This document shows positions 1 to 59,276 of a stretch of 59,276 nt of DNA, piece by piece. This DNA is from Bacillota bacterium (GTDB taxonomy: Bacteria; Bacillota; Sulfobacillia; JAJZYS01; JAJYTV01). Within the stretch, counting starts at the first letter, position 1. Every line of letters starts with the position of its first letter. Both the position numbers and the translations under genes were made by a program. Under the pieces are notes generated by a model that did no database searches, was not told the origin of the DNA, and saw nothing but the letters and a program-made list of their open reading frames with translations. The stretch is taken from contig JAJZQO010000009.1 in assembly GCA_021847575.1 (NCBI GenBank), forward strand, positions 1-59,276, in the 5' to 3' direction.

Positions 1-399
1 CATTCACCTCACGCCCGCGGTGGCGCTAACACTAGCTCATGCGGCCGCCGACGGGCAGTCTTCTTGTCTCCCGGCCGGCCCGCCCCCCCGACCACGACCG
101 CGCGAAACGCCACAGCGCAAAAAGCTCGCATCGGCAACGCCTTGACATTCACGATGCTGCAGCGTCTGATCCCGGAGGACCTGCGCGGGCGGGTCTTTGG
201 CGTCGTCTTCACGCTCTTCGGCCTCGCGAACCCGTTCGGCTCCTTGGCTGCGGGCCTCGCCTTGCACCACCTGCCACTGGCCTGGTCCTGGTACGCATCC
301 GGCGTCGCCGGCCTGTGGGTTGTCGTGGCGATCTGGCGCCACTTGCCAGCCGATCTCGGGGACGGGACGGCAGCAGAAGGCGAGCAGGTCACAGGCTGA
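1..399 (+). CDS. MFS transporter, C-terminal fragment
   Basis: The frame is open to the left edge and ends at 399. From about base 130 it encodes a segment typical of the last helices of drug-efflux-type MFS proteins: the loop LQRLIPEDLRGRVFG followed by two hydrophobic stretches and a charged tail. The ~40 residues before that (bases 1-129) are rich in Arg, Pro and Ser and do not look like a membrane helix, while another frame over the same bases reads more hydrophobically. A frameshift or damaged upstream part is therefore possible. Substrate cannot be inferred. Confidence 0.55.
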   Translation, partial: HSPHARGGANTSSCGRRRAVFLSPGRPAPPTTTARNATAQKARIGNALTFTMLQRLIPEDLRGRVFGVVFTLFGLANPFGSLAAGLALHHLPLAWSWYASGVAGLWVVVAIWRHLPADLGDGTAAEGEQVTG

Positions 400-427
400 G
401 ACAAGCGATCTGTTCACGTCCGTGCTA

Positions 428-458
428 CACTTGATTCGCTAGCCTAGCGAATCAAGTG
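428..458. promoter_or_regulatory. 31-bp palindromic MarR operator
   Basis: A perfect 15-bp inverted repeat (CACTTGATTCGCTAG and its complement) surrounds a single C at 443. It ends 13 bp before the start of the MarR gene and overlaps a possible -10 element TACACT (426-431). Its position and the outer TTGATT/AATCAA half-sites are typical of MarR autoregulation. That the neighbouring regulator binds it is an inference. Confidence 0.65.
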
Positions 459-471
459 GCGGTGATTTCTG

Positions 472-918
472 ATGATCAGGGCCGACGGGATTCAGGAGCT
501 GGACCTTGTTCTCGAGGAGTTCCAGCGCCGCTGGCGGGTGCGCCTGCGCAGGACCATCCGCGACGCTCTTGGCGACAGCGCGGGCCTCAGGGCCTTCCCC
601 CTGCTGGGGCAGGTCGTTTGCCACGGACCGCTCTCGCCCACCGAACTCGCGCAGCGGCTCGAACTGCGCACGAGCACCATCGCGGCGCACGTCGACCGCC
701 TTGAGGAGCTCGGCTGGGCGACCCGGGGCGGCAAGGGACGCAAAGGCGTGCTGGTGCGAGCGACGCCGGAGGGTGAGGCGGCCCACCGCCGCTACCTCGG
801 ACTGCGCCGGCAGCTCCTGGGGGAGTTCACCCTGCCCCTCCGCGACGAAGAGGTGCAGGCGCTGCGGCGCCTGCTCGACGCTCTCGTGCGCGGCCAGAGC
901 GCGGAGGACTCCCAGTGA
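472..918 (+). CDS. MarR family transcriptional regulator
   Basis: A 148-residue winged-helix regulator. The central part (about residues 45-95) shows the MarR recognition-helix region (LSPTELAQRLELRTSTIAAH) and a basic wing (RGGKGRKGV), followed by a dimerisation helix. The usual family length is 140-160. ATG at 472 follows GGCGGTGA at 458-465. Its stop overlaps the GTG start of the ABC transporter by 4 bp, so the two are translated together. The palindrome directly upstream suggests autorepression and control of the exporter in response to an unknown small molecule. An overlapping 639-codon frame on the same strand is Arg/Pro-rich and was rejected. Confidence 0.85.
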   Translation: MIRADGIQELDLVLEEFQRRWRVRLRRTIRDALGDSAGLRAFPLLGQVVCHGPLSPTELAQRLELRTSTIAAHVDRLEELGWATRGGKGRKGVLVRATPEGEAAHRRYLGLRRQLLGEFTLPLRDEEVQALRRLLDALVRGQSAEDSQ

Positions 919-2771
919 GCTTCCACGGCCTGGGCGGCTCAGGCATGCGCGGGGTCTGGGAGCAGAGGCGCTCGTTCGGCTACCTCGAGCAGGGCGGCAG
1001 GCCCACCCGCGAGACGGTGACAAGGCTGCTAAGGGTGCTGCGGCCGCACCGCGGCCGCTTGGCCCTCGCGCTCGGCCTGACCCTCTTCGGCATCCTGCTG
1101 GGACTCGTGCCGCCCCTCCTGATGCGGCAGGTCATCGACGTCGCGATCGCCCGCAAGGACGTCGGCATGCTCGTCTACCTCGCCGCGGGGTTGGTGCTCT
1201 TTCCCGCGGCCGGCGCCGTCCTATCGGTCGGCCAGAGCTACCTGAACGCGGTGGTGGCCCAGGGTGTCATCCACGACCTGCGCGTCGCAATGTACGAGCA
1301 TGGCCAGAAGCTCGGCATCGACTTCTTCACCCGCACCCCCGGCGGCGAGATCCACTCCCGCCTCGTCAACGACCTCAACGCGGTGCAGCAGGTGCTCGGT
1401 ACGATCCTCACAGGCTTTTTCGTCAACGTCATGACGATCGTGCTGACCCTCGCACTGATGTTCACCCTGAACTGGCAGCTGTCGCTTCTCAGCATGGTCG
1501 TGCTGCCCGCCTTCGCGCTGCCGGTGCTGAGCTTCGGGCGCCGCACCTACGACGCGATCTCGCGCACGCAGGAGAGCCTGTCGCACCTCACCGCCCACCT
1601 GGAAGAAACGTTGACGCTGTCCGGCATCGTGGTGGTGAAGAGCTTCGGCACACGGCGGCGCGAGGCGGAGCGCATGCGTGCCCTCAGCGACGAGGTGCGG
1701 CGCAACCAGATCGCCCAGGGCATGATCGGGCGCTGGCTCGGCCTTGTCTTCTCGACCATGTCGGCGGTCGGGCCGGCTCTGCTCTACGGCTACGGCGGCT
1801 ACCTGGTGATCCGCGGTTCGGTGCAGATCGGCACGATCGTCGCCTTTGCCACGTATCTCGTGCAGCTCTACAGCCCCGCATCGTCGCTCGCAGGCTCGAA
1901 CACCACGCTGCTCGGCGGCCTCGCGCTGTTCGACCGGATCTTCCACTTTCTCGACCACCCCGTCGACGTCCCCGAACCCCTGCACGCGCATCCGCTCCAG
2001 GCCGTAGCTGGCGTCACGCCTGTCTCGCTCACCTTCGACGGGGTGCACTTCAGCTATCGCAAGGGGGAGGAGGTGCTGCACGGTATCAGCTTCACAGCGT
2101 CCGCAGGCGAGCTCACGGCGATCGTGGGACCGAGCGGCGCCGGCAAGAGCACCATCCTATCGCTGGCCGCCCGCTTCTACGATCCAGGCGAGGGCGATGT
2201 GCGCCTGCTCGGCGTGCCCCTGCGCGATCTGGCCGAGGACGATTTGCGGCGCCTGACGTCCGTGGTGACGCAGGAACTCTTCCTGTTCCACCAGACGCTC
2301 GACGCCAACATCCGCTACGGGCGCCCCGAGGCGACCGACGAGGATGTCGCCGCGGCGGTGCAGGCGGCGCAGCTCAGCGAGCTGGTCGCACAGTTGCCGG
2401 AAGGTCTGCGCACGGTGGTCGGTGAGCGCGGCTACCGTCTGTCCGGCGGCGAGAAGCAGCGCGTCGCGATCGCTCGGGCCATCCTGCGCAACCCGTCGCT
2501 GCTCCTCCTGGACGAAGCCACGAGCTCGCTCGACAGCCACGCCGAGCGGCTGATCCAGCAGGCCCTCGCGGAACTCTTCCAAGGCCGCACCGTGATCGCG
2601 ATCGCCCATCGCCTTTCGACGATCCTGGCGGCCGACCAGATCCTCGTCGTGGATCAGGGCCGCATCGTGGAGCAGGGCCGCCATCAGGCCCTGCTCGCCC
2701 AGGGCGGCCTCTACGCGCGCCTCTACCATGAGCAGTTCGACACGGCGGGCCCGGGCGGGGAGGGCGGCTGA
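915..2771 (+). CDS. ABC exporter, fused membrane and ATPase domains
   Basis: A 618-residue half-transporter of the MsbA/LmrA type that acts in the membrane as a dimer. Residues ~45-330 hold six hydrophobic segments of the exporter fold. The C-terminal ATPase has Walker A GPSGAGKST (from residue 405), the signature LSGGEKQR (from 509), Walker B LLLLDEA with the catalytic Glu (534), and the H-loop in IAHRLST. The GTG start lies inside the stop of the MarR gene (GTGA overlap). The MarR-exporter pairing suggests a drug or toxic-metabolite exporter; the substrate is not visible. Confidence 0.92.
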   Translation: MSFHGLGGSGMRGVWEQRRSFGYLEQGGRPTRETVTRLLRVLRPHRGRLALALGLTLFGILLGLVPPLLMRQVIDVAIARKDVGMLVYLAAGLVLFPAAGAVLSVGQSYLNAVVAQGVIHDLRVAMYEHGQKLGIDFFTRTPGGEIHSRLVNDLNAVQQVLGTILTGFFVNVMTIVLTLALMFTLNWQLSLLSMVVLPAFALPVLSFGRRTYDAISRTQESLSHLTAHLEETLTLSGIVVVKSFGTRRREAERMRALSDEVRRNQIAQGMIGRWLGLVFSTMSAVGPALLYGYGGYLVIRGSVQIGTIVAFATYLVQLYSPASSLAGSNTTLLGGLALFDRIFHFLDHPVDVPEPLHAHPLQAVAGVTPVSLTFDGVHFSYRKGEEVLHGISFTASAGELTAIVGPSGAGKSTILSLAARFYDPGEGDVRLLGVPLRDLAEDDLRRLTSVVTQELFLFHQTLDANIRYGRPEATDEDVAAAVQAAQLSELVAQLPEGLRTVVGERGYRLSGGEKQRVAIARAILRNPSLLLLDEATSSLDSHAERLIQQALAELFQGRTVIAIAHRLSTILAADQILVVDQGRIVEQGRHQALLAQGGLYARLYHEQFDTAGPGGEGG

Positions 2772-2984
2772 GCCGGCTCCACCAAGCGCGACGGCGTGGC
2801 CCGCTTGTCGCGTCAGGCCGGGGCCAGTCTGCCCAGGCACCGGGATGCACCGCGGGGGGGCAAGTCGTCGCCATGCTGAGGCCGTGCAGCGAGCACGGTC
2901 CTGAAGACAGGTTGCGGCAGCGGCGCCCGCCTTCGTCGGCTCCGCAGGCCAGCTGAAGCGGCGGGCGGCAAGGACTGGGCGCGC

Positions 2985-3013
2985 TTGCGCGGACTTTGCA
3001 AGTCGCATAGACT
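2985..3013 (+). promoter_or_regulatory. Candidate sigma-A promoter of mntR
   Basis: TTGCGC (2985-2990), a 17-bp spacer and TAGACT (3008-3013) lie in the 294-bp gap between the ABC gene and the DtxR-type regulator. Transcription would start near 3020, before the operator-like repeat. The rest of this gap shows no gene. Confidence 0.45.
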
Positions 3014-3034
3014 GCAAATAACGGATTTAGACAC

Positions 3035-3048
3035 AACTAAACTTAGTT
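3035..3048. promoter_or_regulatory. DtxR/MntR-like operator
   Basis: AACTAA-AC-TTAGTT is an imperfect palindrome in a short AT-rich patch between the candidate promoter and the ribosome binding site (AGGGGG, 3051-3056) of the metalloregulator gene. A metal-loaded regulator binding here would block its own transcription. Assignment rests on position and symmetry only. Confidence 0.4.
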
Positions 3049-3065
3049 TTAGGGGGCTTGTCCGG

Positions 3066-3743
3066 ATGGGTGGTCTCGCTCGGGAAGACTATCTCGCCGA
3101 CATCTACCGCCTGCAGGCCGAACATCCCGAAGACCCCGTCAGCACTGGGTCGGTGGCCGTACGGCGCGGTGTCACGGCGGCCTCGGCCACCGCCATGTTC
3201 AAGCGCCTGGCCCGCGACGAGCTCATCGTCTACCGCAACTACAGCGGCGTTTCCCTGACCCAGGCCGGGGAGGAACTCGCGTTGGGTGTGGTGCGTCGCC
3301 ACCGTCTGGTGGAGCGCTTCCTCGCGGACGTCCTGCATATCCCGTGGCAGCAGGTCGACGCCTACGCCGACCAGATGGAGCACGCGCTGCCGGACGACGT
3401 CGTGGACCGCATGGAGGCGCTCCTGGAAAACCCCTACACGTGCCCGCACGGCTACCCGATCCCGGACAAGCATGGCCGTCTGACGCAGCCCGAGCTCATG
3501 CTCCTGCGCGACGTGCCCCCCGGACTCGCCGTACGCGTTGCGCGCGTCAACGAGCGCGTGGAAGGCCTCCTCGCCTACGTGGCCGAGCTCGGTCTGATGC
3601 CGGGCAGCCTCATCCGCGTGACGCGGCGCAACAATGTGGATCTCAACGTCACGGTCGAGGCGGGCGGCCGCGAGCACATCCTCGGGCTCAGGGTTTCCGA
3701 GGCCATCTGGGTGGAGCGCGCATCCTCCCCAGACGAGGCCTGA
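3066..3743 (+). CDS. mntR: DtxR/MntR-type metal-dependent repressor
   Basis: A 225-residue protein in the DtxR order: an N-terminal winged helix (VSTGSVAVRRGVTAASATAM, about residues 25-45), a dimerisation/metal-binding domain with HRLVERFL, the Asp/Glu-rich helix and the CPHGYPIP motif (metal-ligand region, near residue 130), and a C-terminal FeoA/SH3-like domain (LMPGSLIRV onward). ATG 3066 follows AGGGGG by 9 bp; an upstream in-frame extension lacks a better start. It sits directly before an Nramp transporter, so it probably senses Mn2+ or Fe2+ and controls that uptake gene. Whether Mn or Fe is the effector cannot be read from sequence. Confidence 0.85.
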   Translation: MGGLAREDYLADIYRLQAEHPEDPVSTGSVAVRRGVTAASATAMFKRLARDELIVYRNYSGVSLTQAGEELALGVVRRHRLVERFLADVLHIPWQQVDAYADQMEHALPDDVVDRMEALLENPYTCPHGYPIPDKHGRLTQPELMLLRDVPPGLAVRVARVNERVEGLLAYVAELGLMPGSLIRVTRRNNVDLNVTVEAGGREHILGLRVSEAIWVERASSPDEA

Positions 3744-3779
3744 GACCGCTTCCCGACGGCGCCGGAAAGGAGGCGAAGC

Positions 3780-5153
3780 ATGGACGAGGCGAAGCGGGAT
3801 CCCGAGGTTCAGGGTTCGCCACCGAGCGCTCCCCGGATCACCCATGAGGACCGGGACCGGGCACTCGATCGACTGGCCGTCGCCCGCGCCCGCCGCGCCG
3901 GTTCCCTCCGCGGCCTGCGCGTTTTCTGGCTCCTGCTCGGCCCGGGCATCCTCGTCTTCCTCGGCGAGAACGATGCGCCGAGCATGCTCTCGTACGCTGC
4001 CACCGGCGCGCGGTTCGGCATCGGCTTCTTTCTGCCGTTCGTCCTGCTGACCTTCCTCATGGGCTTCGTCGTGCAGGAGATGACCATGCGCCTCGGCGCC
4101 GTTACGCACCGCGGGCATGCGGAGCTGATCTTCGACCGCTTTGGCCCCTTCTGGGGATGGTTCGCCATGGGCGACCTGCTGCTCGGGAACTTCCTCACCC
4201 TGGTCACGGAGTTCATCGGCATCCGCGCGGGGCTTGGCTTCTTCGGCGTCCCGCCCCTCGTCTCCGTGGCCGGCTCCGTCGTGGTCGTCCTGGTGGTGGC
4301 CACGACAGGCCGCTACTGGACCTGGGAACGGGCCACCTTGACCCTGGCCGCCTTCAACGCGCTGTTCGTGCCCGCCGCCCTGCTCAGCCACCCGCACTGG
4401 GGGGCGATCGGCCACGCCTTCCTGAGCTTCGGCCCATTGCCCGGCGGGCTCTCCGGCAGCATGCTCCTGCTGCTGATGGCCGACATCGGCGCGACGGTGA
4501 CGCCATGGATGCTCTTCTTCCAGCAGAGCTCGGTCGTCGACAAGGGGCTCACGCCGCGCGACATCGGCAGCGGCAGACTCGACAACCTGATCGGCACGCT
4601 CCTTGCCGCGGGCTTCGGCATCGCGACGATCATCGCAACATCGTCCCTCTACCGGCACGGCGTAACGGCGGATGCGCTCAAGGCGGCCCAGTTCGCGCAG
4701 GCGCTGATTCCCTTTGTGGGGCACATCGGCGCGACCCTGTTCGCCCTCGGCATCTTCGAGGCGGGCATGGTGGCGGTCATCACCATCTCGACCTCGTCCG
4801 CCTACGCGTTCGGGGAAGTCCTGCACACGGGCCACAGCCTGAACAGGCCCCCGCGCGAAGCCTGGCCGTTCTACGCCATACTGCTCTCGTCGTCCGTCTT
4901 CGCCGCGCTCCTCGTGCTGATCCCGAACGCGCCGCTCGAATACATCGTACTGATCGTCAACGTGATCGCGGTGCTGGCCATGCCGCCAGCCCTTGTCTTC
5001 CTGCTGCTCCTGGTCAACGATCCCGTCGTGATGGGCGAGCATCGCAACGGGATCTGGGCGAACCTCTTCGGCGGAGGCATCGCTGTGTTTCTGATCGCCG
5101 TCGGCATCTTCTACGGCATCACGACGGTCTTTCCGCGCCTGATCGGCAGCTAG
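3780..5153 (+). CDS. Divergent Nramp family metal transporter
   Basis: A 457-residue integral membrane protein with about 11 hydrophobic segments after a charged N-terminus of ~45 residues. The Nramp fold is recognised from helix 1 (GPGILVFLGENDAPSM, near residues 54-69) and helix 6 (GATVTPWMLFFQQSS, near 237-251). In canonical Mn/Fe Nramps these are DPGN and GATVMPH; here the metal-binding Met is replaced by Thr241 and the following His by Trp243, so ion selectivity may differ. AGGAGG (3767-3772) precedes the ATG. Its neighbour is a DtxR-type repressor, which argues for regulated divalent-metal uptake. Confidence 0.85.
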   Translation: MDEAKRDPEVQGSPPSAPRITHEDRDRALDRLAVARARRAGSLRGLRVFWLLLGPGILVFLGENDAPSMLSYAATGARFGIGFFLPFVLLTFLMGFVVQEMTMRLGAVTHRGHAELIFDRFGPFWGWFAMGDLLLGNFLTLVTEFIGIRAGLGFFGVPPLVSVAGSVVVVLVVATTGRYWTWERATLTLAAFNALFVPAALLSHPHWGAIGHAFLSFGPLPGGLSGSMLLLLMADIGATVTPWMLFFQQSSVVDKGLTPRDIGSGRLDNLIGTLLAAGFGIATIIATSSLYRHGVTADALKAAQFAQALIPFVGHIGATLFALGIFEAGMVAVITISTSSAYAFGEVLHTGHSLNRPPREAWPFYAILLSSSVFAALLVLIPNAPLEYIVLIVNVIAVLAMPPALVFLLLLVNDPVVMGEHRNGIWANLFGGGIAVFLIAVGIFYGITTVFPRLIGS

Positions 5154-5164
5154 GAGGGATCTCT

Positions 5165-5380
5165 GTGCCTCGTTTGGGCAGAAGGGACGAGATCGACAGC
5201 GAGGCCGTGCTCGAATTGCTCGAGGACGACCAGCTGGTCTCGGCCAAGGAAAGTGTCCATCTCGGGCGACGCAGCTTCTCCCCGGCGATGAACGCCACCC
5301 TCTGGGGACTGCGCGTCTACGTCGTGCTCATGCTCGTGCTCATCGCCGTGGAGGTTGTGCACACGATAGCGGGGCGCTAG
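5165..5380 (+). CDS. Small single-span membrane protein
   Basis: A 71-residue ORF with a GTG start 4 bp after a strong AGGAGGGAT (5153-5161), which overlaps the stop of the Nramp gene. The first 48 residues are charged (many Asp/Glu/Arg); one hydrophobic segment follows (VYVVLMLVLIAVEVVHTIAG). It has no known domain. The tight coupling to the transporter suggests an accessory or regulatory partner. It ends 4 bp from the convergent response-regulator gene. Confidence 0.7.
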   Translation: MPRLGRRDEIDSEAVLELLEDDQLVSAKESVHLGRRSFSPAMNATLWGLRVYVVLMLVLIAVEVVHTIAGR

Positions 5381-5384
5381 CGGC

Positions 5385-6137
5385 TCAGGCCAGGCGGAAC
5401 AGCGCCTTGAGCCGCCTCACGTTCGCGCGGCTCACCGGCACCTCGTCGCGGCTGCCCTTCATGCGCAGGATGAACGTGCCGTTGAAGAACGGCACGATCT
5501 CAGCCACCTCGTGCACCTGCACCAGGTAGCCGCGGTGGCAGCGGAAGAAGCGCTCCTCGGGTAGCATGCTTTCCAGTCCCGCCAGGGTCGCGCCGCGCAA
5601 CTGGAGCTGGCGCCCCTCCGTCGTGACCACATGCACAGCGTCGCCCTGGGCTGCCAGGTACGAGATCTCGTCGAGCGCTACAGGAAACGCGCTCTCCCCG
5701 TCGTGGCCCGCGAGGAAGCGCGGCGCCTCCTCGCCCCGGGGTGCGGTCTCGGCCTGCGGGGCTTCCTGGCGGCGCAACTGACGCAGCCGCTCGACGCACG
5801 CCTTGAGACGGGACGGCTGCACTGGCTTCAGCAGATAGTCGACCGCCTGCACGTCGAACGCCCGCACAGCGTGGCGGTCGTGGGCGGTGACGAAGACGAC
5901 GAATGGGTGGCCGGGCCCGCCGGAGCGCAGCCCCTCAGCGAGCTTTATGCCGTCCAGGGCGGGCATCTCGATGTCGAGGAAGACGACGTCGTACTCGAGC
6001 GCCGCGAGGAGCGCCAGGGCTTCGCGTGCGCTTTGCGCCTCGCCGATCACCTCGACGCCCCCCTCGCGCTCCAGCTGGAAGCGCAGCTCGGCGCGGGCCG
6101 GTGGTTCGTCGTCGACGATCAAGGCCCTGAGCTTCAT
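5385..6137 (-). CDS. LytTR-type response regulator
   Basis: A 250-residue regulator. The receiver domain (residues 1-~120) has the acidic pair D9-D10, the phospho-acceptor D55 in VVFLDIEMP and the conserved Lys in YLLKPV. After a variable linker, the C-terminal LytTR DNA-binding domain (about 150-250) contains RFFRCHRGYLVQ and VSRANVRRLKALF. It overlaps the kinase gene by 4 bp (ATGA), so the two form one operon. Targets are unknown; no lrg/cid-like genes are nearby. Confidence 0.92.
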   Translation of the reverse strand: MKLRALIVDDEPPARAELRFQLEREGGVEVIGEAQSAREALALLAALEYDVVFLDIEMPALDGIKLAEGLRSGGPGHPFVVFVTAHDRHAVRAFDVQAVDYLLKPVQPSRLKACVERLRQLRRQEAPQAETAPRGEEAPRFLAGHDGESAFPVALDEISYLAAQGDAVHVVTTEGRQLQLRGATLAGLESMLPEERFFRCHRGYLVQVHEVAEIVPFFNGTFILRMKGSRDEVPVSRANVRRLKALFRLA

Positions 6138-7246
6138 ACCTCGGCCTCCGTCAGGCGCAGCGGCAGTTGCAGGAACACGGCCGTGCCCCTTCCCTCGCGG
6201 CTGCGCAACCTGAGCTTCGCCGCGGCTCCGTAGATCGCCTCGAGCCGGCCGGCTATGTTGGCGATGCCGAGGCCCATCGAGCTTTCGTCCTGGCTGTAGA
6301 GCCGCTGCAGGCGAGCCTTCGCGAGGCCGACGCCGTCGTCGACCACGGCAAGCTGCAGATGGCGGCCGCGTCGGCGCGCCGATACCGTGAGCTTGCCGCG
6401 CCCCTCCTTCGGCGCAAGCCCGTGCACAACGCTGTTCTCCACCAGCGGCTGCAGCGAGAGGACGGGCATCTGGGCGGCCAGCACGTCCGGCGCAATCTGC
6501 ATCCGCACGCTGATCCGGTCGCCGAACCGCGCCTGCTCGAGCCTCAGGTACTGCTCGACGAACGCGGCCTCCTCGGCTACGGTCGTCGCTTCGCCGCGGT
6601 AGCTGATCGTGCGTCGCAGGAAGGACGCGAGTTCCGTCAGGAGTTCCCGCGCAAGGTCCGGGTCGACCCGGCTCGTGGCGATCACGGTGTTGAGCGTGTT
6701 GAAAAGGAAATGGGGGCGGATCTGCGCCTGCAGGGCCTCAAGCCTGGCCTGGGCCAGCAGCTCGCGCTGGTACTCGTGCTCTTGTGCCTCGGCCTGCAGG
6801 CTCAGCAGTTCGGAGATGCCGATGGCGAGCCGGCGAACGTAGTCCGGCATCGGTCCCGGCAGGACGTCGTAGAGCTTGACCGTGCCGATCACTTCGCCCT
6901 GCAGCTTCAACGGGGCGATCACCGCCGATTCGATCGCGCACGGACAGCCGGCGACAGGGCACTGCAGGTCGGCCTTGCGCTCGATCGCAGCTGGCTCGCC
7001 GGTTCGCAGCACCTGGCGCGTCGCCCGGGTCTGGACAGGCTGACCCGGATGCATGTGCGGGCAGCCCCTGCCCTCGTAGGCGAGGATGCGGACGCTGTCC
7101 GTGATCGCCACGGCCGGCACCTTGGCAAGCCGCAAGAGGATGCCTGCGATGCGCTGCGCCTGCTCTGCGGTCAGACCGCGGCCCGAGCGGGCCAGAGCCG
7201 CGCGCAGGGCCAGCGTGACGTCGAGCGGCCTGACCCTCTCCCCCAA
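6134..7246 (-). CDS. LytS-type histidine kinase without membrane domain
   Basis: A 370-residue kinase with a GAF domain (about residues 35-130), a coiled-coil stretch, and a LytS-type His_kinase/HATPase unit. The phospho-acceptor is H179 in QIRPHFLFNTLN, followed by the N-box SLQPLVENSVVHGL and the G-box MGLGIANI. The 5TM sensor domain of LytS is absent, so the protein should be cytosolic. The GAF domain has C62, C96, C101 and C103, which could sense redox or bind a cofactor (inference). The start is TTG at 7246, preceded by AAGGGGGGAG at normal spacing. It is partner of the downstream LytTR regulator. Confidence 0.88.
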   Translation of the reverse strand: MGERVRPLDVTLALRAALARSGRGLTAEQAQRIAGILLRLAKVPAVAITDSVRILAYEGRGCPHMHPGQPVQTRATRQVLRTGEPAAIERKADLQCPVAGCPCAIESAVIAPLKLQGEVIGTVKLYDVLPGPMPDYVRRLAIGISELLSLQAEAQEHEYQRELLAQARLEALQAQIRPHFLFNTLNTVIATSRVDPDLARELLTELASFLRRTISYRGEATTVAEEAAFVEQYLRLEQARFGDRISVRMQIAPDVLAAQMPVLSLQPLVENSVVHGLAPKEGRGKLTVSARRRGRHLQLAVVDDGVGLAKARLQRLYSQDESSMGLGIANIAGRLEAIYGAAAKLRLRSREGRGTAVFLQLPLRLTEAEV

Positions 7247-7409
7247 GGCGGCTCCCCCCTTGAGGCCATTCTAGGTGCCGTCGGGGTCTCGGGAAAGACC
7301 TGCGCGGCGCGGGCACGAAGACGCCCGCCGGCGGCCGTTCGCTCGACTCTGGCGGCGGCCGGAAAACCCCGGGTCCCAAGCGGGACGCCGGCCCGCCCCG
7401 GCCAGGATG

Positions 7410-9452
7410 CTAGGCGTCCAATCCGAGATGGTGCAGCACGAAGGCATACTCCTCGGCGAACTCCCTGAGGCGCGCGTAGCGTCCCGACGATCCGCCGTGA
7501 CCTGCGCCCATCAGAGTCTTGAGCAAAAGGTCGTGGTCGTCCGTCTTCGTCGCGCGCAGTCGCGCCACCCACTTCGCCGGCTCCCAGTAGGCGACCCGCG
7601 GATCGTTGAGGCCGGTGTAGACATACAGGTGCGGATAAACGGCGGCGGCCACGTTGTCGTAGGGGCTATAGGACTTCATGTAGCGGTAGTAGTCGCCGTC
7701 CAGCGGGTTGCCCCACTCGTCCCATTCAAGGCTCGTCAGCGGGATGCTGGCGTCGAGCATCGTCGAGACGACGTCGACGAAGGGCACGCCTGCGGAGACT
7801 ACATGGAAGAGGTCCGGAGCGAGGTTGACGATCGCGCCCATGAGGAGTCCGCCCGCGCTCCGACCCATGGCCGCGAGCCCCTCCTCCCTGGTCCAACCCA
7901 GGCGGATCAGCTCGCGCGCGCAGGCGATGAAGTCCAGGAAAGTGTTGCGCTTCCTTAGGAGCTTGCCGTCCTCGTACCATGGCCGACCCATCTCGCCGCC
8001 ACCGCGCACATGCGCCGTTGCGAAGACCACGCCGCGATCGAGCAGGGGCAGGAGCTTCGGATCGAAGGCGGGCTCGCTCGGCACGCCGTACGAACCGTAG
8101 CCGTACAGGATCAGGGGACTGGGTCCCGTCCCCCTCAGGTCTGCCCTGTAGACGAGCGACAGCGGCACCCGCACGCCTTCCTCGGCCGTGGCCCAGAGCC
8201 GCTCCTGGCGGTAGAGGCTGGGATCGTAGTCCGGCACCTCCTGCTGCTTGAGAGGGGTCAAGCTGAGCGAGCGCAGGTTGAGTTCGTAGATCGTCTCGGG
8301 CGTCAAGCGCGAGCTGTACGCCACAAGTGCGAAGTCCGTGCGGTACTCCCTGTTGCGCCACATATGGGCGACGTAGAGCGGCTCCGGCCAGGCGAGCCTG
8401 CGCAGTTCGCCCTGCCGCAGGACCCACAGTTGCTGCAGTCCCTCCTCGCGCCCCTCGAGCACGATCGCTCCCTCGAAAGGATGGACGCGCTGCAGGTACA
8501 CCTCCGGCCTGTACGGCAGTACGGGCTCGAGTTCCCCGGGCCGGCCCTGCGGACTGCGCATCAGACGGAAGTTCGGCGCGTCCCTGTTCGTCAGCACGAG
8601 GAAGTCCTCACCCTGGTCCTCGATCTCGTACTCGACGCCGGCCTCGCGCGGCAGGAAGAGGCGAGGCTCCGCGAGCGGATCGCCCGCAGGGAGGTAGCGC
8701 ACCTCGGACGTCGTCTTCGACGAGCTGCTCAGGAAGATGTAGCGGCCGCTGCGTGAGCGCGAAAGCGTCAGGACGAAGGCGATGTCGCCCTCCTCATAGA
8801 GGAGGGCGTCGCCACCCGCGTCGCCGAGCCTGTGACGCCACAGGCGGTACGGGCGCTGCGCCGAATCGACGCTGATGTAGTAGAGATATTGCCCCGTCCC
8901 GTCCCACTCCAGGCTGCCGCTGAGGAAGACGTCCGGGATCTGCTCCGGCAGGAACTCCCCGGACGTCAAATCCTTGACGCGCACTGTATAGCGGTCGGAA
9001 CCGTCGCGGTTCTCGAGGAATGCCAGGCAGCTGTGGTCAGGGCTCGGCCGCAGGACGGTGACGGCGTAGAAGGCCTGTCCCTCCGCGCACTCGTTGACGT
9101 CGAGCACGACCTCCTCCTCGGCCTGCGGCAGGTCGAGCCGCGCCGCGGCGCGCTTGCGGGCGTGGATCGGATAGCCGAGTCCCTTGCGCGTACGGCGGTA
9201 GTAGAAGTAGGGACCGTCCTGCACCGCCGGCTCCACCGTGTCCTCTGCGATGTGGCTGAGCATTTCCTCGTACAGGCGGCCGACAAGCTGGCCCAGGGGG
9301 GCCATCACGTGATCCCTGTAGCCGTTCTCAGCCTTGACGTACGTGAGCACCTCGGGGTCCTCGCGGCGGCGCAGCCAGTGGTACGGGTCAGGGCGGACGT
9401 CGCCGTGCAGCTCGTGCCGATACGGCCTCTTCGGTGCGACTGGCGGCAGCAT
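7410..9452 (-). CDS. ptrB: Oligopeptidase B (S9A family)
   Basis: A 680-residue prolyl-oligopeptidase-family enzyme that cleaves short peptides after basic residues. The N-terminal part is a beta-propeller; the C-terminal alpha/beta-hydrolase has the nucleophile in GRSAGG, the Asp in TGLNDPRV and the His in GAGHGGSSGR. The stretches VPFVDVV, EWGNP and YMKSYSPYDNV are characteristic of PtrB. ATG 9452 is chosen because GGAGGA lies at good distance; a slightly longer start has no ribosome site, and the very long upstream extension of the frame is noise. No signal peptide is seen, so it is cytosolic. Confidence 0.93.
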   Translation of the reverse strand: MLPPVAPKRPYRHELHGDVRPDPYHWLRRREDPEVLTYVKAENGYRDHVMAPLGQLVGRLYEEMLSHIAEDTVEPAVQDGPYFYYRRTRKGLGYPIHARKRAAARLDLPQAEEEVVLDVNECAEGQAFYAVTVLRPSPDHSCLAFLENRDGSDRYTVRVKDLTSGEFLPEQIPDVFLSGSLEWDGTGQYLYYISVDSAQRPYRLWRHRLGDAGGDALLYEEGDIAFVLTLSRSRSGRYIFLSSSSKTTSEVRYLPAGDPLAEPRLFLPREAGVEYEIEDQGEDFLVLTNRDAPNFRLMRSPQGRPGELEPVLPYRPEVYLQRVHPFEGAIVLEGREEGLQQLWVLRQGELRRLAWPEPLYVAHMWRNREYRTDFALVAYSSRLTPETIYELNLRSLSLTPLKQQEVPDYDPSLYRQERLWATAEEGVRVPLSLVYRADLRGTGPSPLILYGYGSYGVPSEPAFDPKLLPLLDRGVVFATAHVRGGGEMGRPWYEDGKLLRKRNTFLDFIACARELIRLGWTREEGLAAMGRSAGGLLMGAIVNLAPDLFHVVSAGVPFVDVVSTMLDASIPLTSLEWDEWGNPLDGDYYRYMKSYSPYDNVAAAVYPHLYVYTGLNDPRVAYWEPAKWVARLRATKTDDHDLLLKTLMGAGHGGSSGRYARLREFAEEYAFVLHHLGLDA

Positions 9453-9847
9453 AAGTTCCTCCATCGCAGGGCAGTTTGCCGCTTGCTTCTGCTCCTGCCG
9501 CCGCCTTCCCTGCCCGGCGCGGCGTCGAGCGGTTGCCGCCCGCAGCCTGCCGCTAGGCAACTCGGGTTGGAGGACCGGCTGCGGACGGTTTGCGATGGCT
9601 TGCGAAAACTTCGCCATGGGCCGGGGTGCTCGCTGGCGGGGAAGCAGCGCCAGGGCGACAATCTGGACCGATCCGCCGGGGAGAGGCGGTGCAGGTGCAG
9701 CCTGCTCGGCGATGCGGTTGTGCAGGCTCCACACGCCGCAACGCCCCCGCCGGAAAGGTAGACGGGCAAAGCCGATGCGTCTTCTGAAAACGTCCTGTCG
9801 TCCCCCTGGCCGCAGCTTGGCCGCAACGCAGCTCCGCTCTGCCGCCC
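9453..9847. other. 395-bp gap, no gene recognised
   Basis: The stretch between the DUF2953 gene and ptrB was read in all frames. The open frames are Arg/Pro/Ser-rich and none resembles GerW/YtfJ, the protein that often follows DUF2953 in related genomes. A promoter for ptrB must lie here, but no convincing -35/-10 pair is visible. Confidence 0.5.
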
Positions 9848-10378
9848 TCAGGACGCCCGCCGCATGCTGCGCATGGCTTTCAAGACCGCGGCCAACAACT
9901 GCAGCGGAGTCACCCGGATGGCCGCACTGCCCGTCAGCCGACCTCCCGCAGGTCCGTCGAGACACGGCGTGAGGCTGATCCGGGCCATTTGCCCGGCTGC
10001 CGCCAGAAGCCCCTCGAGCACCGCCCACGTTCCGCCGTAGATAACGGCCGTGATGGCGGGGTCGCCCACGCCGCCCTCGGCGTCGAGCTCGAGGCGCTGC
10101 ACGGGGCTTCCGTCGATCGCGTCGAACATGGCGCGGAAGGCCGCAAGCATGCTGGAAATGGGCGGTCCCCCGCCCTTGCCCTTGCCGGACCGCCCCGGGG
10201 GGTGCAGGCTCGGCTGACGCGGGCCCTTCTGGTGCGAGCGCGAAAGCGTGACGGGCCCGACGCGCACCTGCATCTCGCTGTACCCGGGCCAGTGCAGCAT
10301 GGTCTCGAGCGTGAAGGGAACGCAAAGAAGCAGCAGCACACCAAGCGCCGCCCCGACGAGCCCCCAGAGGAAGAGCAC
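9848..10378 (-). CDS. DUF2953 membrane protein (YtfI-like)
   Basis: A 176-residue protein with one N-terminal hydrophobic segment (GLVGAALGVLLLLCVPF) followed by a soluble part. The sequence after the helix (a beta-rich stretch with LRLxxxxxP-type spacing, a Lys/Gly/Pro linker, then LTGSAAIRVTPLQLLAAVLKAM near the C-terminus) matches the DUF2953 pattern, the family of B. subtilis YtfI. It is found downstream of scpB in many spore formers, as here. The start is GTG; GGCGGAG is 8 bp upstream. Function is not known; a role in sporulation is guessed from genome context. Confidence 0.65.
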   Translation of the reverse strand: MLFLWGLVGAALGVLLLLCVPFTLETMLHWPGYSEMQVRVGPVTLSRSHQKGPRQPSLHPPGRSGKGKGGGPPISSMLAAFRAMFDAIDGSPVQRLELDAEGGVGDPAITAVIYGGTWAVLEGLLAAAGQMARISLTPCLDGPAGGRLTGSAAIRVTPLQLLAAVLKAMRSMRRAS

Positions 10379-10394
10379 AGCATCAACTCCGCCG

Positions 10395-10910
10395 CTAGGG
10401 TGCCTCGGCGCCCTCTTCCTCTTGCGGCAATTCCGGCAGGTCGTCGAGGGAACTCAGGTTGAACCGGCGCAGGAATTCGACCGTCGTGCCGTAGAGGGGC
10501 GAGCGGGCCGCTCCGGCCGACCGGCCGACCACTTCCACCAGCCCGAGTTCCTGCAGTGTCTGCACGGTGCGCTCCGAACGCACGCCGCGCATCGCCTCGA
10601 TCTCGGCGCGCGTGATCGGCTGGCGGTAGGCGATCAGGGTGAGGGCTTCGAGCGCCGGCAGGGAGAGCGTTCCCGGTGCGTTCGGCAGGGCGCGCTGCAG
10701 CGTCTCGCCGTGCTCCGGCGCCGTCAGGAGCGCAACCCGGCCTTCCTGCCAGCCAAGCTGGATGCCGTGGTCCGCGAGGCGTCGCTCGAGCTCCTCGAGC
10801 AGCACCCGCACCTCGAGCGACGTCGTGCCGAGCGAGCGGGCCAGATCGTCTTCGGTGTGCCCTTTGCCGCTCGCGAAGAGCAGTGCTTCAATCTCCTGCC
10901 AGCTCGCCAT
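10395..10910 (-). CDS. scpB: Segregation and condensation protein B
   Basis: A 171-residue kleisin-associated protein made of two winged-helix units. It shows the family features EALLFASG near the N-terminus and LEALTLIAYRQPITRAEIEAMRGV plus YGTT in the second half (only the first part of that motif is quoted as diagnostic: LIAYRQPITRAEIE). With ScpA and Smc it forms the condensin that organises replicated chromosomes. The ATG follows GGAGG at ~6 bp and lies 23 bp inside scpA, so the pair is coupled. Confidence 0.93.
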   Translation of the reverse strand: MASWQEIEALLFASGKGHTEDDLARSLGTTSLEVRVLLEELERRLADHGIQLGWQEGRVALLTAPEHGETLQRALPNAPGTLSLPALEALTLIAYRQPITRAEIEAMRGVRSERTVQTLQELGLVEVVGRSAGAARSPLYGTTVEFLRRFNLSSLDDLPELPQEEEGAEAP

Positions 10911-11574
10911 CTTCCGCCTCCTGCCGTCCGATGAGGTAGAGGGGATCCAGGAGACCTGCCTGCTCGATGCCCGCCTCGCCCAGACGCGTAAGCTCGAGTG
11001 CGCCCAGCAGTTCGAGCACTGCCTCCCGGCGCGTGCGCTCGGGCGCGGCGATGCGCAGGCGCCCCTCCTTGCGCAGTTCCCGCCGCAAAGCCGCGAGCAC
11101 CCTGCGAAAAGGCATCTGTGCCTTCGGCCGCAGTCGCGCGCGTCGGCCCAGGCGCGCCGCGCGGCGCTGCAGGCGCAGCCAGGCCTCGACCAGCTCCGCA
11201 CTGTCACCTGGAGCCAGCTGGCGTGGCACAGCCCGCGCGAACCGCGGCTCGCGCATGCGTCGCCGCAGGAAATCGACAGCCGCCAGGATCCCTGCATCCG
11301 GACCGGGCGCCGCCGCGGCCGTCTCGGGCTCCTCGAGCTCCTCCGCGACGTGCCGCCGCCAGCCCGCCTTGAGCCGCAACAGGCGCGCCGAAAGCACGGC
11401 GAAATCGCCGACGTCGCCAAGCGAGAGCTCTTCGGACTCCCTGAGTCCCTGCCGGAACTCGCGGGCAATGGCGGCAAGCGAGATCTCGGGCAAGGGCAGG
11501 TCACGCTCCAGCGACAGCCGGAGCAGAAGATCGAGCGGACCCTGATAGGCGTCCTGGACGACGCGAAACTGCAC
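10888..11574 (-). CDS. scpA: Segregation and condensation protein A
   Basis: A 228-residue kleisin that bridges Smc heads. The N-terminus VRFRVVQDAYQGPLDLLL-type motif (here FRVVQDAYQGPLDLLLRL) and the C-terminal winged helix (AVLELLGALELTRLG) are diagnostic. GTG at 11574 is preferred: GGGGGTGG precedes it, while the upstream ATG pair at 11598-11601 abuts a strong -10 element, so those codons may not lie in a usable leader. It is the first gene of scpA-scpB-DUF2953, separated by a short gap from spoVAE. Confidence 0.9.
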   Translation of the reverse strand: MQFRVVQDAYQGPLDLLLRLSLERDLPLPEISLAAIAREFRQGLRESEELSLGDVGDFAVLSARLLRLKAGWRRHVAEELEEPETAAAAPGPDAGILAAVDFLRRRMREPRFARAVPRQLAPGDSAELVEAWLRLQRRAARLGRRARLRPKAQMPFRRVLAALRRELRKEGRLRIAAPERTRREAVLELLGALELTRLGEAGIEQAGLLDPLYLIGRQEAEDGELAGD

Positions 11575-11601
11575 GGCCCGCCACCCCCCGCGTCGCATCA
11601 C

Positions 11602-11607
11602 AGTATA
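11602..11607 (-). promoter_or_regulatory. -10 element upstream of scpA
   Basis: TATACT on the minus strand lies in the short gap between spoVAE and scpA, 28 bp before the preferred GTG start. A good -35 hexamer is not visible, so this is only a candidate. Confidence 0.35.
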
Positions 11608-11640
11608 ACGCAGGGCAGGAGCGGGCCATAGACATGCGGG

Positions 11641-11991
11641 TCAGGCGCGGGCGCGCGTGACGAACGACGCGATCAGGCCAAAGATCAGCGCGGCCTTGAT
11701 GCCGGCCCCTGTCGCCTTGAAGGCGCCGGAAAACAGCGCAACCCAGCCTTCCTTCGGCATCTCCCGCAGGAGGCCGCTGACCAGGCTGAAGCCGAAACCC
11801 GGCAAGGGCACGGTCGCGCCGGCGCCCGCAAGTTTGGCGAACGGCTCGTAGATGCCGAGGCCGGCAGCGATCGCTCCCAGCACCACCGAGCCCACCAGAA
11901 TCACGGCCGGCGTGGCGCCGGTGAAGTCCATGATCAGCTGCGCCACGAGGCAGAGCGCGCCGCCGATCAGAAACGCCAGCAGGAAGCTCAT
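11641..11991 (-). CDS. spoVAE: Stage V sporulation protein AE
   Basis: A 116-residue membrane protein with about three hydrophobic segments and the SpoVAE/SpoVAC-type motif GATVPLPGFG. With SpoVAC and SpoVAD it forms the machinery that moves Ca-dipicolinate into the forespore and out on germination. Its ATG overlaps the spoVAD stop (ATGA). It resembles the B. subtilis SpoVAEb half. Expression in B. subtilis is under sigma-G; no promoter is resolved here. Confidence 0.93.
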   Translation of the reverse strand: MSFLLAFLIGGALCLVAQLIMDFTGATPAVILVGSVVLGAIAAGLGIYEPFAKLAGAGATVPLPGFGFSLVSGLLREMPKEGWVALFSGAFKATGAGIKAALIFGLIASFVTRARA

Positions 11992-13010
11992 GAGATCGCC
12001 TCCAACTCCACAGCGTGCGCCACGGTGGGGATGCTCTCCCCCTGCTGGTAGCTGCGCGGGCTGTGCAGGCTGCCTGTCGCCACCAGAAGCGCACGGCGGA
12101 TCTCGCCACGCCTCAGCCTCGGCAACGCGAGGCTCGCAAGCACCAGCGCGGAACAGACCGCCCCCGAACCGCCGGCATGCACATCCTGCTCCTCGGCGTA
12201 GAGCAGCATGCCGGCGTCCTGCAGCCGCTCCCCAGGATGCTCGCGCTGCTCCGCCAGAAGTTCCTCGAGCAGGGGCGACCCGGCACGCGCCAAGTCTCCC
12301 GTCAAAATGAGGTCGTAATCACGGCTCGTCTGACCCCTGGCCCTGAAGTGGCGCAGGATCGTATCGGCGGCCGCGGGCGCCATCGCGGCACCCATGTTGT
12401 TGGGATCCTTGAGACCGTAGTCCTGGATCGTACCCACGGTGGCGGATACCATGCGGGCGAGCCCTTCGCCCGCAGGCCGGACAAGAAACGCCGCTCCACC
12501 GGTGGCGGTCCATTGCGCCGTGGGCGCCCGCTGCACGCCGAGCTCGAGCGGGTAGCGATACTGCCGCTCGGCGGCGTTGTGGTGGCTCGCCGTGGCCGCG
12601 ATCGCCTGGCGGGCCGCTCCCGCGGTCACCGCAAGCCCGGCGAGCAGCAGCGATTCGCTCGTCGTGGCGCAGGCGCTGTAGAGGCCGAGCAACGGCACAC
12701 CTAGGTCTCGACCCGCGAAGTTCGTCGTGGTGATCTGATCGAGCAGGTCGCCGGCGAGCATCAGATCCACGTCCGCGGCACCAACCCCCGAGCGGTCCAA
12801 AAGCAATTCGACGGCTCCCCGCAAAAGGCACTGCTCGGCCCGCTCGTAGCTTTTCTCGCCGCAGAGGTCGTCCTTGACCACCCGGTCGAAAAGATGGCCG
12901 AGCGGCCCCTTGGCCTCGAACGGCCCCACCACCGTGGCTGCGGCGCCGATCACCGCATCGAGCCGCAGGTGTCCGCGCTGCGCGAGCGCGGGCGCGGCCT
13001 GCGCGCTCAT
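11988..13010 (-). CDS. spoVAD: Stage V sporulation protein AD
   Basis: A 340-residue thiolase-fold protein, full length for SpoVAD, which binds dipicolinic acid on the inner spore membrane. Typical segments are VVGPFEAKGPLG, DDLCGEKSYE and SACATTSESLLLAG. It overlaps spoVAC and spoVAE by 4 bp on each side, giving a tight three-gene operon. spoVAA/AB are absent, as is common outside Bacillus. Confidence 0.95.
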   Translation of the reverse strand: MSAQAAPALAQRGHLRLDAVIGAAATVVGPFEAKGPLGHLFDRVVKDDLCGEKSYERAEQCLLRGAVELLLDRSGVGAADVDLMLAGDLLDQITTTNFAGRDLGVPLLGLYSACATTSESLLLAGLAVTAGAARQAIAATASHHNAAERQYRYPLELGVQRAPTAQWTATGGAAFLVRPAGEGLARMVSATVGTIQDYGLKDPNNMGAAMAPAAADTILRHFRARGQTSRDYDLILTGDLARAGSPLLEELLAEQREHPGERLQDAGMLLYAEEQDVHAGGSGAVCSALVLASLALPRLRRGEIRRALLVATGSLHSPRSYQQGESIPTVAHAVELEAIS

Positions 13011-13450
13011 GGCTTGCCCCCCGAGATGGCGAAGCGCACGAGGCCCACCACGAACGCCGTGAGCAGACCATAGGCGATCACGGGTCCGGCCACCTGGAAG
13101 ATGCGGGCACCAGTACCCATGATCGGGCCTTCCTGCTTGAACTCCATCGCCGGCGCGACGACCGAGTTGGCGAAGCCGGTGATCGGCAGGTTCGCGCCCA
13201 TGCCACCAAGCTTGGCGAGACGGTCGTAGAGTCCGAGTGCCGTCGCGAGCGATCCGAGGAAGACCAGGATGATCGAGACCGGCGCCTTCACCGACTCCTG
13301 GTCGTAGCCGAGGGACATCAGGCCCGACTGCACGCCTTGCCCCACGACGCAGATCAGGCCACCGACCACGAACGCCCAGAGCGCGTTGCGCGCAACGGGC
13401 CGCGGCTGCTCCATCCGCCGCACGCGCTGCCTGTATTCCTTTGGTTCCAT
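13007..13450 (-). CDS. spoVAC: Stage V sporulation protein AC
   Basis: A 147-residue membrane protein with a charged N-terminus (MEPKEYRQRV) and 3-4 hydrophobic segments. The LPITGFANSVVAPAMEFK stretch is diagnostic. In the family it acts as a mechanosensitive channel in spore germination. The first gene of spoVAC-AD-AE. The start ATG has only a weak GC-rich ribosome site (GGCGGG). Confidence 0.94.
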   Translation of the reverse strand: MEPKEYRQRVRRMEQPRPVARNALWAFVVGGLICVVGQGVQSGLMSLGYDQESVKAPVSIILVFLGSLATALGLYDRLAKLGGMGANLPITGFANSVVAPAMEFKQEGPIMGTGARIFQVAGPVIAYGLLTAFVVGLVRFAISGGKP

Positions 13451-13523
13451 TGCCCGCCGCGCTGTGCGGCCACACCTCCCGCAAGGGCATGCGGGCAGCC
13501 CTAGGGCTGCCCGCTGCAAGAAA

Positions 13524-13721
13524 CTACTCGGTGAACGCGACTTTGACGTTCGCCTTGTATTCCACGATCTGTCCCGACTGCACCTGTGCAGTCCAGTTCG
13601 CGACCTCAACCCCGGAGATGTTCCTGACCGTCTTCGACGCCTCGCGCACCGCGGACTGAACCGCGTCCTGCCAGTCCTCCTTGGACTCGCCCACGAGTTC
13701 CAGCACCTTTACCACCGGCAT
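13524..13721 (-). CDS. Dodecin, flavin-storage protein
   Basis: A 65-residue protein with the dodecin pattern: VVKVLELVGESKEDWQDAV, then ISGVEVANWTAQV (the flavin-stacking Trp), and a C-terminal beta strand. Dodecins assemble into hollow 12-mers that bind FMN or riboflavin dimers. ATG 13721 is favoured because GAGGAGGG lies 9 bp upstream. The gene lies between sigF and spoVAC, an unusual site that suggests forespore expression (inference). Confidence 0.88.
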   Translation of the reverse strand: MPVVKVLELVGESKEDWQDAVQSAVREASKTVRNISGVEVANWTAQVQSGQIVEYKANVKVAFTE

Positions 13722-13784
13722 GACCCACATCCCTCCTCGCACAGAGGCTAGGATGCGAAGCCCCCGCCCGCGTCATGTACGGCG

Positions 13785-14528
13785 TCAGCGGCCAAGAATA
13801 TCGCGCACGTGGCCGAGAGCGCGCCGCTCGATCCGCGAGACGCGCACCTGGTGCGTCTTGAGCCTGTCGGCGACCTCCTGCTGCGTCATGTCGCGGAAGA
13901 AGCGCAGAAACAGCACCTCGCGCTCCTCCTCGGGCAGCCGACGCATCGCCTCGCGCAGATCCACGCGGTCGATGGCGCCGTCAGCCGGGATGCCCGCGTC
14001 CTCGAGGCGGTCGATGCGCAGGAGGTCGTCGCGCTCGCCGTGGCCGATCACCTCGTCGAGCGAGTGAACCATCTGGGTGGCCTCCATCGCCTCGATCACC
14101 TCGTCGACCGTCAGTTCACAGGCCTTCGCCACCTCGAGGGGGGTCGGCTCGCGGCCGAGGGATGACCGCAGGTCCTCGAGGGTCCGCCGCGCGATCGCCG
14201 CCCGCTCGCGCAGCCTGCGGCTCACCTTGATCTGACCGTAGTCGCGCAGAAAGCGCCGTATCTCGCCGATGATGAGCGGCACGGCATAGGTGGAGAAGCG
14301 CACGCCGTAGGAGGGGTCGAAGCGTTCGCAGGCGCGCCAGAGCCCGATCGAGCCGATCTGGAAGAGGTCCTCGAGCTCCACGCCGCGGCCGCTGAAGCGG
14401 GTCACGATCGACCAGACGAGCCGCGCATTGTCGTGGATCAGTTGTTCGCGCGCCTGCGCGTCCCCCTCGCGGGCGCGCCGCAGCAGGTCGAGCTGCTCCT
14501 CGTGACGGCGATCCGCAGCGGATGGCAT
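13785..14528 (-). CDS. sigF: RNA polymerase sigma factor SigF
   Basis: A 247-residue sigma-70 factor with regions 2, 3 and 4: DLFQIGSIGLWRA and RFSTYAVPLIIGEIRR (region 2), LGREPTPLEVAKA (region 3) and MTQQEVADRLKTHQVRVSRI (region 4 helix-turn-helix). It is the first forespore sigma factor, held inactive by SpoIIAB. Position after spoIIAA-spoIIAB separates it from sigG. It sits 1 bp after the spoIIAB stop. Confidence 0.96.
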   Translation of the reverse strand: MPSAADRRHEEQLDLLRRAREGDAQAREQLIHDNARLVWSIVTRFSGRGVELEDLFQIGSIGLWRACERFDPSYGVRFSTYAVPLIIGEIRRFLRDYGQIKVSRRLRERAAIARRTLEDLRSSLGREPTPLEVAKACELTVDEVIEAMEATQMVHSLDEVIGHGERDDLLRIDRLEDAGIPADGAIDRVDLREAMRRLPEEEREVLFLRFFRDMTQQEVADRLKTHQVRVSRIERRALGHVRDILGR

Positions 14529-14529
14529 G

Positions 14530-14958
14530 TCAGGCTCCCTCCGCTGGGGCCTCCCGGCGCTTTCGCATCTCGATCCGGGTCCCCTTGCCCGGGGCGGACT
14601 CCACGTGGAAATCGTCGGAAAAGGACTCCATGAAGACGAAACCGAGGCCCATGCGCTCCGGGTCCGTGCTGAAAGACGCCTGCCTGGCCAGCGCGACGTC
14701 CTGGATGCCCACGCCCTCGTCGCGCACCGTGATCGCGATGCCCGCCTCGATCTCCCGGCAGCCGAGCTCGATCAGTCCCTCGGTTGCGGGGTACGCATGC
14801 ACCACCACGTTCGATACGGCTTCGGAAACGGCAACCTTGATCTCCTCGATCTCGGACAGCGTGAAGCCGATGTTGGCCGCGAACGTGGCGACCGCCACAC
14901 GGCAGAGGCCCACGTTCTCGGGTCGGCTGGGGCACACGAGCTCGAAATACTGCGTCAT
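14530..14958 (-). CDS. spoIIAB: Anti-sigma F factor SpoIIAB
   Basis: A 142-residue GHKL-type serine kinase/anti-sigma factor. The N-box EIKVAVSEAVSNVVVHAY, the G1 box DEGVGI and the G2 region RMGLGFVFMESF are intact. It binds SigF with ATP and phosphorylates SpoIIAA. It overlaps spoIIAA by 4 bp (ATGA). Length matches the family. Confidence 0.96.
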   Translation of the reverse strand: MTQYFELVCPSRPENVGLCRVAVATFAANIGFTLSEIEEIKVAVSEAVSNVVVHAYPATEGLIELGCREIEAGIAITVRDEGVGIQDVALARQASFSTDPERMGLGFVFMESFSDDFHVESAPGKGTRIEMRKRREAPAEGA

Positions 14959-15311
14959 GCGCGGGGCACCTCGCTCTCCGAGGCGAGTAGCGGCATCACC
15001 TGCCGCACGCCGCTCATCTCCAAGACGGTACGCACGCTGCCTTCGGCCGCGGTGACAAGGTAGATCGACCCGCCGCGCTCGCTCAGGCGGCGATAGCGGC
15101 CGAGCAGCACGCCGAGGCCGGAGGAATCGAGAAAGCGTACACCGCGCAGGTCGATGACGATACGTTGCATTCCGGCGTCGATCAGTCCGTCCAGCTGCTC
15201 GCGCACCAACGGTGCCGCCGTGAGGTCGAACTCGCCGGCCAGCCTCGCCGTGGCGGTGCGTCCCTGTCTCTTGATGGCTATCTGCACAGGCTTCCCTGCC
15301 TCTTCCAGCAT
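14955..15311 (-). CDS. spoIIAA: Anti-anti-sigma factor SpoIIAA
   Basis: A 118-residue STAS-domain protein. The phosphorylatable Ser is the first Ser in FLDSSGLGVLLGRY (S63 from this start). Unphosphorylated SpoIIAA releases SigF from SpoIIAB. A shorter GTG start at 15287, preceded by a GAGGCAGGGAAG purine run, would give the usual short N-terminus and cannot be excluded. Gene order dacF-spoIIAA-spoIIAB-sigF is that of Bacillus. Confidence 0.95.
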   Translation of the reverse strand: MLEEAGKPVQIAIKRQGRTATARLAGEFDLTAAPLVREQLDGLIDAGMQRIVIDLRGVRFLDSSGLGVLLGRYRRLSERGGSIYLVTAAEGSVRTVLEMSGVRQVMPLLASESEVPRA

Positions 15312-15367
15312 GCAGGGCCGCTTCGCCTCGCCCGTCGGCCATTCCTCCTGACAGCAGCCGACACGGA

Positions 15368-15402
15368 GGCCGCGGTCCGTCGAAGAGTGACAGACCGCGG
15401 CC
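15368..15402 (-). terminator. Hairpin between dacF and spoIIAA
   Basis: A 10-bp perfect stem (GGCCGCGGTC/GACCGCGGCC) with a 15-base loop lies 20 bp after the dacF stop on the minus strand. No T-run follows, so termination is uncertain. A near-match to a Spo0A box (CGTCGAA, 15378-15384) lies in the loop. Confidence 0.4.
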
Positions 15403-15422
15403 CCGCTTCGCGGGCGTTCGCG

Positions 15423-16571
15423 TCAGATGCGGAGGACTCCCTGCACGATCTGCCTGAGAAGCAGCATGAACGTCTGGCGTTCGACCGCGTCGCGCGCCAC
15501 CAGGGGAACCTCTGTGACCCGTTTGCCGCCCAGCACGATCTCGGCGTGGCCAATGACCTGCCCACGCCGCACCGGTGCCATCAGGCTGTGCCGCAGCACC
15601 GGCCTCAACTCGACGCTCGGACTGCTAAGCCGCGCCTGTACCGCGGAGACGTCGTGCTGCACCGTCGCCGCCACGCTGCCGCGCGTGCCGCGCAGCACGC
15701 TGACGCGCCCCACGCTCTGACCTCCCTTGGCCAGCAGGACAGCGCGGTAGTTCGAGAAACCGTACGACAGCAGGCGCTGCGCGTCGCCAAAGCGGGTCTT
15801 GGACGATGGCGCGCCCATCACGACGGCGATCAGCCGGAGGCCCTCGCGCTTGGCCGTCGCGGCCAGGCAGTAACCGGCGTGGCTCGTGTAACCTGTCTTG
15901 AGACCGTCAACGCCAGGCACGGGGCCGAGCAGCCGGTTCGTGTTGACGAGCCAGAGCCTCCCGCCCTTGCCGTCGCGGATCGTGCGGTCCTGGCGCTGTG
16001 AGGTCAGGGCGAGCAGGCCGGGATCGTTGATCGCCGCCCTGGCCAGCTTGGTCATGTCGAGTGCGCTTGTGACGTGCCCCGCGACGTCCAGGCCGTGGCT
16101 GTTCACGTAGTGCGTGCGCGTCATGCCGAGCCGCTTGGCCTCGCGGTTCATCCGGGCCACGAACGCCTCCTCGGAACCGGCCAGATGTTCGCCGATCGCC
16201 ACGCAGGCGTCGTTCGCGGAACCGATCGCCACCGCGCGCAGGAGCTGTCCCAGGGGAAGCGTCTCGCCGGGCTCGAGCCAGATCTGCGAACCGCTCGTGT
16301 GGTACGCCCTGTCGGAGACGGAAACCGGATCGCCGAGGTGCGCCTTGTGCTGACGGACGGCCTGGAGAGCCAGATGCAGCGTCATGAGCTTGGTCATGGA
16401 TGCCGGCGCCCGCACTTCGTCCGGATTCTTCGCGAACAGCACCTGACCCGTGGAGGCCTCGACCAGAATGGCCGACGGCGATGTCGTGGGCGGGGGCGAC
16501 GGCGCCGCCCAGGCCGGGGCAGGTAACCCGAAGGCCAGGGCGGCGCCGAGGATCAAGGCCAACTTGCGCAC
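15423..16571 (-). CDS. dacF: D-Ala-D-Ala carboxypeptidase DacF
   Basis: A 382-residue penicillin-binding protein of the S11 family, exported by a signal peptide (residues 1-22, ending PAWA). Active-site motifs are SMTK (S58), SAND and KTGYT. It trims peptidoglycan stem peptides and in spore formers tunes cortex cross-linking. The C-terminal domain is beta-rich and ends in an amphipathic segment (TFMLLLRQIVQGVLRI). GTG 16571 is chosen for the GAGGAGG eight bases upstream. It precedes spoIIAA as in B. subtilis. Confidence 0.93.
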   Translation of the reverse strand: MRKLALILGAALAFGLPAPAWAAPSPPPTTSPSAILVEASTGQVLFAKNPDEVRAPASMTKLMTLHLALQAVRQHKAHLGDPVSVSDRAYHTSGSQIWLEPGETLPLGQLLRAVAIGSANDACVAIGEHLAGSEEAFVARMNREAKRLGMTRTHYVNSHGLDVAGHVTSALDMTKLARAAINDPGLLALTSQRQDRTIRDGKGGRLWLVNTNRLLGPVPGVDGLKTGYTSHAGYCLAATAKREGLRLIAVVMGAPSSKTRFGDAQRLLSYGFSNYRAVLLAKGGQSVGRVSVLRGTRGSVAATVQHDVSAVQARLSSPSVELRPVLRHSLMAPVRRGQVIGHAEIVLGGKRVTEVPLVARDAVERQTFMLLLRQIVQGVLRI

Positions 16572-16624
16572 GTGCCATACCTCCTCGGCCGTAGCATGTC
16601 CGGCCGAAGGGCGCACCAACATGC

Positions 16625-17518
16625 TCAGGCCCTGGGATGGGCCCGCGCGTAGACCTCCTTGAGCCTGGCCTTCGTGAGATGCGTGTAGATCTGTGTCGTC
16701 GAGATGTCGGCGTGACCCAGCAGTTCCTGCACCGAGCGCAGGTCGGCGCCATTCTCGAGCAGGTGCGTCGCAAACGAGTGACGCAGCGTGTGCGGCGTGA
16801 TCGAACGTTCGATCTTGGCTTCCTGGGCGTAGCGCTTGACGATCTTCCAGAATCCCTGGCGCGTCAGCCGGTGGCCGTGGTGGTTCACGAAGAGGCACTG
16901 CTCGCGCACGTCCCGCAGCAGGCGGGGCCTGGCCTGCTGGAGGTAAAGCACGAGGCTCTTGACCGCGAACGAACCGATCGGCACGAGGCGCTCCTTCGAG
17001 CCCTTGCCGAGGCAGCGCAGGTAGCCCTGCTCGAGGTTCACGTCGCCGAGGTTGAGCGAGACCAGTTCGGAGACGCGGATGCCGGTGGCATAGAGCAGTT
17101 CCAGCATGGCGCGGTCCCTGAGCCCCGCGGGCTGCGCCGCATCCGGCTGGCGCAGGATCTGTTCCACCTCCGCCACGGTCAGGACGCGCGGCAGCCTCCT
17201 CTCGAGCTTGGGCGATTCCAGGTTGCGCGTCGGGTCCTCCTGCAGCAGACGCTCGCGCACGAGATACTGGTAGAACGCCTTGAGCGCCGCGAGGCGCCGC
17301 GCAATCGTCGCGGTCGCCTTGCCCTGGTCCTGGAGGTGCAAAAGGTAACCGACGATGGTGTCGCGGGAGACGGCCTGCAGTTGCGGCGTCTTCTGCTCCC
17401 GCAGATAGTCCTGATACTGACGCAGGTCGCGGCCGTAGGACTCGAGCGTATTGCGCGCCAGTCCCCGCTCCACGCTCAGGTAGGCGATGAAGTCGGATAC
17501 GAAGTCCTGCACAGCCAT
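16625..17518 (-). CDS. xerD: Tyrosine recombinase XerD
   Basis: A 297-residue site-specific recombinase that resolves chromosome dimers at dif. The N-terminal SAM-like domain (FIAYLSVERGLARNTLESY) and the catalytic residues are all visible: Arg in YATGIRVSEL, Lys in GKGSKERLVP, HTLRHSF, LGHADI and Tyr in QIYTH. Position next to spoIIM and dacF matches ripX/xerD of Bacillus. The ATG is the first of the conserved domain. Confidence 0.93.
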   Translation of the reverse strand: MAVQDFVSDFIAYLSVERGLARNTLESYGRDLRQYQDYLREQKTPQLQAVSRDTIVGYLLHLQDQGKATATIARRLAALKAFYQYLVRERLLQEDPTRNLESPKLERRLPRVLTVAEVEQILRQPDAAQPAGLRDRAMLELLYATGIRVSELVSLNLGDVNLEQGYLRCLGKGSKERLVPIGSFAVKSLVLYLQQARPRLLRDVREQCLFVNHHGHRLTRQGFWKIVKRYAQEAKIERSITPHTLRHSFATHLLENGADLRSVQELLGHADISTTQIYTHLTKARLKEVYARAHPRA

Positions 17519-17647
17519 TGCCTCCCCGTCCGCCGGTACCCCAACAGGCCTATCTTGTGCCGCGACTGGGCCACCTATACAGTGCCTGCAGCTCCCATGA
17601 CCCGCAAGGTGTCGTTCGGCAGCGGTCGGGGCCCCCAGGGTATGACG

Positions 17648-17679
17648 GGGCCCCCGCACAGATGACTATGCGGGGGCCC
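17648..17679 (-). terminator. GC-rich hairpin after ald
   Basis: An 11-bp perfect stem (GGGCCCCCGCA/TGCGGGGGCCC) with a 10-base loop lies 6 bp beyond the ald stop. No T-tract follows on the minus strand, so it may slow or end ald transcription before xerD only in part. Confidence 0.5.
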
Positions 17680-17685
17680 GGGGAA

Positions 17686-18807
17686 TCAGAAGCCGATAAC
17701 GTCGTGCAGGTCGGTGTAAGGGAGACCCGTCGCGCTCGCGACCGCCTCGTAGGTCAGCTTGCCTTCGTACGTGTTGACGCCACGCTGCAGCGCCGGATCG
17801 TCGCGCAGCGCGGCCTCGAGGCCGTGCTTCGCGATCTTGAGCAGGTAAGGCAGGGTGACGTTCGTCAAGGCGAAAGTCGAGGTGCGCGGCACCGCACCGG
17901 GCATGTTGGCCACGGCGTAATGGACGACGCCGTGCTTCTCGTAGGTCGGGTTCGAGTGCGTGGTGATGCGGTCGATCGTCTCGATCGATCCGCCCTGGTC
18001 GATGGCGACATCGACGATGACCGAGCCGGGCTTCATCGTCTCGACCATCGCCTCCGACACCAGCTTCGGCGCGCGGGCGCCCGGGATGAGGACGGCGCCG
18101 ATCAGCAGGTCGGAATCGGCGACCTGCGCCGCAAGGTTGTGCTCGTTGGACATCAGCGTCTCAAGGCGGCCCTGGTAGAGCTCGTCCAGGTAGCGCAGAC
18201 GCGCGGCAGACACGTCCAGGATGGTGACGCGGGCGCCCATGCCGACGGCGATCTGCGCGGCGTTCTGACCCACCGTGCCGCCGCCCACGACGACGACATG
18301 CGCCGGCAGCACCCCTGGCACGCCGCCGAGCAGCACACCCTGGCCACCGTGCGCCTTCTCGAGGCAGTGGGCGCCGATCTGCGTGGCCATGCGGCCCGCG
18401 ACCTCGCTCATCGGCACGAGAAGCGGCAGCGAGCGGTCGGCGAGCTGCACCGTCTCGTAGGCGACGCCGATGACCCCCCGGCGCAGCAGAGCCTCGGTCA
18501 GCTCTTTGGCCGGCGCGAGGTGGAGGTAGGTGTAAAGGATCTGACCGGGTCGGAAGATGTCGTACTCTTCAGGCAACGGCTCCTTCACCTTGACGATCAG
18601 GTCCGCCTGGGTCGCGATCTTGCGCTTGTCGTTTTCGATAACGGCGCCGAACGCCGCGTATTCGCTGTCAGGGAAGCCGGAGCCGACACCCGCCCCCGCC
18701 TCCACAAGCACCTTGTGGCCGCTTCCTGTCAGTGCGCGGGCGCCACCCGGGGTCAGTCCCACCCGGTTCTCGTCCGCCTTGATTTCCTTGAGCAAGCCGA
18801 TGATCAA
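17686..18807 (-). CDS. ald: Alanine dehydrogenase
   Basis: A 373-residue NAD-dependent enzyme that interconverts L-alanine and pyruvate plus ammonia. The N-terminus MIIGLLKEIKADENRVGLTP, the catalytic HLAPAKELT segment, the Rossmann loop VVVGGGTVGQNAA and DVAIDQGG are all as in the family. In Bacillus, Ald supplies pyruvate during sporulation. Here it is placed between spoIIM and xerD, which fits such a role. Confidence 0.95.
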   Translation of the reverse strand: MIIGLLKEIKADENRVGLTPGGARALTGSGHKVLVEAGAGVGSGFPDSEYAAFGAVIENDKRKIATQADLIVKVKEPLPEEYDIFRPGQILYTYLHLAPAKELTEALLRRGVIGVAYETVQLADRSLPLLVPMSEVAGRMATQIGAHCLEKAHGGQGVLLGGVPGVLPAHVVVVGGGTVGQNAAQIAVGMGARVTILDVSAARLRYLDELYQGRLETLMSNEHNLAAQVADSDLLIGAVLIPGARAPKLVSEAMVETMKPGSVIVDVAIDQGGSIETIDRITTHSNPTYEKHGVVHYAVANMPGAVPRTSTFALTNVTLPYLLKIAKHGLEAALRDDPALQRGVNTYEGKLTYEAVASATGLPYTDLHDVIGF

Positions 18808-18836
18808 CGGAGGTGCACTTCCTTCCTAACATCCGT

Positions 18837-19472
18837 TCAACCCCCAACATACGGCCACAGGAGGTGAAGGGCAAGGGGACTAAGGTAGGCTTCCGCAGTG
18901 GCCGCCAGGACGAGACCGCTTGCTGCAATCGCCCCTGTGCCGGCGAAGCGGACCAACGCCGAGATCATCTGCGGCGCCTTGAGCCGGGCCCGGTAGAAGT
19001 CCGAAGCGTAGAGGGCGGCAGACTCGGACAAGAGCCAGATGCTCGGCAAGACGAGCAGGGCCGGCGGCAGCACGCCGAGCAGCACCACGAGGAGGCCCCT
19101 CCCGCCCAGTTCGCCCAGCAGGAACGCGCTGGCGAAGCCGATCGAGAACCCCTTAACGGCGAGCCACAGCCAGCTCGTCACGACCCCGACCACCACCAGG
19201 GCAAGCAGCCAGCTGAGCAGAAACAGCCGCCCGTCCGCATAGAGCGCGGCACGCATCAGGGCGGGTCCCTGCGGCACACCGTGCTGCAGACTGCCGAGGA
19301 AGCCACCGAGATATGCGAGAAGATCCGACCGCTGCAAGGCGCTCAGCTGCCCGGCCGCGTAGGCGCCGAAGCCGAGCGACAGGAGCGACCATGCGGCGGC
19401 GGCGAGGTACCAGCCGAAACGCCGGTGCACGCGCCTTATCGCGATGTCCAGATACGAGTCGATCGTGTGCAC
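18837..19472 (-). CDS. spoIIM: Stage II sporulation protein M
   Basis: A 211-residue membrane protein with five to six hydrophobic segments and a C-terminal helix; the GFSIGFASAFLLGELG region is typical. SpoIIM is part of the DMP complex (SpoIID-SpoIIM-SpoIIP) that remodels peptidoglycan during engulfment. GTG 19472 is preceded by GGAGGGA at 4-5 bp; the longer upstream frame is Arg/Ser-rich noise. The neighbours xerD and dacF support the call. Confidence 0.88.
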   Translation of the reverse strand: MHTIDSYLDIAIRRVHRRFGWYLAAAAWSLLSLGFGAYAAGQLSALQRSDLLAYLGGFLGSLQHGVPQGPALMRAALYADGRLFLLSWLLALVVVGVVTSWLWLAVKGFSIGFASAFLLGELGGRGLLVVLLGVLPPALLVLPSIWLLSESAALYASDFYRARLKAPQMISALVRFAGTGAIAASGLVLAATAEAYLSPLALHLLWPYVGG

Positions 19473-19489
19473 CTTATCCCTCCAAGCCC

Positions 19490-19518
19490 AGGCTATGGTC
19501 CGTTCCCACCCGCTTATG
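19490..19518 (-). promoter_or_regulatory. Candidate sigma-E promoter of spoIIM
   Basis: On the minus strand CATAA (-35-like, 19514-19518) and CATAGCCT (-10-like, 19490-19497) stand 16 bp apart upstream of spoIIM. The sigma-E consensus is ATA...CATACAnT with 13-15 bp, so the match is partial. spoIIM of B. subtilis is sigma-E dependent. Confidence 0.3.
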
Positions 19519-19689
19519 CCGGTGCAGGAGTGCCAGCGATTGCCGTCGAAGACCGTCGACGGATTCCGTCCGCGACCGCCCGCCGCGGCCGTTTCGCGGC
19601 TGGTCCCGTGCCCACTCTCCACAATGAGGTGAGCCGTAATTCCGGCGACGTTAGGCCCGGGTTCGAGCCCCAAGGGCGCCCCGTTGGCC

Positions 19690-22377
19690 ATGCTGGCGGC
19701 CTTGTCCGAGCATCTGAACCGCCCACTTGAACTCGATGCGCTGCTTGGCGAGGCCCTCCACATCCTTCAGTCCCATCTCGGCGCACCGGCGATTTGGCTG
19801 ACCCTTGGCGGTCGCGACGAGGAACAGCAGCTCGCTGCGCACCTTGACCTGCCGCCTGCGCTTGCGGCAAACGGCGAGTCGGCGCTGCGCTGGGCGCCCT
19901 GCCGCTGCCAATCCGCTCTCGCCCGCGGCGAGCTCCGGTCGTCGCCGCGCGTTTTCGCGTGCGACCGCCTCGAGCTCGCCAGCGGGAACACCGCTGGTCT
20001 GCGTTTCCACGCCAGCGTGGCTCTGCGCGCCAGTGACCGCGTTGTCGGCCTGCTGCACGTGGTGCGTCCTGCGGCACAGGATCTCACCGGCGAAGAGTCC
20101 GCGCTGCTTGCGGCAGCCGGCCACATCCTCGGCATGGCCGTCGAGCGCACCACGGCCGCGGCCCTGGGTCAGGGCACCGTGCAGCAGCAGGAACAGCGCG
20201 CGATGCTGAGCTTCACCTCTCGCCTGCTCGGCCTGCTCGATGCGGACGAGATCATGGCGCAGACGTCCGAGATCGTGGCGAAGATGTTCGGAGCCCCGCT
20301 CGTCGGGGTCTACCTGTTCGACGAGTCCACCCGTACGCTGGCATTGCGCTCAGGTGTCGGCTGGGCAGGCGCATTCCACGGGCAGGAGCGGATCTCGCTC
20401 GACGAGCCGCGCGATCTCGTCTCGCTCGTCGCGCGCAGCCGCGAAGCTCAGATTGCGGGGGGCGACGCCGACGCCAGCATCGAGCTGTCCGCCGCAGCCC
20501 TGCACATGGGCATGGCGTCCGGCCTCGCTGCAGCGATGCGGGTTGGTGACAAGCTGATTGGCGTGCTGGCGGCCCATGCGCGCGAGCGCGGCCGCTTCGG
20601 CGCGGACGATCGGCGCTTCCTCGCGAGCCTCGCCGACCAGGCCGCGCTGGCCCTGGACCGGGCGGACCTCCTCGCGGCTACCCGCCGCCAGCTTCGGGAC
20701 CTCGCGGCACTGAATGAGAAGGCGGCGCAGCAGACCCGCCAGCTCAGCGAAACATATGGCGCCACGCTCGCCGTGCTTGGCGACGCCCTCGAGCTGCGCG
20801 ACCAGGAGACGATGGGCCACACGCAGCGCGTGGTCTCGCTCGCCGTGTCGCTGGGCGAGGCGCTCGGCCTAGGGCCGGACGACCTCGTGCACCTGCAGTG
20901 GGGCGCCTACGTCCACGACCTGGGCAAGATCGGCGTACCAGATGCCGTTCTGCGCAAGCCGGGCCCCCTGTCACCCGACGAGTGGCGACTGATGCAGCGG
21001 CATCCGGAGCAGGGCTTCAACCTCCTGCAGCGCCTTTTCTTCCTCTCTCGCTCGCTCGACGTCGTGCGCTACCACCACGAGCGCTTCGACGGCGGCGGCT
21101 ATCCTTTGGGTCTCAAGGGTGATGAGATCCCTCTCCTCGCCCGCATCTTCGCCGTGGCCGACGCCTTCGACGCCATGACGAATGACCGCCCGTACCGCAC
21201 CGCCCTGCCAACCGATGAGGCCATGTCCGAACTGCGCCGCCACCGCGGCAGGCAGTTCGACCCGCAGGTCGTGGATGCGCTCGAGCATCTGCCGGACCAT
21301 TTGCGCCGGGCGCGCCCGGCCACGTTCGACGACGACTTCGCCTTGCCGGTCGGGGCGTCGGCGCCACCGCCGCTCCCGGACGGAGGCGAACGGCTGCTGC
21401 AGTTCGCCCGCCTGTGCGGTGAAGTGTTGCAGGCGCGGGACCTCGGAAGCGCCCTCGACATCATCGCGGAGGGCGTTCACCAGGCCAGCAGCGAGACGTC
21501 GTGCGCCATTCTGCTGCAGGACGCCGCCGGACACGGGCTGCGCATCGTCGCCCACCGCGGCCCGATCGGTTCCCTGTCCGACCAGGCCACCGGCGAAACC
21601 GCCGCCCTGCGGGCCCTCCAGAGCCAGAAGCCCTATTACGCGGCCGATCTCGCGCAGGAGCGCCTGCAGGCGATCATGGGCAAGCAGATGCGCTCGGAGT
21701 TTGCCCTGCCCCTCACGGTGGACGACCAGACGTACGGCATCCTTGAAGTCGCCGCCACGGACCAGGATGCCTTCACCGTGGACCACCGGCACGCCCTCGA
21801 GGCGTTTGCCATGCTCGCCGCGTTCACGGTGCAGCGGGTGCAGCGCGACGGCGAGGTGGAACGTCTCGCCTTGACCGACCACGTCACAGGCCTCGCGAAC
21901 CGCCGGGCGCTCGAGGAAGCGGCGGAGCGCGAATTTTCGCGTGCCGCCCGCCATGCCCGGCCGATCGCCCTGATAGCCCTTCATCTGGACGCCTACCCCG
22001 ACCTCTGCCTCGAGGAGCGCCCCCTTGCCGACGAAGCCTTGCGCATGGCCGCCCGCCTCATGCACCAGAGTTGCCGCAAGGAAGACGTGCTCGGACGGCG
22101 TGAGGGTGGTGAGTTTCTCTTCGTTCTGCCTGAGACGACAAAAGTGGGGGCTCTTTTGGTCGCGGAGCGCCTGCGCGCGGACATCGCGCGCGTTGCCCTC
22201 GAGGACGGGCGTCACCTCAGCGTCAGCGTGGGCGTCGCAAGCCTGCCGGACGACGGCGACTCGCTGACCGCTCTTCTTAATGGGGTAGATCAGGCGATGG
22301 TCAGGGCGATGCGCAGGGGCGGGAATGAGGTCGTGGCCATGAGCGGCCCGCGGATTGGCGATCCACCGCCAGCGTGA
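19690..22377 (+). CDS. GAF-GAF-HD-GYP-GAF-degenerate GGDEF protein
   Basis: An 895-residue cytosolic signalling protein. Two GAF domains (about 10-160 and 175-325), then an HD-GYP phosphodiesterase with HDLGKIG (H409) and HHERFDGGGYP (from 462), a third GAF (about 580-720) and a C-terminal GGDEF domain. HD-GYP residues needed for c-di-GMP cleavage are intact. The GGDEF signature reads EGGEF (from 805) and the FK/ND.GH nucleotide residues are lost, so it is unlikely to make c-di-GMP and may sense GTP. ATG 19690 is favoured; a TTG two codons upstream is possible. A perfect terminator follows. Confidence 0.88.
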   Translation: MLAALSEHLNRPLELDALLGEALHILQSHLGAPAIWLTLGGRDEEQQLAAHLDLPPALAANGESALRWAPCRCQSALARGELRSSPRVFACDRLELASGNTAGLRFHASVALRASDRVVGLLHVVRPAAQDLTGEESALLAAAGHILGMAVERTTAAALGQGTVQQQEQRAMLSFTSRLLGLLDADEIMAQTSEIVAKMFGAPLVGVYLFDESTRTLALRSGVGWAGAFHGQERISLDEPRDLVSLVARSREAQIAGGDADASIELSAAALHMGMASGLAAAMRVGDKLIGVLAAHARERGRFGADDRRFLASLADQAALALDRADLLAATRRQLRDLAALNEKAAQQTRQLSETYGATLAVLGDALELRDQETMGHTQRVVSLAVSLGEALGLGPDDLVHLQWGAYVHDLGKIGVPDAVLRKPGPLSPDEWRLMQRHPEQGFNLLQRLFFLSRSLDVVRYHHERFDGGGYPLGLKGDEIPLLARIFAVADAFDAMTNDRPYRTALPTDEAMSELRRHRGRQFDPQVVDALEHLPDHLRRARPATFDDDFALPVGASAPPPLPDGGERLLQFARLCGEVLQARDLGSALDIIAEGVHQASSETSCAILLQDAAGHGLRIVAHRGPIGSLSDQATGETAALRALQSQKPYYAADLAQERLQAIMGKQMRSEFALPLTVDDQTYGILEVAATDQDAFTVDHRHALEAFAMLAAFTVQRVQRDGEVERLALTDHVTGLANRRALEEAAEREFSRAARHARPIALIALHLDAYPDLCLEERPLADEALRMAARLMHQSCRKEDVLGRREGGEFLFVLPETTKVGALLVAERLRADIARVALEDGRHLSVSVGVASLPDDGDSLTALLNGVDQAMVRAMRRGGNEVVAMSGPRIGDPPPA

Positions 22378-22410
22378 GCCTTGCCGCTTCGGCTTTTCCC
22401 TGGCGAAGGC

Positions 22411-22456
22411 AAAACCAGGGTGTCGCTGCCCGGAAGGACAGCGACACCCTGGTTTT
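22411..22456. terminator. 18-bp perfect bidirectional terminator
   Basis: AAAACCAGGGTGTCGCTG and its exact complement flank a 10-base loop (22429-22438). The stem starts with A4 and ends with T4, so it can act as an intrinsic terminator in both directions: for the HD-GYP gene on the plus strand and for the pseudogene on the minus strand. Confidence 0.85.
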
Positions 22457-22477
22457 CCCCTGTCGTCTACGACGCCG

Positions 22478-22960
22478 TCACGGCGTTGTGCAGCAGGGCA
22501 AGCCAGATGCGGCTGTGGCCCCGTACTCGTCGCCGAGGATCGAGGTGAGGATGTCGCGGATCTCAAGCGTCGGGGCCATCGCTGCGAGGGAGGCATAGCG
22601 GGCCACGGCATTCGTCTCACCGGCCGCCGAGACATCCTGCACGTAGCCGAGGTTTGGCGGCGGCGGGACCGGCGGGCTGCCCGCCCTGTTCGGGTCCCAG
22701 GCGATGCAGGAGCGCTGCCTGGATGCGGGCGTGACCGTATTCGTCACCGGTGATGCTCGTGATCAGGAGCGCGACAGGGGGTCGGGTGCCTCGTGCGCGA
22801 TGCCGGCGTAGAGCTCGACATCCGAGAGTTCTCCTGGATCGATACCTCGAGCAGTTGCGCGAACGAGGAATCGAGGTGCGCTTCCACGGGCCAGGGGGCG
22901 GCGACCACGTACGCAAAGCCTCCAGAAGCGATTTGTTTCGGGGTACCCGTAGCCAATCAA
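22478..22960 (-). pseudogene. Frameshifted ferritin-like protein gene
   Basis: Protein similarity to a ferritin-like four-helix protein jumps between three minus-strand frames. In order: IASGGFAYVVAAPWPVEAHL and FAQLLEVSI (frame of 22956), GELSDVELYAGIAHEAPDPL (frame of 22960), LLITSITGDEYGHARIQAAL (frame of 22916), then VSAAGETNAVARYASLAA and ILTSILGDEYGATAASG (frame of 22747). The repeated GDEYGxA helices carry metal-ligand-like Glu and ExxH (the second ExxH is lost). At least three frameshifts separate the pieces, so no full protein is made. A possible old promoter TTGGCT-N17-TAATTC (23004-22976) lies upstream. Sequencing error is the alternative. Confidence 0.65.
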
Positions 22961-23284
22961 TCTACCAAGTTGACGGAATTAGGTTACTTCTCTGTATTAG
23001 CCAAAAGCGGGTTGGCCTCGCCCACCCGTCCACCCACATTCGCGACGCCACGGCTCCGCCGGCAAGTGGGACAACTCCACCTTGGCCGACTTCGGCGCAC
23101 TGTCGTCGGCGGCTGCCGCGCCCCTGACAGCACGAGGGAGGCAATGCCGTTCGCGTGGCGCATGATGCCGGCAAGGACAGCGCAGACCCCGCCATCCCTC
23201 AGGCAGATGGTGATAAAAAACCTGTGCTGGCAGGAACCCCCACGTCTGGCTTGAAGATTGCAGGGGGGGGACTGGAGGCGAACC
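22961..23284. other. 324-bp gap before lipoprotein gene
   Basis: An AT-rich patch (22955-23010) holds the possible minus-strand promoter of the decayed ferritin-like gene. The rest, up to the ribosome site GGAGGCG (23273-23279), has only short Arg-rich frames and no recognised element. Confidence 0.4.
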
Positions 23285-25213
23285 ATGCGCAAGCGGGGAA
23301 CCGCGGCCGCTCTCGGCCTGGCCGCACTCACTGTCGCCGCGGCTGGCTGCATGACGGCCGGCGGAGTGACAGTCCATGCCATGGTCCCGCTGCGGCGGCC
23401 AATCGCCGAGGGCAGGGTGGTCGGGCGGGTGCGGCCTCTCGACATCGCAGCCCGCGTCGACGCCAAGCTGATCGGGGAACCTCCCACCAGTTGGACACCG
23501 ACCAGGCTCGCCATGGCTACGGACCAGATCGGCTTCGCCGCCGGCGTCGGCCCCGGCGTCGGCGCCTCGCCTTACCTCGCCCTCGGCACCACGGACGGCG
23601 GGCAGAGCTTTTCACTGCTCTTCGTGGCCCTGCAGCCTATCGTGGCGGTGCAGGCGCCAGATGCAGGGCACGCCTTCTTCCTCGAGCAGGACTGCGTGAA
23701 CGGCGGCGTCTGTTCAAGCACGCTGCAACTGTGGCGCAACGGCGCCTCGAGCCCGTTGACGCTCTGGCAGGGCAGGACCGACGCCGTGCTCGGCTTCAGC
23801 TTCCCGACTGCGACAGACGGCTACATCGCAGCGGCCAGGACCTGGTCGAATCCCCCATCCGAAAGCATCTACGCCACACACGACGGAGGGCGGAGTTTCC
23901 TTAGGCTCCCCTCGCCCTGTGCGAACTGGTATCCTCCAGCGTCTGGCGCGCTCTCCTTTTACACCGCATCGGCGGGCTGGCTGCTCTGCGGCGCCGTCAG
24001 CCAGTCCCCCACCGCAAATGACGTCAAATTGCTGGCGACAACAGATGGTGGCGATCACTGGGTCAGCATCGGCGCTGCGCCGACCGCGGGGCAGTCTGTG
24101 CCATCTCCGCCGGTCGGCGCCGCCGACGCGCTCTGGACGGAGAGTGCCGAGTCCGCGTACCTGAGCGTCGGCGGCAGCGGCGTACTCATGACGCAGGACG
24201 GCGGGCACACCTGGCACCGTCCGCCAGGGGCAAAGACTCCCGGCTTGAGCGCCGTCACCTCGCTCGGGTTCCTGCCGGGCGGCTTCGGCTGGCTCCTCTC
24301 GCTGCCCCTGCCTGGACTCGAGGAGACTATGGACGGGGGCCGCGACTGGCGAACGGTCGGCAAGCCCGCGCCACTTGCACCCGCGTTCGACATGGACGTC
24401 TCGACGCTCGCCACCGGAGTCGTCTACGCTTTGGCCGCTGCGCCATACCCCGGTTACGCGCCGGACAACGTTCTTCTCGCCAGCCTGGACGGCGGCAGAA
24501 CCTTTGCCAGGGTCGCCGCGCTCGGCACCTGGCTGGGCAACCTCGACGTCCTGTCGCCGCAGGACCTGGTCGCCGCCGAAAACGTACCGGATGGGTCCTA
24601 CGTGGCGGAGTCTGGCGACGGCGGTGCGCATTGGCGGCGCGACCGGCTGCCCGCGGGCTGGAGTGTGGGGGGGCTCGGCTTCGCGAGCCCCGGACAGGGC
24701 TGGGTCACGGCCTATGACCCAAGGCGCTCGCCAGGCTTCACCATCTTCCGTTGCGGGCCGGGCACCTGTGGGCGCCTGCGCACGCCGTTCACGCCAGGAC
24801 TCGCGCGCATGACGGGACCCTTCTCCGGCTTCGCGGTGGGTATGGATGAGCGCCAGCGCTACGCGCTCTTCGCCACCGCCGACGCGGGCGGCAGTTGGCG
24901 CGAAGGCCTGCTGCCGAGGGACCTCGCCTTCGGCGCCGCGGGAGCGGCCGGCAACGTGCGCTGGCTTTACCAGAGCGATGCCATGCCGCCGCCGATGGGC
25001 GGCCTCGGTCCGTCGCCGGCCTCCCATGCGCTCGTCAGCGGCGACAGCGGCCGGACATGGCGGGAGATCAGGTTCCCAGCGGGGGCCCAGGAAGTGGCGT
25101 CGCTGTCGTTCACAGACTCGCTGCAAGGGCTGCTGGTCACCTTCAATCCCATCACCGGTACCTCCCTCTGGTCGACAGATGACGGTGGCGGGACCTTCAG
25201 GCTGCTGCCCTAG
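23285..25213 (+). CDS. Asp-box (BNR) repeat lipoprotein
   Basis: A 642-residue exported protein. Residues 1-22 form a lipoprotein signal ending in the lipobox-like VAAAGC (C22). Ten Asp-box repeats of the form S/T-x-D-x-G-x-x-W/F are spread over the length (TTDGGQSF, THDGGRSF, TTDGGDHW, TQDGGHTW, TMDGGRDW, SLDGGRTF, SGDGGAHW, TADAGGSW, SGDSGRTW, STDDGGGTF), which predicts one or two beta-propellers as in sialidases, Vps10 and Ycf48-like proteins. No sialidase catalytic set (RIP, Arg triad) is recognised, so an enzymatic call is not justified. It overlaps the convergent endoQ gene by 4 bp. Confidence 0.82.
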   Translation: MRKRGTAAALGLAALTVAAAGCMTAGGVTVHAMVPLRRPIAEGRVVGRVRPLDIAARVDAKLIGEPPTSWTPTRLAMATDQIGFAAGVGPGVGASPYLALGTTDGGQSFSLLFVALQPIVAVQAPDAGHAFFLEQDCVNGGVCSSTLQLWRNGASSPLTLWQGRTDAVLGFSFPTATDGYIAAARTWSNPPSESIYATHDGGRSFLRLPSPCANWYPPASGALSFYTASAGWLLCGAVSQSPTANDVKLLATTDGGDHWVSIGAAPTAGQSVPSPPVGAADALWTESAESAYLSVGGSGVLMTQDGGHTWHRPPGAKTPGLSAVTSLGFLPGGFGWLLSLPLPGLEETMDGGRDWRTVGKPAPLAPAFDMDVSTLATGVVYALAAAPYPGYAPDNVLLASLDGGRTFARVAALGTWLGNLDVLSPQDLVAAENVPDGSYVAESGDGGAHWRRDRLPAGWSVGGLGFASPGQGWVTAYDPRRSPGFTIFRCGPGTCGRLRTPFTPGLARMTGPFSGFAVGMDERQRYALFATADAGGSWREGLLPRDLAFGAAGAAGNVRWLYQSDAMPPPMGGLGPSPASHALVSGDSGRTWREIRFPAGAQEVASLSFTDSLQGLLVTFNPITGTSLWSTDDGGGTFRLLP

Positions 25214-26391
25214 CGTGCGGATCGCGACCTGCCTTGAGCGGCAGGGTCGTGAAGCCTTCCCGACTTGCCCCAGCGTCCTCCGCCGCCGACGGCACCCGGT
25301 GGCTCTCCGCGTCGCATGGCGAGCACCGCGGACGTGCGCTTGGACCCCACGGCGGCGACGAGTTCGTCGGCCGTCGCGTCGTGCAGTCCCCTGTGGATGC
25401 TGCCGAACGCCTCGACAAGCCGTGCGCGGGCCGCGGGCCCGAAGCCGGGCAGGAGTCCGAGCGGCAGCTGGTAGACGTACGCGGGGTAGCGGCGAGGCTC
25501 GGTCGGCGGCGCCATCGACAGGGCACGGTCCAGCACCCCCGTGACGACCCTGTGGGCAGGATCGGCCGGGCAGCCGAACTGCGGCGGCTCGCCTGTGACG
25601 ACTGCATCACAGACCAGGCAGAAGGTGCGATGGTACTTGCCGAAGGCCGGATTCATGCCGTAGATGGTTTCGGCCTCTCCTGCGGCCAGACGCCTCAGGG
25701 TCGAAAAGCCGCACGTTGCACCCCCGAGCGCGTTGAGCTCGCGTCCGACGGTGTCGGGTCCATGCGCATCGGAGCCGCCCATCAGACCGAGCCCGGCGAT
25801 GGCGCCGACGTGGCGGGCGATCTCGACGTCGGCCGAAAGGCCCAGTTCAAGGCCCAGCCCCTTGCGGTCGCTGAAGGCGTCGGCAAGCGTCAGTCCCACA
25901 CCGAACAGGCCGCGGTGCGGCGTGAAGGCGTGGGCGACCACGACGATGCCACCCGCCCCTTCGACGCTGCGGCGAAAATCTTCCGGCGCAAGGTACATGC
26001 GCTGCGTCGAGAGGCTGGGATTCTTGACGCTCTCGCGATAGACGCGCGCGATCTGCCGCACTCCGTCAAGTCCTGGCGCGTAGGCGAGCAAGTGGAAAGG
26101 TCCCGAGTCCATGAGACGGAACTCCGCCTCCAGCGCGCCGACGATCACGGTGCCTGCCCCGTCCGCAAAGCCGCCGTCGGCGGTCTCCGCCAACGTGCCC
26201 GCGGCGAGGGCCGTCTCGAGATCGTCGAGGCCTCTCGCCGTCCCCAGGTCCACCACCGCGCCGAGGTCCGCGCCATGGCGGCGCAGTGCCCGCGGAATCG
26301 TCTCGAGCGTAAGGTTGCGCGATGCGCTCACCTTGATGGGCAAACCCTGACGGCCGGCCCCAAGGTGTATGTGCGTGTCGCAGAGGATCAC
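25210..26391 (-). CDS. endoQ: Endonuclease Q, PHP-domain repair nuclease
   Basis: A 393-residue protein of the EndoQ/YqxK (TIGR00375-like) family that nicks DNA 5' of deaminated bases and AP sites. The PHP metal site shows DTHIHLG at the N-terminus, VVAHAFTPHRG and GGSDAHGPD. A Zn-finger-like region follows (CLVCD ... FGCP), then a C-terminal helical part (LPGFGPAARARLVEAFG, helix-hairpin-helix-like). GTG 26391 overlaps the nudF stop by 4 bp; nudF-yqxK is also a neighbour pair in B. subtilis. The last ~25 residues are Gly/Arg-rich. Confidence 0.85.
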   Translation of the reverse strand: MILCDTHIHLGAGRQGLPIKVSASRNLTLETIPRALRRHGADLGAVVDLGTARGLDDLETALAAGTLAETADGGFADGAGTVIVGALEAEFRLMDSGPFHLLAYAPGLDGVRQIARVYRESVKNPSLSTQRMYLAPEDFRRSVEGAGGIVVVAHAFTPHRGLFGVGLTLADAFSDRKGLGLELGLSADVEIARHVGAIAGLGLMGGSDAHGPDTVGRELNALGGATCGFSTLRRLAAGEAETIYGMNPAFGKYHRTFCLVCDAVVTGEPPQFGCPADPAHRVVTGVLDRALSMAPPTEPRRYPAYVYQLPLGLLPGFGPAARARLVEAFGSIHRGLHDATADELVAAVGSKRTSAVLAMRRGEPPGAVGGGGRWGKSGRLHDPAAQGRSRSAR

Positions 26392-26897
26392 AGCAGCAGA
26401 AGCCCGAGCGCGGTCTTGACGTCGCCCATGCGACCGGCCTTCGCCATGGCGACCGCTTCGCGCAGGGGCACGCGCTCGACGGAGATGTCCTCGTCGACGT
26501 CGCCCGGCAGGCGGGACGCCACCAGATCCTCCGCCCGGAAGAAGTGGTAGACCTCAGACGAGTAGCCTGGCGCCGCATACCCCGTCAGGATCTCCGTGAG
26601 CCTCCCGGGCTTGAAGCCGCACTCCTCCTGCAACTCGCGGATCGCGGTCTCGCGCGGATCCTCTCCAGGCTCGAGCGTGCCGGCCGGGAGTTCCAGGATC
26701 TCCTGGCCAGTCGGGTGACGGAACTGGCGAACGAGCAGCACGTCGTCGCCGAGCAGCGGAATCAAGACGACCGCCCCGGGGTGTTGGACCCAAGCTCTCT
26801 TGTACCGGTGGTGGCCGTCGTCGATCTCGTCCACCAGCATGCGGAAGGGCCCTTCGTACAAGGTCTCGCGCGTGACAAGCTGGGCTCTCTCGCCCAT
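26388..26897 (-). CDS. nudF: ADP-ribose pyrophosphatase (Nudix)
   Basis: A 169-residue Nudix hydrolase. The Nudix box GTLEPGEDPRETAIRELQEE (first 20 residues of the motif) is intact, preceded by GAVVLIPLLGDDVLLVRQFR, the usual ADP-ribose-family context. It splits ADP-ribose into AMP and ribose-5-phosphate. First gene of nudF-endoQ, usually close to spoIIM. Confidence 0.92.
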   Translation of the reverse strand: MGERAQLVTRETLYEGPFRMLVDEIDDGHHRYKRAWVQHPGAVVLIPLLGDDVLLVRQFRHPTGQEILELPAGTLEPGEDPRETAIRELQEECGFKPGRLTEILTGYAAPGYSSEVYHFFRAEDLVASRLPGDVDEDISVERVPLREAVAMAKAGRMGDVKTALGLLLL

Positions 26898-27023
26898 TCG
26901 CCGTCCCTCCTACTGCACCAACGGCCTCCCAGGTCGGTACCTCGCGGCCGCCAAAGGTGCTCTGCCTATCATCATGGCCCCCGGGCGACAGAGCAACCAC
27001 CGGACCCGCCGCGGTTACGGCAA

Positions 27024-27045
27024 GGCCCGCCCACAGGGGCGGGCC
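27024..27045 (-). terminator. Hairpin downstream of lipA
   Basis: A 9-bp perfect stem (GGCCCGCCC/GGGCGGGCC) with loop ACAG lies 66 bp beyond the lipA stop on the minus strand. Only TT follows, so termination strength is uncertain. Confidence 0.45.
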
Positions 27046-27110
27046 GCAGCAGCTTCGTGGCGCAGCGCACGCACGGCGTGCCGGCCGCGGCACGGGGTGC
27101 AGCCATCGCG

Positions 27111-28019
27111 CTAGATGGCGGTGTCGGCAGGCAGCGAGGGTGCGCGCCCTGCCGGAATCTGGGTGTGGGCGTGGTACGAGGAGCGCACGAGCGGACCCGC
27201 CTCGCAATGGGCGAAGCCCATGCCCAGGGCCTCCTCGCGGATCTCCGCGAACTCGTCGGGCGTGTAATAGCGCTCGAGCGGCAGATGGTGCATCGTCGGC
27301 CGCAGGTACTGGCCCACCGTGACGATGTCCACGCCCACATGGCGCAGGTCCGCGAGCGTACGCCGGATCTCCTCGCGGCTCTCGCCCAGCCCGAGCATGA
27401 TGCTGGACTTGGTGAAAGATGTGGGCTCCATCAGCTTGGCCCGCCGGAGCAGTTCCAGAGTGCGGGGATACTTCGCCTTCGAGCGCACATGATCCGAAAG
27501 ACGCTCGACCGTCTCGACGTTGTGGTTCAGGATTTCCGGGCGGGCATCCATCACCAGTCTGAGAGCGTCCCAGTTGGCCTGGAAGTCCGGTATCAGCACC
27601 TCGACCGAACACTCCGCGGTACGCCGCCGGATCGCGCGGATCGTCTCCGCGAAGATTGCCGCCCCGCCGTCCACGAGGTCATCCCTGGCCACCGAGGTGA
27701 CGACGACGTGCCTGAGGCCCATGTCCTCGACGACCCCCGCGACGCGTTCCGGTTCCTGCAGGTCGAGCTCGTTCGGCCTGCCGCTCTGCACCGCGCAGAA
27801 GCCGCAGTGCCGGGTGCAGACCCGGCCAAGGATCATGAACGTCGCCGTCCTGTTGTTCCAGCACTCGCCCAGGTTCGGGCAACGCGCCTCCTCGCACACC
27901 GTGTGAAGGGAACTGCCGCGCATCATGCGGTTGATGGCGGCGTAGTTGCCACCGGCAGTCGGCAGCTTGACGCGCAGCCATTCGGGACGCCGGCCAAGGT
28001 CCTTCTGTGTCAAGGGCAT
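27111..28019 (-). CDS. lipA: Lipoyl synthase
   Basis: A 302-residue radical-SAM enzyme that inserts two sulfurs into the octanoyl group of lipoyl domains. The auxiliary cluster cysteines C42, C47 and C53, the radical SAM CxxxCxxC (C68, C72, C75) and the C-terminal RSSYHA Ser motif are all present. ATG 28019 starts 1 bp after the bkdB stop, so lipoate synthesis is coupled to the E2 subunit that needs it. Confidence 0.96.
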
Positions 28020-28020
28020 C

Positions 28021-29319
28021 TCAGTACACCTGTGTTTCGGGGCCCACCGCCTCGAGCCGCCGTTTGACGGACGCGAGGTACTGGTTGGCTGTCGCCCCAT
28101 CGAGGATGCGGTGGTCGAACGAGAAGGAGAGGAACATCATGGAGCGCACCGCGATGGCGTCGCCCTCGACAACCACCGGACGCTTGACGATCGACTCCAT
28201 GGAGAGGATCGCCGCCTGCGGCTGATTGATCAGCGGGGTCGAGAAAACGGACCCGTAAGAGCCCGGATTGTTCACGGTGAAGGTCCCCCCTTCGAGGTCC
28301 GCGAGCGTCAGGCGTCCTGCGCGCGCACGCGAGATGAGGTCGTTCGCGGCGCGGGCGAGCCCCGCGATCGAATAGCCGTCCGCATTGCGCAGCACAGGCA
28401 CCACGAGCCCGTCTGGCACGGCCACCGCAAGCCCGACATGGATCGCCCCGTGGAGAATGATCTTGTCTCCGCCCCAACTCGCGTTGATCTGCGGAAACTC
28501 GCGCAGGGCCTCCACAGCCGCCTTCGTGACGAACGGCAGGTAGGTCAGGGGTACCCCTTCGCGCGCCTCGAACTCGGCGCGCAGGCTCTTGCGCAGGGCG
28601 ACGACCCTGCTCATATCCACTTCGAACCACGCGGTCGCGTGCGGCGACTCGCGCTTCGATCGTACCATGTGCTCGGCGATGGTGCGACGCATCGGGGTAA
28701 GGGCCATGAACGTGTCGCCAGCCACGGGCGCGGCGGCGGGCGGGGCGGCTGCAGCAGGCGCGCTGGCCTGTGGCGCCGTGGAGCCCCCGGCTCCACCGGC
28801 AGCCTGGAAGCGCTCGAAATCGCCTCGCGTGACGCGGCCGTCGGCGCCGGTGCCCGGCACCAGGGCGAGGTCGAGGCCGGCCTCGTGCGCCAAGCGCCGC
28901 ACGTATGGCGAGGTGCGCACGCGTCCGCGCGGGCCAGCCGCAGCGGGCTGCGCCAGCGCAGGGACGGCAGGGGCCGCGCTCGGCGCGGGGATGGCGGGGG
29001 CCGCGCTCGGCGCGGGGATGGCGGGGGCCGCGCTCGGCGCGGGGGTGGCAGGGGCCGCGACGACCGGTCCCACAGCTTCGGCCCCAGCCACGCCAAGGCC
29101 CTTCTCGGCGAGCTCGCAGATCGGCTCGCCTACCTTCAGCGTCTGGCCCTCTTCCGCCAGCAAGGCCGTCAAGGTGCCGCCGAACGGTGATGGCACCTCG
29201 GCGTTCACCTTGTCGGTCGCCACCTCGCAGAGCGGCTCGTACTTCTCGACGTGATCGCCGACCTTCTTGAGCCAGTGGCCGATGGTGCCTTCCGTGACGC
29301 TTTCCCCAAGTTGGGGCAT
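28021..29319 (-). CDS. bkdB: Branched-chain oxoacid dehydrogenase E2
   Basis: A 432-residue dihydrolipoyl acyltransferase. An N-terminal lipoyl domain (lysine in [10 protein letters not shown]), an Ala/Pro linker with a 9-residue repeat, the peripheral-subunit-binding domain ([16 protein letters not shown]), a second linker and the catalytic domain with the C-terminal [10 protein letters not shown]. The listed ATG lies 21 bp after AAGGAGG (29341-29347), too far; an ATC codon at 29331 sits 9 bp from it and would add four residues of the first lipoyl strand. Between bkdAB and lipA. Confidence 0.93.
28960..29067. repeat. 27-bp tandem repeat in bkdB linker
   Basis: Two identical 27-bp units (28987-29013 and 29014-29040) are flanked by diverged copies on both sides. 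They encode the nine-residue Ala/Pro unit APAIPAPSA of the flexible linker after the lipoyl domain, a place where copy number commonly varies. Confidence 0.8.
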
Positions 29320-29353
29320 CTGGACTTTGATGGTTTCCGACCTCCTTGGCGGG

Positions 29354-30337
29354 CTAGAGCGCGCAGAGCTCGCGCGCCGCCTGCGCGATCTTCTCGGGGT
29401 TCGGCATGAAGTGCTCCTCCTGCGGGGTGTTGAACGGCATGGCGGGGATGTCGGGACCCGTCAGCCGCCTGATCGGCGCGTCAAGTTCGAAGAGGGCCCC
29501 CTCCGCGATCGTCGCCGCCACTTCCGCCCCGGCGCCCATGGTGTAGTTGGCCTCGTGCACGATCAGGGCGCGGTGCGTCCGCGCGACAGACTGCAGGATG
29601 GCCTCGCGGTCGAGCGGCACCAGGGTGCGCAGGTCCACCACCTCAGCGGAGATGCCCTCCTGCGCCAGCGCCAGCGCCGCCTGCTCGGCGTGGACCGCCA
29701 TGAGACCGTAGGCGAAAATGCTGACGTCCTTGCCCTCGCGCACCAGGCGAGCCTTGCCGATGGGCACGGTGTAATCCCCCTCAGGGACCTCGCCGCGCAC
29801 CAGGCGGTAGCTGCGCTTGTGCTCGAAGAACAGGACGGGGTCCTCGTCGCGGATGGCGGCCTTAAGCAGGCCTTTGGCATCGGCCGGTGTCGACGGGATG
29901 CACACCTTGAGCCCTGGCACGTGCATGAAGAAAGCCTCGACACTCTGCGAGTGGTAGAGGCCCCCGTGCACTCCCCCACCGAATGGGGCACGAATGACCA
30001 TCGGGACGTGGAAGTCGTTGTTGGAGCGGTAGCGGATCTTCGCCGCCTCGCTGACGATCTGGTTGAATGCCGGGTGGATGAAGTCCGCGAACTGGATCTC
30101 GGCGATCGGCACGAGTCCGTTGAGCGCCATGCCGATTGCGACGCCCACGATCCCGGACTCGCCGAGCGGGGCGTCGATCACGCGCTGCTCGCCGTAGGCG
30201 TCGACAAGGCCTTCCGACGCGCGGAAGACGCCGCCGCGCTTGCCCACGTCCTCGCCGAGGAGCACGACGCGCTCGTCACGCGCCATCTCCTCCCGCATCG
30301 CCTCACGGATGCCGTCGATCAGGTTTTTCACGGCCAT
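29354..30337 (-). CDS. bkdAB: Branched-chain oxoacid dehydrogenase E1 beta
   Basis: A 327-residue TPP-enzyme subunit. The family segments LGEDVGKRGGVFRAS, DAPLGESGIVGVAIG, PFGGGVHGGLYHSQS and the C-terminal RLTGPDIPAMPF are present. It pairs with E1 alpha to decarboxylate 2-oxoacids from Val, Leu and Ile. ATG 30337 follows AGGAGG by 7-8 bp. It lies 13 bp after bkdAA. Confidence 0.95.
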   Translation of the reverse strand: MAVKNLIDGIREAMREEMARDERVVLLGEDVGKRGGVFRASEGLVDAYGEQRVIDAPLGESGIVGVAIGMALNGLVPIAEIQFADFIHPAFNQIVSEAAKIRYRSNNDFHVPMVIRAPFGGGVHGGLYHSQSVEAFFMHVPGLKVCIPSTPADAKGLLKAAIRDEDPVLFFEHKRSYRLVRGEVPEGDYTVPIGKARLVREGKDVSIFAYGLMAVHAEQAALALAQEGISAEVVDLRTLVPLDREAILQSVARTHRALIVHEANYTMGAGAEVAATIAEGALFELDAPIRRLTGPDIPAMPFNTPQEEHFMPNPEKIAQAARELCAL

Positions 30338-30350
30338 GACGCCCTGCCTC

Positions 30351-31349
30351 CTAGTCCGCGTACACGTGCTTGAACATGTCCTCGACCAGCGGGTATGGCG
30401 CGGCCTCGGCATAGGCGATGGCCTCATCGACCTCCGCCTGCACCTCGGCCCGCAAGGCGTCGTTGTCCTCGGCCGTCAGGCTGCCCGCCTCGAGGAGGTG
30501 GTTCTGCATGCGCAGGATCGGGTCCCGATCCTTCCATGCCTCCACCTCGTCGCGGCTGCGGTAGGTGCGGTCGTCGTCGTCCGAGGAATGCGGTAGCAGG
30601 CGGTACATCTTGAATTCGAGCAAGGTCGGGCCGTCGCCGCGCCGGGCGCGCTCGGCCGCCTGCCGTGTCGCCTCGTAGCAGGCGAAGAAGTCGGTGCCGT
30701 CGACGGCCACGCCCGGCATGCCGTAGGCGAGCGCCCGCTCGGCCACGTCCTGCACCGCCATCTCACGGCTCTGCGTCGTCGAGATGGCATAGCCGTTGTT
30801 CTCCACCACGAAGAGCACCGGCAGTTTGTAGATCGACGCCCAGTTGAGCGCTTCGTGGAAGTCGCCCTGGCTCGTGGAGCCTTCCCCGAGGGAACACGCC
30901 GCCACGGTGTCCTCGCCGCGCATGCGGCTCGCGTAGGCGACGCCGACAGCGTGCAGGACCTGCGTCGTCACCGGGCTCGACCCGGTGATCACGTGGCGCT
31001 CGCGCCAGCCGTAGTGCCCGGGCATCTGACGCCCGCCGGACGTCAGCTCCTCGGCCTTGCCCAGCAGACTAAGGAAAGCCTGCTTCGCGCTGTAGCCGAG
31101 CGCCACCATGACGCCGAGGTCTCGGTAGTAAGGCAGGACGAAATCGCCCTGGCGCAGGCCCGCCGCCCAGCCAACCTGCGCGGCCTCGTGGCCGCGGCAG
31201 GGAATGACGAACGGTGCCTTGCCGGCCCGGTTCAAAACCCACATGCGCTCGTCGATGGTGCGGACGAGCAGCATGCTGCGGTACATTCTGAGGACGTCGT
31301 CGGGACCGAGAGATGAGGTTGTGCCTGCCGACGTCTTCGTCTTGGCCAT
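30351..31349 (-). CDS. bkdAA: Branched-chain oxoacid dehydrogenase E1 alpha
   Basis: A 332-residue TPP-dependent subunit. The TPP motif begins SLGEGSTSQGDFHEALN and ends in VVENNGYAIS; the phosphorylation-loop region YRLLPHSSDDDDRTYRS is of the branched-chain type rather than the pyruvate dehydrogenase type. It forms the E1 tetramer with bkdAB. A 125-bp gap separates it from buk upstream, which may hold a secondary promoter. Confidence 0.94.
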   Translation of the reverse strand: MAKTKTSAGTTSSLGPDDVLRMYRSMLLVRTIDERMWVLNRAGKAPFVIPCRGHEAAQVGWAAGLRQGDFVLPYYRDLGVMVALGYSAKQAFLSLLGKAEELTSGGRQMPGHYGWRERHVITGSSPVTTQVLHAVGVAYASRMRGEDTVAACSLGEGSTSQGDFHEALNWASIYKLPVLFVVENNGYAISTTQSREMAVQDVAERALAYGMPGVAVDGTDFFACYEATRQAAERARRGDGPTLLEFKMYRLLPHSSDDDDRTYRSRDEVEAWKDRDPILRMQNHLLEAGSLTAEDNDALRAEVQAEVDEAIAYAEAAPYPLVEDMFKHVYAD

Positions 31350-31474
31350 CTGTCGGAAACCTCCCTCCGCCTACAGGGCTCCGGGCGGTGCGTCGCCGGC
31401 GGCTCGGCGCCCAGCGCCATGCGACGGCCCTGCGGCCACACGTTAACAGCCGTCCAGCGATCTCCATAGTCACC

Positions 31475-32563
31475 TTAGGCATGGGTACCGGCGTAGTCAA
31501 GCAAAGCCTGCCTGCCCTCAAGGACGCGCAAAGCTCCCTGGGCGAGCGCCAGCATCTCGGATTCACCAGGGAAGATGCAGATCTGACGCGCGACCCATTC
31601 TACCCGCCGCAGGACGGCCTGCACCAGGGCTTCGTCGTGCGCGAGGCCGCCGGTGAGCACGAGCGCGTCGACCGGCCAGCCGCTCAAGGCCGCCATCCGA
31701 CCGATCTCGCGGGCCACGCCGAGAGCGAGCGCCCTGCGCACCAGAGCGCCGCGCCCGCGCCGCGGGATGCGGCGCAGATCGTTGGTGCCCATCAGGTCCA
31801 CGAGCCCGCCATGCCCGCTGATCCGCCTCCTGGTCAGCTCGCGAAGATCCACGCGGCCCGCCTGCGCCTGCCGCCAGACGGTCCAGAGGGGCAGGGCGCC
31901 GGAACGCTCGGCCGCGAACGGGCCATCGCCGTCCAAGGCGTTGTTGACCTCGACCACGCGGCCGTGGTCGTGCAGACCGACGGTGATGCCACCCCCCAGG
32001 TGCGCCACGACGAGCACCAGTTCCCCATAATCCCTGCCTATGCGGGAGGCGGCCCGCAGGGCCATGGCCCGCTGGTTCAGGGCGTGGAACAGCGACCGGC
32101 GCGGGCGCTCGGGCAGCCCGCTTACCCGTGCGACGTCCGCCAGTTCGTCGGTGACCACCGGGTCGACAAAGAAGGCCGGACAGCCGGCGTCGCGGGCTAC
32201 CGCCGACGCCAGCGGCGCGCCCAGGTTGGATGCGTGCTGGCCGTAACGAGCCTCCAGCAGTTCCGTGACGACAGCGGCGTCGACGCGGTAGGTTCCCCCG
32301 GGCAGGGGGCGCAAAAGGCCACCCCGACCGACAACCGCGTCGAGGCTCGAGGGTTCCAACCGGTGCCGCGCAAGCAACTTCCGCAGCGCTGCCTCCCTAA
32401 GCGGCAGCTGCGCCGCCACCGTCGGATAGCCAGCCAGTTCCTCCGCGCCATGGTCGATCTCTTCGAACCAGTTTTCCCGCTCCTCCGCGAAGCAGGCGAC
32501 CTTGGTCGACGTTGATCCGGGATTGATCACAAGGATGCGCAAGGGGCCCCCGCGCTTGGCCAC
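31475..32563 (-). CDS. buk: Butyrate/branched-chain fatty acid kinase
   Basis: A 362-residue ASKHA acyl-phosphate kinase. RILVINPGSTSTKVACF at the N-terminus, VVAHLGGGITVG in the middle and ALVLTGGLAHDE near the C-terminus are diagnostic. With ptb it converts acyl-CoA to acid and ATP. The GTG start at 32563 lacks a strong ribosome site and lies 5 bp after bcd, so reinitiation is likely; a TTG seven codons downstream is the alternative. Confidence 0.92.
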   Translation of the reverse strand: MAKRGGPLRILVINPGSTSTKVACFAEERENWFEEIDHGAEELAGYPTVAAQLPLREAALRKLLARHRLEPSSLDAVVGRGGLLRPLPGGTYRVDAAVVTELLEARYGQHASNLGAPLASAVARDAGCPAFFVDPVVTDELADVARVSGLPERPRRSLFHALNQRAMALRAASRIGRDYGELVLVVAHLGGGITVGLHDHGRVVEVNNALDGDGPFAAERSGALPLWTVWRQAQAGRVDLRELTRRRISGHGGLVDLMGTNDLRRIPRRGRGALVRRALALGVAREIGRMAALSGWPVDALVLTGGLAHDEALVQAVLRRVEWVARQICIFPGESEMLALAQGALRVLEGRQALLDYAGTHA

Positions 32564-32568
32564 GAGGG

Positions 32569-33639
32569 TCAGCGCCGCGGCACGAACATGCGGTTCACAC
32601 CGGCCATCTGGGCGATGCGTGCCTCCGCCATGTGGTCTGCGGCCTCGTGCGGCAGGATGCCCTGGTCCCGGGCGATCCGGAAGATCTCGCGCATGCGCTC
32701 GCCGATCGCCTCCACGCGCTTCTTGGCGCGTTCGGCGTGGTAGCCGTCAGGATGCAGCTCGTCCGCGACGTTGATCACCCCGCCGCCGTTCGCGACGAAG
32801 TCCGGCGCGTAGACGATGCCCCGGTCGTGCAGCATCTTGCCGTGTCGCGGCTCCTTGAGCTGGTTGTTGGCCGAGCCGACGACCGCCTTCACCTTGAGGC
32901 GGGGGATGGTGTCGTCGTTCAGCGTGGCCCCCAGGGCGCACGGCATGTAGACGTCGCAGTCCTGGTCGTAGACCGCGTCGGCCTGGACGGCCGTCGCGCC
33001 CCAGCGCCGCACGGCCTCCTCCACCTTCGCGGCATCGATGTCCGTGACCACCAGGCTTGCGCCATCGTCCTTGAGGAGCTGGCAGAGGATCATGCCGACG
33101 TGGCCGAGCCCTTGCACCGCGATGCGCCTGCCCCGGACCTCGCTGGAGCCGAACGCCTCCTGCAGGGCCGCCTGGAGCGATGCGTACACGCCCATGGCGG
33201 TGGCCGCCGACGGGTCGCCGGACGCCTCGGGCAGGCCTGCCACGAAGCGCGACTCCTCCGCGGCGATGGCCATGTCGGGCACAGACGTCCCGACATCTTC
33301 TGCGGTGATGTAACGGCCGCCCAGCGTGTCGACGAAGCGACCGATCGCGCGCATGACCATTTCGTTCTTCTCGCCGTGCTTGTGCTCGAGCACGACCGTC
33401 TTGCCGCCACCGAGCTTGAGGCCCATCGCCGAGTTCTTGTACGTCATGCCGCGCGACAGCCGCATCACGTCCTCGATGGCGGCCTCCTCGGACTCGTAGG
33501 GCCACATGCGGCAGCCGCCGAGGGCGGGGCCGAGCGTGGTGTCGTGCACACCGATGATCATTCTGAGACCGGTCGTCTTGTCGTAGCAGAACACCAACTG
33601 TTCGTGACCCATCTCAGCCATCTTGTCGAAGATGCCCAA
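32569..33639 (-). CDS. bcd: Leucine/valine dehydrogenase
   Basis: A 356-residue NAD-dependent branched-chain amino acid dehydrogenase of the Glu/Leu/Phe/Val family. GPALGGCRMWPY, the substrate-binding Lys in LKLGGGKTVV and the Rossmann segment VQGLGHVGMILCQLL are visible. It makes the 2-oxoacids used by the Bkd complex. The start is TTG at 33639, supported by GAGGAGG eight bases upstream. Confidence 0.95.
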   Translation of the reverse strand: MGIFDKMAEMGHEQLVFCYDKTTGLRMIIGVHDTTLGPALGGCRMWPYESEEAAIEDVMRLSRGMTYKNSAMGLKLGGGKTVVLEHKHGEKNEMVMRAIGRFVDTLGGRYITAEDVGTSVPDMAIAAEESRFVAGLPEASGDPSAATAMGVYASLQAALQEAFGSSEVRGRRIAVQGLGHVGMILCQLLKDDGASLVVTDIDAAKVEEAVRRWGATAVQADAVYDQDCDVYMPCALGATLNDDTIPRLKVKAVVGSANNQLKEPRHGKMLHDRGIVYAPDFVANGGGVINVADELHPDGYHAERAKKRVEAIGERMREIFRIARDQGILPHEAADHMAEARIAQMAGVNRMFVPRR

Positions 33640-33656
33640 CTGTGACGCCTCCTCGT

Positions 33657-34586
33657 TCAGTGTGGCGAGCGGACGTGCTGGCCAAGGGCGACGCGCATGC
33701 CGATGCCGATGGACAGCAGCTTCGCTTCCGGCGGATCAGCGCGGGATGTCAGGACAATCGGGCACTGCGCCCCCAGCAGGATACCCGCCGTGCGGGCGCT
33801 CTGGAAGTATGTGAACGCCTTGTAGAGCACATTGCCCGCTTCGATGTTCGGCACCACGAGCAGGTCGGGCTCACCCGCGACGGCACTGTGAATCCCCTTG
33901 TGCAGAGCCGCCTCGCGGGAGATGGCATTGTCGAGCGCGAGCGGGCCGTCCACGATGCAGCGGGGCAGCTGGCCGCGTTCGCTCATCTTGGCGAGGTTGG
34001 CCGCGTCCACCGTTGCAGGCATGGCCGGGTCCACCAGTTCAACGGCGGCCAGCGCCGCCACAAGCGGCTCCTCGATGCCGAGCGCGTGGAGGGCCTCGAC
34101 GGCGTTGCGCACGATCTCCGTCTTCATGAGGAGGTCGGGCTGGACGTTGACGGCGGCGTCGCTGAGGAAATAGAGGCGATGGTGAAGCGGGTCCTCGAGC
34201 CCAGCCAGGTGCGACATCTTGCGCGAGCCCTGGCGCAGGCCGTGATCCCTGTCGAGGACCGCCCGCAGGAAGTCCGACGTCTCGATGAGCCCTTTCATCA
34301 GCATCTCGGCGCGACCACTGCGCACGACCTCGACGGCAAGGCGCGCGGCCTCCCGTTCGTCGGTCGCCTCGATGACGCGGTCTCCCGCGGGCAGTTCGTA
34401 GCCCACCACCTTCGCGGCGCTTTCCAGCCGCTCGAGGTCACCCACGAGGATCGCTTCCACCCAGCCCTTGTCCTCGGCCTCCTTGATTGCCCTGAGCACC
34501 TCCGCGTCGCCCGCCGCCACCACCGCTACCCGCATGCGGCGGCTTGGCACCTCGCCCAGGAGCTCATGAAAACCGCGGAAATGCAC
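33657..34586 (-). CDS. ptb: Phosphate butyryltransferase
   Basis: A 309-residue phosphotransacylase-family enzyme that turns butyryl- or branched acyl-CoA into the acyl-phosphate used by Buk. Diagnostic stretches are LMKGLIETSDFLRAVLD, FLSDAAVNVQPDL and VVPNIEAGNVLYKAFTYF. GTG 34586 is preferred since GAGAGGG lies 8 bp upstream; a TTG two codons earlier is too close to it. The start lies 23 bp inside the upstream unknown gene. Confidence 0.93.
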   Translation of the reverse strand: MHFRGFHELLGEVPSRRMRVAVVAAGDAEVLRAIKEAEDKGWVEAILVGDLERLESAAKVVGYELPAGDRVIEATDEREAARLAVEVVRSGRAEMLMKGLIETSDFLRAVLDRDHGLRQGSRKMSHLAGLEDPLHHRLYFLSDAAVNVQPDLLMKTEIVRNAVEALHALGIEEPLVAALAAVELVDPAMPATVDAANLAKMSERGQLPRCIVDGPLALDNAISREAALHKGIHSAVAGEPDLLVVPNIEAGNVLYKAFTYFQSARTAGILLGAQCPIVLTSRADPPEAKLLSIGIGMRVALGQHVRSPH

Positions 34587-35325
34587 CTTCAATACCCTCT
34601 CTCTGCCGAGCCCAGCCGCCGATGCCCCAGTCCACCTGGCCTATGCGAATCGGGGCCAAGTCGCCAAGCACCTGGCGCGCCTCCTGCACGAGTTCCGCTT
34701 CGCCGCCCAGACAGATCGTGTCGGGCCGCGCGCCTAGAGCCGCGGCCAAGCGCCCTGCAGCCATTCGCAGACGGTGCCGCCAAGCGGGCAGACCGTCCGG
34801 CTGGGCCAGGAGTCCAGCCGCCCCGAACAGGCGCCGCGCGAACACATCACCCTCTTCCGCCAGGCGGCCAAGGGCCCAGCGACTTTCTACCGCTCCGGTG
34901 GTGCGGGTTCCCATCGCTTCCTCGTCAAGCGTGCGGAACGCGTCGCACAAACGCGCGTTGCGCACAGCCCAGCCCACCGTCTCAGGGCCGAGCAGAAGCA
35001 GCACGGCCCGTTCGCCCGGCTGAACGCTCTGGGCCAACAGGTCCCCCTCGCAGAAAGGCGGGGCCGAGCGGTAAACGCCTGCAACGCCAGTCAGCCTGGC
35101 GGCCAACGGCAAACGGGCGAGCCCAACGGGCAGCGCCTTCACCTCCACGCCGGCGATGCGTTTCGGAAGTGGGTTCCCCGCCGTAGTTGGAACCAGGATC
35201 TGCTGCCCCCCCGCAGTGTGCGCAACCTCTGCCGCAAAGGCCTCCGGATTGCCGCGCCACCTATATCCCCGCGTCCAGATCTCAGCTTCATAGGGTAGGA
35301 GGCGCCCGTACACCGCTCCAGTCAT
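34564..35325 (-). CDS. Unrecognised protein, first gene of bkd operon
   Basis: A 253-residue soluble protein with no family I can name. Visible features: PYEAEIWTRGYRWRG near the N-terminus, a hydrophobic strand AVLLLLGPETVGWAV near residue 110, GTRTTGAVESRWALGRLAEE, and a C-terminal GGEAELVQEARQVLG and VDWGIGGWA. The Gly-rich strands are faintly like an ASKHA kinase fold (DUF1464 type), but this is only an impression. ATG 35325 follows GGGGAG by about 7 bp. The gene overlaps ptb, so it is part of branched-chain acid metabolism or its control. Confidence 0.75.
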   Translation of the reverse strand: MTGAVYGRLLPYEAEIWTRGYRWRGNPEAFAAEVAHTAGGQQILVPTTAGNPLPKRIAGVEVKALPVGLARLPLAARLTGVAGVYRSAPPFCEGDLLAQSVQPGERAVLLLLGPETVGWAVRNARLCDAFRTLDEEAMGTRTTGAVESRWALGRLAEEGDVFARRLFGAAGLLAQPDGLPAWRHRLRMAAGRLAAALGARPDTICLGGEAELVQEARQVLGDLAPIRIGQVDWGIGGWARQREGIEGAFPRFS

Positions 35326-35866
35326 CTTGGTCTCCCCAAGCGATCAAGATAGCGCAGCGAACTCCGGCCGTCCACCACGCGCCACCAGAGTACCGGTCAG
35401 AAGCGCAGGTGGTAAACCGCGCCAGAAAGGCCCCTGGTTCCCGGGCATCTTCGGCACCGGCACTAGACTGCGCCCGAAACGCCGTTTGCGCAACGGCCTC
35501 CTGTTCTTGGCGGGTGCACCTCCCGGAACTAGGCATCCCGTTCCCCGGAACCAGTTCACCGGTGTCCCTGGCCTCTTAGCCTCCGCACCCATTCTAACGG
35601 AACGGGACAAAGTCCACTCTCGCACCGTGGTCGCCTTCGGCATTGCGACGTCTGCAGCGCAAGACGCCCGTACTGCGCAGTTCATGTACTCAAGATGCGT
35701 TGCATCTGACCCTGCGCGATCCGCATGCGCGCGTGCGTCGCGACACAAACGCCTCACCCTGCCACCGCTGGACGAAATACGCACCTGCTGCGGCCAAGGG
35801 CCCGCTGAGAGGCGCGACAAAAGAGCGCAGCCTGCCGTGGCAGGCTGCGCTTGCATTGATTTTCCT
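35326..35866. other. 541-bp gap: spo0A terminator and bkd leader
   Basis: Right end holds the spo0A terminator. The remainder lies upstream of the bkd operon on the minus strand. A -10-like TAGAAT (about 35594-35599) without a good -35 would give a leader of some 265 nt with several self-complementary pieces (e.g. GCCGTT/AACGGC at 35481-35497, and repeated CCGGGAAC-type blocks). No credible ORF, sigma-54 -24/-12 pair or known riboswitch was recognised. Confidence 0.45.
35819..35850 (-). terminator. Intrinsic terminator of spo0A
   Basis: A 12-bp perfect stem (GCGCAGCCTGCC/GGCAGGCTGCGC, 35825-35850) is followed on the minus strand by CTCTTTTG. It starts 16 bp after the spo0A stop. Confidence 0.85.
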
Positions 35867-36646
35867 TCAGCTGGCACGGGACTCCATGCGCAGCTTGTCC
35901 GCAACCATGGCGATGAATTCCGAATTGGTCGGCTTGCCGCGCTCGCGGCTGACGGTGTGGCTGAAGATGCGGTGGATCGCCGTCAGATTGCCCCGATTCC
36001 AGGCCACTTCGATCGCGTGCCGGATTGCCCTCTCGACGCGGGACGGCGTCGTCTTGTATTTGCGGGCGACACCCGGATAGAGCTCCTTCGTGACCAGGCT
36101 GAGCAGTTCGACGTCGTCGATCACCATCAGGATAGCTTCCCGCAGGTACAGGTAGCCCTTGATGTGGGCGGGGATACCCACCTCGTGGATGATGCGCGTG
36201 ACCTCGACGTCCATCTGCCGCGCCGGGACAGCAGCGGTGGTCGTCGCAACCGGCGGGGCCTGTACCTCACGCGCCGACACGAGCTGACGGATGCGCTGCG
36301 CAAGAACATCCAGGCTGAAGGGCTTGAGGATGTAATAGTCCGCACCGAGAGCATTGATCTGATGCGTGAGGGCCTCGTGGCCGAAGGCGGTCAGGGCGAT
36401 GATCTTGGGGCGCACTTCCCTGTTCTCCTGCAAGAGCCGCTCCAGCACGCCGATGCCGTCAAGATGAGGCATGATTACATCAAGGATTAAGACGTCAGGT
36501 TTCTGCTGGTTCAGGACTTCCAGGACTTCCACACCGTTCTGGGCGACAGCCACGAGTTCCAGATCGCTCTGCCGCGTCATGAACTCGCGCACCGTATCGC
36601 AGAACTCCCTGTTGTCGTCCGCCAGGACGACACGGATCTTGGCCAC
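35867..36646 (-). CDS. spo0A: Sporulation master regulator Spo0A
   Basis: A 259-residue response regulator. The receiver has D10-D11, phospho-acceptor D56 (same number as in Bacillus) and K in YILKPF. After a linker (residues ~120-140) the conserved effector domain carries [20 protein letters not shown] and the recognition region [21 protein letters not shown]. It switches on early sporulation genes when phosphorylated by the phosphorelay. The start is GTG; GAGGAGG lies 7 bp upstream. It follows spoIVB by 19 bp. Confidence 0.97.
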
Positions 36647-36665
36647 GGGCTAACCTCCTCATCCC

Positions 36666-38075
36666 CTAGCGCATTCCAGGAGTTCGACCATCTGGTGTTG
36701 CCTCCCTCCTGTGCCAGCCCGCAAAGCGTTCGCCGCGATTCGCGCTCCGGGGACGAAGCTGTCGATAGCCCGCGCGCCAGGGGCGGCCGGTGTTCGGACG
36801 CTCAGCCAGGCGGCCGGCTGGCCCGCTGTGTCGCGCAGTCTGTCGAACACTTTTCCCGGCAGGCAGGCACAAGGATTCGTCCATCCACTCCGCAAACGTT
36901 GCGTAGCCGCGCCACGGATCGTGCACGAAGACGTGGGTCACCGCCCCGACGAGCCTGCCGTGCTGCACAATCGGCGAACCCGACATCCCTTGCACGATGC
37001 CGCCGCTTCGCCTGAGCAGACGCGGATCGACGATGCGCACCACCATGCCCTTCGAGCCCGCCCTGCGGTCGGATACGATCCGGTCGATCCGCACATTGAA
37101 CTTCTCGACCTTCTGTCCGCGCAACACGGTGTAGAGGGTTGCCGGCCCAGGGCGCACCTGCGCGACCGTCGCGATGGGCACGAGTTGCCCCTTCGGCGGA
37201 TGACGCAGCCGACCGCCGATGCCGACATCGCCGTTGCGCGTGATCGTTCCGAGCGGCATCCGGGTGAGGTCGAGCGTTCCGAGCTTTTGTCCCGGCCGGC
37301 CGCGCTTGGCGCGCACGACGCCGAACACGACCGCGGGCGCGATCTCGCCCCGCGTGGCAAGACGCGCCCCCGCCGCCAGGCGCACCGAGTGGCCAAGTGC
37401 CGCGTACGTGCGCCGCGCGGGATCGGCGAAGGTGAGGGTGCCCACACCGCTGAGCTGGTCTCGTACGAAGATGCCCAGGCGATAGTGGGCCAGCTGGCGA
37501 TCAAAGACGGGACGTGCCAGCAGGCTGTGGACCCCGTCCTCGCGCAGCACGGTCAGGCGCACCGGCTTCGCGTGCTTGCCGGCTTCCTGCACCAGTTCGT
37601 GCAGCCCTGCGTCCGAACGCACGGGCCTGCCGTCGACAGCGAGCAGAGCGTCACCCACCCGCAGTCCCGCGACCCCGCCCGGATAGCGCAGCTCCCCATC
37701 CAGCGAGGGCACCCTGTCGAGTGCAACCACTGTCGAGGCGCCGCGCACCGTCACGCCGATCGCCTGCCCGCCCAGGACCACTCTGCGCTGCGGGGCTACC
37801 TGCACGTCGACACTCTTGACGGGCAGGCCGCCGAGGGTCAGCGCCACGCCGCCGCGCCGCTCGGCGACCAGCCGCAAGCCGTGCGAGAGCCTCGAGACGT
37901 GTACACCGCCGCGATCGCGGTGCCCGAACGCCTCGAGATCGCTCAGTTCAACCGCGTCGCCTCTGGGCAGGGCGACGCGGTCCGGCAGCGCGGCAAGCGC
38001 GCGGTACTGCGGCGAGCAGAAGCCGGCGGTAAGAAGTGAAAACGCAAGCAATGTCGTGATTTTACGCGCATTCAC
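36666..38075 (-). CDS. spoIVB: SpoIVB serine peptidase, extended C-terminus
   Basis: A 469-residue S55 peptidase that signals from forespore to mother cell by cleaving SpoIVFA, freeing pro-sigma-K processing. It has an N-terminal signal/anchor (TTLLAFSLLTAGFC), a PDZ domain (GVAGLRVGDALLAVDGRPV) and the catalytic region with His in ALGHSVR and Ser in QGMSGSPIVQ. The family normally ends soon after FAEWM; here ~51 Arg-rich residues follow, with the adjacent frame also open, so a frameshift or lost stop near 36890 is possible. GTG start with AGGGGG upstream. Confidence 0.9.
   Translation of the reverse strand: MNARKITTLLAFSLLTAGFCSPQYRALAALPDRVALPRGDAVELSDLEAFGHRDRGGVHVSRLSHGLRLVAERRGGVALTLGGLPVKSVDVQVAPQRRVVLGGQAIGVTVRGASTVVALDRVPSLDGELRYPGGVAGLRVGDALLAVDGRPVRSDAGLHELVQEAGKHAKPVRLTVLREDGVHSLLARPVFDRQLAHYRLGIFVRDQLSGVGTLTFADPARRTYAALGHSVRLAAGARLATRGEIAPAVVFGVVRAKRGRPGQKLGTLDLTRMPLGTITRNGDVGIGGRLRHPPKGQLVPIATVAQVRPGPATLYTVLRGQKVEKFNVRIDRIVSDRRAGSKGMVVRIVDPRLLRRSGGIVQGMSGSPIVQHGRLVGAVTHVFVHDPWRGYATFAEWMDESLCLPAGKSVRQTARHSGPAGRLAERPNTGRPWRAGYRQLRPRSANRGERFAGWHRREATPDGRTPGMR
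36841..36847. promoter_or_regulatory. Consensus Spo0A box upstream of spo0A
   Basis: TGTCGAA, an exact Spo0A-box core, lies 195 bp upstream of the spo0A start inside the 3' end of spoIVB. Autoregulation of spo0A from that distance is known in Bacillus, but a 7-bp match also occurs by chance. Confidence 0.3.
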
Positions 38076-38239
38076 GCTGCATTTGCCCCCTAACCGTCCA
38101 AGATCGTCCGTAGGTATCCTTTCTCGACGGCAGGGACGTCATGCTGGCAAGAAGACAGAACACGTGCCTCGGCACGGCGCGCGCAAGCTGCGATTATTCA
38201 GCCAAAGCCAGCCATCGGGGCCAACCGGCCCGGGCGCGA

Positions 38240-39835
38240 TCAGTCGCCCCTCAAAAGCTCTTCCGCGTGGCGCAGAGCCGTCTCGCCGCCCTCGCCCGCG
38301 AGCATGCGCGCGATCTCGGCGACGCGTTCAGCGCCTGTCAAAATTTGTGCGCGGACGATCGTCCGGCCGTCCGAAACTTCCTTGCTGAGGCCGATGTGAC
38401 GGTCAGCCCGCGCCGCGACGACCGCCTGGTGGCTGACGGCGATCACCTGGCGAAGGCGCGACACTTCCTTGAGGTGCGCCGCCAGGCTGCGGGCCGCGCG
38501 ACCGCCGAGCCCCTGATCCACTTCGTCGAGCACGAGCGTCGCCAGTTCGTCCCTTGCCAGGACCGAACCGACGGCGAGCAGGACGCGGCTCGCCTCGCCG
38601 CCCGATGCGATCTGGCCGAGCGGGCGCGGCAGTTCGCCGGGATTCGGCGCGAAGTCGAAGCGCACGGCCTCGTCGTCGAGGCTGTCCTCCACATGCACCC
38701 GCAGATCCGCCTGCGCAAGCGCCAACCGTTCGAGTTCGGGACGCACGGCCTCCTCGAAGCGGCGCGCGCCCGCCTTTCTCAGCTCGAGGAGCCCCGTGCG
38801 TTGACGGACGAGTTCGGCTTCAAGCGAGGCGATCTCCTCGCCGAGCCTGGCCGCCTCCTCCTCCCATGACGCCAGCCGCTCAAGTTCAGCCGCGGCTTTT
38901 GCCCGATATGCGAGGATCTCGTCCTCGCTCTCGCCATACTTGCGCCGCAGGGCCTCGATCAAAGCCCGTCGCTCCTCGGCCCGACGCAGGGCCTGCGGAT
39001 CGTACTCCAGCCGCTCCCCCGCGGCCGTGGCCGCGGCCGCAGCCTCGTCAAGCAGCGCCGCGACGTCCGCGAGCAGCTGTCCGAGTTCGGCGAGCTTCGG
39101 GTCGTAACGTTGCAGAGGGCGCAGACGACCGATCGCCTGCCCGACCATGTCCTCGGCCGAGGTCCCGGTTTCGGAGCGCACAGCCGCATGCACTTCCTGG
39201 AGGGCCGCAAGAATGTCCTCGCGACGGGCCAGCATGTCGATCTGCTGCTCGAGACCATCGAGTTCGCCCGGCGCGATGCGTGCCGCATCGATCTCCTCCA
39301 CCTCGTGGCGCAAGAGATCGATCTGGCGGGCCCTCTGGCGCGCGTCGCCACCCGCCTCCTGGCGCTGGCGCTCGAGTTCGGCGACGTGCCGGCGCAGCAC
39401 GAGGGCCGACGCCGCGGCGTCGGCGCTGCCAGCATAGCGGTCGAGGAGTTCTCTTTGCCGCCGCGGGCGCAGCAGCGTTGCCGCCTCGCCCTGTGCCAAC
39501 AGCTCAACCAGGCGGTCGCCGAGAACGCGGGCTTCGAGCTGCGGCACGATGCGCCCGTCGATGCGCGTCAGCGAGCGACCCTCCGCGCTGATCTCCCGCT
39601 CCAGCAGCACCTCTTCTCCGCCCGGTGGCCAGAAAAGGGCGGCGATCCGTGCGGCGGCGGCGCCCTGGCGCACCACGTGCCTGCTGGCACGGGCGCCGAG
39701 CGCCAGATCGAGCCCATCGAGCAGGATGGATTTGCCCGCACCCGTCTCGCCGGTGATCACGGTCAGGCCAGGCTCGAACTCCAGTTCGATCGCGTCCACG
39801 ATGGCCAGCTCGCGCAGCTGCAAAAGTCTCAGCAT
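38240..39835 (-). CDS. recN: DNA repair protein RecN
   Basis: A 531-residue SMC-like ATPase for double-strand-break repair. Walker A GETGAGKSI at the N-terminus, a long coiled coil (about residues 150-370), signature QIASGGEASRVLLAV and Walker B ATLVLDEVDQGLGG near the C-terminus. The start overlaps the argR stop by one base. The recN-argR-nadK-tlyA-dxs order is the usual one in spore formers. Confidence 0.96.
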   Translation of the reverse strand: MLRLLQLRELAIVDAIELEFEPGLTVITGETGAGKSILLDGLDLALGARASRHVVRQGAAAARIAALFWPPGGEEVLLEREISAEGRSLTRIDGRIVPQLEARVLGDRLVELLAQGEAATLLRPRRQRELLDRYAGSADAAASALVLRRHVAELERQRQEAGGDARQRARQIDLLRHEVEEIDAARIAPGELDGLEQQIDMLARREDILAALQEVHAAVRSETGTSAEDMVGQAIGRLRPLQRYDPKLAELGQLLADVAALLDEAAAAATAAGERLEYDPQALRRAEERRALIEALRRKYGESEDEILAYRAKAAAELERLASWEEEAARLGEEIASLEAELVRQRTGLLELRKAGARRFEEAVRPELERLALAQADLRVHVEDSLDDEAVRFDFAPNPGELPRPLGQIASGGEASRVLLAVGSVLARDELATLVLDEVDQGLGGRAARSLAAHLKEVSRLRQVIAVSHQAVVAARADRHIGLSKEVSDGRTIVRAQILTGAERVAEIARMLAGEGGETALRHAEELLRGD

Positions 39836-40323
39836 CAGAGCGTCAGACGGCGCAGATCCTCGACGATGGCGGCGGACTCCGTGGCCGGCCGCACCACGAG
39901 GAAGACGGTGCGTTCGCCGGCCATCGTCCCGATCACGCCGGGAATGCGCAGGGAGTCGATGGCCTCGCAGACGGCGTCCGCTGTCGCGGGCAGGGTGTGC
40001 ATGACGATCATGTTGTCGCTGTGCTCGATGGAAAGAACGGAATCGCGGCAGATACGCATGAGCTTCTCGTCGGGCGACGGCTGTCGGACGTCGCTCTCGT
40101 AGCGCTGACGCCCGTCCGAGCCCGTGACCTTGAGCAGGCCCAGTTCCTTGATGTCGCGCGACACGGTGGCCTGGGTGACGGCCAGACCAGCCTGACGGAG
40201 GCGCTGCGCCAAATCCTCCTGCGTCGAGATGTTCTCCTCGCGCACGAGCTCAAGAATTCTCAGCTGCCGCCGCGCCTTGTCCCGCGAAATCGGTCGTTCC
40301 ACCCCAGGCCTACTCGCCGCCAT
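39835..40323 (-). CDS. argR: Arginine repressor ArgR/AhrC
   Basis: A 162-residue regulator with the N-terminal winged helix (ISTQEDLAQRL, VTQATVSRDIKELGL) and the C-terminal arginine-binding hexamerisation domain (TLPATADAVCEAID and GTMAGERTVFLVVR). The ATG lies 14 bp inside nadK, preceded by AGAGGAAGG. It controls arginine genes elsewhere; no arg gene is in the window. Confidence 0.95.
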   Translation of the reverse strand: MAASRPGVERPISRDKARRQLRILELVREENISTQEDLAQRLRQAGLAVTQATVSRDIKELGLLKVTGSDGRQRYESDVRQPSPDEKLMRICRDSVLSIEHSDNMIVMHTLPATADAVCEAIDSLRIPGVIGTMAGERTVFLVVRPATESAAIVEDLRRLTL

Positions 40324-41191
40324 GCGCACCTTCCTCTTCCTGTTCCTGCAGTTTGCGCCGCAAAACATCGTAGAAATTCCAGCCCGGCCGCCGCCAGAGT
40401 ACAGTCTGCTCGCGGGCCCGCCGGGTGACCACGACGTCGTCGGGCAACAGCTGGATGCCGTGCTGGCCGTCGACCGTGATGAACGCATCCGCTGGCGGGG
40501 CAATGACGCGCACGCGGACCTCTTCGGCGGGATCGACAGCCACGGTCCGGGCGTAGAAGGAGTGCGGACAGATCGGGGTGATCGACAGGGCGCGCACGTC
40601 AGGGGAGAGTACAGGCCCGCCGGCAGACAGGGCGTAGGCCGTCGAACCGGTAGGCGTCGAAAGCACGACGCCATCCGCCGGCCAGACGAAGGCGGGTCGA
40701 CCCCGCAACCCCACCTCCACGCGAATGAGACGAGAGAACGGTCCCTTTGCGATGACCACGTCGTTGAGCGCCAGGAATCGCGCCACGACCTCGTCGCCGC
40801 GCAGCACCTCGGCCCGCAGCATGTTGCGCTGATCGACCACGCGCGCACCCGCCAGAAGCCCTGGCAAATCGCTCTGGATCTCGTCCACCTCGAGCTCCGT
40901 GAGGAAGCCGAGATGCCCCAGGTTGATGCCGACCAGGGCGATACCGTACGGGGCCAGCCGCTTCGCAGCCTGCAGGAGCGTGCCGTCGCCGCCGAACACC
41001 ACCGCCACGTCCACACGGTCGGCCCACGCTTCGAGCGGCTGCGGCTCGACGCCCAGATCGAGGAGCGCCGCCGCATCCGGCTCGACGACGTAGCTTCTGC
41101 CCAGCCGCCCCAGCAGCTGCGCAACCTCTTGCGCGCGCAGCAGGGCCTCAGGCTTGTCCAGATTGGGTATCAGGCCGACGGGCGCCGCCAC
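40310..41191 (-). CDS. nadK: NAD kinase
   Basis: A 293-residue enzyme making NADP from NAD and ATP. The GGDGTLLQA motif, GINLGHLGFLTEL, NDVVIAKG and TPTGSTAYALSAGGP are all present. GTG 41191 follows CAGGAGG by 8 bp and gives AAPVGLIPNLDK as N-terminus; a longer frame upstream has no ribosome site. It overlaps argR. Confidence 0.95.
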   Translation of the reverse strand: MAAPVGLIPNLDKPEALLRAQEVAQLLGRLGRSYVVEPDAAALLDLGVEPQPLEAWADRVDVAVVFGGDGTLLQAAKRLAPYGIALVGINLGHLGFLTELEVDEIQSDLPGLLAGARVVDQRNMLRAEVLRGDEVVARFLALNDVVIAKGPFSRLIRVEVGLRGRPAFVWPADGVVLSTPTGSTAYALSAGGPVLSPDVRALSITPICPHSFYARTVAVDPAEEVRVRVIAPPADAFITVDGQHGIQLLPDDVVVTRRAREQTVLWRRPGWNFYDVLRRKLQEQEEEGAHGGE

Positions 41192-41317
41192 AGGCAATCC
41201 TCCTGTCCCAAGCGACCCACAACTCTTCGACCGCCGCCCTGTCGCCTCCTGCGGCATGGTGCGGTCCAGATGGCGATCCCCAATAGAGGTTTTCCAGCGT
41301 CTGGGACGGCAAGCGTT

Positions 41318-42538
41318 TCAAATCTCCCGCAAGAACGCCCGGGCGATGTCCGCCGCCCGGGGCATGAGGCCCGGCGCGACAAACACGGAAACGGCCCAGA
41401 GATCGCGGTAGCGGTCCGCCAGCAGGTCCACCTCCCGGTCGCCGCCGGGCGGCGCGTCCAGCGGGTAGACGCCCGACGGCAGCCGCGTCGGCACGCGCAT
41501 CTCGCGGAACTCGGGCGGCGGCGGACAGGAGATCACCACCTGAACCGACGGAGCGCCGCCTGCCCGGGCGATGCGCTCTTCGGCCTCGCGGCGCGCGGAA
41601 CGTGGCTCGAGGGCCAAGCGCAGCTGCTCGAGCCGCGCTTGCCCTGCAGAAGGGCGGTCGAGCACGAATGCGCGCTTGTACAGCCGCCGGCACCCTACCG
41701 CGTCCGCAAGTTCCTTCGCCTCGTCGCCATATTGGCCACTGGCCAGAAGGTCCAGGAGGGCGTCGTCACCGAGACCGAGGAGCGACGTGGGATCAAGGCC
41801 CTGCTCGCAGGCCAGCTCCACCGCCTTCGCGACCATTGCGCCCGCGGCGATCTTGGTGTGATGCAGGTAGACGCGCTCGGTGAGGAGGTAGCGCATGCGG
41901 AAGAGCTGGAGGATCTCCGAACGGGCATCCGGCCTGATCCGGCCGTGGCGCTCCAGGCGCACGCCAAGGCGCCCGTCCACAACCTCGAGCGTCTGCAGCA
42001 CGCGCTCGTCGTACTGCTGCCGAATGCCTGTCATGTACGCGTCGCGGCGCAGGTAGTCCAGGAGATCCGCGTCGAGCGGCCCGCTCACGACATCCCTCGC
42101 CCAGTGCGGCACTGCCCCGTCGCCGAGCAGAAGTCCGAGGGCCTGCTCGCCGGCGGGCAACTCGTGCAACGGTCTGCGGATGTCGCCCGCGAGCGCTGGC
42201 CGCATGCGGCCCTCGGTGTCGTGGCGCGGCAAGAGCGGTCTTTCGTCCTCGAAGGTGTGCCCGAAGGGCACATGGGCGATGTCGTGCAGCAGGGCTGCGA
42301 TCAGCACCGCGTCCGCCCAGGGGTCGCCCTCGCGCCCGATGGCGGTCAGGATCAGCCGCGCGGCGTGCGCGGTGCCGAGCGAGTGCTCGAAGCGGCTGTG
42401 CTGCGCGCCGGGATACACGAGGTAGGCGAGGCCCAGCTGGCGGACGCGGCGCAGCCGCTGCATCTCCCTGGTGTCCAGAAGGCTCCGCGTCCAGTCGGGC
42501 AGTTCGATGTCGCCCCAGACCGGGTCGCGCACCAGCAT
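41318..42538 (-). CDS. HD-domain phosphohydrolase (dGTPase-like)
   Basis: A 406-residue COG1078/SAMHD1-like protein. HD ligands appear in SRFEHSLGTAHAA and LLHDIAHVPFGHTFED, with the later Asp in PLDADLLDYLRRDAYMTG. Similar proteins (YwfO) are dNTP triphosphohydrolases, but activity cannot be assigned. The ATG overlaps the tlyA stop (ATGA) and is 9-10 bp from GAGGAGG; a TTG three codons earlier is too close to that site. Confidence 0.88.
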   Translation of the reverse strand: MLVRDPVWGDIELPDWTRSLLDTREMQRLRRVRQLGLAYLVYPGAQHSRFEHSLGTAHAARLILTAIGREGDPWADAVLIAALLHDIAHVPFGHTFEDERPLLPRHDTEGRMRPALAGDIRRPLHELPAGEQALGLLLGDGAVPHWARDVVSGPLDADLLDYLRRDAYMTGIRQQYDERVLQTLEVVDGRLGVRLERHGRIRPDARSEILQLFRMRYLLTERVYLHHTKIAAGAMVAKAVELACEQGLDPTSLLGLGDDALLDLLASGQYGDEAKELADAVGCRRLYKRAFVLDRPSAGQARLEQLRLALEPRSARREAEERIARAGGAPSVQVVISCPPPPEFREMRVPTRLPSGVYPLDAPPGGDREVDLLADRYRDLWAVSVFVAPGLMPRAADIARAFLREI

Positions 42539-43302
42539 CAGCGCCAAGCCTCCTCGATGGCCGCGTTCGCGTCGAACCTGGCACCGCCAGGCCCGATATG
42601 CATCAGAAACTCCCGGTTGCCGTCGCCGCCCCAGATCGGTGACGCGCAGACGCCCGTCGGGTGCAGGCCCTGCTGCGCTGCGGCCGCCGCGACCTCCTCG
42701 AGGACACGCAGGTGCACCTTGCGGTCGCGCACGATGCCGCCCTTGCCCACGTCTTTGGGACCAGCCTCGAACTGCGGCTTGACGAGCGCCAGGACCTCGG
42801 CGCCCGGAGCGGCCAGGTCTCGCACGGCCTCGAACACCAGGCGCAGCGAGATGAAGGAAAGGTCGAGGGTGAACAGTTCGATGGGTTCGGGCAGGTCTCC
42901 TCGGCGCAGATGGCGCAGATTGGTGCCTTCGCGCACGTGGACGCGGCAGTCTTGCATGAGCTGCGGTGCCAGTTGCGCATGCCCCGTATCGATGGCGTAG
43001 ACGCGGAGCGCGCCGCGTTCCAGGAGAACCTGCGTGAAGCCGCCGGTGGATGCCCCGGCATCCAGTGCCACGCGCCCCGCGGCGGCCACACCGAAGTGCT
43101 CCAGGGCGTGCAGCAGCTTCAGAGCCCCGCGCGACACGTAGCGCGACGGGATTACGTCGATCACCGCGTCGTCCGAAACGGGCTCGGAGTTGCGGGTGGC
43201 CACGCGCCCTGCGACGCGCACCTGCCCTGCCGCGATCAGGGCCTGCGCGCGCGAGCGGCTCAGGCAGAGGCCTTTCCGGACGAGAAACGCGTCAAGACGC
43301 AT
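42538..43302 (-). CDS. tlyA: TlyA-family rRNA 2'-O-methyltransferase
   Basis: A 254-residue protein with an N-terminal S4 RNA-binding domain (RLDAFLVRKGLCLSRSRAQ) and an RrmJ-type methyltransferase: SRGALKLLHAL, LDAGASTGGFTQVLL, LDLSFISL and LVKPQFEAGP hold the K-D-K set and the SAM loop. It probably methylates 16S/23S rRNA. The start overlaps dxs by 11 bp. Confidence 0.94.
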   Translation of the reverse strand: MRLDAFLVRKGLCLSRSRAQALIAAGQVRVAGRVATRNSEPVSDDAVIDVIPSRYVSRGALKLLHALEHFGVAAAGRVALDAGASTGGFTQVLLERGALRVYAIDTGHAQLAPQLMQDCRVHVREGTNLRHLRRGDLPEPIELFTLDLSFISLRLVFEAVRDLAAPGAEVLALVKPQFEAGPKDVGKGGIVRDRKVHLRVLEEVAAAAAQQGLHPTGVCASPIWGGDGNREFLMHIGPGGARFDANAAIEEAWR

Positions 43303-45160
43303 CCTGGGTGGCGTCGATCCGCAACTGCAGCTGCTGTGCGACCTGCGGCGCCGTCAGGCCGCATTCCTCCAGTTGCTCGCCGCGCGTCATGTGCTCGATG
43401 TAGCGATCAGGCACGGCAAAGCGCACATAGCGCCCACGGTAGCCGTCCGTGGCCAGTTCGCGCAGCACGGCGTCGCCGAAGCCGCCCTCCTCGGTCCCCT
43501 CTTCCAGGGTCGCCACGAGCGGGAACTCGGAGGCCCTGCGCACCATCTGGGCATCGAGCGGCTTGATGAAGCGAGCGTCGGCAACGGCGACGGAGATGCC
43601 GTGCGCGTCCAGGATCTGCGCCGCGTCCAGCGCCACCTGCACCATGGTCCCGACGGCGAGCAAAACGCCATGCGACCCTGCGCGCAGCCATTCGCCCTCG
43701 CCCTGCCGGATCTCCTTGGGCTGGCGATCGACGCCGGGGCAGTTCCCACGCGGGTAGCGGACCGCGAACGGCCCGTCAAGCGTCAGCGCCAGGCGCAGCA
43801 TCGCCTCCAGTTCCTGCTCGTCGCGCGGCGCCGCCACCGTGTAGCCTGGGATGGCGCGCAGGTAGGCCATATCGTAGAGGCCCTGGTGCGTAGCCCCGTC
43901 TTCGCCGACGAGTCCCGCGCGATCGAGGCAGAACACGACAGGCAGGCGCTGGATGCCCACGTCGTGGATGAGCTGGTCGTAGGCGCGCTGCAGGAAGGTC
44001 GAGTAGATGGCGCACAGCGGCCGCATGCCCTGCGTCGCGAGCCCGGCGGCAAAGGTCACCGCGTGGGCTTCGGCGATGCCGACATCGAAGAAACGCTCAG
44101 GGTGCGCGTCGCGGAAGTGGCGCAACCCGGTGCCATCCGCCATTGCCGCCGTCACCGCGACGACGCGGGGATCCTGCGTGCCGAGGTCGGCCGCGATCGC
44201 GCCGAACGCGTCGCTCCAGCTCGTTCCGCTCTTCTTGCTCGCCTTGCCGAGCCCGGTCTCCACCTCGAAAGGCGCCGTGGAGTGCCACTTGTTCGCGTCC
44301 TTGGCCGCAGGCTCGTAACCGTGTCCCTTCTCCGTCACCGCGTGGATCAGGACCGGTCCGCCCATTTCCTTGGCGCGCCGCAGCACGGAGCGCAGCGTGG
44401 CGACGTCGTGGCCGTCGATCGGTCCGAGGTAGCGCACGCCGAGCTCCTCGAAGATCTGACCGGGCACGAAAAGGTGCTTGACCGAGTCCTTCATGCGCTC
44501 GGCCGCCTCGGCCGCGCCCTTGCCCACAACCGGAATCGAGCGCAGCGCATACTCGACGTCATGCTTGAACCGGCGCACGGCCGGTGTCGTGCGGATGCGC
44601 GTCAGGTACGTGGACACCGCCCCGACGTTGGGCGAGATCGACATGGAGTTGTCGTTCAGCACGATGATCATGTCAGCGCCGAGCTGACCCGCGTTGTTGA
44701 GGCCCTCGTAGGCGAGCCCGCCTGTCAGCGCCCCGTCACCGACAACCGCCGCCACCACGTAGTCCTCGTGCTGCAGGTCACGGGCCGCCGCGATGCCGAG
44801 CGCCGCGGAGATGGCGGTGGAGGCATGGCCTGCCCCGAAGTGGTCACGGGTGCTCTCGTCCCGCCGCAGGTAGCCGCTTGCGCCGCCCCTCTGCCGAAGC
44901 GTCTGGAAGATGTCCCGGCGGCCGGTGAGCAGCTTGTGGGCGTACGCCTGGTGACCGACGTCGAAGATGAACTTGTCGGCCGCTCCGTGGAAGACCGAGT
45001 GCAAGGCCACCGTGATCTCCACTGCGCCCAGGCTCGGCGCCAGGTGGCCGCCGACGCGGGACACGACTTCTATGATCTCGCGGCGGACGTCGCTGCAGAG
45101 CACGCGCAGTTCCGCGTCGCTCATCTGCCCGATGTCACGCCCTTTTAGCAGATCCTCCAC
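43292..45160 (-). CDS. dxs: 1-deoxy-D-xylulose-5-phosphate synthase
   Basis: A 622-residue TPP enzyme that starts the MEP isoprenoid pathway from pyruvate and glyceraldehyde-3-phosphate. FDVGHQAYAHKLLTGR, VVGDGALTGGLAYEGLNN (TPP site), LNDNSMSISPNVG and DRAGLVGEDGATHQG are characteristic. The GTG start lies directly after the oapA stop and has GGGGAGGG upstream. With ispA it supplies isoprenoid precursors. Confidence 0.97.
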   Translation of the reverse strand: MEDLLKGRDIGQMSDAELRVLCSDVRREIIEVVSRVGGHLAPSLGAVEITVALHSVFHGAADKFIFDVGHQAYAHKLLTGRRDIFQTLRQRGGASGYLRRDESTRDHFGAGHASTAISAALGIAAARDLQHEDYVVAAVVGDGALTGGLAYEGLNNAGQLGADMIIVLNDNSMSISPNVGAVSTYLTRIRTTPAVRRFKHDVEYALRSIPVVGKGAAEAAERMKDSVKHLFVPGQIFEELGVRYLGPIDGHDVATLRSVLRRAKEMGGPVLIHAVTEKGHGYEPAAKDANKWHSTAPFEVETGLGKASKKSGTSWSDAFGAIAADLGTQDPRVVAVTAAMADGTGLRHFRDAHPERFFDVGIAEAHAVTFAAGLATQGMRPLCAIYSTFLQRAYDQLIHDVGIQRLPVVFCLDRAGLVGEDGATHQGLYDMAYLRAIPGYTVAAPRDEQELEAMLRLALTLDGPFAVRYPRGNCPGVDRQPKEIRQGEGEWLRAGSHGVLLAVGTMVQVALDAAQILDAHGISVAVADARFIKPLDAQMVRRASEFPLVATLEEGTEEGGFGDAVLRELATDGYRGRYVRFAVPDRYIEHMTRGEQLEECGLTAPQVAQQLQLRIDATQDAS

Positions 45161-45745
45161 TCAAAGCCCTCCCCGGCGTCGCCTCGGCTGCGGCTCGAGG
45201 ATGTGCATGGGCAGCACCGCCTCTACAGCCTCTAGGATACGGCCGACCAGCCACACGATCGCGTCCGCTTCGCGGACGGCCAGACCCTTTGCTGCTGATT
45301 TTAGACCAATTGTGACAGCAGAGACGAGCGCCACCGCAAGAATCGCGCCTATGCCGCGCTCGGCAGGTGCGGCGCGCAGGGCGAGGCCCGCCGCCAGAGC
45401 GCCCGACAGCGTGCCGGCGATGTCCCCCACGACGTCCGAACAGAACGTCGCCACCCGATCAGCCTCGCGCACCAGGCGAATCGCCTTGCGGGCGCCGGGG
45501 CGCTTGCTCGCCGAGCGGGCGTGGAACGGCGTCTCGTGCGCCCGCGTTGCGGCTACGCCCACAATGTCGAACACGACGCCGAGCAGGATGATGAGTAGCA
45601 CGATGAGGACGGCGCCGAGCGCCGGCCAACCGAGCGCCGCGCTCTGCGCCGGCCAGGTGACCACCAGGGCAAGAACGAACGCCAGCAGGGCAAAGCGAAC
45701 GGCACGCCATCCCAGGCGCGGTTGGCGCCTCACGACGTGCCCCAT
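45161..45745 (-). CDS. oapA: OLE-associated membrane protein OapA
   Basis: A 194-residue membrane protein with about four hydrophobic segments (FALLAFVLALVVTW, AVLIVLLIILLGVVFDIVG, TLSGALAAGLAL, AILAVALVSAVTIGL). The loop FDIVGVAATRAHETPFHARS, then RKAIRLVREADRV and FCSDVVGDIAGTLSG, fits the conserved basic/acidic loop of proteins found between OLE RNA and dxs. In Bacillus halodurans OapA binds OLE RNA at the membrane. The ATG at 45745 follows the RNA's T6 tract with no ribosome site; GTG 45733 or TTG 45772 are alternatives. Confidence 0.75.
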   Translation of the reverse strand: MGHVVRRQPRLGWRAVRFALLAFVLALVVTWPAQSAALGWPALGAVLIVLLIILLGVVFDIVGVAATRAHETPFHARSASKRPGARKAIRLVREADRVATFCSDVVGDIAGTLSGALAAGLALRAAPAERGIGAILAVALVSAVTIGLKSAAKGLAVREADAIVWLVGRILEAVEAVLPMHILEPQPRRRRGGL

Positions 45746-46365
45746 AAAAAAGGCTCGGGTGGAAACCTGCAAGGTAAACGCTGCGGCTTAGGTCCAGCTG
45801 GCTTTCCCAAGCGGGGCTCCGGCCGTCGCCGGCCGTCGGTTCCCCTCTCACCCCGCTGCGCCCTGTCGCCATAGGCGCTGCTAGATTGCCACTCAGGCCG
45901 CACTGTAATCCCTCGCACGTCTCGCACTTGGCGAACAGCCTAGGAGTTTTCCTCGCGGCGCGTGTTTTCCCTTAGCCTCTTTTGCCATGCGGGTTTCTTT
46001 CGGCTGCGACGCTTCGCCGGGGCCCCGGACAACGGCGTCGGAACCCGACTTCCCCCCGCCCAGCTCAAGGCAGGCTACGCTGCACCAAGCGCCTGGCCAT
46101 GCCCAGCACCTGATGCAGGTACAACTCCAAGCCGCAGATGCGATCCGCAGGCGGACCCTCCACGAACTTGGGCCTCCGCGGAGGATGGGTGCGTGACCAT
46201 ATGCCATTATGGGCGCCCCAACCTCCTCCACTCCCAGCACGAACCCGGGCTTGGCGTCCCGGGCCCGCACCAGGAGGTTCATCGATGTGCCCTTCGGCGG
46301 CTTTTTAGGCCCGCCCTAGGGGAGACACGTCCGGCTAGGATACTGCTCCACCCGAAAACATGAGC
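45746..46365 (-). ncRNA. ole: OLE RNA (large structured RNA)
   Basis: A ~620-nt stretch between ispA and oapA-dxs with no credible protein frame. OLE RNA (ornate, large, extremophilic) of anaerobic and extremophilic Bacillota is ~600 nt and sits at exactly this locus beside its membrane partner. Visible structure includes CCCGGG/CCCGGG (46244-46263), CCTCCGCGGAGG (46173-46184), and a GCGGGG/CCCCGC stem (45811-45856) with a nested GGCC/GGCC hairpin. An extended -10 promoter lies at the 5' end and TTTTTT (45746-45751) at the 3' end. In B. halodurans the RNA-OapA complex supports growth under alcohol, cold and Mg2+ stress. The call is from context; sequence identity was not computed. Confidence 0.8.
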
Positions 46366-46371
46366 ACAGCA

Positions 46372-46380
46372 AGTATAGCA
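46372..46380 (-). promoter_or_regulatory. Extended -10 promoter of OLE RNA
   Basis: TGCTATACT on the minus strand is an extended -10 element (TGn before TATACT). Transcription would begin near 46365. No good -35 is seen, which extended -10 promoters tolerate. The site lies 92 bp downstream of the ispA stop, so the RNA can be made apart from the upstream operon. Confidence 0.6.
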
Positions 46381-46472
46381 CCCGGCGTCAACGTCGTCCG
46401 GCGATTCCCGAGGTACAATCGCCACTGTCTGCCATCGGGCGATTGCGTTGCAGCGCGGGCTGCATGCCGCCT

Positions 46473-47324
46473 TCAGTGCGTGCGCGCCACGAGTTCGACG
46501 ACCAGGCGCTCCAGCGGTTCACGATTCAAGTCGCTGTTTGCCAGGGCTGCCACGGCCTGCGCCGAGTGATCGCGCAATGCGGCCTCAGCCGCGGCGACAC
46601 CCGCGATCGCCGCGATATTGGGCCTCCGTTTCCCAGCATCCTTGTTAAGCCGCTTGCCCATGTCCGCTTCGGACCCTTGCACGTCCAAGAGGTCGTCCTT
46701 GATCTGGAACGCGATGCCAAGTTCACGCCCGTAGGACCTGAGCGCCTGGGCGAGGTCTGCGCGCGCCGCGAGGAAGGCCCCGACGGCGGCTGCCGCGCCG
46801 AGAGGATAGCCCGTCTTGGCCGCGGCTACCCTGAGCCAGCCTGCGGCGTCCTTGGCGCCGGAAAGGTCGAGCGCCTGCCCGCCGACCATGCCGAAACCGA
46901 AGCCAGCACCTACCGCGACCTCGCGCACCGCGGCGAGCTGCAGTTCGGGTGGCACGGCGGCGAGCGGCTCCGCGAGGAGCGCGAACGCGAGCGTCAGGAG
47001 GCCGTCGCCCGTAAGGATCGCGGTCGCCTCGTCGAAGGCCCTGTGCAACGTCGGCTTGCCGTGGCGCAGGTCGTCGTCATCCATCGCCGGCAGGTCGTCG
47101 TGGATCAGCGAATAGGCGTGGACACACTCGACGGCGGCCGCCGCCCGGCCGAGCTGCCGCCAGTCCCCGCCGCAGACGTCGGCGGACAGCAGCACGAGAC
47201 CCGGCCGCAGGCGCTTGCCGCCCGCCAGGGCGTACGCCATGGGCCCACCCAGGACCTCGTCGGCGACATCGAGGTCCTTGATCGTCGACTCGAGCAGGGG
47301 CAGGTAGCCTTCGATCGCCTTCAC
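46473..47324 (-). CDS. ispA: Farnesyl diphosphate synthase
   Basis: A 283-residue polyprenyl synthase. The first Asp-rich motif is in YSLIHDDLPAMDDDDLRHG, the second in FQIKDDLLDVQG, with GGKRLRPGL at the N-terminus. It condenses DMAPP and IPP to C15. GTG start overlaps the xseB stop (GTGA). It is the last gene before the OLE locus. Confidence 0.94.
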   Translation of the reverse strand: MKAIEGYLPLLESTIKDLDVADEVLGGPMAYALAGGKRLRPGLVLLSADVCGGDWRQLGRAAAAVECVHAYSLIHDDLPAMDDDDLRHGKPTLHRAFDEATAILTGDGLLTLAFALLAEPLAAVPPELQLAAVREVAVGAGFGFGMVGGQALDLSGAKDAAGWLRVAAAKTGYPLGAAAAVGAFLAARADLAQALRSYGRELGIAFQIKDDLLDVQGSEADMGKRLNKDAGKRRPNIAAIAGVAAAEAALRDHSAQAVAALANSDLNREPLERLVVELVARTH

Positions 47325-47545
47325 CGCAGGGGCTCCTCGCCCGTCAGGTCCTCAGGGATCTCGCCCGTGGCGTCGCCCAGGAGCTCCTCGATGCGCCCCT
47401 CCGCATGCGAAAGGATCTCCTCGCAGTTGCGGCTCAGTGCCACGCCCTCCTCGAACAGCTTGAGCTGGGCCTCGAGATCGTCCGTTCCGGCCTCGAGCCT
47501 CTGCACGATGGCCTCAAGCCTGCCCACGGCCTCCTCGAACTTCAT
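47321..47545 (-). CDS. xseB: Exodeoxyribonuclease VII small subunit
   Basis: A 74-residue helical-hairpin protein, FEEAVGRLEAIVQRLEAG and LKLFEEGVALSRNCEEIL being diagnostic. It assembles on XseA to form the nuclease. It overlaps both neighbours by 4 bp. Confidence 0.93.
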   Translation of the reverse strand: MKFEEAVGRLEAIVQRLEAGTDDLEAQLKLFEEGVALSRNCEEILSHAEGRIEELLGDATGEIPEDLTGEEPLR

Positions 47546-48750
47546 CGGTCTGCCTCCTTCGTCTCCACCTGGTCGACCAGAGCGGCTGCCTGACCATCCG
47601 CGAAGTGCACCTCGATGCGGTCCCCGTCCGCCAGTTCAGCCGCCCGGCGCACCGCCACGCCCTGCCGGATCACGAACGCGTAGCCGCGCCGCAAAGGTCC
47701 CCGCGGGTCGAGACCGGCCAGACTGGCCTGTGCCGCCTGCAGGCGCGCGCGCCGTCGCAGCGCGCCGCTGCGCGCGACGTGTCCGAGCAGCCGCGTCGCG
47801 GCCTGCAGCCGTTCGCGGCGGCGCAGCGCGAGTTCCTGCGGGCGCCGCATCGGTCCCCGCTGCATCAGCCCGCGGAGGCGATCGCGCCGCCGCTCGGCGC
47901 CGCGCCTGAGTCCCTGTCCGAGTCGCTGGCGCATCTCCCACAGCCGATACGCGATCTCGCGCTGCACAGGCACGACAAGTTCGGCAGCGGCGCTGGGCGT
48001 CGGGGCACGCTGGTCGGCGGCGAAGTCGACAAGGGTGTAATCGATCTCGTGGCCCACGGCCGAGACCACCGGCACAGGACAGGCGGCCACGGCCCGCACG
48101 AGTGCTTCGTCGTTGAACGCGTCGAGGTCCTCCTGGCTGCCGCCGCCGCGACCGATGATGATGACCTCGACGCCTTCATGGCGCCCCAGCCGGCGCAGTG
48201 CCCGCACGATCTCGGCCGCAGCGCCCTGCCCCTGCACCCGCGCAGGCGCGACCACCAGATCCTGCAGCGGATGGCGCCGCCGCGCGACCTGGATGATGTC
48301 GCGCAGAGCAGCGCCGGAAGACGATGTCACGATGCCGACCTTGCGCGGCAGGTAGGGCAGCGGGCGCTTGCGCTCCGGCCGGAAGATACCCTCCGCCTCG
48401 AGCCTGGCCTTCAGTTCCTTGAGTCGCATGAGCTGCTGGCCGAGGCCGAGTTGCTCGAGCTCCTCCGCGTAGACCTGCACCTGGCCTCCCGCCTGGTAGA
48501 ACGCGACCTGCCCGGTGACGAGCACCATGTCTCCGTCCTTCGGCGAGAAGGCCACCTGACGGAAGCGCGAGCGGAACATCACGCCGCGGATCTGCGCCGT
48601 CTCGTCCTTGAGCGTGAAGTAGAAGTGGCCGGACGGATGGGCTTTGACGCTGCCCAGTTCGCCACGCACACAGACGAGGCGGAGCCGCGGCTCCGCCTCA
48701 AGCACGTCGGTCAGGATACGGGCGACGTCACCGACGCTGAGAATCTCCAT
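47542..48750 (-). CDS. xseA: Exodeoxyribonuclease VII large subunit
   Basis: A 402-residue nuclease subunit: N-terminal OB fold ([20 protein letters not shown]), catalytic region with [32 protein letters not shown] and [17 protein letters not shown], an Arg-rich coiled coil and a C-terminal strand part. The ATG follows GGAGGCC by about 8 bp and lies 40 bp inside folD. Confidence 0.95.
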
Positions 48751-49583
48751 CTCATGGCCTCCACGGCGTTGCGCATCAGCATGGCTATCGTCATGGGGCC
48801 GACGCCCCCGGGCACGGGCGTGATGTAGCCCGCGACCTCCTGGGCCTCATCGAAGCGCACATCGCCCCTCAACTTGCCATCGACGCGGTTCGTACCGACG
48901 TCGATGACGACTGCCCCCGGCTTGATGTGCTCCCTGCCGACCAGTCCGGCTTTGCCCGCCGCCACGACGAGAATGTCCGCGCGGCGGGCCACGGCGGGCA
49001 GGTCACGGGTGCGCGAGTGCGCCATCGTCACGGTGGCGTGCGCGCCGAGCAGCAGCTGTGCCATCGGCTTGCCGACGATCGAGCTGCGGCCGATCACCAC
49101 GGCCTCCTTGCCGTTCGGATCCACTCCGGCGGAACGCAGCAGTTCCATCACACCTGCCGGCGTGCATGGGCGCAGTCCCGGCTCGCCAAGCAGAAGGCGG
49201 CCCGCCTGGACTGGCGTCAGGCCGTCGAGGTCCTTGTCGGGGTCGATCGCGCGCAGCACGGCCTTCTCGTCAACGCCGTCGGGCAGCGGCAACTGGACAA
49301 GGAAACCGTCGATCTCCGGGGCCCGGTTAAGCTGCTCGACCATTTGGATGACGGCCTTCGTCGACGTGTTGGCCGGCATGCGGTGGACTTCGGAATGGAA
49401 GCCCGCCTCGCTGGCGGCGCGTTCCTTGTTGCGCACGTAGATCGCGGAGGCGGGGTCGTCCCCGACCAGGACGACGGCAAGACCCGGGGGCCGGCCATAC
49501 CGCTCCTTGAGAAGCTGCGCCTCCTGCGCCACCTCTGCACGCACCCGCGCCGCCACCGCCTTGCCGTCAATGATCTCGGCCAT
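48711..49583 (-). CDS. folD: Methylene-THF dehydrogenase/cyclohydrolase
   Basis: A 290-residue bifunctional C1-folate enzyme. [18 protein letters not shown] (catalytic Lys), [33 protein letters not shown] and [18 protein letters not shown] are typical. ATG 49583 overlaps the nusB 3' end by 17 bp. A Met three codons upstream is too near the purine-rich ribosome site. Confidence 0.96.
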
Positions 49584-50028
49584 GGTCTGCATCCTCTTCT
49601 TCCTGCACTGTTTCCTGCCGTTCGCTGAGCGGCCGGCCCAGTTCCGCCGCCATGCTCGCAAGGAGCCCGTTCACGAAGCGCGGCGCCTCCTCGGTCGAGT
49701 AGATGCTCGCAAGCTCCACTGCCTCACTCACGATGGCGTTCGCGGGAATGCCTGGCTGCTCGAGGAGTTCGTAGGCCGCGATGCGCAAGAGGCAGCGGTC
49801 CACCACGGCTAGCCGAGGCAAAGACCAACCCCGGCTGAGCCGGGAGATCAGCGCGTCGATGCGCTCACGCTCCCGCAGGATCCCATTGCAGATCTCCCTT
49901 GCGTAGTCGGCGAAGGCCTCGGGCTCGTCCTCGAGCGCGTGCCGGATGGCGTCTTCGGGGCTCTGCCGACCGACATCCATTGCGAAGAGCGCACGCAGGG
50001 CCAGCACTCTGGACTGTCGTCTGGCCAT
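49567..50028 (-). CDS. nusB: Transcription antitermination factor NusB
   Basis: A 153-residue all-helical protein: [19 protein letters not shown] at the N-terminus, [15 protein letters not shown] and [20 protein letters not shown] in the C-terminal half. It binds boxA RNA with NusE during rRNA transcription. The last ~15 residues are acidic. The start overlaps the small DUF2273 gene by one base. Confidence 0.95.
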
Positions 50029-50252
50029 CAGTCACGCTCCCGTTGGAAGATGTGCTCGAGCATTTCGCCCCACTCGCCTGCGTCACCGTCGTAGCGCATG
50101 CCGACAAACCAGCCGACGAAGCCGGCGATAAGGACGAAGACCGCGGCGAAGAAGCCGATCCCGACCGCAAGGAGGGCCCACAGCACACCGAGCGTCGTGC
50201 CCACAAGGGCGCTTGGATGCTCCTGCCACAGCCGCAGCCAGAACTCCTTCAT
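50028..50252 (-). CDS. DUF2273 small membrane protein
   Basis: A 74-residue protein with two adjoining hydrophobic segments (TLGVLWALLAVGIGFFA, VFVLIAGFVGWFVGM) and a short acidic tail. This is the DUF2273 pattern, found next to amaP and asp23 in many Gram-positives. It probably helps anchor Asp23 at the membrane. It lies 4 bp after amaP. Confidence 0.82.
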   Translation of the reverse strand: MKEFWLRLWQEHPSALVGTTLGVLWALLAVGIGFFAAVFVLIAGFVGWFVGMRYDGDAGEWGEMLEHIFQRERD

Positions 50253-50256
50253 GATC

Positions 50257-50805
50257 TTACTCCACCCTGCTGCGCCGGGTCTCGGGGCTGATGTGGTTAA
50301 TCTCGATGCGCACCTGGACGACAGGCATGCCGATCACGCGCTGCACCTGCGTCCGGATGGCATCCTGGATGGTCGCGGACAGTTCGGTGACCGGTTCCCC
50401 CGGTCCGACCGTCGCGCGCACGCGCACCGCGAGCCCGTCCTCCCAGCGCTCCATCACGGCGCTGGCGTCGCGCACCCCCGCGACATTGCGCACAAGTCGC
50501 TGCACCATGCCTTCAACGGCATGCACCGAGATGCGCACGTCGCCGAGGGCGAGTTCGTGCTTGATCGCGCGCCGGCGCGGCGAGCCGAAGATGCCGACGC
50601 CCACCAGCCGGACGCTCACAATGACCAGCACGAGGCCGATCAGGCCGATCTCTATCCTGCCCGGGATGGTGAGAGCGCTTGTCCGAATGAACTCCAAGGG
50701 AGTGAACCAGCCGAAGGCGATCAGGATCAGCCCGAGCGATGCGATGCCCAGGCTGATGGTGTAGATGGCGAGGATCACGCGGTCGAAGTAGCCGACGATC
50801 TTCAC
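50257..50805 (-). CDS. amaP: Alkaline shock membrane anchor AmaP
   Basis: A 182-residue protein with two N-terminal membrane segments (VILAIYTISLGIASLGLILI, IEIGLIGLVLVIVSVRLVG) followed by an Asp23-like soluble domain. In Staphylococcus AmaP holds Asp23 at the membrane. Here it follows asp23 by 88 bp and precedes DUF2273. Confidence 0.85.
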   Translation of the reverse strand: MKIVGYFDRVILAIYTISLGIASLGLILIAFGWFTPLEFIRTSALTIPGRIEIGLIGLVLVIVSVRLVGVGIFGSPRRRAIKHELALGDVRISVHAVEGMVQRLVRNVAGVRDASAVMERWEDGLAVRVRATVGPGEPVTELSATIQDAIRTQVQRVIGMPVVQVRIEINHISPETRRSRVE

Positions 50806-50893
50806 GCTTTACCCCCACCGGCGTGGGGACACCCCTCCTGCGCCTGCGTTCCAGGCATTCGATCTGGGAAGCCGCAACAAAAAGCCGGTTCTG

Positions 50894-51289
50894 TCACTTG
50901 ACGCGCTGCGCTTCCAGCTCAGTCTCTGCGAAGGCGACGCCCTGGATATGCACATTGACCTCGACGACCTTAAGCCCCGTCATCGACTCGACTGCCGTTT
51001 TGACGCGCTCCTGCACGCGCTGGGCCACCTCGGGGATGCGCGCGCCGTAGTCGACGAGCACGTAGAGGTCGATCGCGGCCTCCCTCTCCCCGACTTCCAC
51101 CTTGACGCCGCGCTGGAGGTGCTTGATGCCGAGCCTTTCGGTGAGTCCCGAGGCGATGCCGCCGGCCATGCCGGCAATGCCCTCGACCTCCGTCGCCGCC
51201 ATCCCCGCGATGACCGACACGACGTCGTCGGCAATGCGCACGGCACCCGTATCGTCTCCCGACGCAGGCAGTACCTCGTACTCCTCCAA
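50894..51289 (-). CDS. asp23: Asp23/Gls24 envelope stress protein
   Basis: A 131-residue Asp23-domain protein: GAVRIADDVVSVIAGMAATEVEG near the N-terminus (first part RIADDVVSVIAGMAAT), GVKVEVGEREAAIDLYVLVD and the C-terminal VNVHIQG. At this locus (accC-asp23-nusB) B. subtilis has yqhY, linked to acetyl-CoA carboxylase control. TTG 51289 is chosen because a TATAAT box overlaps the upstream ATG (51310) and AGGGGG lies 12 bp before the TTG; the ATG remains an alternative. Confidence 0.88.
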   Translation of the reverse strand: MEEYEVLPASGDDTGAVRIADDVVSVIAGMAATEVEGIAGMAGGIASGLTERLGIKHLQRGVKVEVGEREAAIDLYVLVDYGARIPEVAQRVQERVKTAVESMTGLKVVEVNVHIQGVAFAETELEAQRVK

Positions 51290-51308
51290 AAGGATCCACC
51301 CCCTAGAC

Positions 51309-51335
51309 ATTATACTACCTGCCTAAGTGCACCAA
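51309..51335 (-). promoter_or_regulatory. Candidate promoter of asp23-amaP-nusB operon
   Basis: TTGGTG (51330-51335), 15-bp spacer and a perfect TATAAT (51309-51314) on the minus strand. The spacer is short, but the hexamers are good. The -10 overlaps the first in-frame ATG of asp23. Confidence 0.5.
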
Positions 51336-51659
51336 TGCCACAGCGGCGCCACACGCGCCCGGGAGACGCCTGAAAGAACCTCCGCCCCGCGTCGCGGGCA
51401 GCGGCAGGGACCGCAAGGATCCCTGCCGTGGCCGGCACCTCCGTTTTTGAACTCGCGGGCCCGCCGGCGGAGGCCCTCTCGACCGGCCCGACCAGCGCGG
51501 GCACGTGGAGCCCCGCAACAGGTCAGGCCACCCTCGCTTGGCAGTGGTCGCCGCCCGCACTTCGACCCCCTTGCGCCTGGGCGGTGCAACCCACGCCCAA
51601 TGCGCTGGCATTCGACGCGTGCACATGCCCTAAGAGAGCTGCAGGCACCTGCGAGATGT
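51311..51659. other. 349-bp gap, one hairpin
   Basis: Between the PLP-enzyme stop and the asp23 promoter. A stem GGCAGGGA/TCCCTGCC (51403-51427, 9-base loop) is the only clear structure. It has no adjacent T-run on the minus strand. No ORF, tRNA or known RNA motif was recognised. Confidence 0.45.
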
Positions 51660-52853
51660 CTAAAGGCCCTTCAGCGCCGCTGAGAGATCTGCGATCAGAT
51701 CTGCGGTCTCCTCGATGCCGACCGAGTAGCGGATCAACCCCTCGGGGATGCCGAGCGCAGCGCGCTCGGCCTCGGACAGTTCGACGTGGCTCGTCGTACG
51801 CGGCGGACCGGCCACCGTCTCCACCGCGCCGAGGTTCGCTGCCAGGTGCGCGTACGTGAGCTGCGGCAGGAATCGGCGGACGGCCCCGAACCCGCCCTTG
51901 AGCGCGAACGAGAGCACGCCGCCGAACCCCTCCATCTGCCTCGCCGCGACCTCGTGGTGCGGGTGGCTTTCGAGGCCCGGGTAGAAGACGGCCTCGACCT
52001 GGTCCTGCGCCTGCAGGTAGCGCGCGATCTCGAGCGCGCTCCGGTTCTGCTGGCGCACCCTCAGGCCGAGCGTCTTGAGGCCCCGCAAGATGAGATAGGC
52101 GGCTTCGGGATGTAGCGTTGCGCCGTTGATCTCGCGGAAGTGGTAGACCTCGCGCACGAGGTCGGCCCTGCCGCAGAGGATGCCGCCCAGCGCGTCGGCG
52201 TGGCCACCGAGGAACTTGGTGGCGCTGTGCACGGCAAGGTCCGCGCCGAGCGCCAAGGGGTGCTGGTTCACGGGCGTCGCGAAGGTGTTGTCCACCACAA
52301 CGATGGCGCCCTGCCTGTGCGCCGCCGCGCTCAGCCGTGCGATGTCGAGCACCTTGAGCGTGGGGTTGGTGGGCGTCTCGAGGTACAGCAGCTTGCAGCC
52401 CCGGTTTATCTCGGCCTCGATGGCGGCATGGTCGCCCGTATCGCAGAGAGCGACCTCCACCTTGAACTTCGGCAGGAACTCGAGGAAGAGCTTGCTGGTT
52501 CCGCCGTAGGTGTCCTTGATCGAGACGACCCGGTCCCCTGGCGCGAGCAGAGCCAGCAGTGTGCCGCTGATCGCGGCCATGCCCGTGGCGAAACTCGTCG
52601 CGGCCTCGGCACCCTCCATGAGGCGCATCTTCTCTTCGAGCACCGCGACCGTCGGATTCGTGTTGCGCCCGTAGATATGGCCCTGCCGCTTGCCGAGCGC
52701 GACCTCGTACCACTCGTCCACGTCTTCGTAGCCGAACGCCACACTGTGCACCACAGGCACCTGCGTCGCCCGGTCGACCAGGTACCGGTCCTCGCCCGCC
52801 CAGACCGCCTTCGTGTCCATGTGCGCGTCCCGCACGTCTCCTCTGCCCAACAT
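51660..52853 (-). CDS. Cys/Met-metabolism PLP-dependent enzyme
   Basis: A 397-residue transsulfuration-family enzyme (cystathionine gamma-synthase, cystathionine lyase or methionine gamma-lyase type). Features are YGRNTNPTVAVLEEKM, the Tyr/Gly region DTYGGTSKLF, YLETPTNPTLKVLDI, and the PLP lysine in HSATKFLGGHADALGG. Reaction type cannot be fixed from sequence alone. ATG 52853 follows GAGGAGGG. It is an insertion relative to the usual accC-asp23 order. Confidence 0.88.
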   Translation of the reverse strand: MLGRGDVRDAHMDTKAVWAGEDRYLVDRATQVPVVHSVAFGYEDVDEWYEVALGKRQGHIYGRNTNPTVAVLEEKMRLMEGAEAATSFATGMAAISGTLLALLAPGDRVVSIKDTYGGTSKLFLEFLPKFKVEVALCDTGDHAAIEAEINRGCKLLYLETPTNPTLKVLDIARLSAAAHRQGAIVVVDNTFATPVNQHPLALGADLAVHSATKFLGGHADALGGILCGRADLVREVYHFREINGATLHPEAAYLILRGLKTLGLRVRQQNRSALEIARYLQAQDQVEAVFYPGLESHPHHEVAARQMEGFGGVLSFALKGGFGAVRRFLPQLTYAHLAANLGAVETVAGPPRTTSHVELSEAERAALGIPEGLIRYSVGIEETADLIADLSAALKGL

Positions 52854-52885
52854 CAGGCCCTCCTCTGCCTTCCACCCATCCCATC

Positions 52886-52926
52886 AAAAGAGCAGGCGGG
52901 ACGCCGATCGCCACGGCGTTCCCGCC
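52886..52926 (-). terminator. Terminator after accC
   Basis: A hairpin with arms GGCGGGA-CGCCG and CGGCG-TTCCCGCC (52895-52926, one bulged base) lies 48 bp beyond the accC stop. On the minus strand it is followed by TGCTCTTTTG, a short T-tract. Confidence 0.7.
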
Positions 52927-52973
52927 TTGTCCACAGCCGCTCCGGACCAGCGGGCCCCTAGGCAGCCGGTCGC

Positions 52974-54323
52974 TCAGCCCTGCTGCAAGAAGCCCGCCGC
53001 AAGCCGCCGCTCAAGGAAATTGATGTCGATGTTGCCCGCGCAAAACTCGGGGTCCTCCAGGATCGCGAGATGCAGCGGGATGGTCGTCTTGACACCCTCG
53101 ATCCGCATCTCCGTCAGGGCCCGCCGCATGCGGGCGATCGCCTCGGGGCGGGTGCGCCCCCACGTCATCAGCTTGCCGATCATGGAGTCGTAGTAGGAGG
53201 TCACCTGCGATCCCGCGCGCACGCCGAAGTCGACCCGCACTCCGAAGCCGCCCGGCGAGACAAGGGTCTCGATCGTGCCCGGAGACGGCCGGAAGTCCTG
53301 CAGCGGGTCCTCGGCGTTGATGCGGCACTCGATCGCATGGCCGACGGGCTGCACATAGTCGTCAGGCACGCTCAGGTGCTCGCCCATGGCCACCAGCAGC
53401 TGCTCCTTGACGATGTCGACGCCGGTCACGAGCTCCGAGACCCCGTGCTCGACCTGGATGCGCGTGTTCATCTCCATGAAGTAGAAGTTGCCGCTCTTGT
53501 CGAGCAGGAACTCCACGGTGCCGGCGTTCTCGTAGTTGACGGCCAGCGCAGCCCGGCGCGCCGCCTCCTCCATGCGCAGGCGCAGGTCGGCGTCCAGGGC
53601 TACGGAAGGCGCCTCCTCCAAGAGCTTCTGGCGTCGGCGCTGCAGGGAGCTCTCCCGCTCTCCGAGGGCCGCCACCCGCCCATGGCGGTCGGCGATCACC
53701 TGGATCTCGATGTGGCGCGGATCCTCAAGGAATTTCTCGATGTAGAGCGAGCCGTCGCCGAAACTCGACTGCGCCTCGCTCGCGGCGCGTTCGAGCGCCG
53801 TCTCGAGTTCACCGCTCTCCTGGACGACGCGAATGCCGCGTCCGCCGCCGCCCGCCGACGCCTTGACGAGCAGCGGATAGCCGATGCGGGCCGCGACGGC
53901 CTGCGCCTCGGCGAGATCCTGCACGACCCCGTCGCTTCCCGGCACGACCGGGACATCGGCCTGCCGCATGGTCTCCTTCGCCTGTGCCTTGACGCCCATG
54001 CGCTCGATCGCTTCCGGCTGCGGTCCCACGAACTGCACGCCCCAAAGGCGGCAGACCGCCGAGAACGCGGCGTTCTCGGCAAGAAAGCCGTAGCCGGGGT
54101 GCACCATGTCCGCGCCGGACTGCGTCACTACATTCATGATCGTCGGGATGTGCAGGTAGCTCCGCCTTGCGGGAGCCGGCCCGACAGGATAGGCCTCGTC
54201 GGCGAGTTCGACGTGCTGCGCGCCCTCGTCCGCCTCGGAGTAGATGGCGACGGTCCGCAGACCGAGCTCGCGGCATGCGCGAATGACCCGGACGGCGATC
54301 TCGCCGCGGTTTGCGACCAGCAC
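52974..54323 (-). CDS. accC: Biotin carboxylase
   Basis: A 449-residue ATP-grasp enzyme that carboxylates biotin on BCCP for acetyl-CoA carboxylase. VHPGYGFLAENAAFS, the Gly-rich loop KASAGGGGRGIRVV, MEMNTRIQVEHGVSELVTG and ECRINAEDP are diagnostic. The listed GTG is 16 bp from GGGAGGG (54340-54346); an ATC at 54332 is 7 bp away and would restore the usual start (x-H-K-V-L-V-A-N-R). accB, its normal partner, is missing between spoIIIAH and accC. Confidence 0.94.
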   Translation of the reverse strand: MLVANRGEIAVRVIRACRELGLRTVAIYSEADEGAQHVELADEAYPVGPAPARRSYLHIPTIMNVVTQSGADMVHPGYGFLAENAAFSAVCRLWGVQFVGPQPEAIERMGVKAQAKETMRQADVPVVPGSDGVVQDLAEAQAVAARIGYPLLVKASAGGGGRGIRVVQESGELETALERAASEAQSSFGDGSLYIEKFLEDPRHIEIQVIADRHGRVAALGERESSLQRRRQKLLEEAPSVALDADLRLRMEEAARRAALAVNYENAGTVEFLLDKSGNFYFMEMNTRIQVEHGVSELVTGVDIVKEQLLVAMGEHLSVPDDYVQPVGHAIECRINAEDPLQDFRPSPGTIETLVSPGGFGVRVDFGVRAGSQVTSYYDSMIGKLMTWGRTRPEAIARMRRALTEMRIEGVKTTIPLHLAILEDPEFCAGNIDINFLERRLAAGFLQQG

Positions 54324-54405
54324 CTTGTGGATGGATCATCCCTCCCTGGTTGAACAAAAGGAGGTTCGCCCGTCCGAATGGCGATTCCTTCACTCCGCCC
54401 CGCCG

Positions 54406-54912
54406 TCACTCGCCAGGCACGATGCGGATGGCTTCGGCCGGCAGTCCTGTCACGTTCTCCACGGCGGCCGCGATCTCGAGTACCTGGCTCAGGGCCAGCT
54501 TGCGATTGGCAAGCGTCACCTCAGCCTGTCCCGACGTGATGAGCGTCGCCGCCGTGAAGCCCCGCGCGGCAAGTTCGGCGTCGGTTTCCTGCTCGACCCG
54601 CATCACCCGCGTCAGGTCCGCCGCCTGGTCGCCGGCCACCTGCCTGGACTGCTCGCTCGCGGCCACCTCGGCGATCTGCGTCAGCTCGGCGAGCGAGCGG
54701 CTCTGCGTCTGGTCCCGCGAGAGGCGCAGGTTGACGATGGCAGCGGTGTCGAGCGACGGCGGCAGGCTGGTGCGGGTCAGGGCCTGCGTGGCCCCGGGCG
54801 GCGGCAGTTCCGCCTGGGGATGCTGCCGCCACCAGAGGTAGACGACGATCACGAGCAGAAGGCCGACGAGCAGAGCGAGCCGCCATGCGCGCTCCCGATC
54901 CAGGCGCGGCAT
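54406..54912 (-). CDS. spoIIIAH: Stage III sporulation protein AH
   Basis: A 168-residue protein with one N-terminal membrane segment (LALLVGLLLVIVVYLWW) and a C-terminal YscJ/FliF-like domain facing the intermembrane space, where it pairs with forespore SpoIIQ. The domain ends in ENVTGLPAEAIRIVP. It is the last gene of the spoIIIA operon; an 82-bp gap follows. Confidence 0.92.
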   Translation of the reverse strand: MPRLDRERAWRLALLVGLLLVIVVYLWWRQHPQAELPPPGATQALTRTSLPPSLDTAAIVNLRLSRDQTQSRSLAELTQIAEVAASEQSRQVAGDQAADLTRVMRVEQETDAELAARGFTAATLITSGQAEVTLANRKLALSQVLEIAAAVENVTGLPAEAIRIVPGE

Positions 54913-55472
54913 CAGCGGCCGCCTCCCGCCGGCAGTACCTCGATCGCATACGCCGGCAGGTCGAGGAGCGCCTCGGCCGCCTGGGTGAGCTCCTCGCGCA
55001 CGACCGGGTCCGTGGCGCCGGAGGCGACGATCAGCGCCCCGACCACCTTCGGCGCGGTCTCCTGCGTCAGCACAGGTGCCTGGTTCGAGCCCGACGTCGC
55101 GAGCGTCGTCTGGTTGGTAGTATCGACCGATTGGCCGCTGCCGCTGCCAGTCGTCTGGCGCCGCGACGTCTGGTTGAACGCGTAGATCCAGCCCGGGCCA
55201 CCGCGCAGGCTCAGGCTGACGCGCACCTCGCCGGCCCCCTGGACGGCCGAGAGCGCCGACTGGATGGAACCCGCAAGCGCCTGCTGGTAGTTGATGATGT
55301 CCTGACCGGGGACCGAGGTGGCGGCCGGCTGGCTCGATGACGCCGCGGGAGCGCTGGTCGGCGACGCGCTGTAGAAGGTCGAGACGATGAGCAGGACCGC
55401 CGCCGCGGCGATGCCGAGCACGAGCCATGTGCGCAGCTTGCGCAGGTCGAGGCCGTCCAACATGCCCTTCAA
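54912..55472 (-). CDS. spoIIIAG: Stage III sporulation protein AG
   Basis: A 186-residue protein with one membrane segment (WLVLGIAAAAVLLIVSTFY), a Ser/Ala-rich linker and a ring-building domain that forms the large secretion-like ring of the feeding-tube channel. GALIVASGATDPVVREEL is conserved. TTG 55472 overlaps the spoIIIAF stop and is 9 bp after GGAGG; an ATG three codons later is the alternative. Confidence 0.92.
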   Translation of the reverse strand: MKGMLDGLDLRKLRTWLVLGIAAAAVLLIVSTFYSASPTSAPAASSSQPAATSVPGQDIINYQQALAGSIQSALSAVQGAGEVRVSLSLRGGPGWIYAFNQTSRRQTTGSGSGQSVDTTNQTTLATSGSNQAPVLTQETAPKVVGALIVASGATDPVVREELTQAAEALLDLPAYAIEVLPAGGGR

Positions 55473-55981
55473 GGTGCCAAGCCTCCTTCGCTTGAATCTA
55501 CGCGCACAGCAGCGGGCGAAATGCCGAGCGCCGTGGCCACCGCCTGCGCTACCGCCTGGCGCCTGGCCGTCGAGGGCTGCCCGCGCAGGGTGACACGCGC
55601 CTCCGCGGGCTGATCGCCGGGCCCGATCGAGACGGTGACGGATGCGGCGGATCTGCCTGCCACGGACTGCGCAGCGGCTTCCCCGACGCTGGACATCTCC
55701 CTGCGGTAGGCGGTCATCGTCTGGCCTTCCTCCTGGCTGCGCAGCAGGACGCCTTGCTGCAGGAGACCCTGGACGTCCGGATCGTGCCAGTAGCTGCCAG
55801 TAAGGGTGGGCAGACGCTGTCGCCAGAGCGTTGCGATGGGCTGCAGCACCGCCATCATCAGCATCAGCCCGATCACGAGCCGCGTGTAGCGGCGCATGGT
55901 GCTCGCCGGCTGCATGGCTTCGAGAAGCCAGCCGAACAGCGCGACGACGAGGATCCCCCTGAGCCACGCCAGCCAGTCCAT
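55469..55981 (-). CDS. spoIIIAF: Stage III sporulation protein AF
   Basis: A 170-residue protein with two N-terminal membrane segments (LRGILVVALFGWLLEAMQP, YTRLVIGLMLMMAVLQPI) and a soluble ring-like domain. Position between spoIIIAE and spoIIIAG and the length fit the family. Confidence 0.92.
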   Translation of the reverse strand: MDWLAWLRGILVVALFGWLLEAMQPASTMRRYTRLVIGLMLMMAVLQPIATLWRQRLPTLTGSYWHDPDVQGLLQQGVLLRSQEEGQTMTAYRREMSSVGEAAAQSVAGRSAASVTVSIGPGDQPAEARVTLRGQPSTARRQAVAQAVATALGISPAAVRVDSSEGGLAP

Positions 55982-57150
55982 CAGCCCCAGGCCCCCTTGC
56001 CCGCAGCGAAGACGATCGTCATGGAGATGAAGAACATGACGCCGGCCGCTCCGAGGGCCATGGCCAGGTGCCCGAGGCTGGTCGAGAACTGGGAGAGCGC
56101 GTTGACGATCGTCCGGCTGCCGATCGGTGCCAAAACGCCCGCCGACAGGCGGAAAATCAGGATGAGCACCAGGAGCTTCAGGATCGGCACGACGATCAGG
56201 TAGCCGACGGCGAGCAGCCCGACCACCCCGACCGCGTCCTTAAGGAGATAGGTGGAGCCGAAGACCGCCTCCGCGGCATCGGAGAACAGCTTGCCGACCA
56301 CCGGAATGAAAGTGTTCGCGAGGAATTTGCCCGACCTGAGCGCAACGCCGTCCATCACCGGCCCTGCGGCGCCGTAGACGGCGATCAGGCCCACGAACAG
56401 CGTCAGGGCCGCGCCGGTCGTCCAGAGTCCCACCTGGCGCAGCAGTGTGGCGATGCCGCTCAGCTGGAAGCCCGAAACCTGTCCGATCACTTCGAGTACG
56501 ACGCCTGCGATCAGTGCAGGCACCACGAGTCCTTTGATGATGGCCGCGATCACGTTGATCGCCACCAGCATGAGCGGGTGGAAGAGGCCTGCGGTCATGA
56601 ACGCCCCGACGCCCGCAAGAAGCATGGTGACGAGCGGCAACATGGACTGCATCAGCCCGACCATCAATCCGACGCTCTGCTCGACGAGCCGCGCCGCGTT
56701 GTAGAAGGCGTCGAGCGCCAGCACGGCCAGGGCGAGGTAGACGGCGGCCGTGGCGAAGCGGCTGACCTCCTGGCGGTCGAAGCTGTCGGCGAGGAGTTCC
56801 AGCACGGCGGCGACGACGCCAAGCGCCAGGAGTTCGCCCAGCAGTCTGGTCTCCTGCACGAGGTCGCCTGCCGCGAGACCCCAGATGCCCCGCACGAGGG
56901 TCGCCGGTGCGTAGGCGCCACCACCATGGGCCATGCCGGAGATCACCTTGCCGATGTCCAGTGCGGGCAGCTTGCCGGCGGTGGCCTTGTTGACCTCGTC
57001 GAGGTAGGCATTGAGAGGCGACGACTGGACGGTGCCGTAGGCCGGGCTGAGCGTGGCCGAGGGCATGGGCAGGGGCGCGGCAGCGTAGGCGAACTGCGCG
57101 CCGCCCAACAGGAGCAGGCCCGCGAGCAGGCCTGCCTTCAACAACCTCAC
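55981..57150 (-). CDS. spoIIIAE: Stage III sporulation protein AE
   Basis: A 389-residue polytopic membrane protein with a signal-like N-terminus (LLAGLLLLGGAQFAYAA), then 7-8 hydrophobic segments. It is proposed as export-apparatus component of the SpoIIIA-SpoIIQ channel. GTG 57150 overlaps the spoIIIAD stop (GTGA). The frame runs further upstream but that part is Arg/Pro-rich and lies over spoIIIAD-AB. Confidence 0.94.
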   Translation of the reverse strand: MRLLKAGLLAGLLLLGGAQFAYAAAPLPMPSATLSPAYGTVQSSPLNAYLDEVNKATAGKLPALDIGKVISGMAHGGGAYAPATLVRGIWGLAAGDLVQETRLLGELLALGVVAAVLELLADSFDRQEVSRFATAAVYLALAVLALDAFYNAARLVEQSVGLMVGLMQSMLPLVTMLLAGVGAFMTAGLFHPLMLVAINVIAAIIKGLVVPALIAGVVLEVIGQVSGFQLSGIATLLRQVGLWTTGAALTLFVGLIAVYGAAGPVMDGVALRSGKFLANTFIPVVGKLFSDAAEAVFGSTYLLKDAVGVVGLLAVGYLIVVPILKLLVLILIFRLSAGVLAPIGSRTIVNALSQFSTSLGHLAMALGAAGVMFFISMTIVFAAGKGAWG

Positions 57151-57533
57151 AGCCCCACCCCCAGCACGAGATGCACGAGCGCCCCGACGATCGGAACCGC
57201 CAGCACGAGGATGAGCACCTTGCCACCGAGCTCCACCTTCTGGGCGAGGGCGCCCTCGTTGGCGTCGCGCGCCACCTGGGCGGCGAACTCGGCGAGGTAA
57301 GCGATGCCGATCACCCGCAGCACGACATCGATGTAGAGGAGGCGCACATGGGCGAGCGCCGCCAGTTCGTCGATCAGCCTGAGGGCCTGCGCGAGCTGCG
57401 GCAAGATGAGCAGGAAGAGCACCACGCCGGCCGCGAGCGAGACCAGCACGGCGAACTCCGACCGCTCCCGGCGCAGGACGCTGATCAGCACCACGCCTGC
57501 CAGCGCGATGCCGACGAATTGGACGATGGCCAG
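57147..57533 (-). CDS. spoIIIAD: Stage III sporulation protein AD, CTG start
   Basis: A 128-residue membrane protein with about four hydrophobic segments. The family N-terminus (IVQIVGLGLIATxLS in B. subtilis) is found here as AIVQFVGIALAGVVLISVL, which requires starting at CTG 57533. GGGGGAGG lies 9 bp before it. The first standard start (GTG 57497 or 57494) would delete 12 conserved residues and has no ribosome site. RIIGIAYLAEF-type sequence (RVIGIAYLAEFAAQ) confirms the family. Confidence 0.9.
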   Translation of the reverse strand: MAIVQFVGIALAGVVLISVLRRERSEFAVLVSLAAGVVLFLLILPQLAQALRLIDELAALAHVRLLYIDVVLRVIGIAYLAEFAAQVARDANEGALAQKVELGGKVLILVLAVPIVGALVHLVLGVGL

Positions 57534-57551
57534 AGGGGACGACCTCCCCCG

Positions 57552-57752
57552 TCAGAGATTGAAGAGCGTCTTCACCGATGAGAAGAGCTGCGTCAGGAGA
57601 TCCACCACCACCATGAACACGAGGGCGACACCGGCCAGGGTGATGAGATGTCCGATCTCGTCCTTGCCCGCCTTGGCCAGCACCGTATGGATGACCGCCA
57701 CCAGGATGCCGACGGCGGCGAGCTTGAAGATCAGGTCGATATTGATGTCCAC
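57552..57752 (-). CDS. spoIIIAC: Stage III sporulation protein AC
   Basis: A 66-residue protein with two membrane segments (LIFKLAAVGILVAVIHTVL, LITLAGVALVFMVVVDLL) and the conserved GKDEIGHL loop between them. GTG start with GGGGAGGG at 7 bp. Related to SpoIIIAD and placed directly before it. Confidence 0.94.
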   Translation of the reverse strand: MDINIDLIFKLAAVGILVAVIHTVLAKAGKDEIGHLITLAGVALVFMVVVDLLTQLFSSVKTLFNL

Positions 57753-57770
57753 GCCACATCCCTCCCCGTC

Positions 57771-58289
57771 TCAGAGCAGAACGAGAGCCAAGGCGACACC
57801 GGCCACGGCACCGAGGGTGCGCCACATCCGCCCGCCGCGGACGCTTTCGTCCGCTGCCGCTCGCCGCTGCAACTCGAGCCGCTCCTGGCAGCGCAGGAAG
57901 AAGCCGCGGTGCTCGTCGCGCCCGAACCGGCCGAGCTGCTCGCCGAGCTCCAGGAGCGGAGATGTGTCGTCGGCAGTCAGGCAGCTGCGGGGCCGCAGGC
58001 GCTCGAGTTCGGTTCGCCAAGCCTCCGCCAGCAGCACGTGTCCCTCTAGCCGGCTCGCGAGTCCGGCCGCAAATTCCCGGACAAGACCCTTGGCCGAGCG
58101 CGTCGCCGAGCGCAAGGCCTGACCGAGCGGCACTGCGGAGTACGAGACATCGCTCGCGAGCATCGCCAGCAGGGCCTGCCAGGCGGCGATCTCCAGAACG
58201 CGGCGGCGCTGGCGGTCGGCGAGCAGCGAGCCGATCTCGAAGCCCGCGAGCGCGATCGTAAGACTGAGGGCAATGCGCAGCGCGATCAT
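57771..58289 (-). CDS. spoIIIAB: Stage III sporulation protein AB
   Basis: A 172-residue protein with N- and C-terminal membrane segments and a helical soluble middle resembling GspF-type proteins. LGRFGRDEHRGFFLRCQE is conserved. Its ATG overlaps the spoIIIAA stop (ATGA). Confidence 0.93.
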   Translation of the reverse strand: MIALRIALSLTIALAGFEIGSLLADRQRRRVLEIAAWQALLAMLASDVSYSAVPLGQALRSATRSAKGLVREFAAGLASRLEGHVLLAEAWRTELERLRPRSCLTADDTSPLLELGEQLGRFGRDEHRGFFLRCQERLELQRRAAADESVRGGRMWRTLGAVAGVALALVLL

Positions 58290-59245
58290 CGCGGTCCTGC
58301 CCCGAGAACTTGTCCCGCCTCGTCCGCCACGCGCAGGACGGTACCGGGCCTGGGTCGGCTGCCGAGCAGCACCTGTCTCGGGAAGACGCCCTCCCGCATC
58401 AGCCGGGCGATGCTCGGTCGCCGGTGCAGCTCGGCAAGCGACGACGCGTGGACAGACGCCAGTACCGTCACGCCGGCATAGGCGCAGTCGAGGACGGCCA
58501 GGGCGTCCTCCTCCCCGCCTATCTCGTCGGTGGCCAGCACCTGCGGCCCGAGCGCCCGCAAGGCCATGCGCATGCCGATCGACTTGGGCAGGCCGTCCAG
58601 CACGTCGGTGCGCGCGCCGACGTCGTGTCCGGGCAGCCCGGCATGGGACGCCGCGATCTCCGAGCGCTCGTCGACAAGGCTCACCTGCTGGCCGCGCCAG
58701 CCGTAGAGGCCGTCGGAAGCGGCGCGCACGAGATCGCGAAGCAGTGTCGTCTTGCCGCACCCCGGCGGTCCGACGAGCAGGGTCGGCAAAGGCAGGCCGC
58801 CCTGTGCGAGGCGCGACGCCAGGTCTGCCGCCGGTCCCGTGATCGCCCGCGCGATGCGGTAGTTGAGGGCCGAGACGCTGCGCACGGCGCGGCTCGCAGC
58901 GCCGGGGGCGCTCCAGTTGCCCGCGATGCCGACTCTGTGCCCGCCGGGTATGGTCAGATAGCCCTGGGCGAGCTCCTCCTCCCATGCGTAGCGCGAATGC
59001 GCCGTGAGGTGCTCGAGACAGTGCTCGAGGTCAAGGGTGGTGACCACCTCAGCCACGGCGAGGTCCAGGCCGCCGACCCCGACCAGCCTCGCCTCGCGGC
59101 CTGCCCGCAGCCTGAGCTCCGCAGCCCGCTGCCATGCAGCGGCAGGGATCCGGTCGAGTGCGAGGGCCAGCCGCTCGGCGATGTAGGGCCGGATCTCGGA
59201 CCATGGGGTCTCGGCCCCAGCGGCGACGGTGGCCTCGACTGGCAT
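58286..59245 (-). CDS. spoIIIAA: Stage III sporulation protein AA ATPase
   Basis: A 319-residue AAA-type secretion ATPase. Walker A is LLVGPPGCGKTTLLRDL, Walker B-like VLATDEIGGEEDA, with VDERSEIA before it. It should power the SpoIIIA channel. The second ATG (59245) lies 9 bp from GGAGG and is preferred over ATG 59251, only 3 bp away. A sigma-E -10-like CATAGCGAT is at the window edge. Confidence 0.95.
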   Translation of the reverse strand: MPVEATVAAGAETPWSEIRPYIAERLALALDRIPAAAWQRAAELRLRAGREARLVGVGGLDLAVAEVVTTLDLEHCLEHLTAHSRYAWEEELAQGYLTIPGGHRVGIAGNWSAPGAASRAVRSVSALNYRIARAITGPAADLASRLAQGGLPLPTLLVGPPGCGKTTLLRDLVRAASDGLYGWRGQQVSLVDERSEIAASHAGLPGHDVGARTDVLDGLPKSIGMRMALRALGPQVLATDEIGGEEDALAVLDCAYAGVTVLASVHASSLAELHRRPSIARLMREGVFPRQVLLGSRPRPGTVLRVADEAGQVLGAGPR

Positions 59246-59276
59246 GCCCATGCACCTCCGACCACATCGCTATGCC

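Follow-up and report, generated by a model that had tools for sequence, protein, structure and literature searches.

A full-length OLE RNA gene between ispA and oapA-dxs in a poorly studied lineage of Bacillota

OLE RNA is a 600-letter, membrane-associated RNA of the stress response; few of the structured RNAs of bacteria that lack an assigned biochemical function are larger. The closest described systems are the OLE ribonucleoprotein of Halalkalibacterium halodurans, which contains OapA, OapB, OapC and bS21; the full-length OLE class, RF01071 (Fernando and Breaker, PMC11332333); a reduced type of OLE described as variant 1; and the MpfA/CorC transporters of species that lack OLE. The window analysed here is a stretch of 59,276 nucleotides from a genome of the Sulfobacillia (GCA_021847575.1), and the element that it carries between ispA and oapA-dxs is, on the evidence of its sequence, almost certainly a functional gene for OLE RNA. 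This new member of a known family is well supported and comes from a bacterial lineage that has seen little study; it is not new in kind, and the GTDB-wide OLE census (PMC11332333) may already cover relatives of the window genome.

Identity and neighbourhood of the OLE gene

When the minus strand was compared with 4227 Rfam families by cmscan, RF01071 (OLE) matched positions 45743-46367 over its full length (model 1-616; 380.5 bits, E 2.9e-108; gathering cut-off 50 bits), and the Rfam scan of the window gave no family above threshold besides OLE. A preliminary description of the window had proposed this gene between ispA and oapA-dxs, with a covariance-model search of the minus strand as its check; that search confirmed the gene with an overwhelming score, and the interval originally drawn, 45746-46380, corresponds to the model match plus the promoter. 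A covariance-model search of the host genome located a single OLE locus in 2.86 Mb, and the same search of 14 control genomes located none. The gene order folD-xseA-xseB-ispA-OLE-oapA-dxs-tlyA was confirmed; it is a typical OLE neighbourhood of isoprenoid and other housekeeping genes, with conserved synteny, and includes the following features:

42538..43302, minus strand: tlyA-family rRNA methyltransferase (TIGR00478, 209.8 bits)
43292..45160, minus strand: dxs (TIGR00204, 757 bits)
45161..45733, minus strand: oapA, a four-helix membrane protein of 190 aa with a GTG start
45743..46367, minus strand: OLE RNA gene (RF01071, full length, 625 nt)
46473..47324, minus strand: ispA, polyprenyl/farnesyl diphosphate synthase (PF00348, 160.7 bits)
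47321..48750, minus strand: xseB and xseA, exonuclease VII (PF02609; TIGR00237)

The ispA product scores 252.5 bits against NF045485, under the 275 cut-off of that model. Downstream of tlyA lies a gene for a 409-aa protein (41318-42547, minus strand) with a weak dGTP-triphosphohydrolase-like (HD-domain) match. ARAGORN calls a tRNA-Gly(ccc) at 42430-42522 on the plus strand, within an opposite-strand gene; the call is probably spurious, since Rfam gives no tRNA match. Among the loci compared, contig JAIMBG010000109.1 (L042, apparently of genome G024) is recorded as Acetobacteraceae and bears a Bacillota-type OLE-oapA-dxs-tlyA cluster; this label is probably a naming or binning error.

Since the interval admits open reading frames of 129-137 aa, it might be read as protein-coding, or as a meaningless GC-rich stretch. 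However, the frames of 129, 133 and 137 aa had no match to a family in Pfam or NCBIfam, and in close relatives indels of 1 nt break the frames, which together rule out protein coding across 45743-46367, and the full-length model match, the indels and the covariation described below already refute this explanation, whose probability is negligible. No conserved protein was found across the interval, in agreement with its first reading as some 620 nt that hold no credible ORF. Its description as very GC-rich is true at 64% G+C, yet this is not exceptional among OLE RNAs of the same class, which range from 0.54 to 0.71 across 52 sequences.

The four-span membrane protein that had been predicted downstream, followed by dxs, was borne out in both parts. 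The start of oapA most likely lies 10 nt beyond the OLE model end, at the GTG at 45733, which is preferred to the less likely ATG at 45745 because relatives align at a GTG or TTG after GGAGG and mostly lack that ATG. The homologues with which OapA aligns range from Limnochordia to Clostridium. The DxxxD motif of OapA (D100..D104), named as distinctive of this protein (PMC11332333), is invariant in 12 homologues. Against the CNNM family (PF01595) the protein falls below the cut-off (E 8.7e-4), and a sequence search of the PDB with OapA gave no match. In its AlphaFold model (mean pLDDT 79), four long helices are accompanied by shorter ones, and CNNM/CorC magnesium transporters make up all six of the best PDB matches of the model; the E-values of these matches are weak (0.03-0.3), but their probability is 0.98-1.00.

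Covariation and the elements matched to published contacts

The many internal hairpins noticed in the preliminary description are supported by a low folding-energy z-score and by strong covariation. The minus strand of the interval has a minimum free energy of -307.9 kcal/mol (z = -3.9) and folds better than every one of 20 dinucleotide shuffles, and 141 of the 155 modelled pairs are standard in the window RNA. OLE sequences were aligned with MAFFT by sequence alone, the window structure was then overlaid, and pairs with partners slid by 1-3 bases served as the control. Within the same family (n=9), 90.9% of cells are paired versus 38-44% in the slid controls, and two-sided changes occur in 24 pairs (62 cells) versus 2-8 pairs (2-11 cells). 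The corresponding values for the same order (n=14) are 89.2% versus at most 45%, and 64 pairs (190 cells) versus at most 27 (40); those for the same class (n=52) are 86.6% versus at most 48.1%, and 127 pairs (1175 cells) versus at most 91 (457). A consensus structure folded independently from the 5' and 3' arms of 52 sequences recovers the domain-closing helices. The helix names P2 and P3 are our own assignment, after PMC12265935: in the CCUAG/CUAGG palindrome, all 52 sequences have four of the five pairs unchanged and the fifth paired, and the CCCU/AGGG helix in the P3 region covaries across the 52 sequences.

Four elements of the window RNA can be matched to published contacts:

46335..46339, minus strand: 5' CCUAG arm of P2, with its 3' partner CUAGG at RNA positions 425-429
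46302..46309, minus strand: A-rich P4 loop (CCUAAAAA), RNA positions 59-66
46007..46040, minus strand: distal P9 arm with a palindromic GGCC loop, RNA positions 328-361
45818..45837, minus strand: P13 hairpin with a GGCGAC loop, RNA positions 531-550

The OapA contact of OLE lies in the region of the P2 5' arm and the OapB-binding region is P13 (PMC12265935); in OLE structures the A-rich P4 loop is an A-A dimerisation contact (PMC12286853, PMC12265935) and the P9 GGCC loop a symmetric kissing-loop dimer contact (PMC12286853). The sequence CCUAAAAA of the P4 loop is identical in all nine family members, and GGCC is retained in P9 of all nine though the stem differs, so that the sequences of both predicted dimer contacts are present in the window RNA. 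The strands from J4a/5 to J6/7, the OapC kink-turn region, are aligned and conserved at the sequence level.

Some properties of the RNA might be expected of a decayed or silent gene that persists as a relic of the lineage: its 380 bits are fewer than those of many genomes of the same class (up to 496 bits), and 14 of its 155 pairs are non-standard. Yet the RNA shares about 93% identity with copies from the same genus and keeps compensatory changes; its promoter, dimer loops, OapA and partner candidates are intact; and a full-length copy occurs in four of the genus's five other genomes, the fifth being apparently truncated by a contig end within a 95%-identical copy. A relic is highly improbable, and a functional gene is the preferred reading.

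The promoter, the 3' end and the relation of OLE to oapA

The OLE gene is preceded by one further feature, which was assessed for its conservation in the family:

46372..46380, minus strand: extended -10 element TGCTATACT of the OLE gene

This element, proposed at the outset, is present and conserved: TGNTATA(A/C)T occurs in nine of nine family members, 9-11 nt ahead of the start of the model match, and the flanks diverge. Upstream of OLE, no recognisable -35 element was found and a sigma-70 consensus scan gave no match. At one locus (L037:2250-3340) an insertion of about 1 kb, which carries on the opposite strand an ORF for a 206-aa lipoprotein-like protein, lies between ispA and the OLE promoter, an arrangement compatible with OLE having its own promoter there.

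The RNA had also been thought to end at a run of six T, and this is the one part of the preliminary description that fails. Six T do stand just before 45745, but their role as an RNA end is unsupported: the run is specific to the window, a T run being absent in relatives, a search for a terminator-like hairpin before it found none, and T6 was therefore ruled out as a terminator. Relatives have at this site GGAGG, the oapA ribosome-binding site, and then the GTG or TTG start of oapA; because that ribosome-binding site sits at this spot, OLE and oapA are probably co-transcribed. OLE of H. halodurans reads into oapA and is then processed (PMC12265935, PMC11332333), and by analogy we infer 3' processing of the window transcript.

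The close spacing also invites the view that the element is a riboswitch-like leader, long and structured, at the 5' end of oapA-dxs and not a free RNA, since oapA lies 10 nt past the model end with no terminator between, and GGAGG stands just before oapA in relatives. OLE, however, is known as a separate RNA of about 600 nt in H. halodurans (PMC12265935), and it is not simply a leader of oapA because the two do not adjoin in four genomes of the same class. A leader is thus very unlikely, and a separate OLE RNA is favoured.

Partner genes, MpfA and known systems

The window genome encodes candidates for OapA, OapB, OapC (YbxF) and bS21. With OapB of Pseudalkalibacillus caeni as the query, which matches the PDB OapB 7k9b at 6.7e-34, a 96-codon frame on contig 96 of the genome (G000) gave a weak match (27 bits, E 5.6e-7); this candidate matches 7k9b weakly but specifically (E 4.4e-5) and is flanked, by inspection, by map and infA. 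A Pfam search for OapB by the KOW domain alone returned just frames of 105 and 198 aa, which by their size were taken as ribosomal L24 and NusG. The OapC candidate is an 88-aa L7Ae protein that matches YbxF (PDB 4lck) at E 2.3e-16 and lies, by inspection, between rpoC-like and S12-like frames; a bS21 gene is present.

Neither the window genome nor any sampled genome of its order has the CorC_HlyC domain (PF03471), and the window genome fits the published anticorrelation of OLE and MpfA. In a sample of 61 genomes, OLE was found in 56 and OapA in 57, the extra OapA-positive genome without an OLE call being G003 (78% complete). The contig of locus L039, which appears to be the OapA contig of G003, has 237 nt between its end and oapA, and OLE occupies this stretch with 95% identity over 228 nt. 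Neither OLE nor OapA occurs in three near-complete genomes (G020, G026 and G045), and all three have a CorC domain, versus 8 of the 56 OLE-positive genomes (Fisher p = 0.005, with related genomes treated as independent); G034, which is 70% complete, has none of OLE, OapA and the CorC domain. One class therefore shows the published pattern, in which OLE and OapA travel together and MpfA is present where both are missing. In four genomes of three families (G021, G040, G046 and G058), oapA is on another contig or far from OLE.

The lowest full-length OLE scores (272-282 bits) are those of a single family, f9, at loci L087, L088 and L089 of genomes G019, G060 and G044, respectively. In the two alignments inspected (L087 and L089) the P9 arm is largely gone and the GGCGAC loop of P13 is altered; OapB was not detectable by search in any of the three genomes, and all three have a CorC domain. 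The OLE of this family agrees with variant 1 (TANB77 type, PMC11332333), in which OLE is reduced, OapB is lost and MpfA is present. The class thus offers a compact natural series for testing what each part of the particle does.

The mechanistic steps proposed for the window are carried over by homology. Transcription of OLE would start at an extended -10 promoter of its own, the transcript would read through into oapA, and the OLE 3' end would be processed. The RNA may then fold and dimerise via the A-rich P4 loop, the P5 and P6 loops and the GGCC kissing loop of P9; the CNNM-like OapA would hold it at the membrane, and its fold may be tuned by OapC and bS21 in the P5-P6 region and by OapB at P13. 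The particle would support Mg2+ homeostasis and stress adaptation, and would do here what MpfA/CorC transporters do in OLE-less species. The model transferred to the window OLE is that of an OapA-anchored, dimeric membrane ribonucleoprotein linked to stress and Mg2+.

The closest named records are metagenome bins of uncultured Bacillota, and their isolate names presumably point to acid mine waters. A full-text literature search, with most subscription journals outside its scope, returned no paper joining OLE RNA with acid mine drainage. That the OLE particle is the sole CNNM-type metal-homeostasis device of this lineage, probably of acid-water Bacillota, is a doubtful proposition. If OLE domain 2 projects outside the membrane, as was recently proposed, it would meet an acidic exterior, and the lineage would therefore put the integral-membrane-RNA model to a natural stress test.

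The window alone leaves existing knowledge of OLE unchanged; what it contributes is a high-GC OLE with its full equipment, in an order that lacks MpfA. Its OapA shares a predicted CNNM-like membrane fold with the MpfA/CorC transporters (CNNM-CBS-CorC) but is the membrane part alone (190 aa), in a genome in which no CorC domain was found. Whereas variant 1 has a shortened P7-P9 and has lost the OapB site, the window RNA is not of this type because the P7-P9 arms and the GGCGAC loop of P13 are retained. For all four partners of the H. halodurans OLE particle the window genome encodes candidates; the whole cluster of H. halodurans is one polycistron (PMC12265935), whereas in the window a promoter-like element lies directly before OLE. 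With the full-length class RF01071 (PMC11332333), the window RNA shares every tested feature: all modelled helices and the P4, P9 and P13 loops, and likewise the adjoining oapA and dxs with ispA upstream. Nothing qualitative sets it apart from that class; the window RNA has 64% G+C, a length of 625 nt and some non-standard pairs in the long variable stems.
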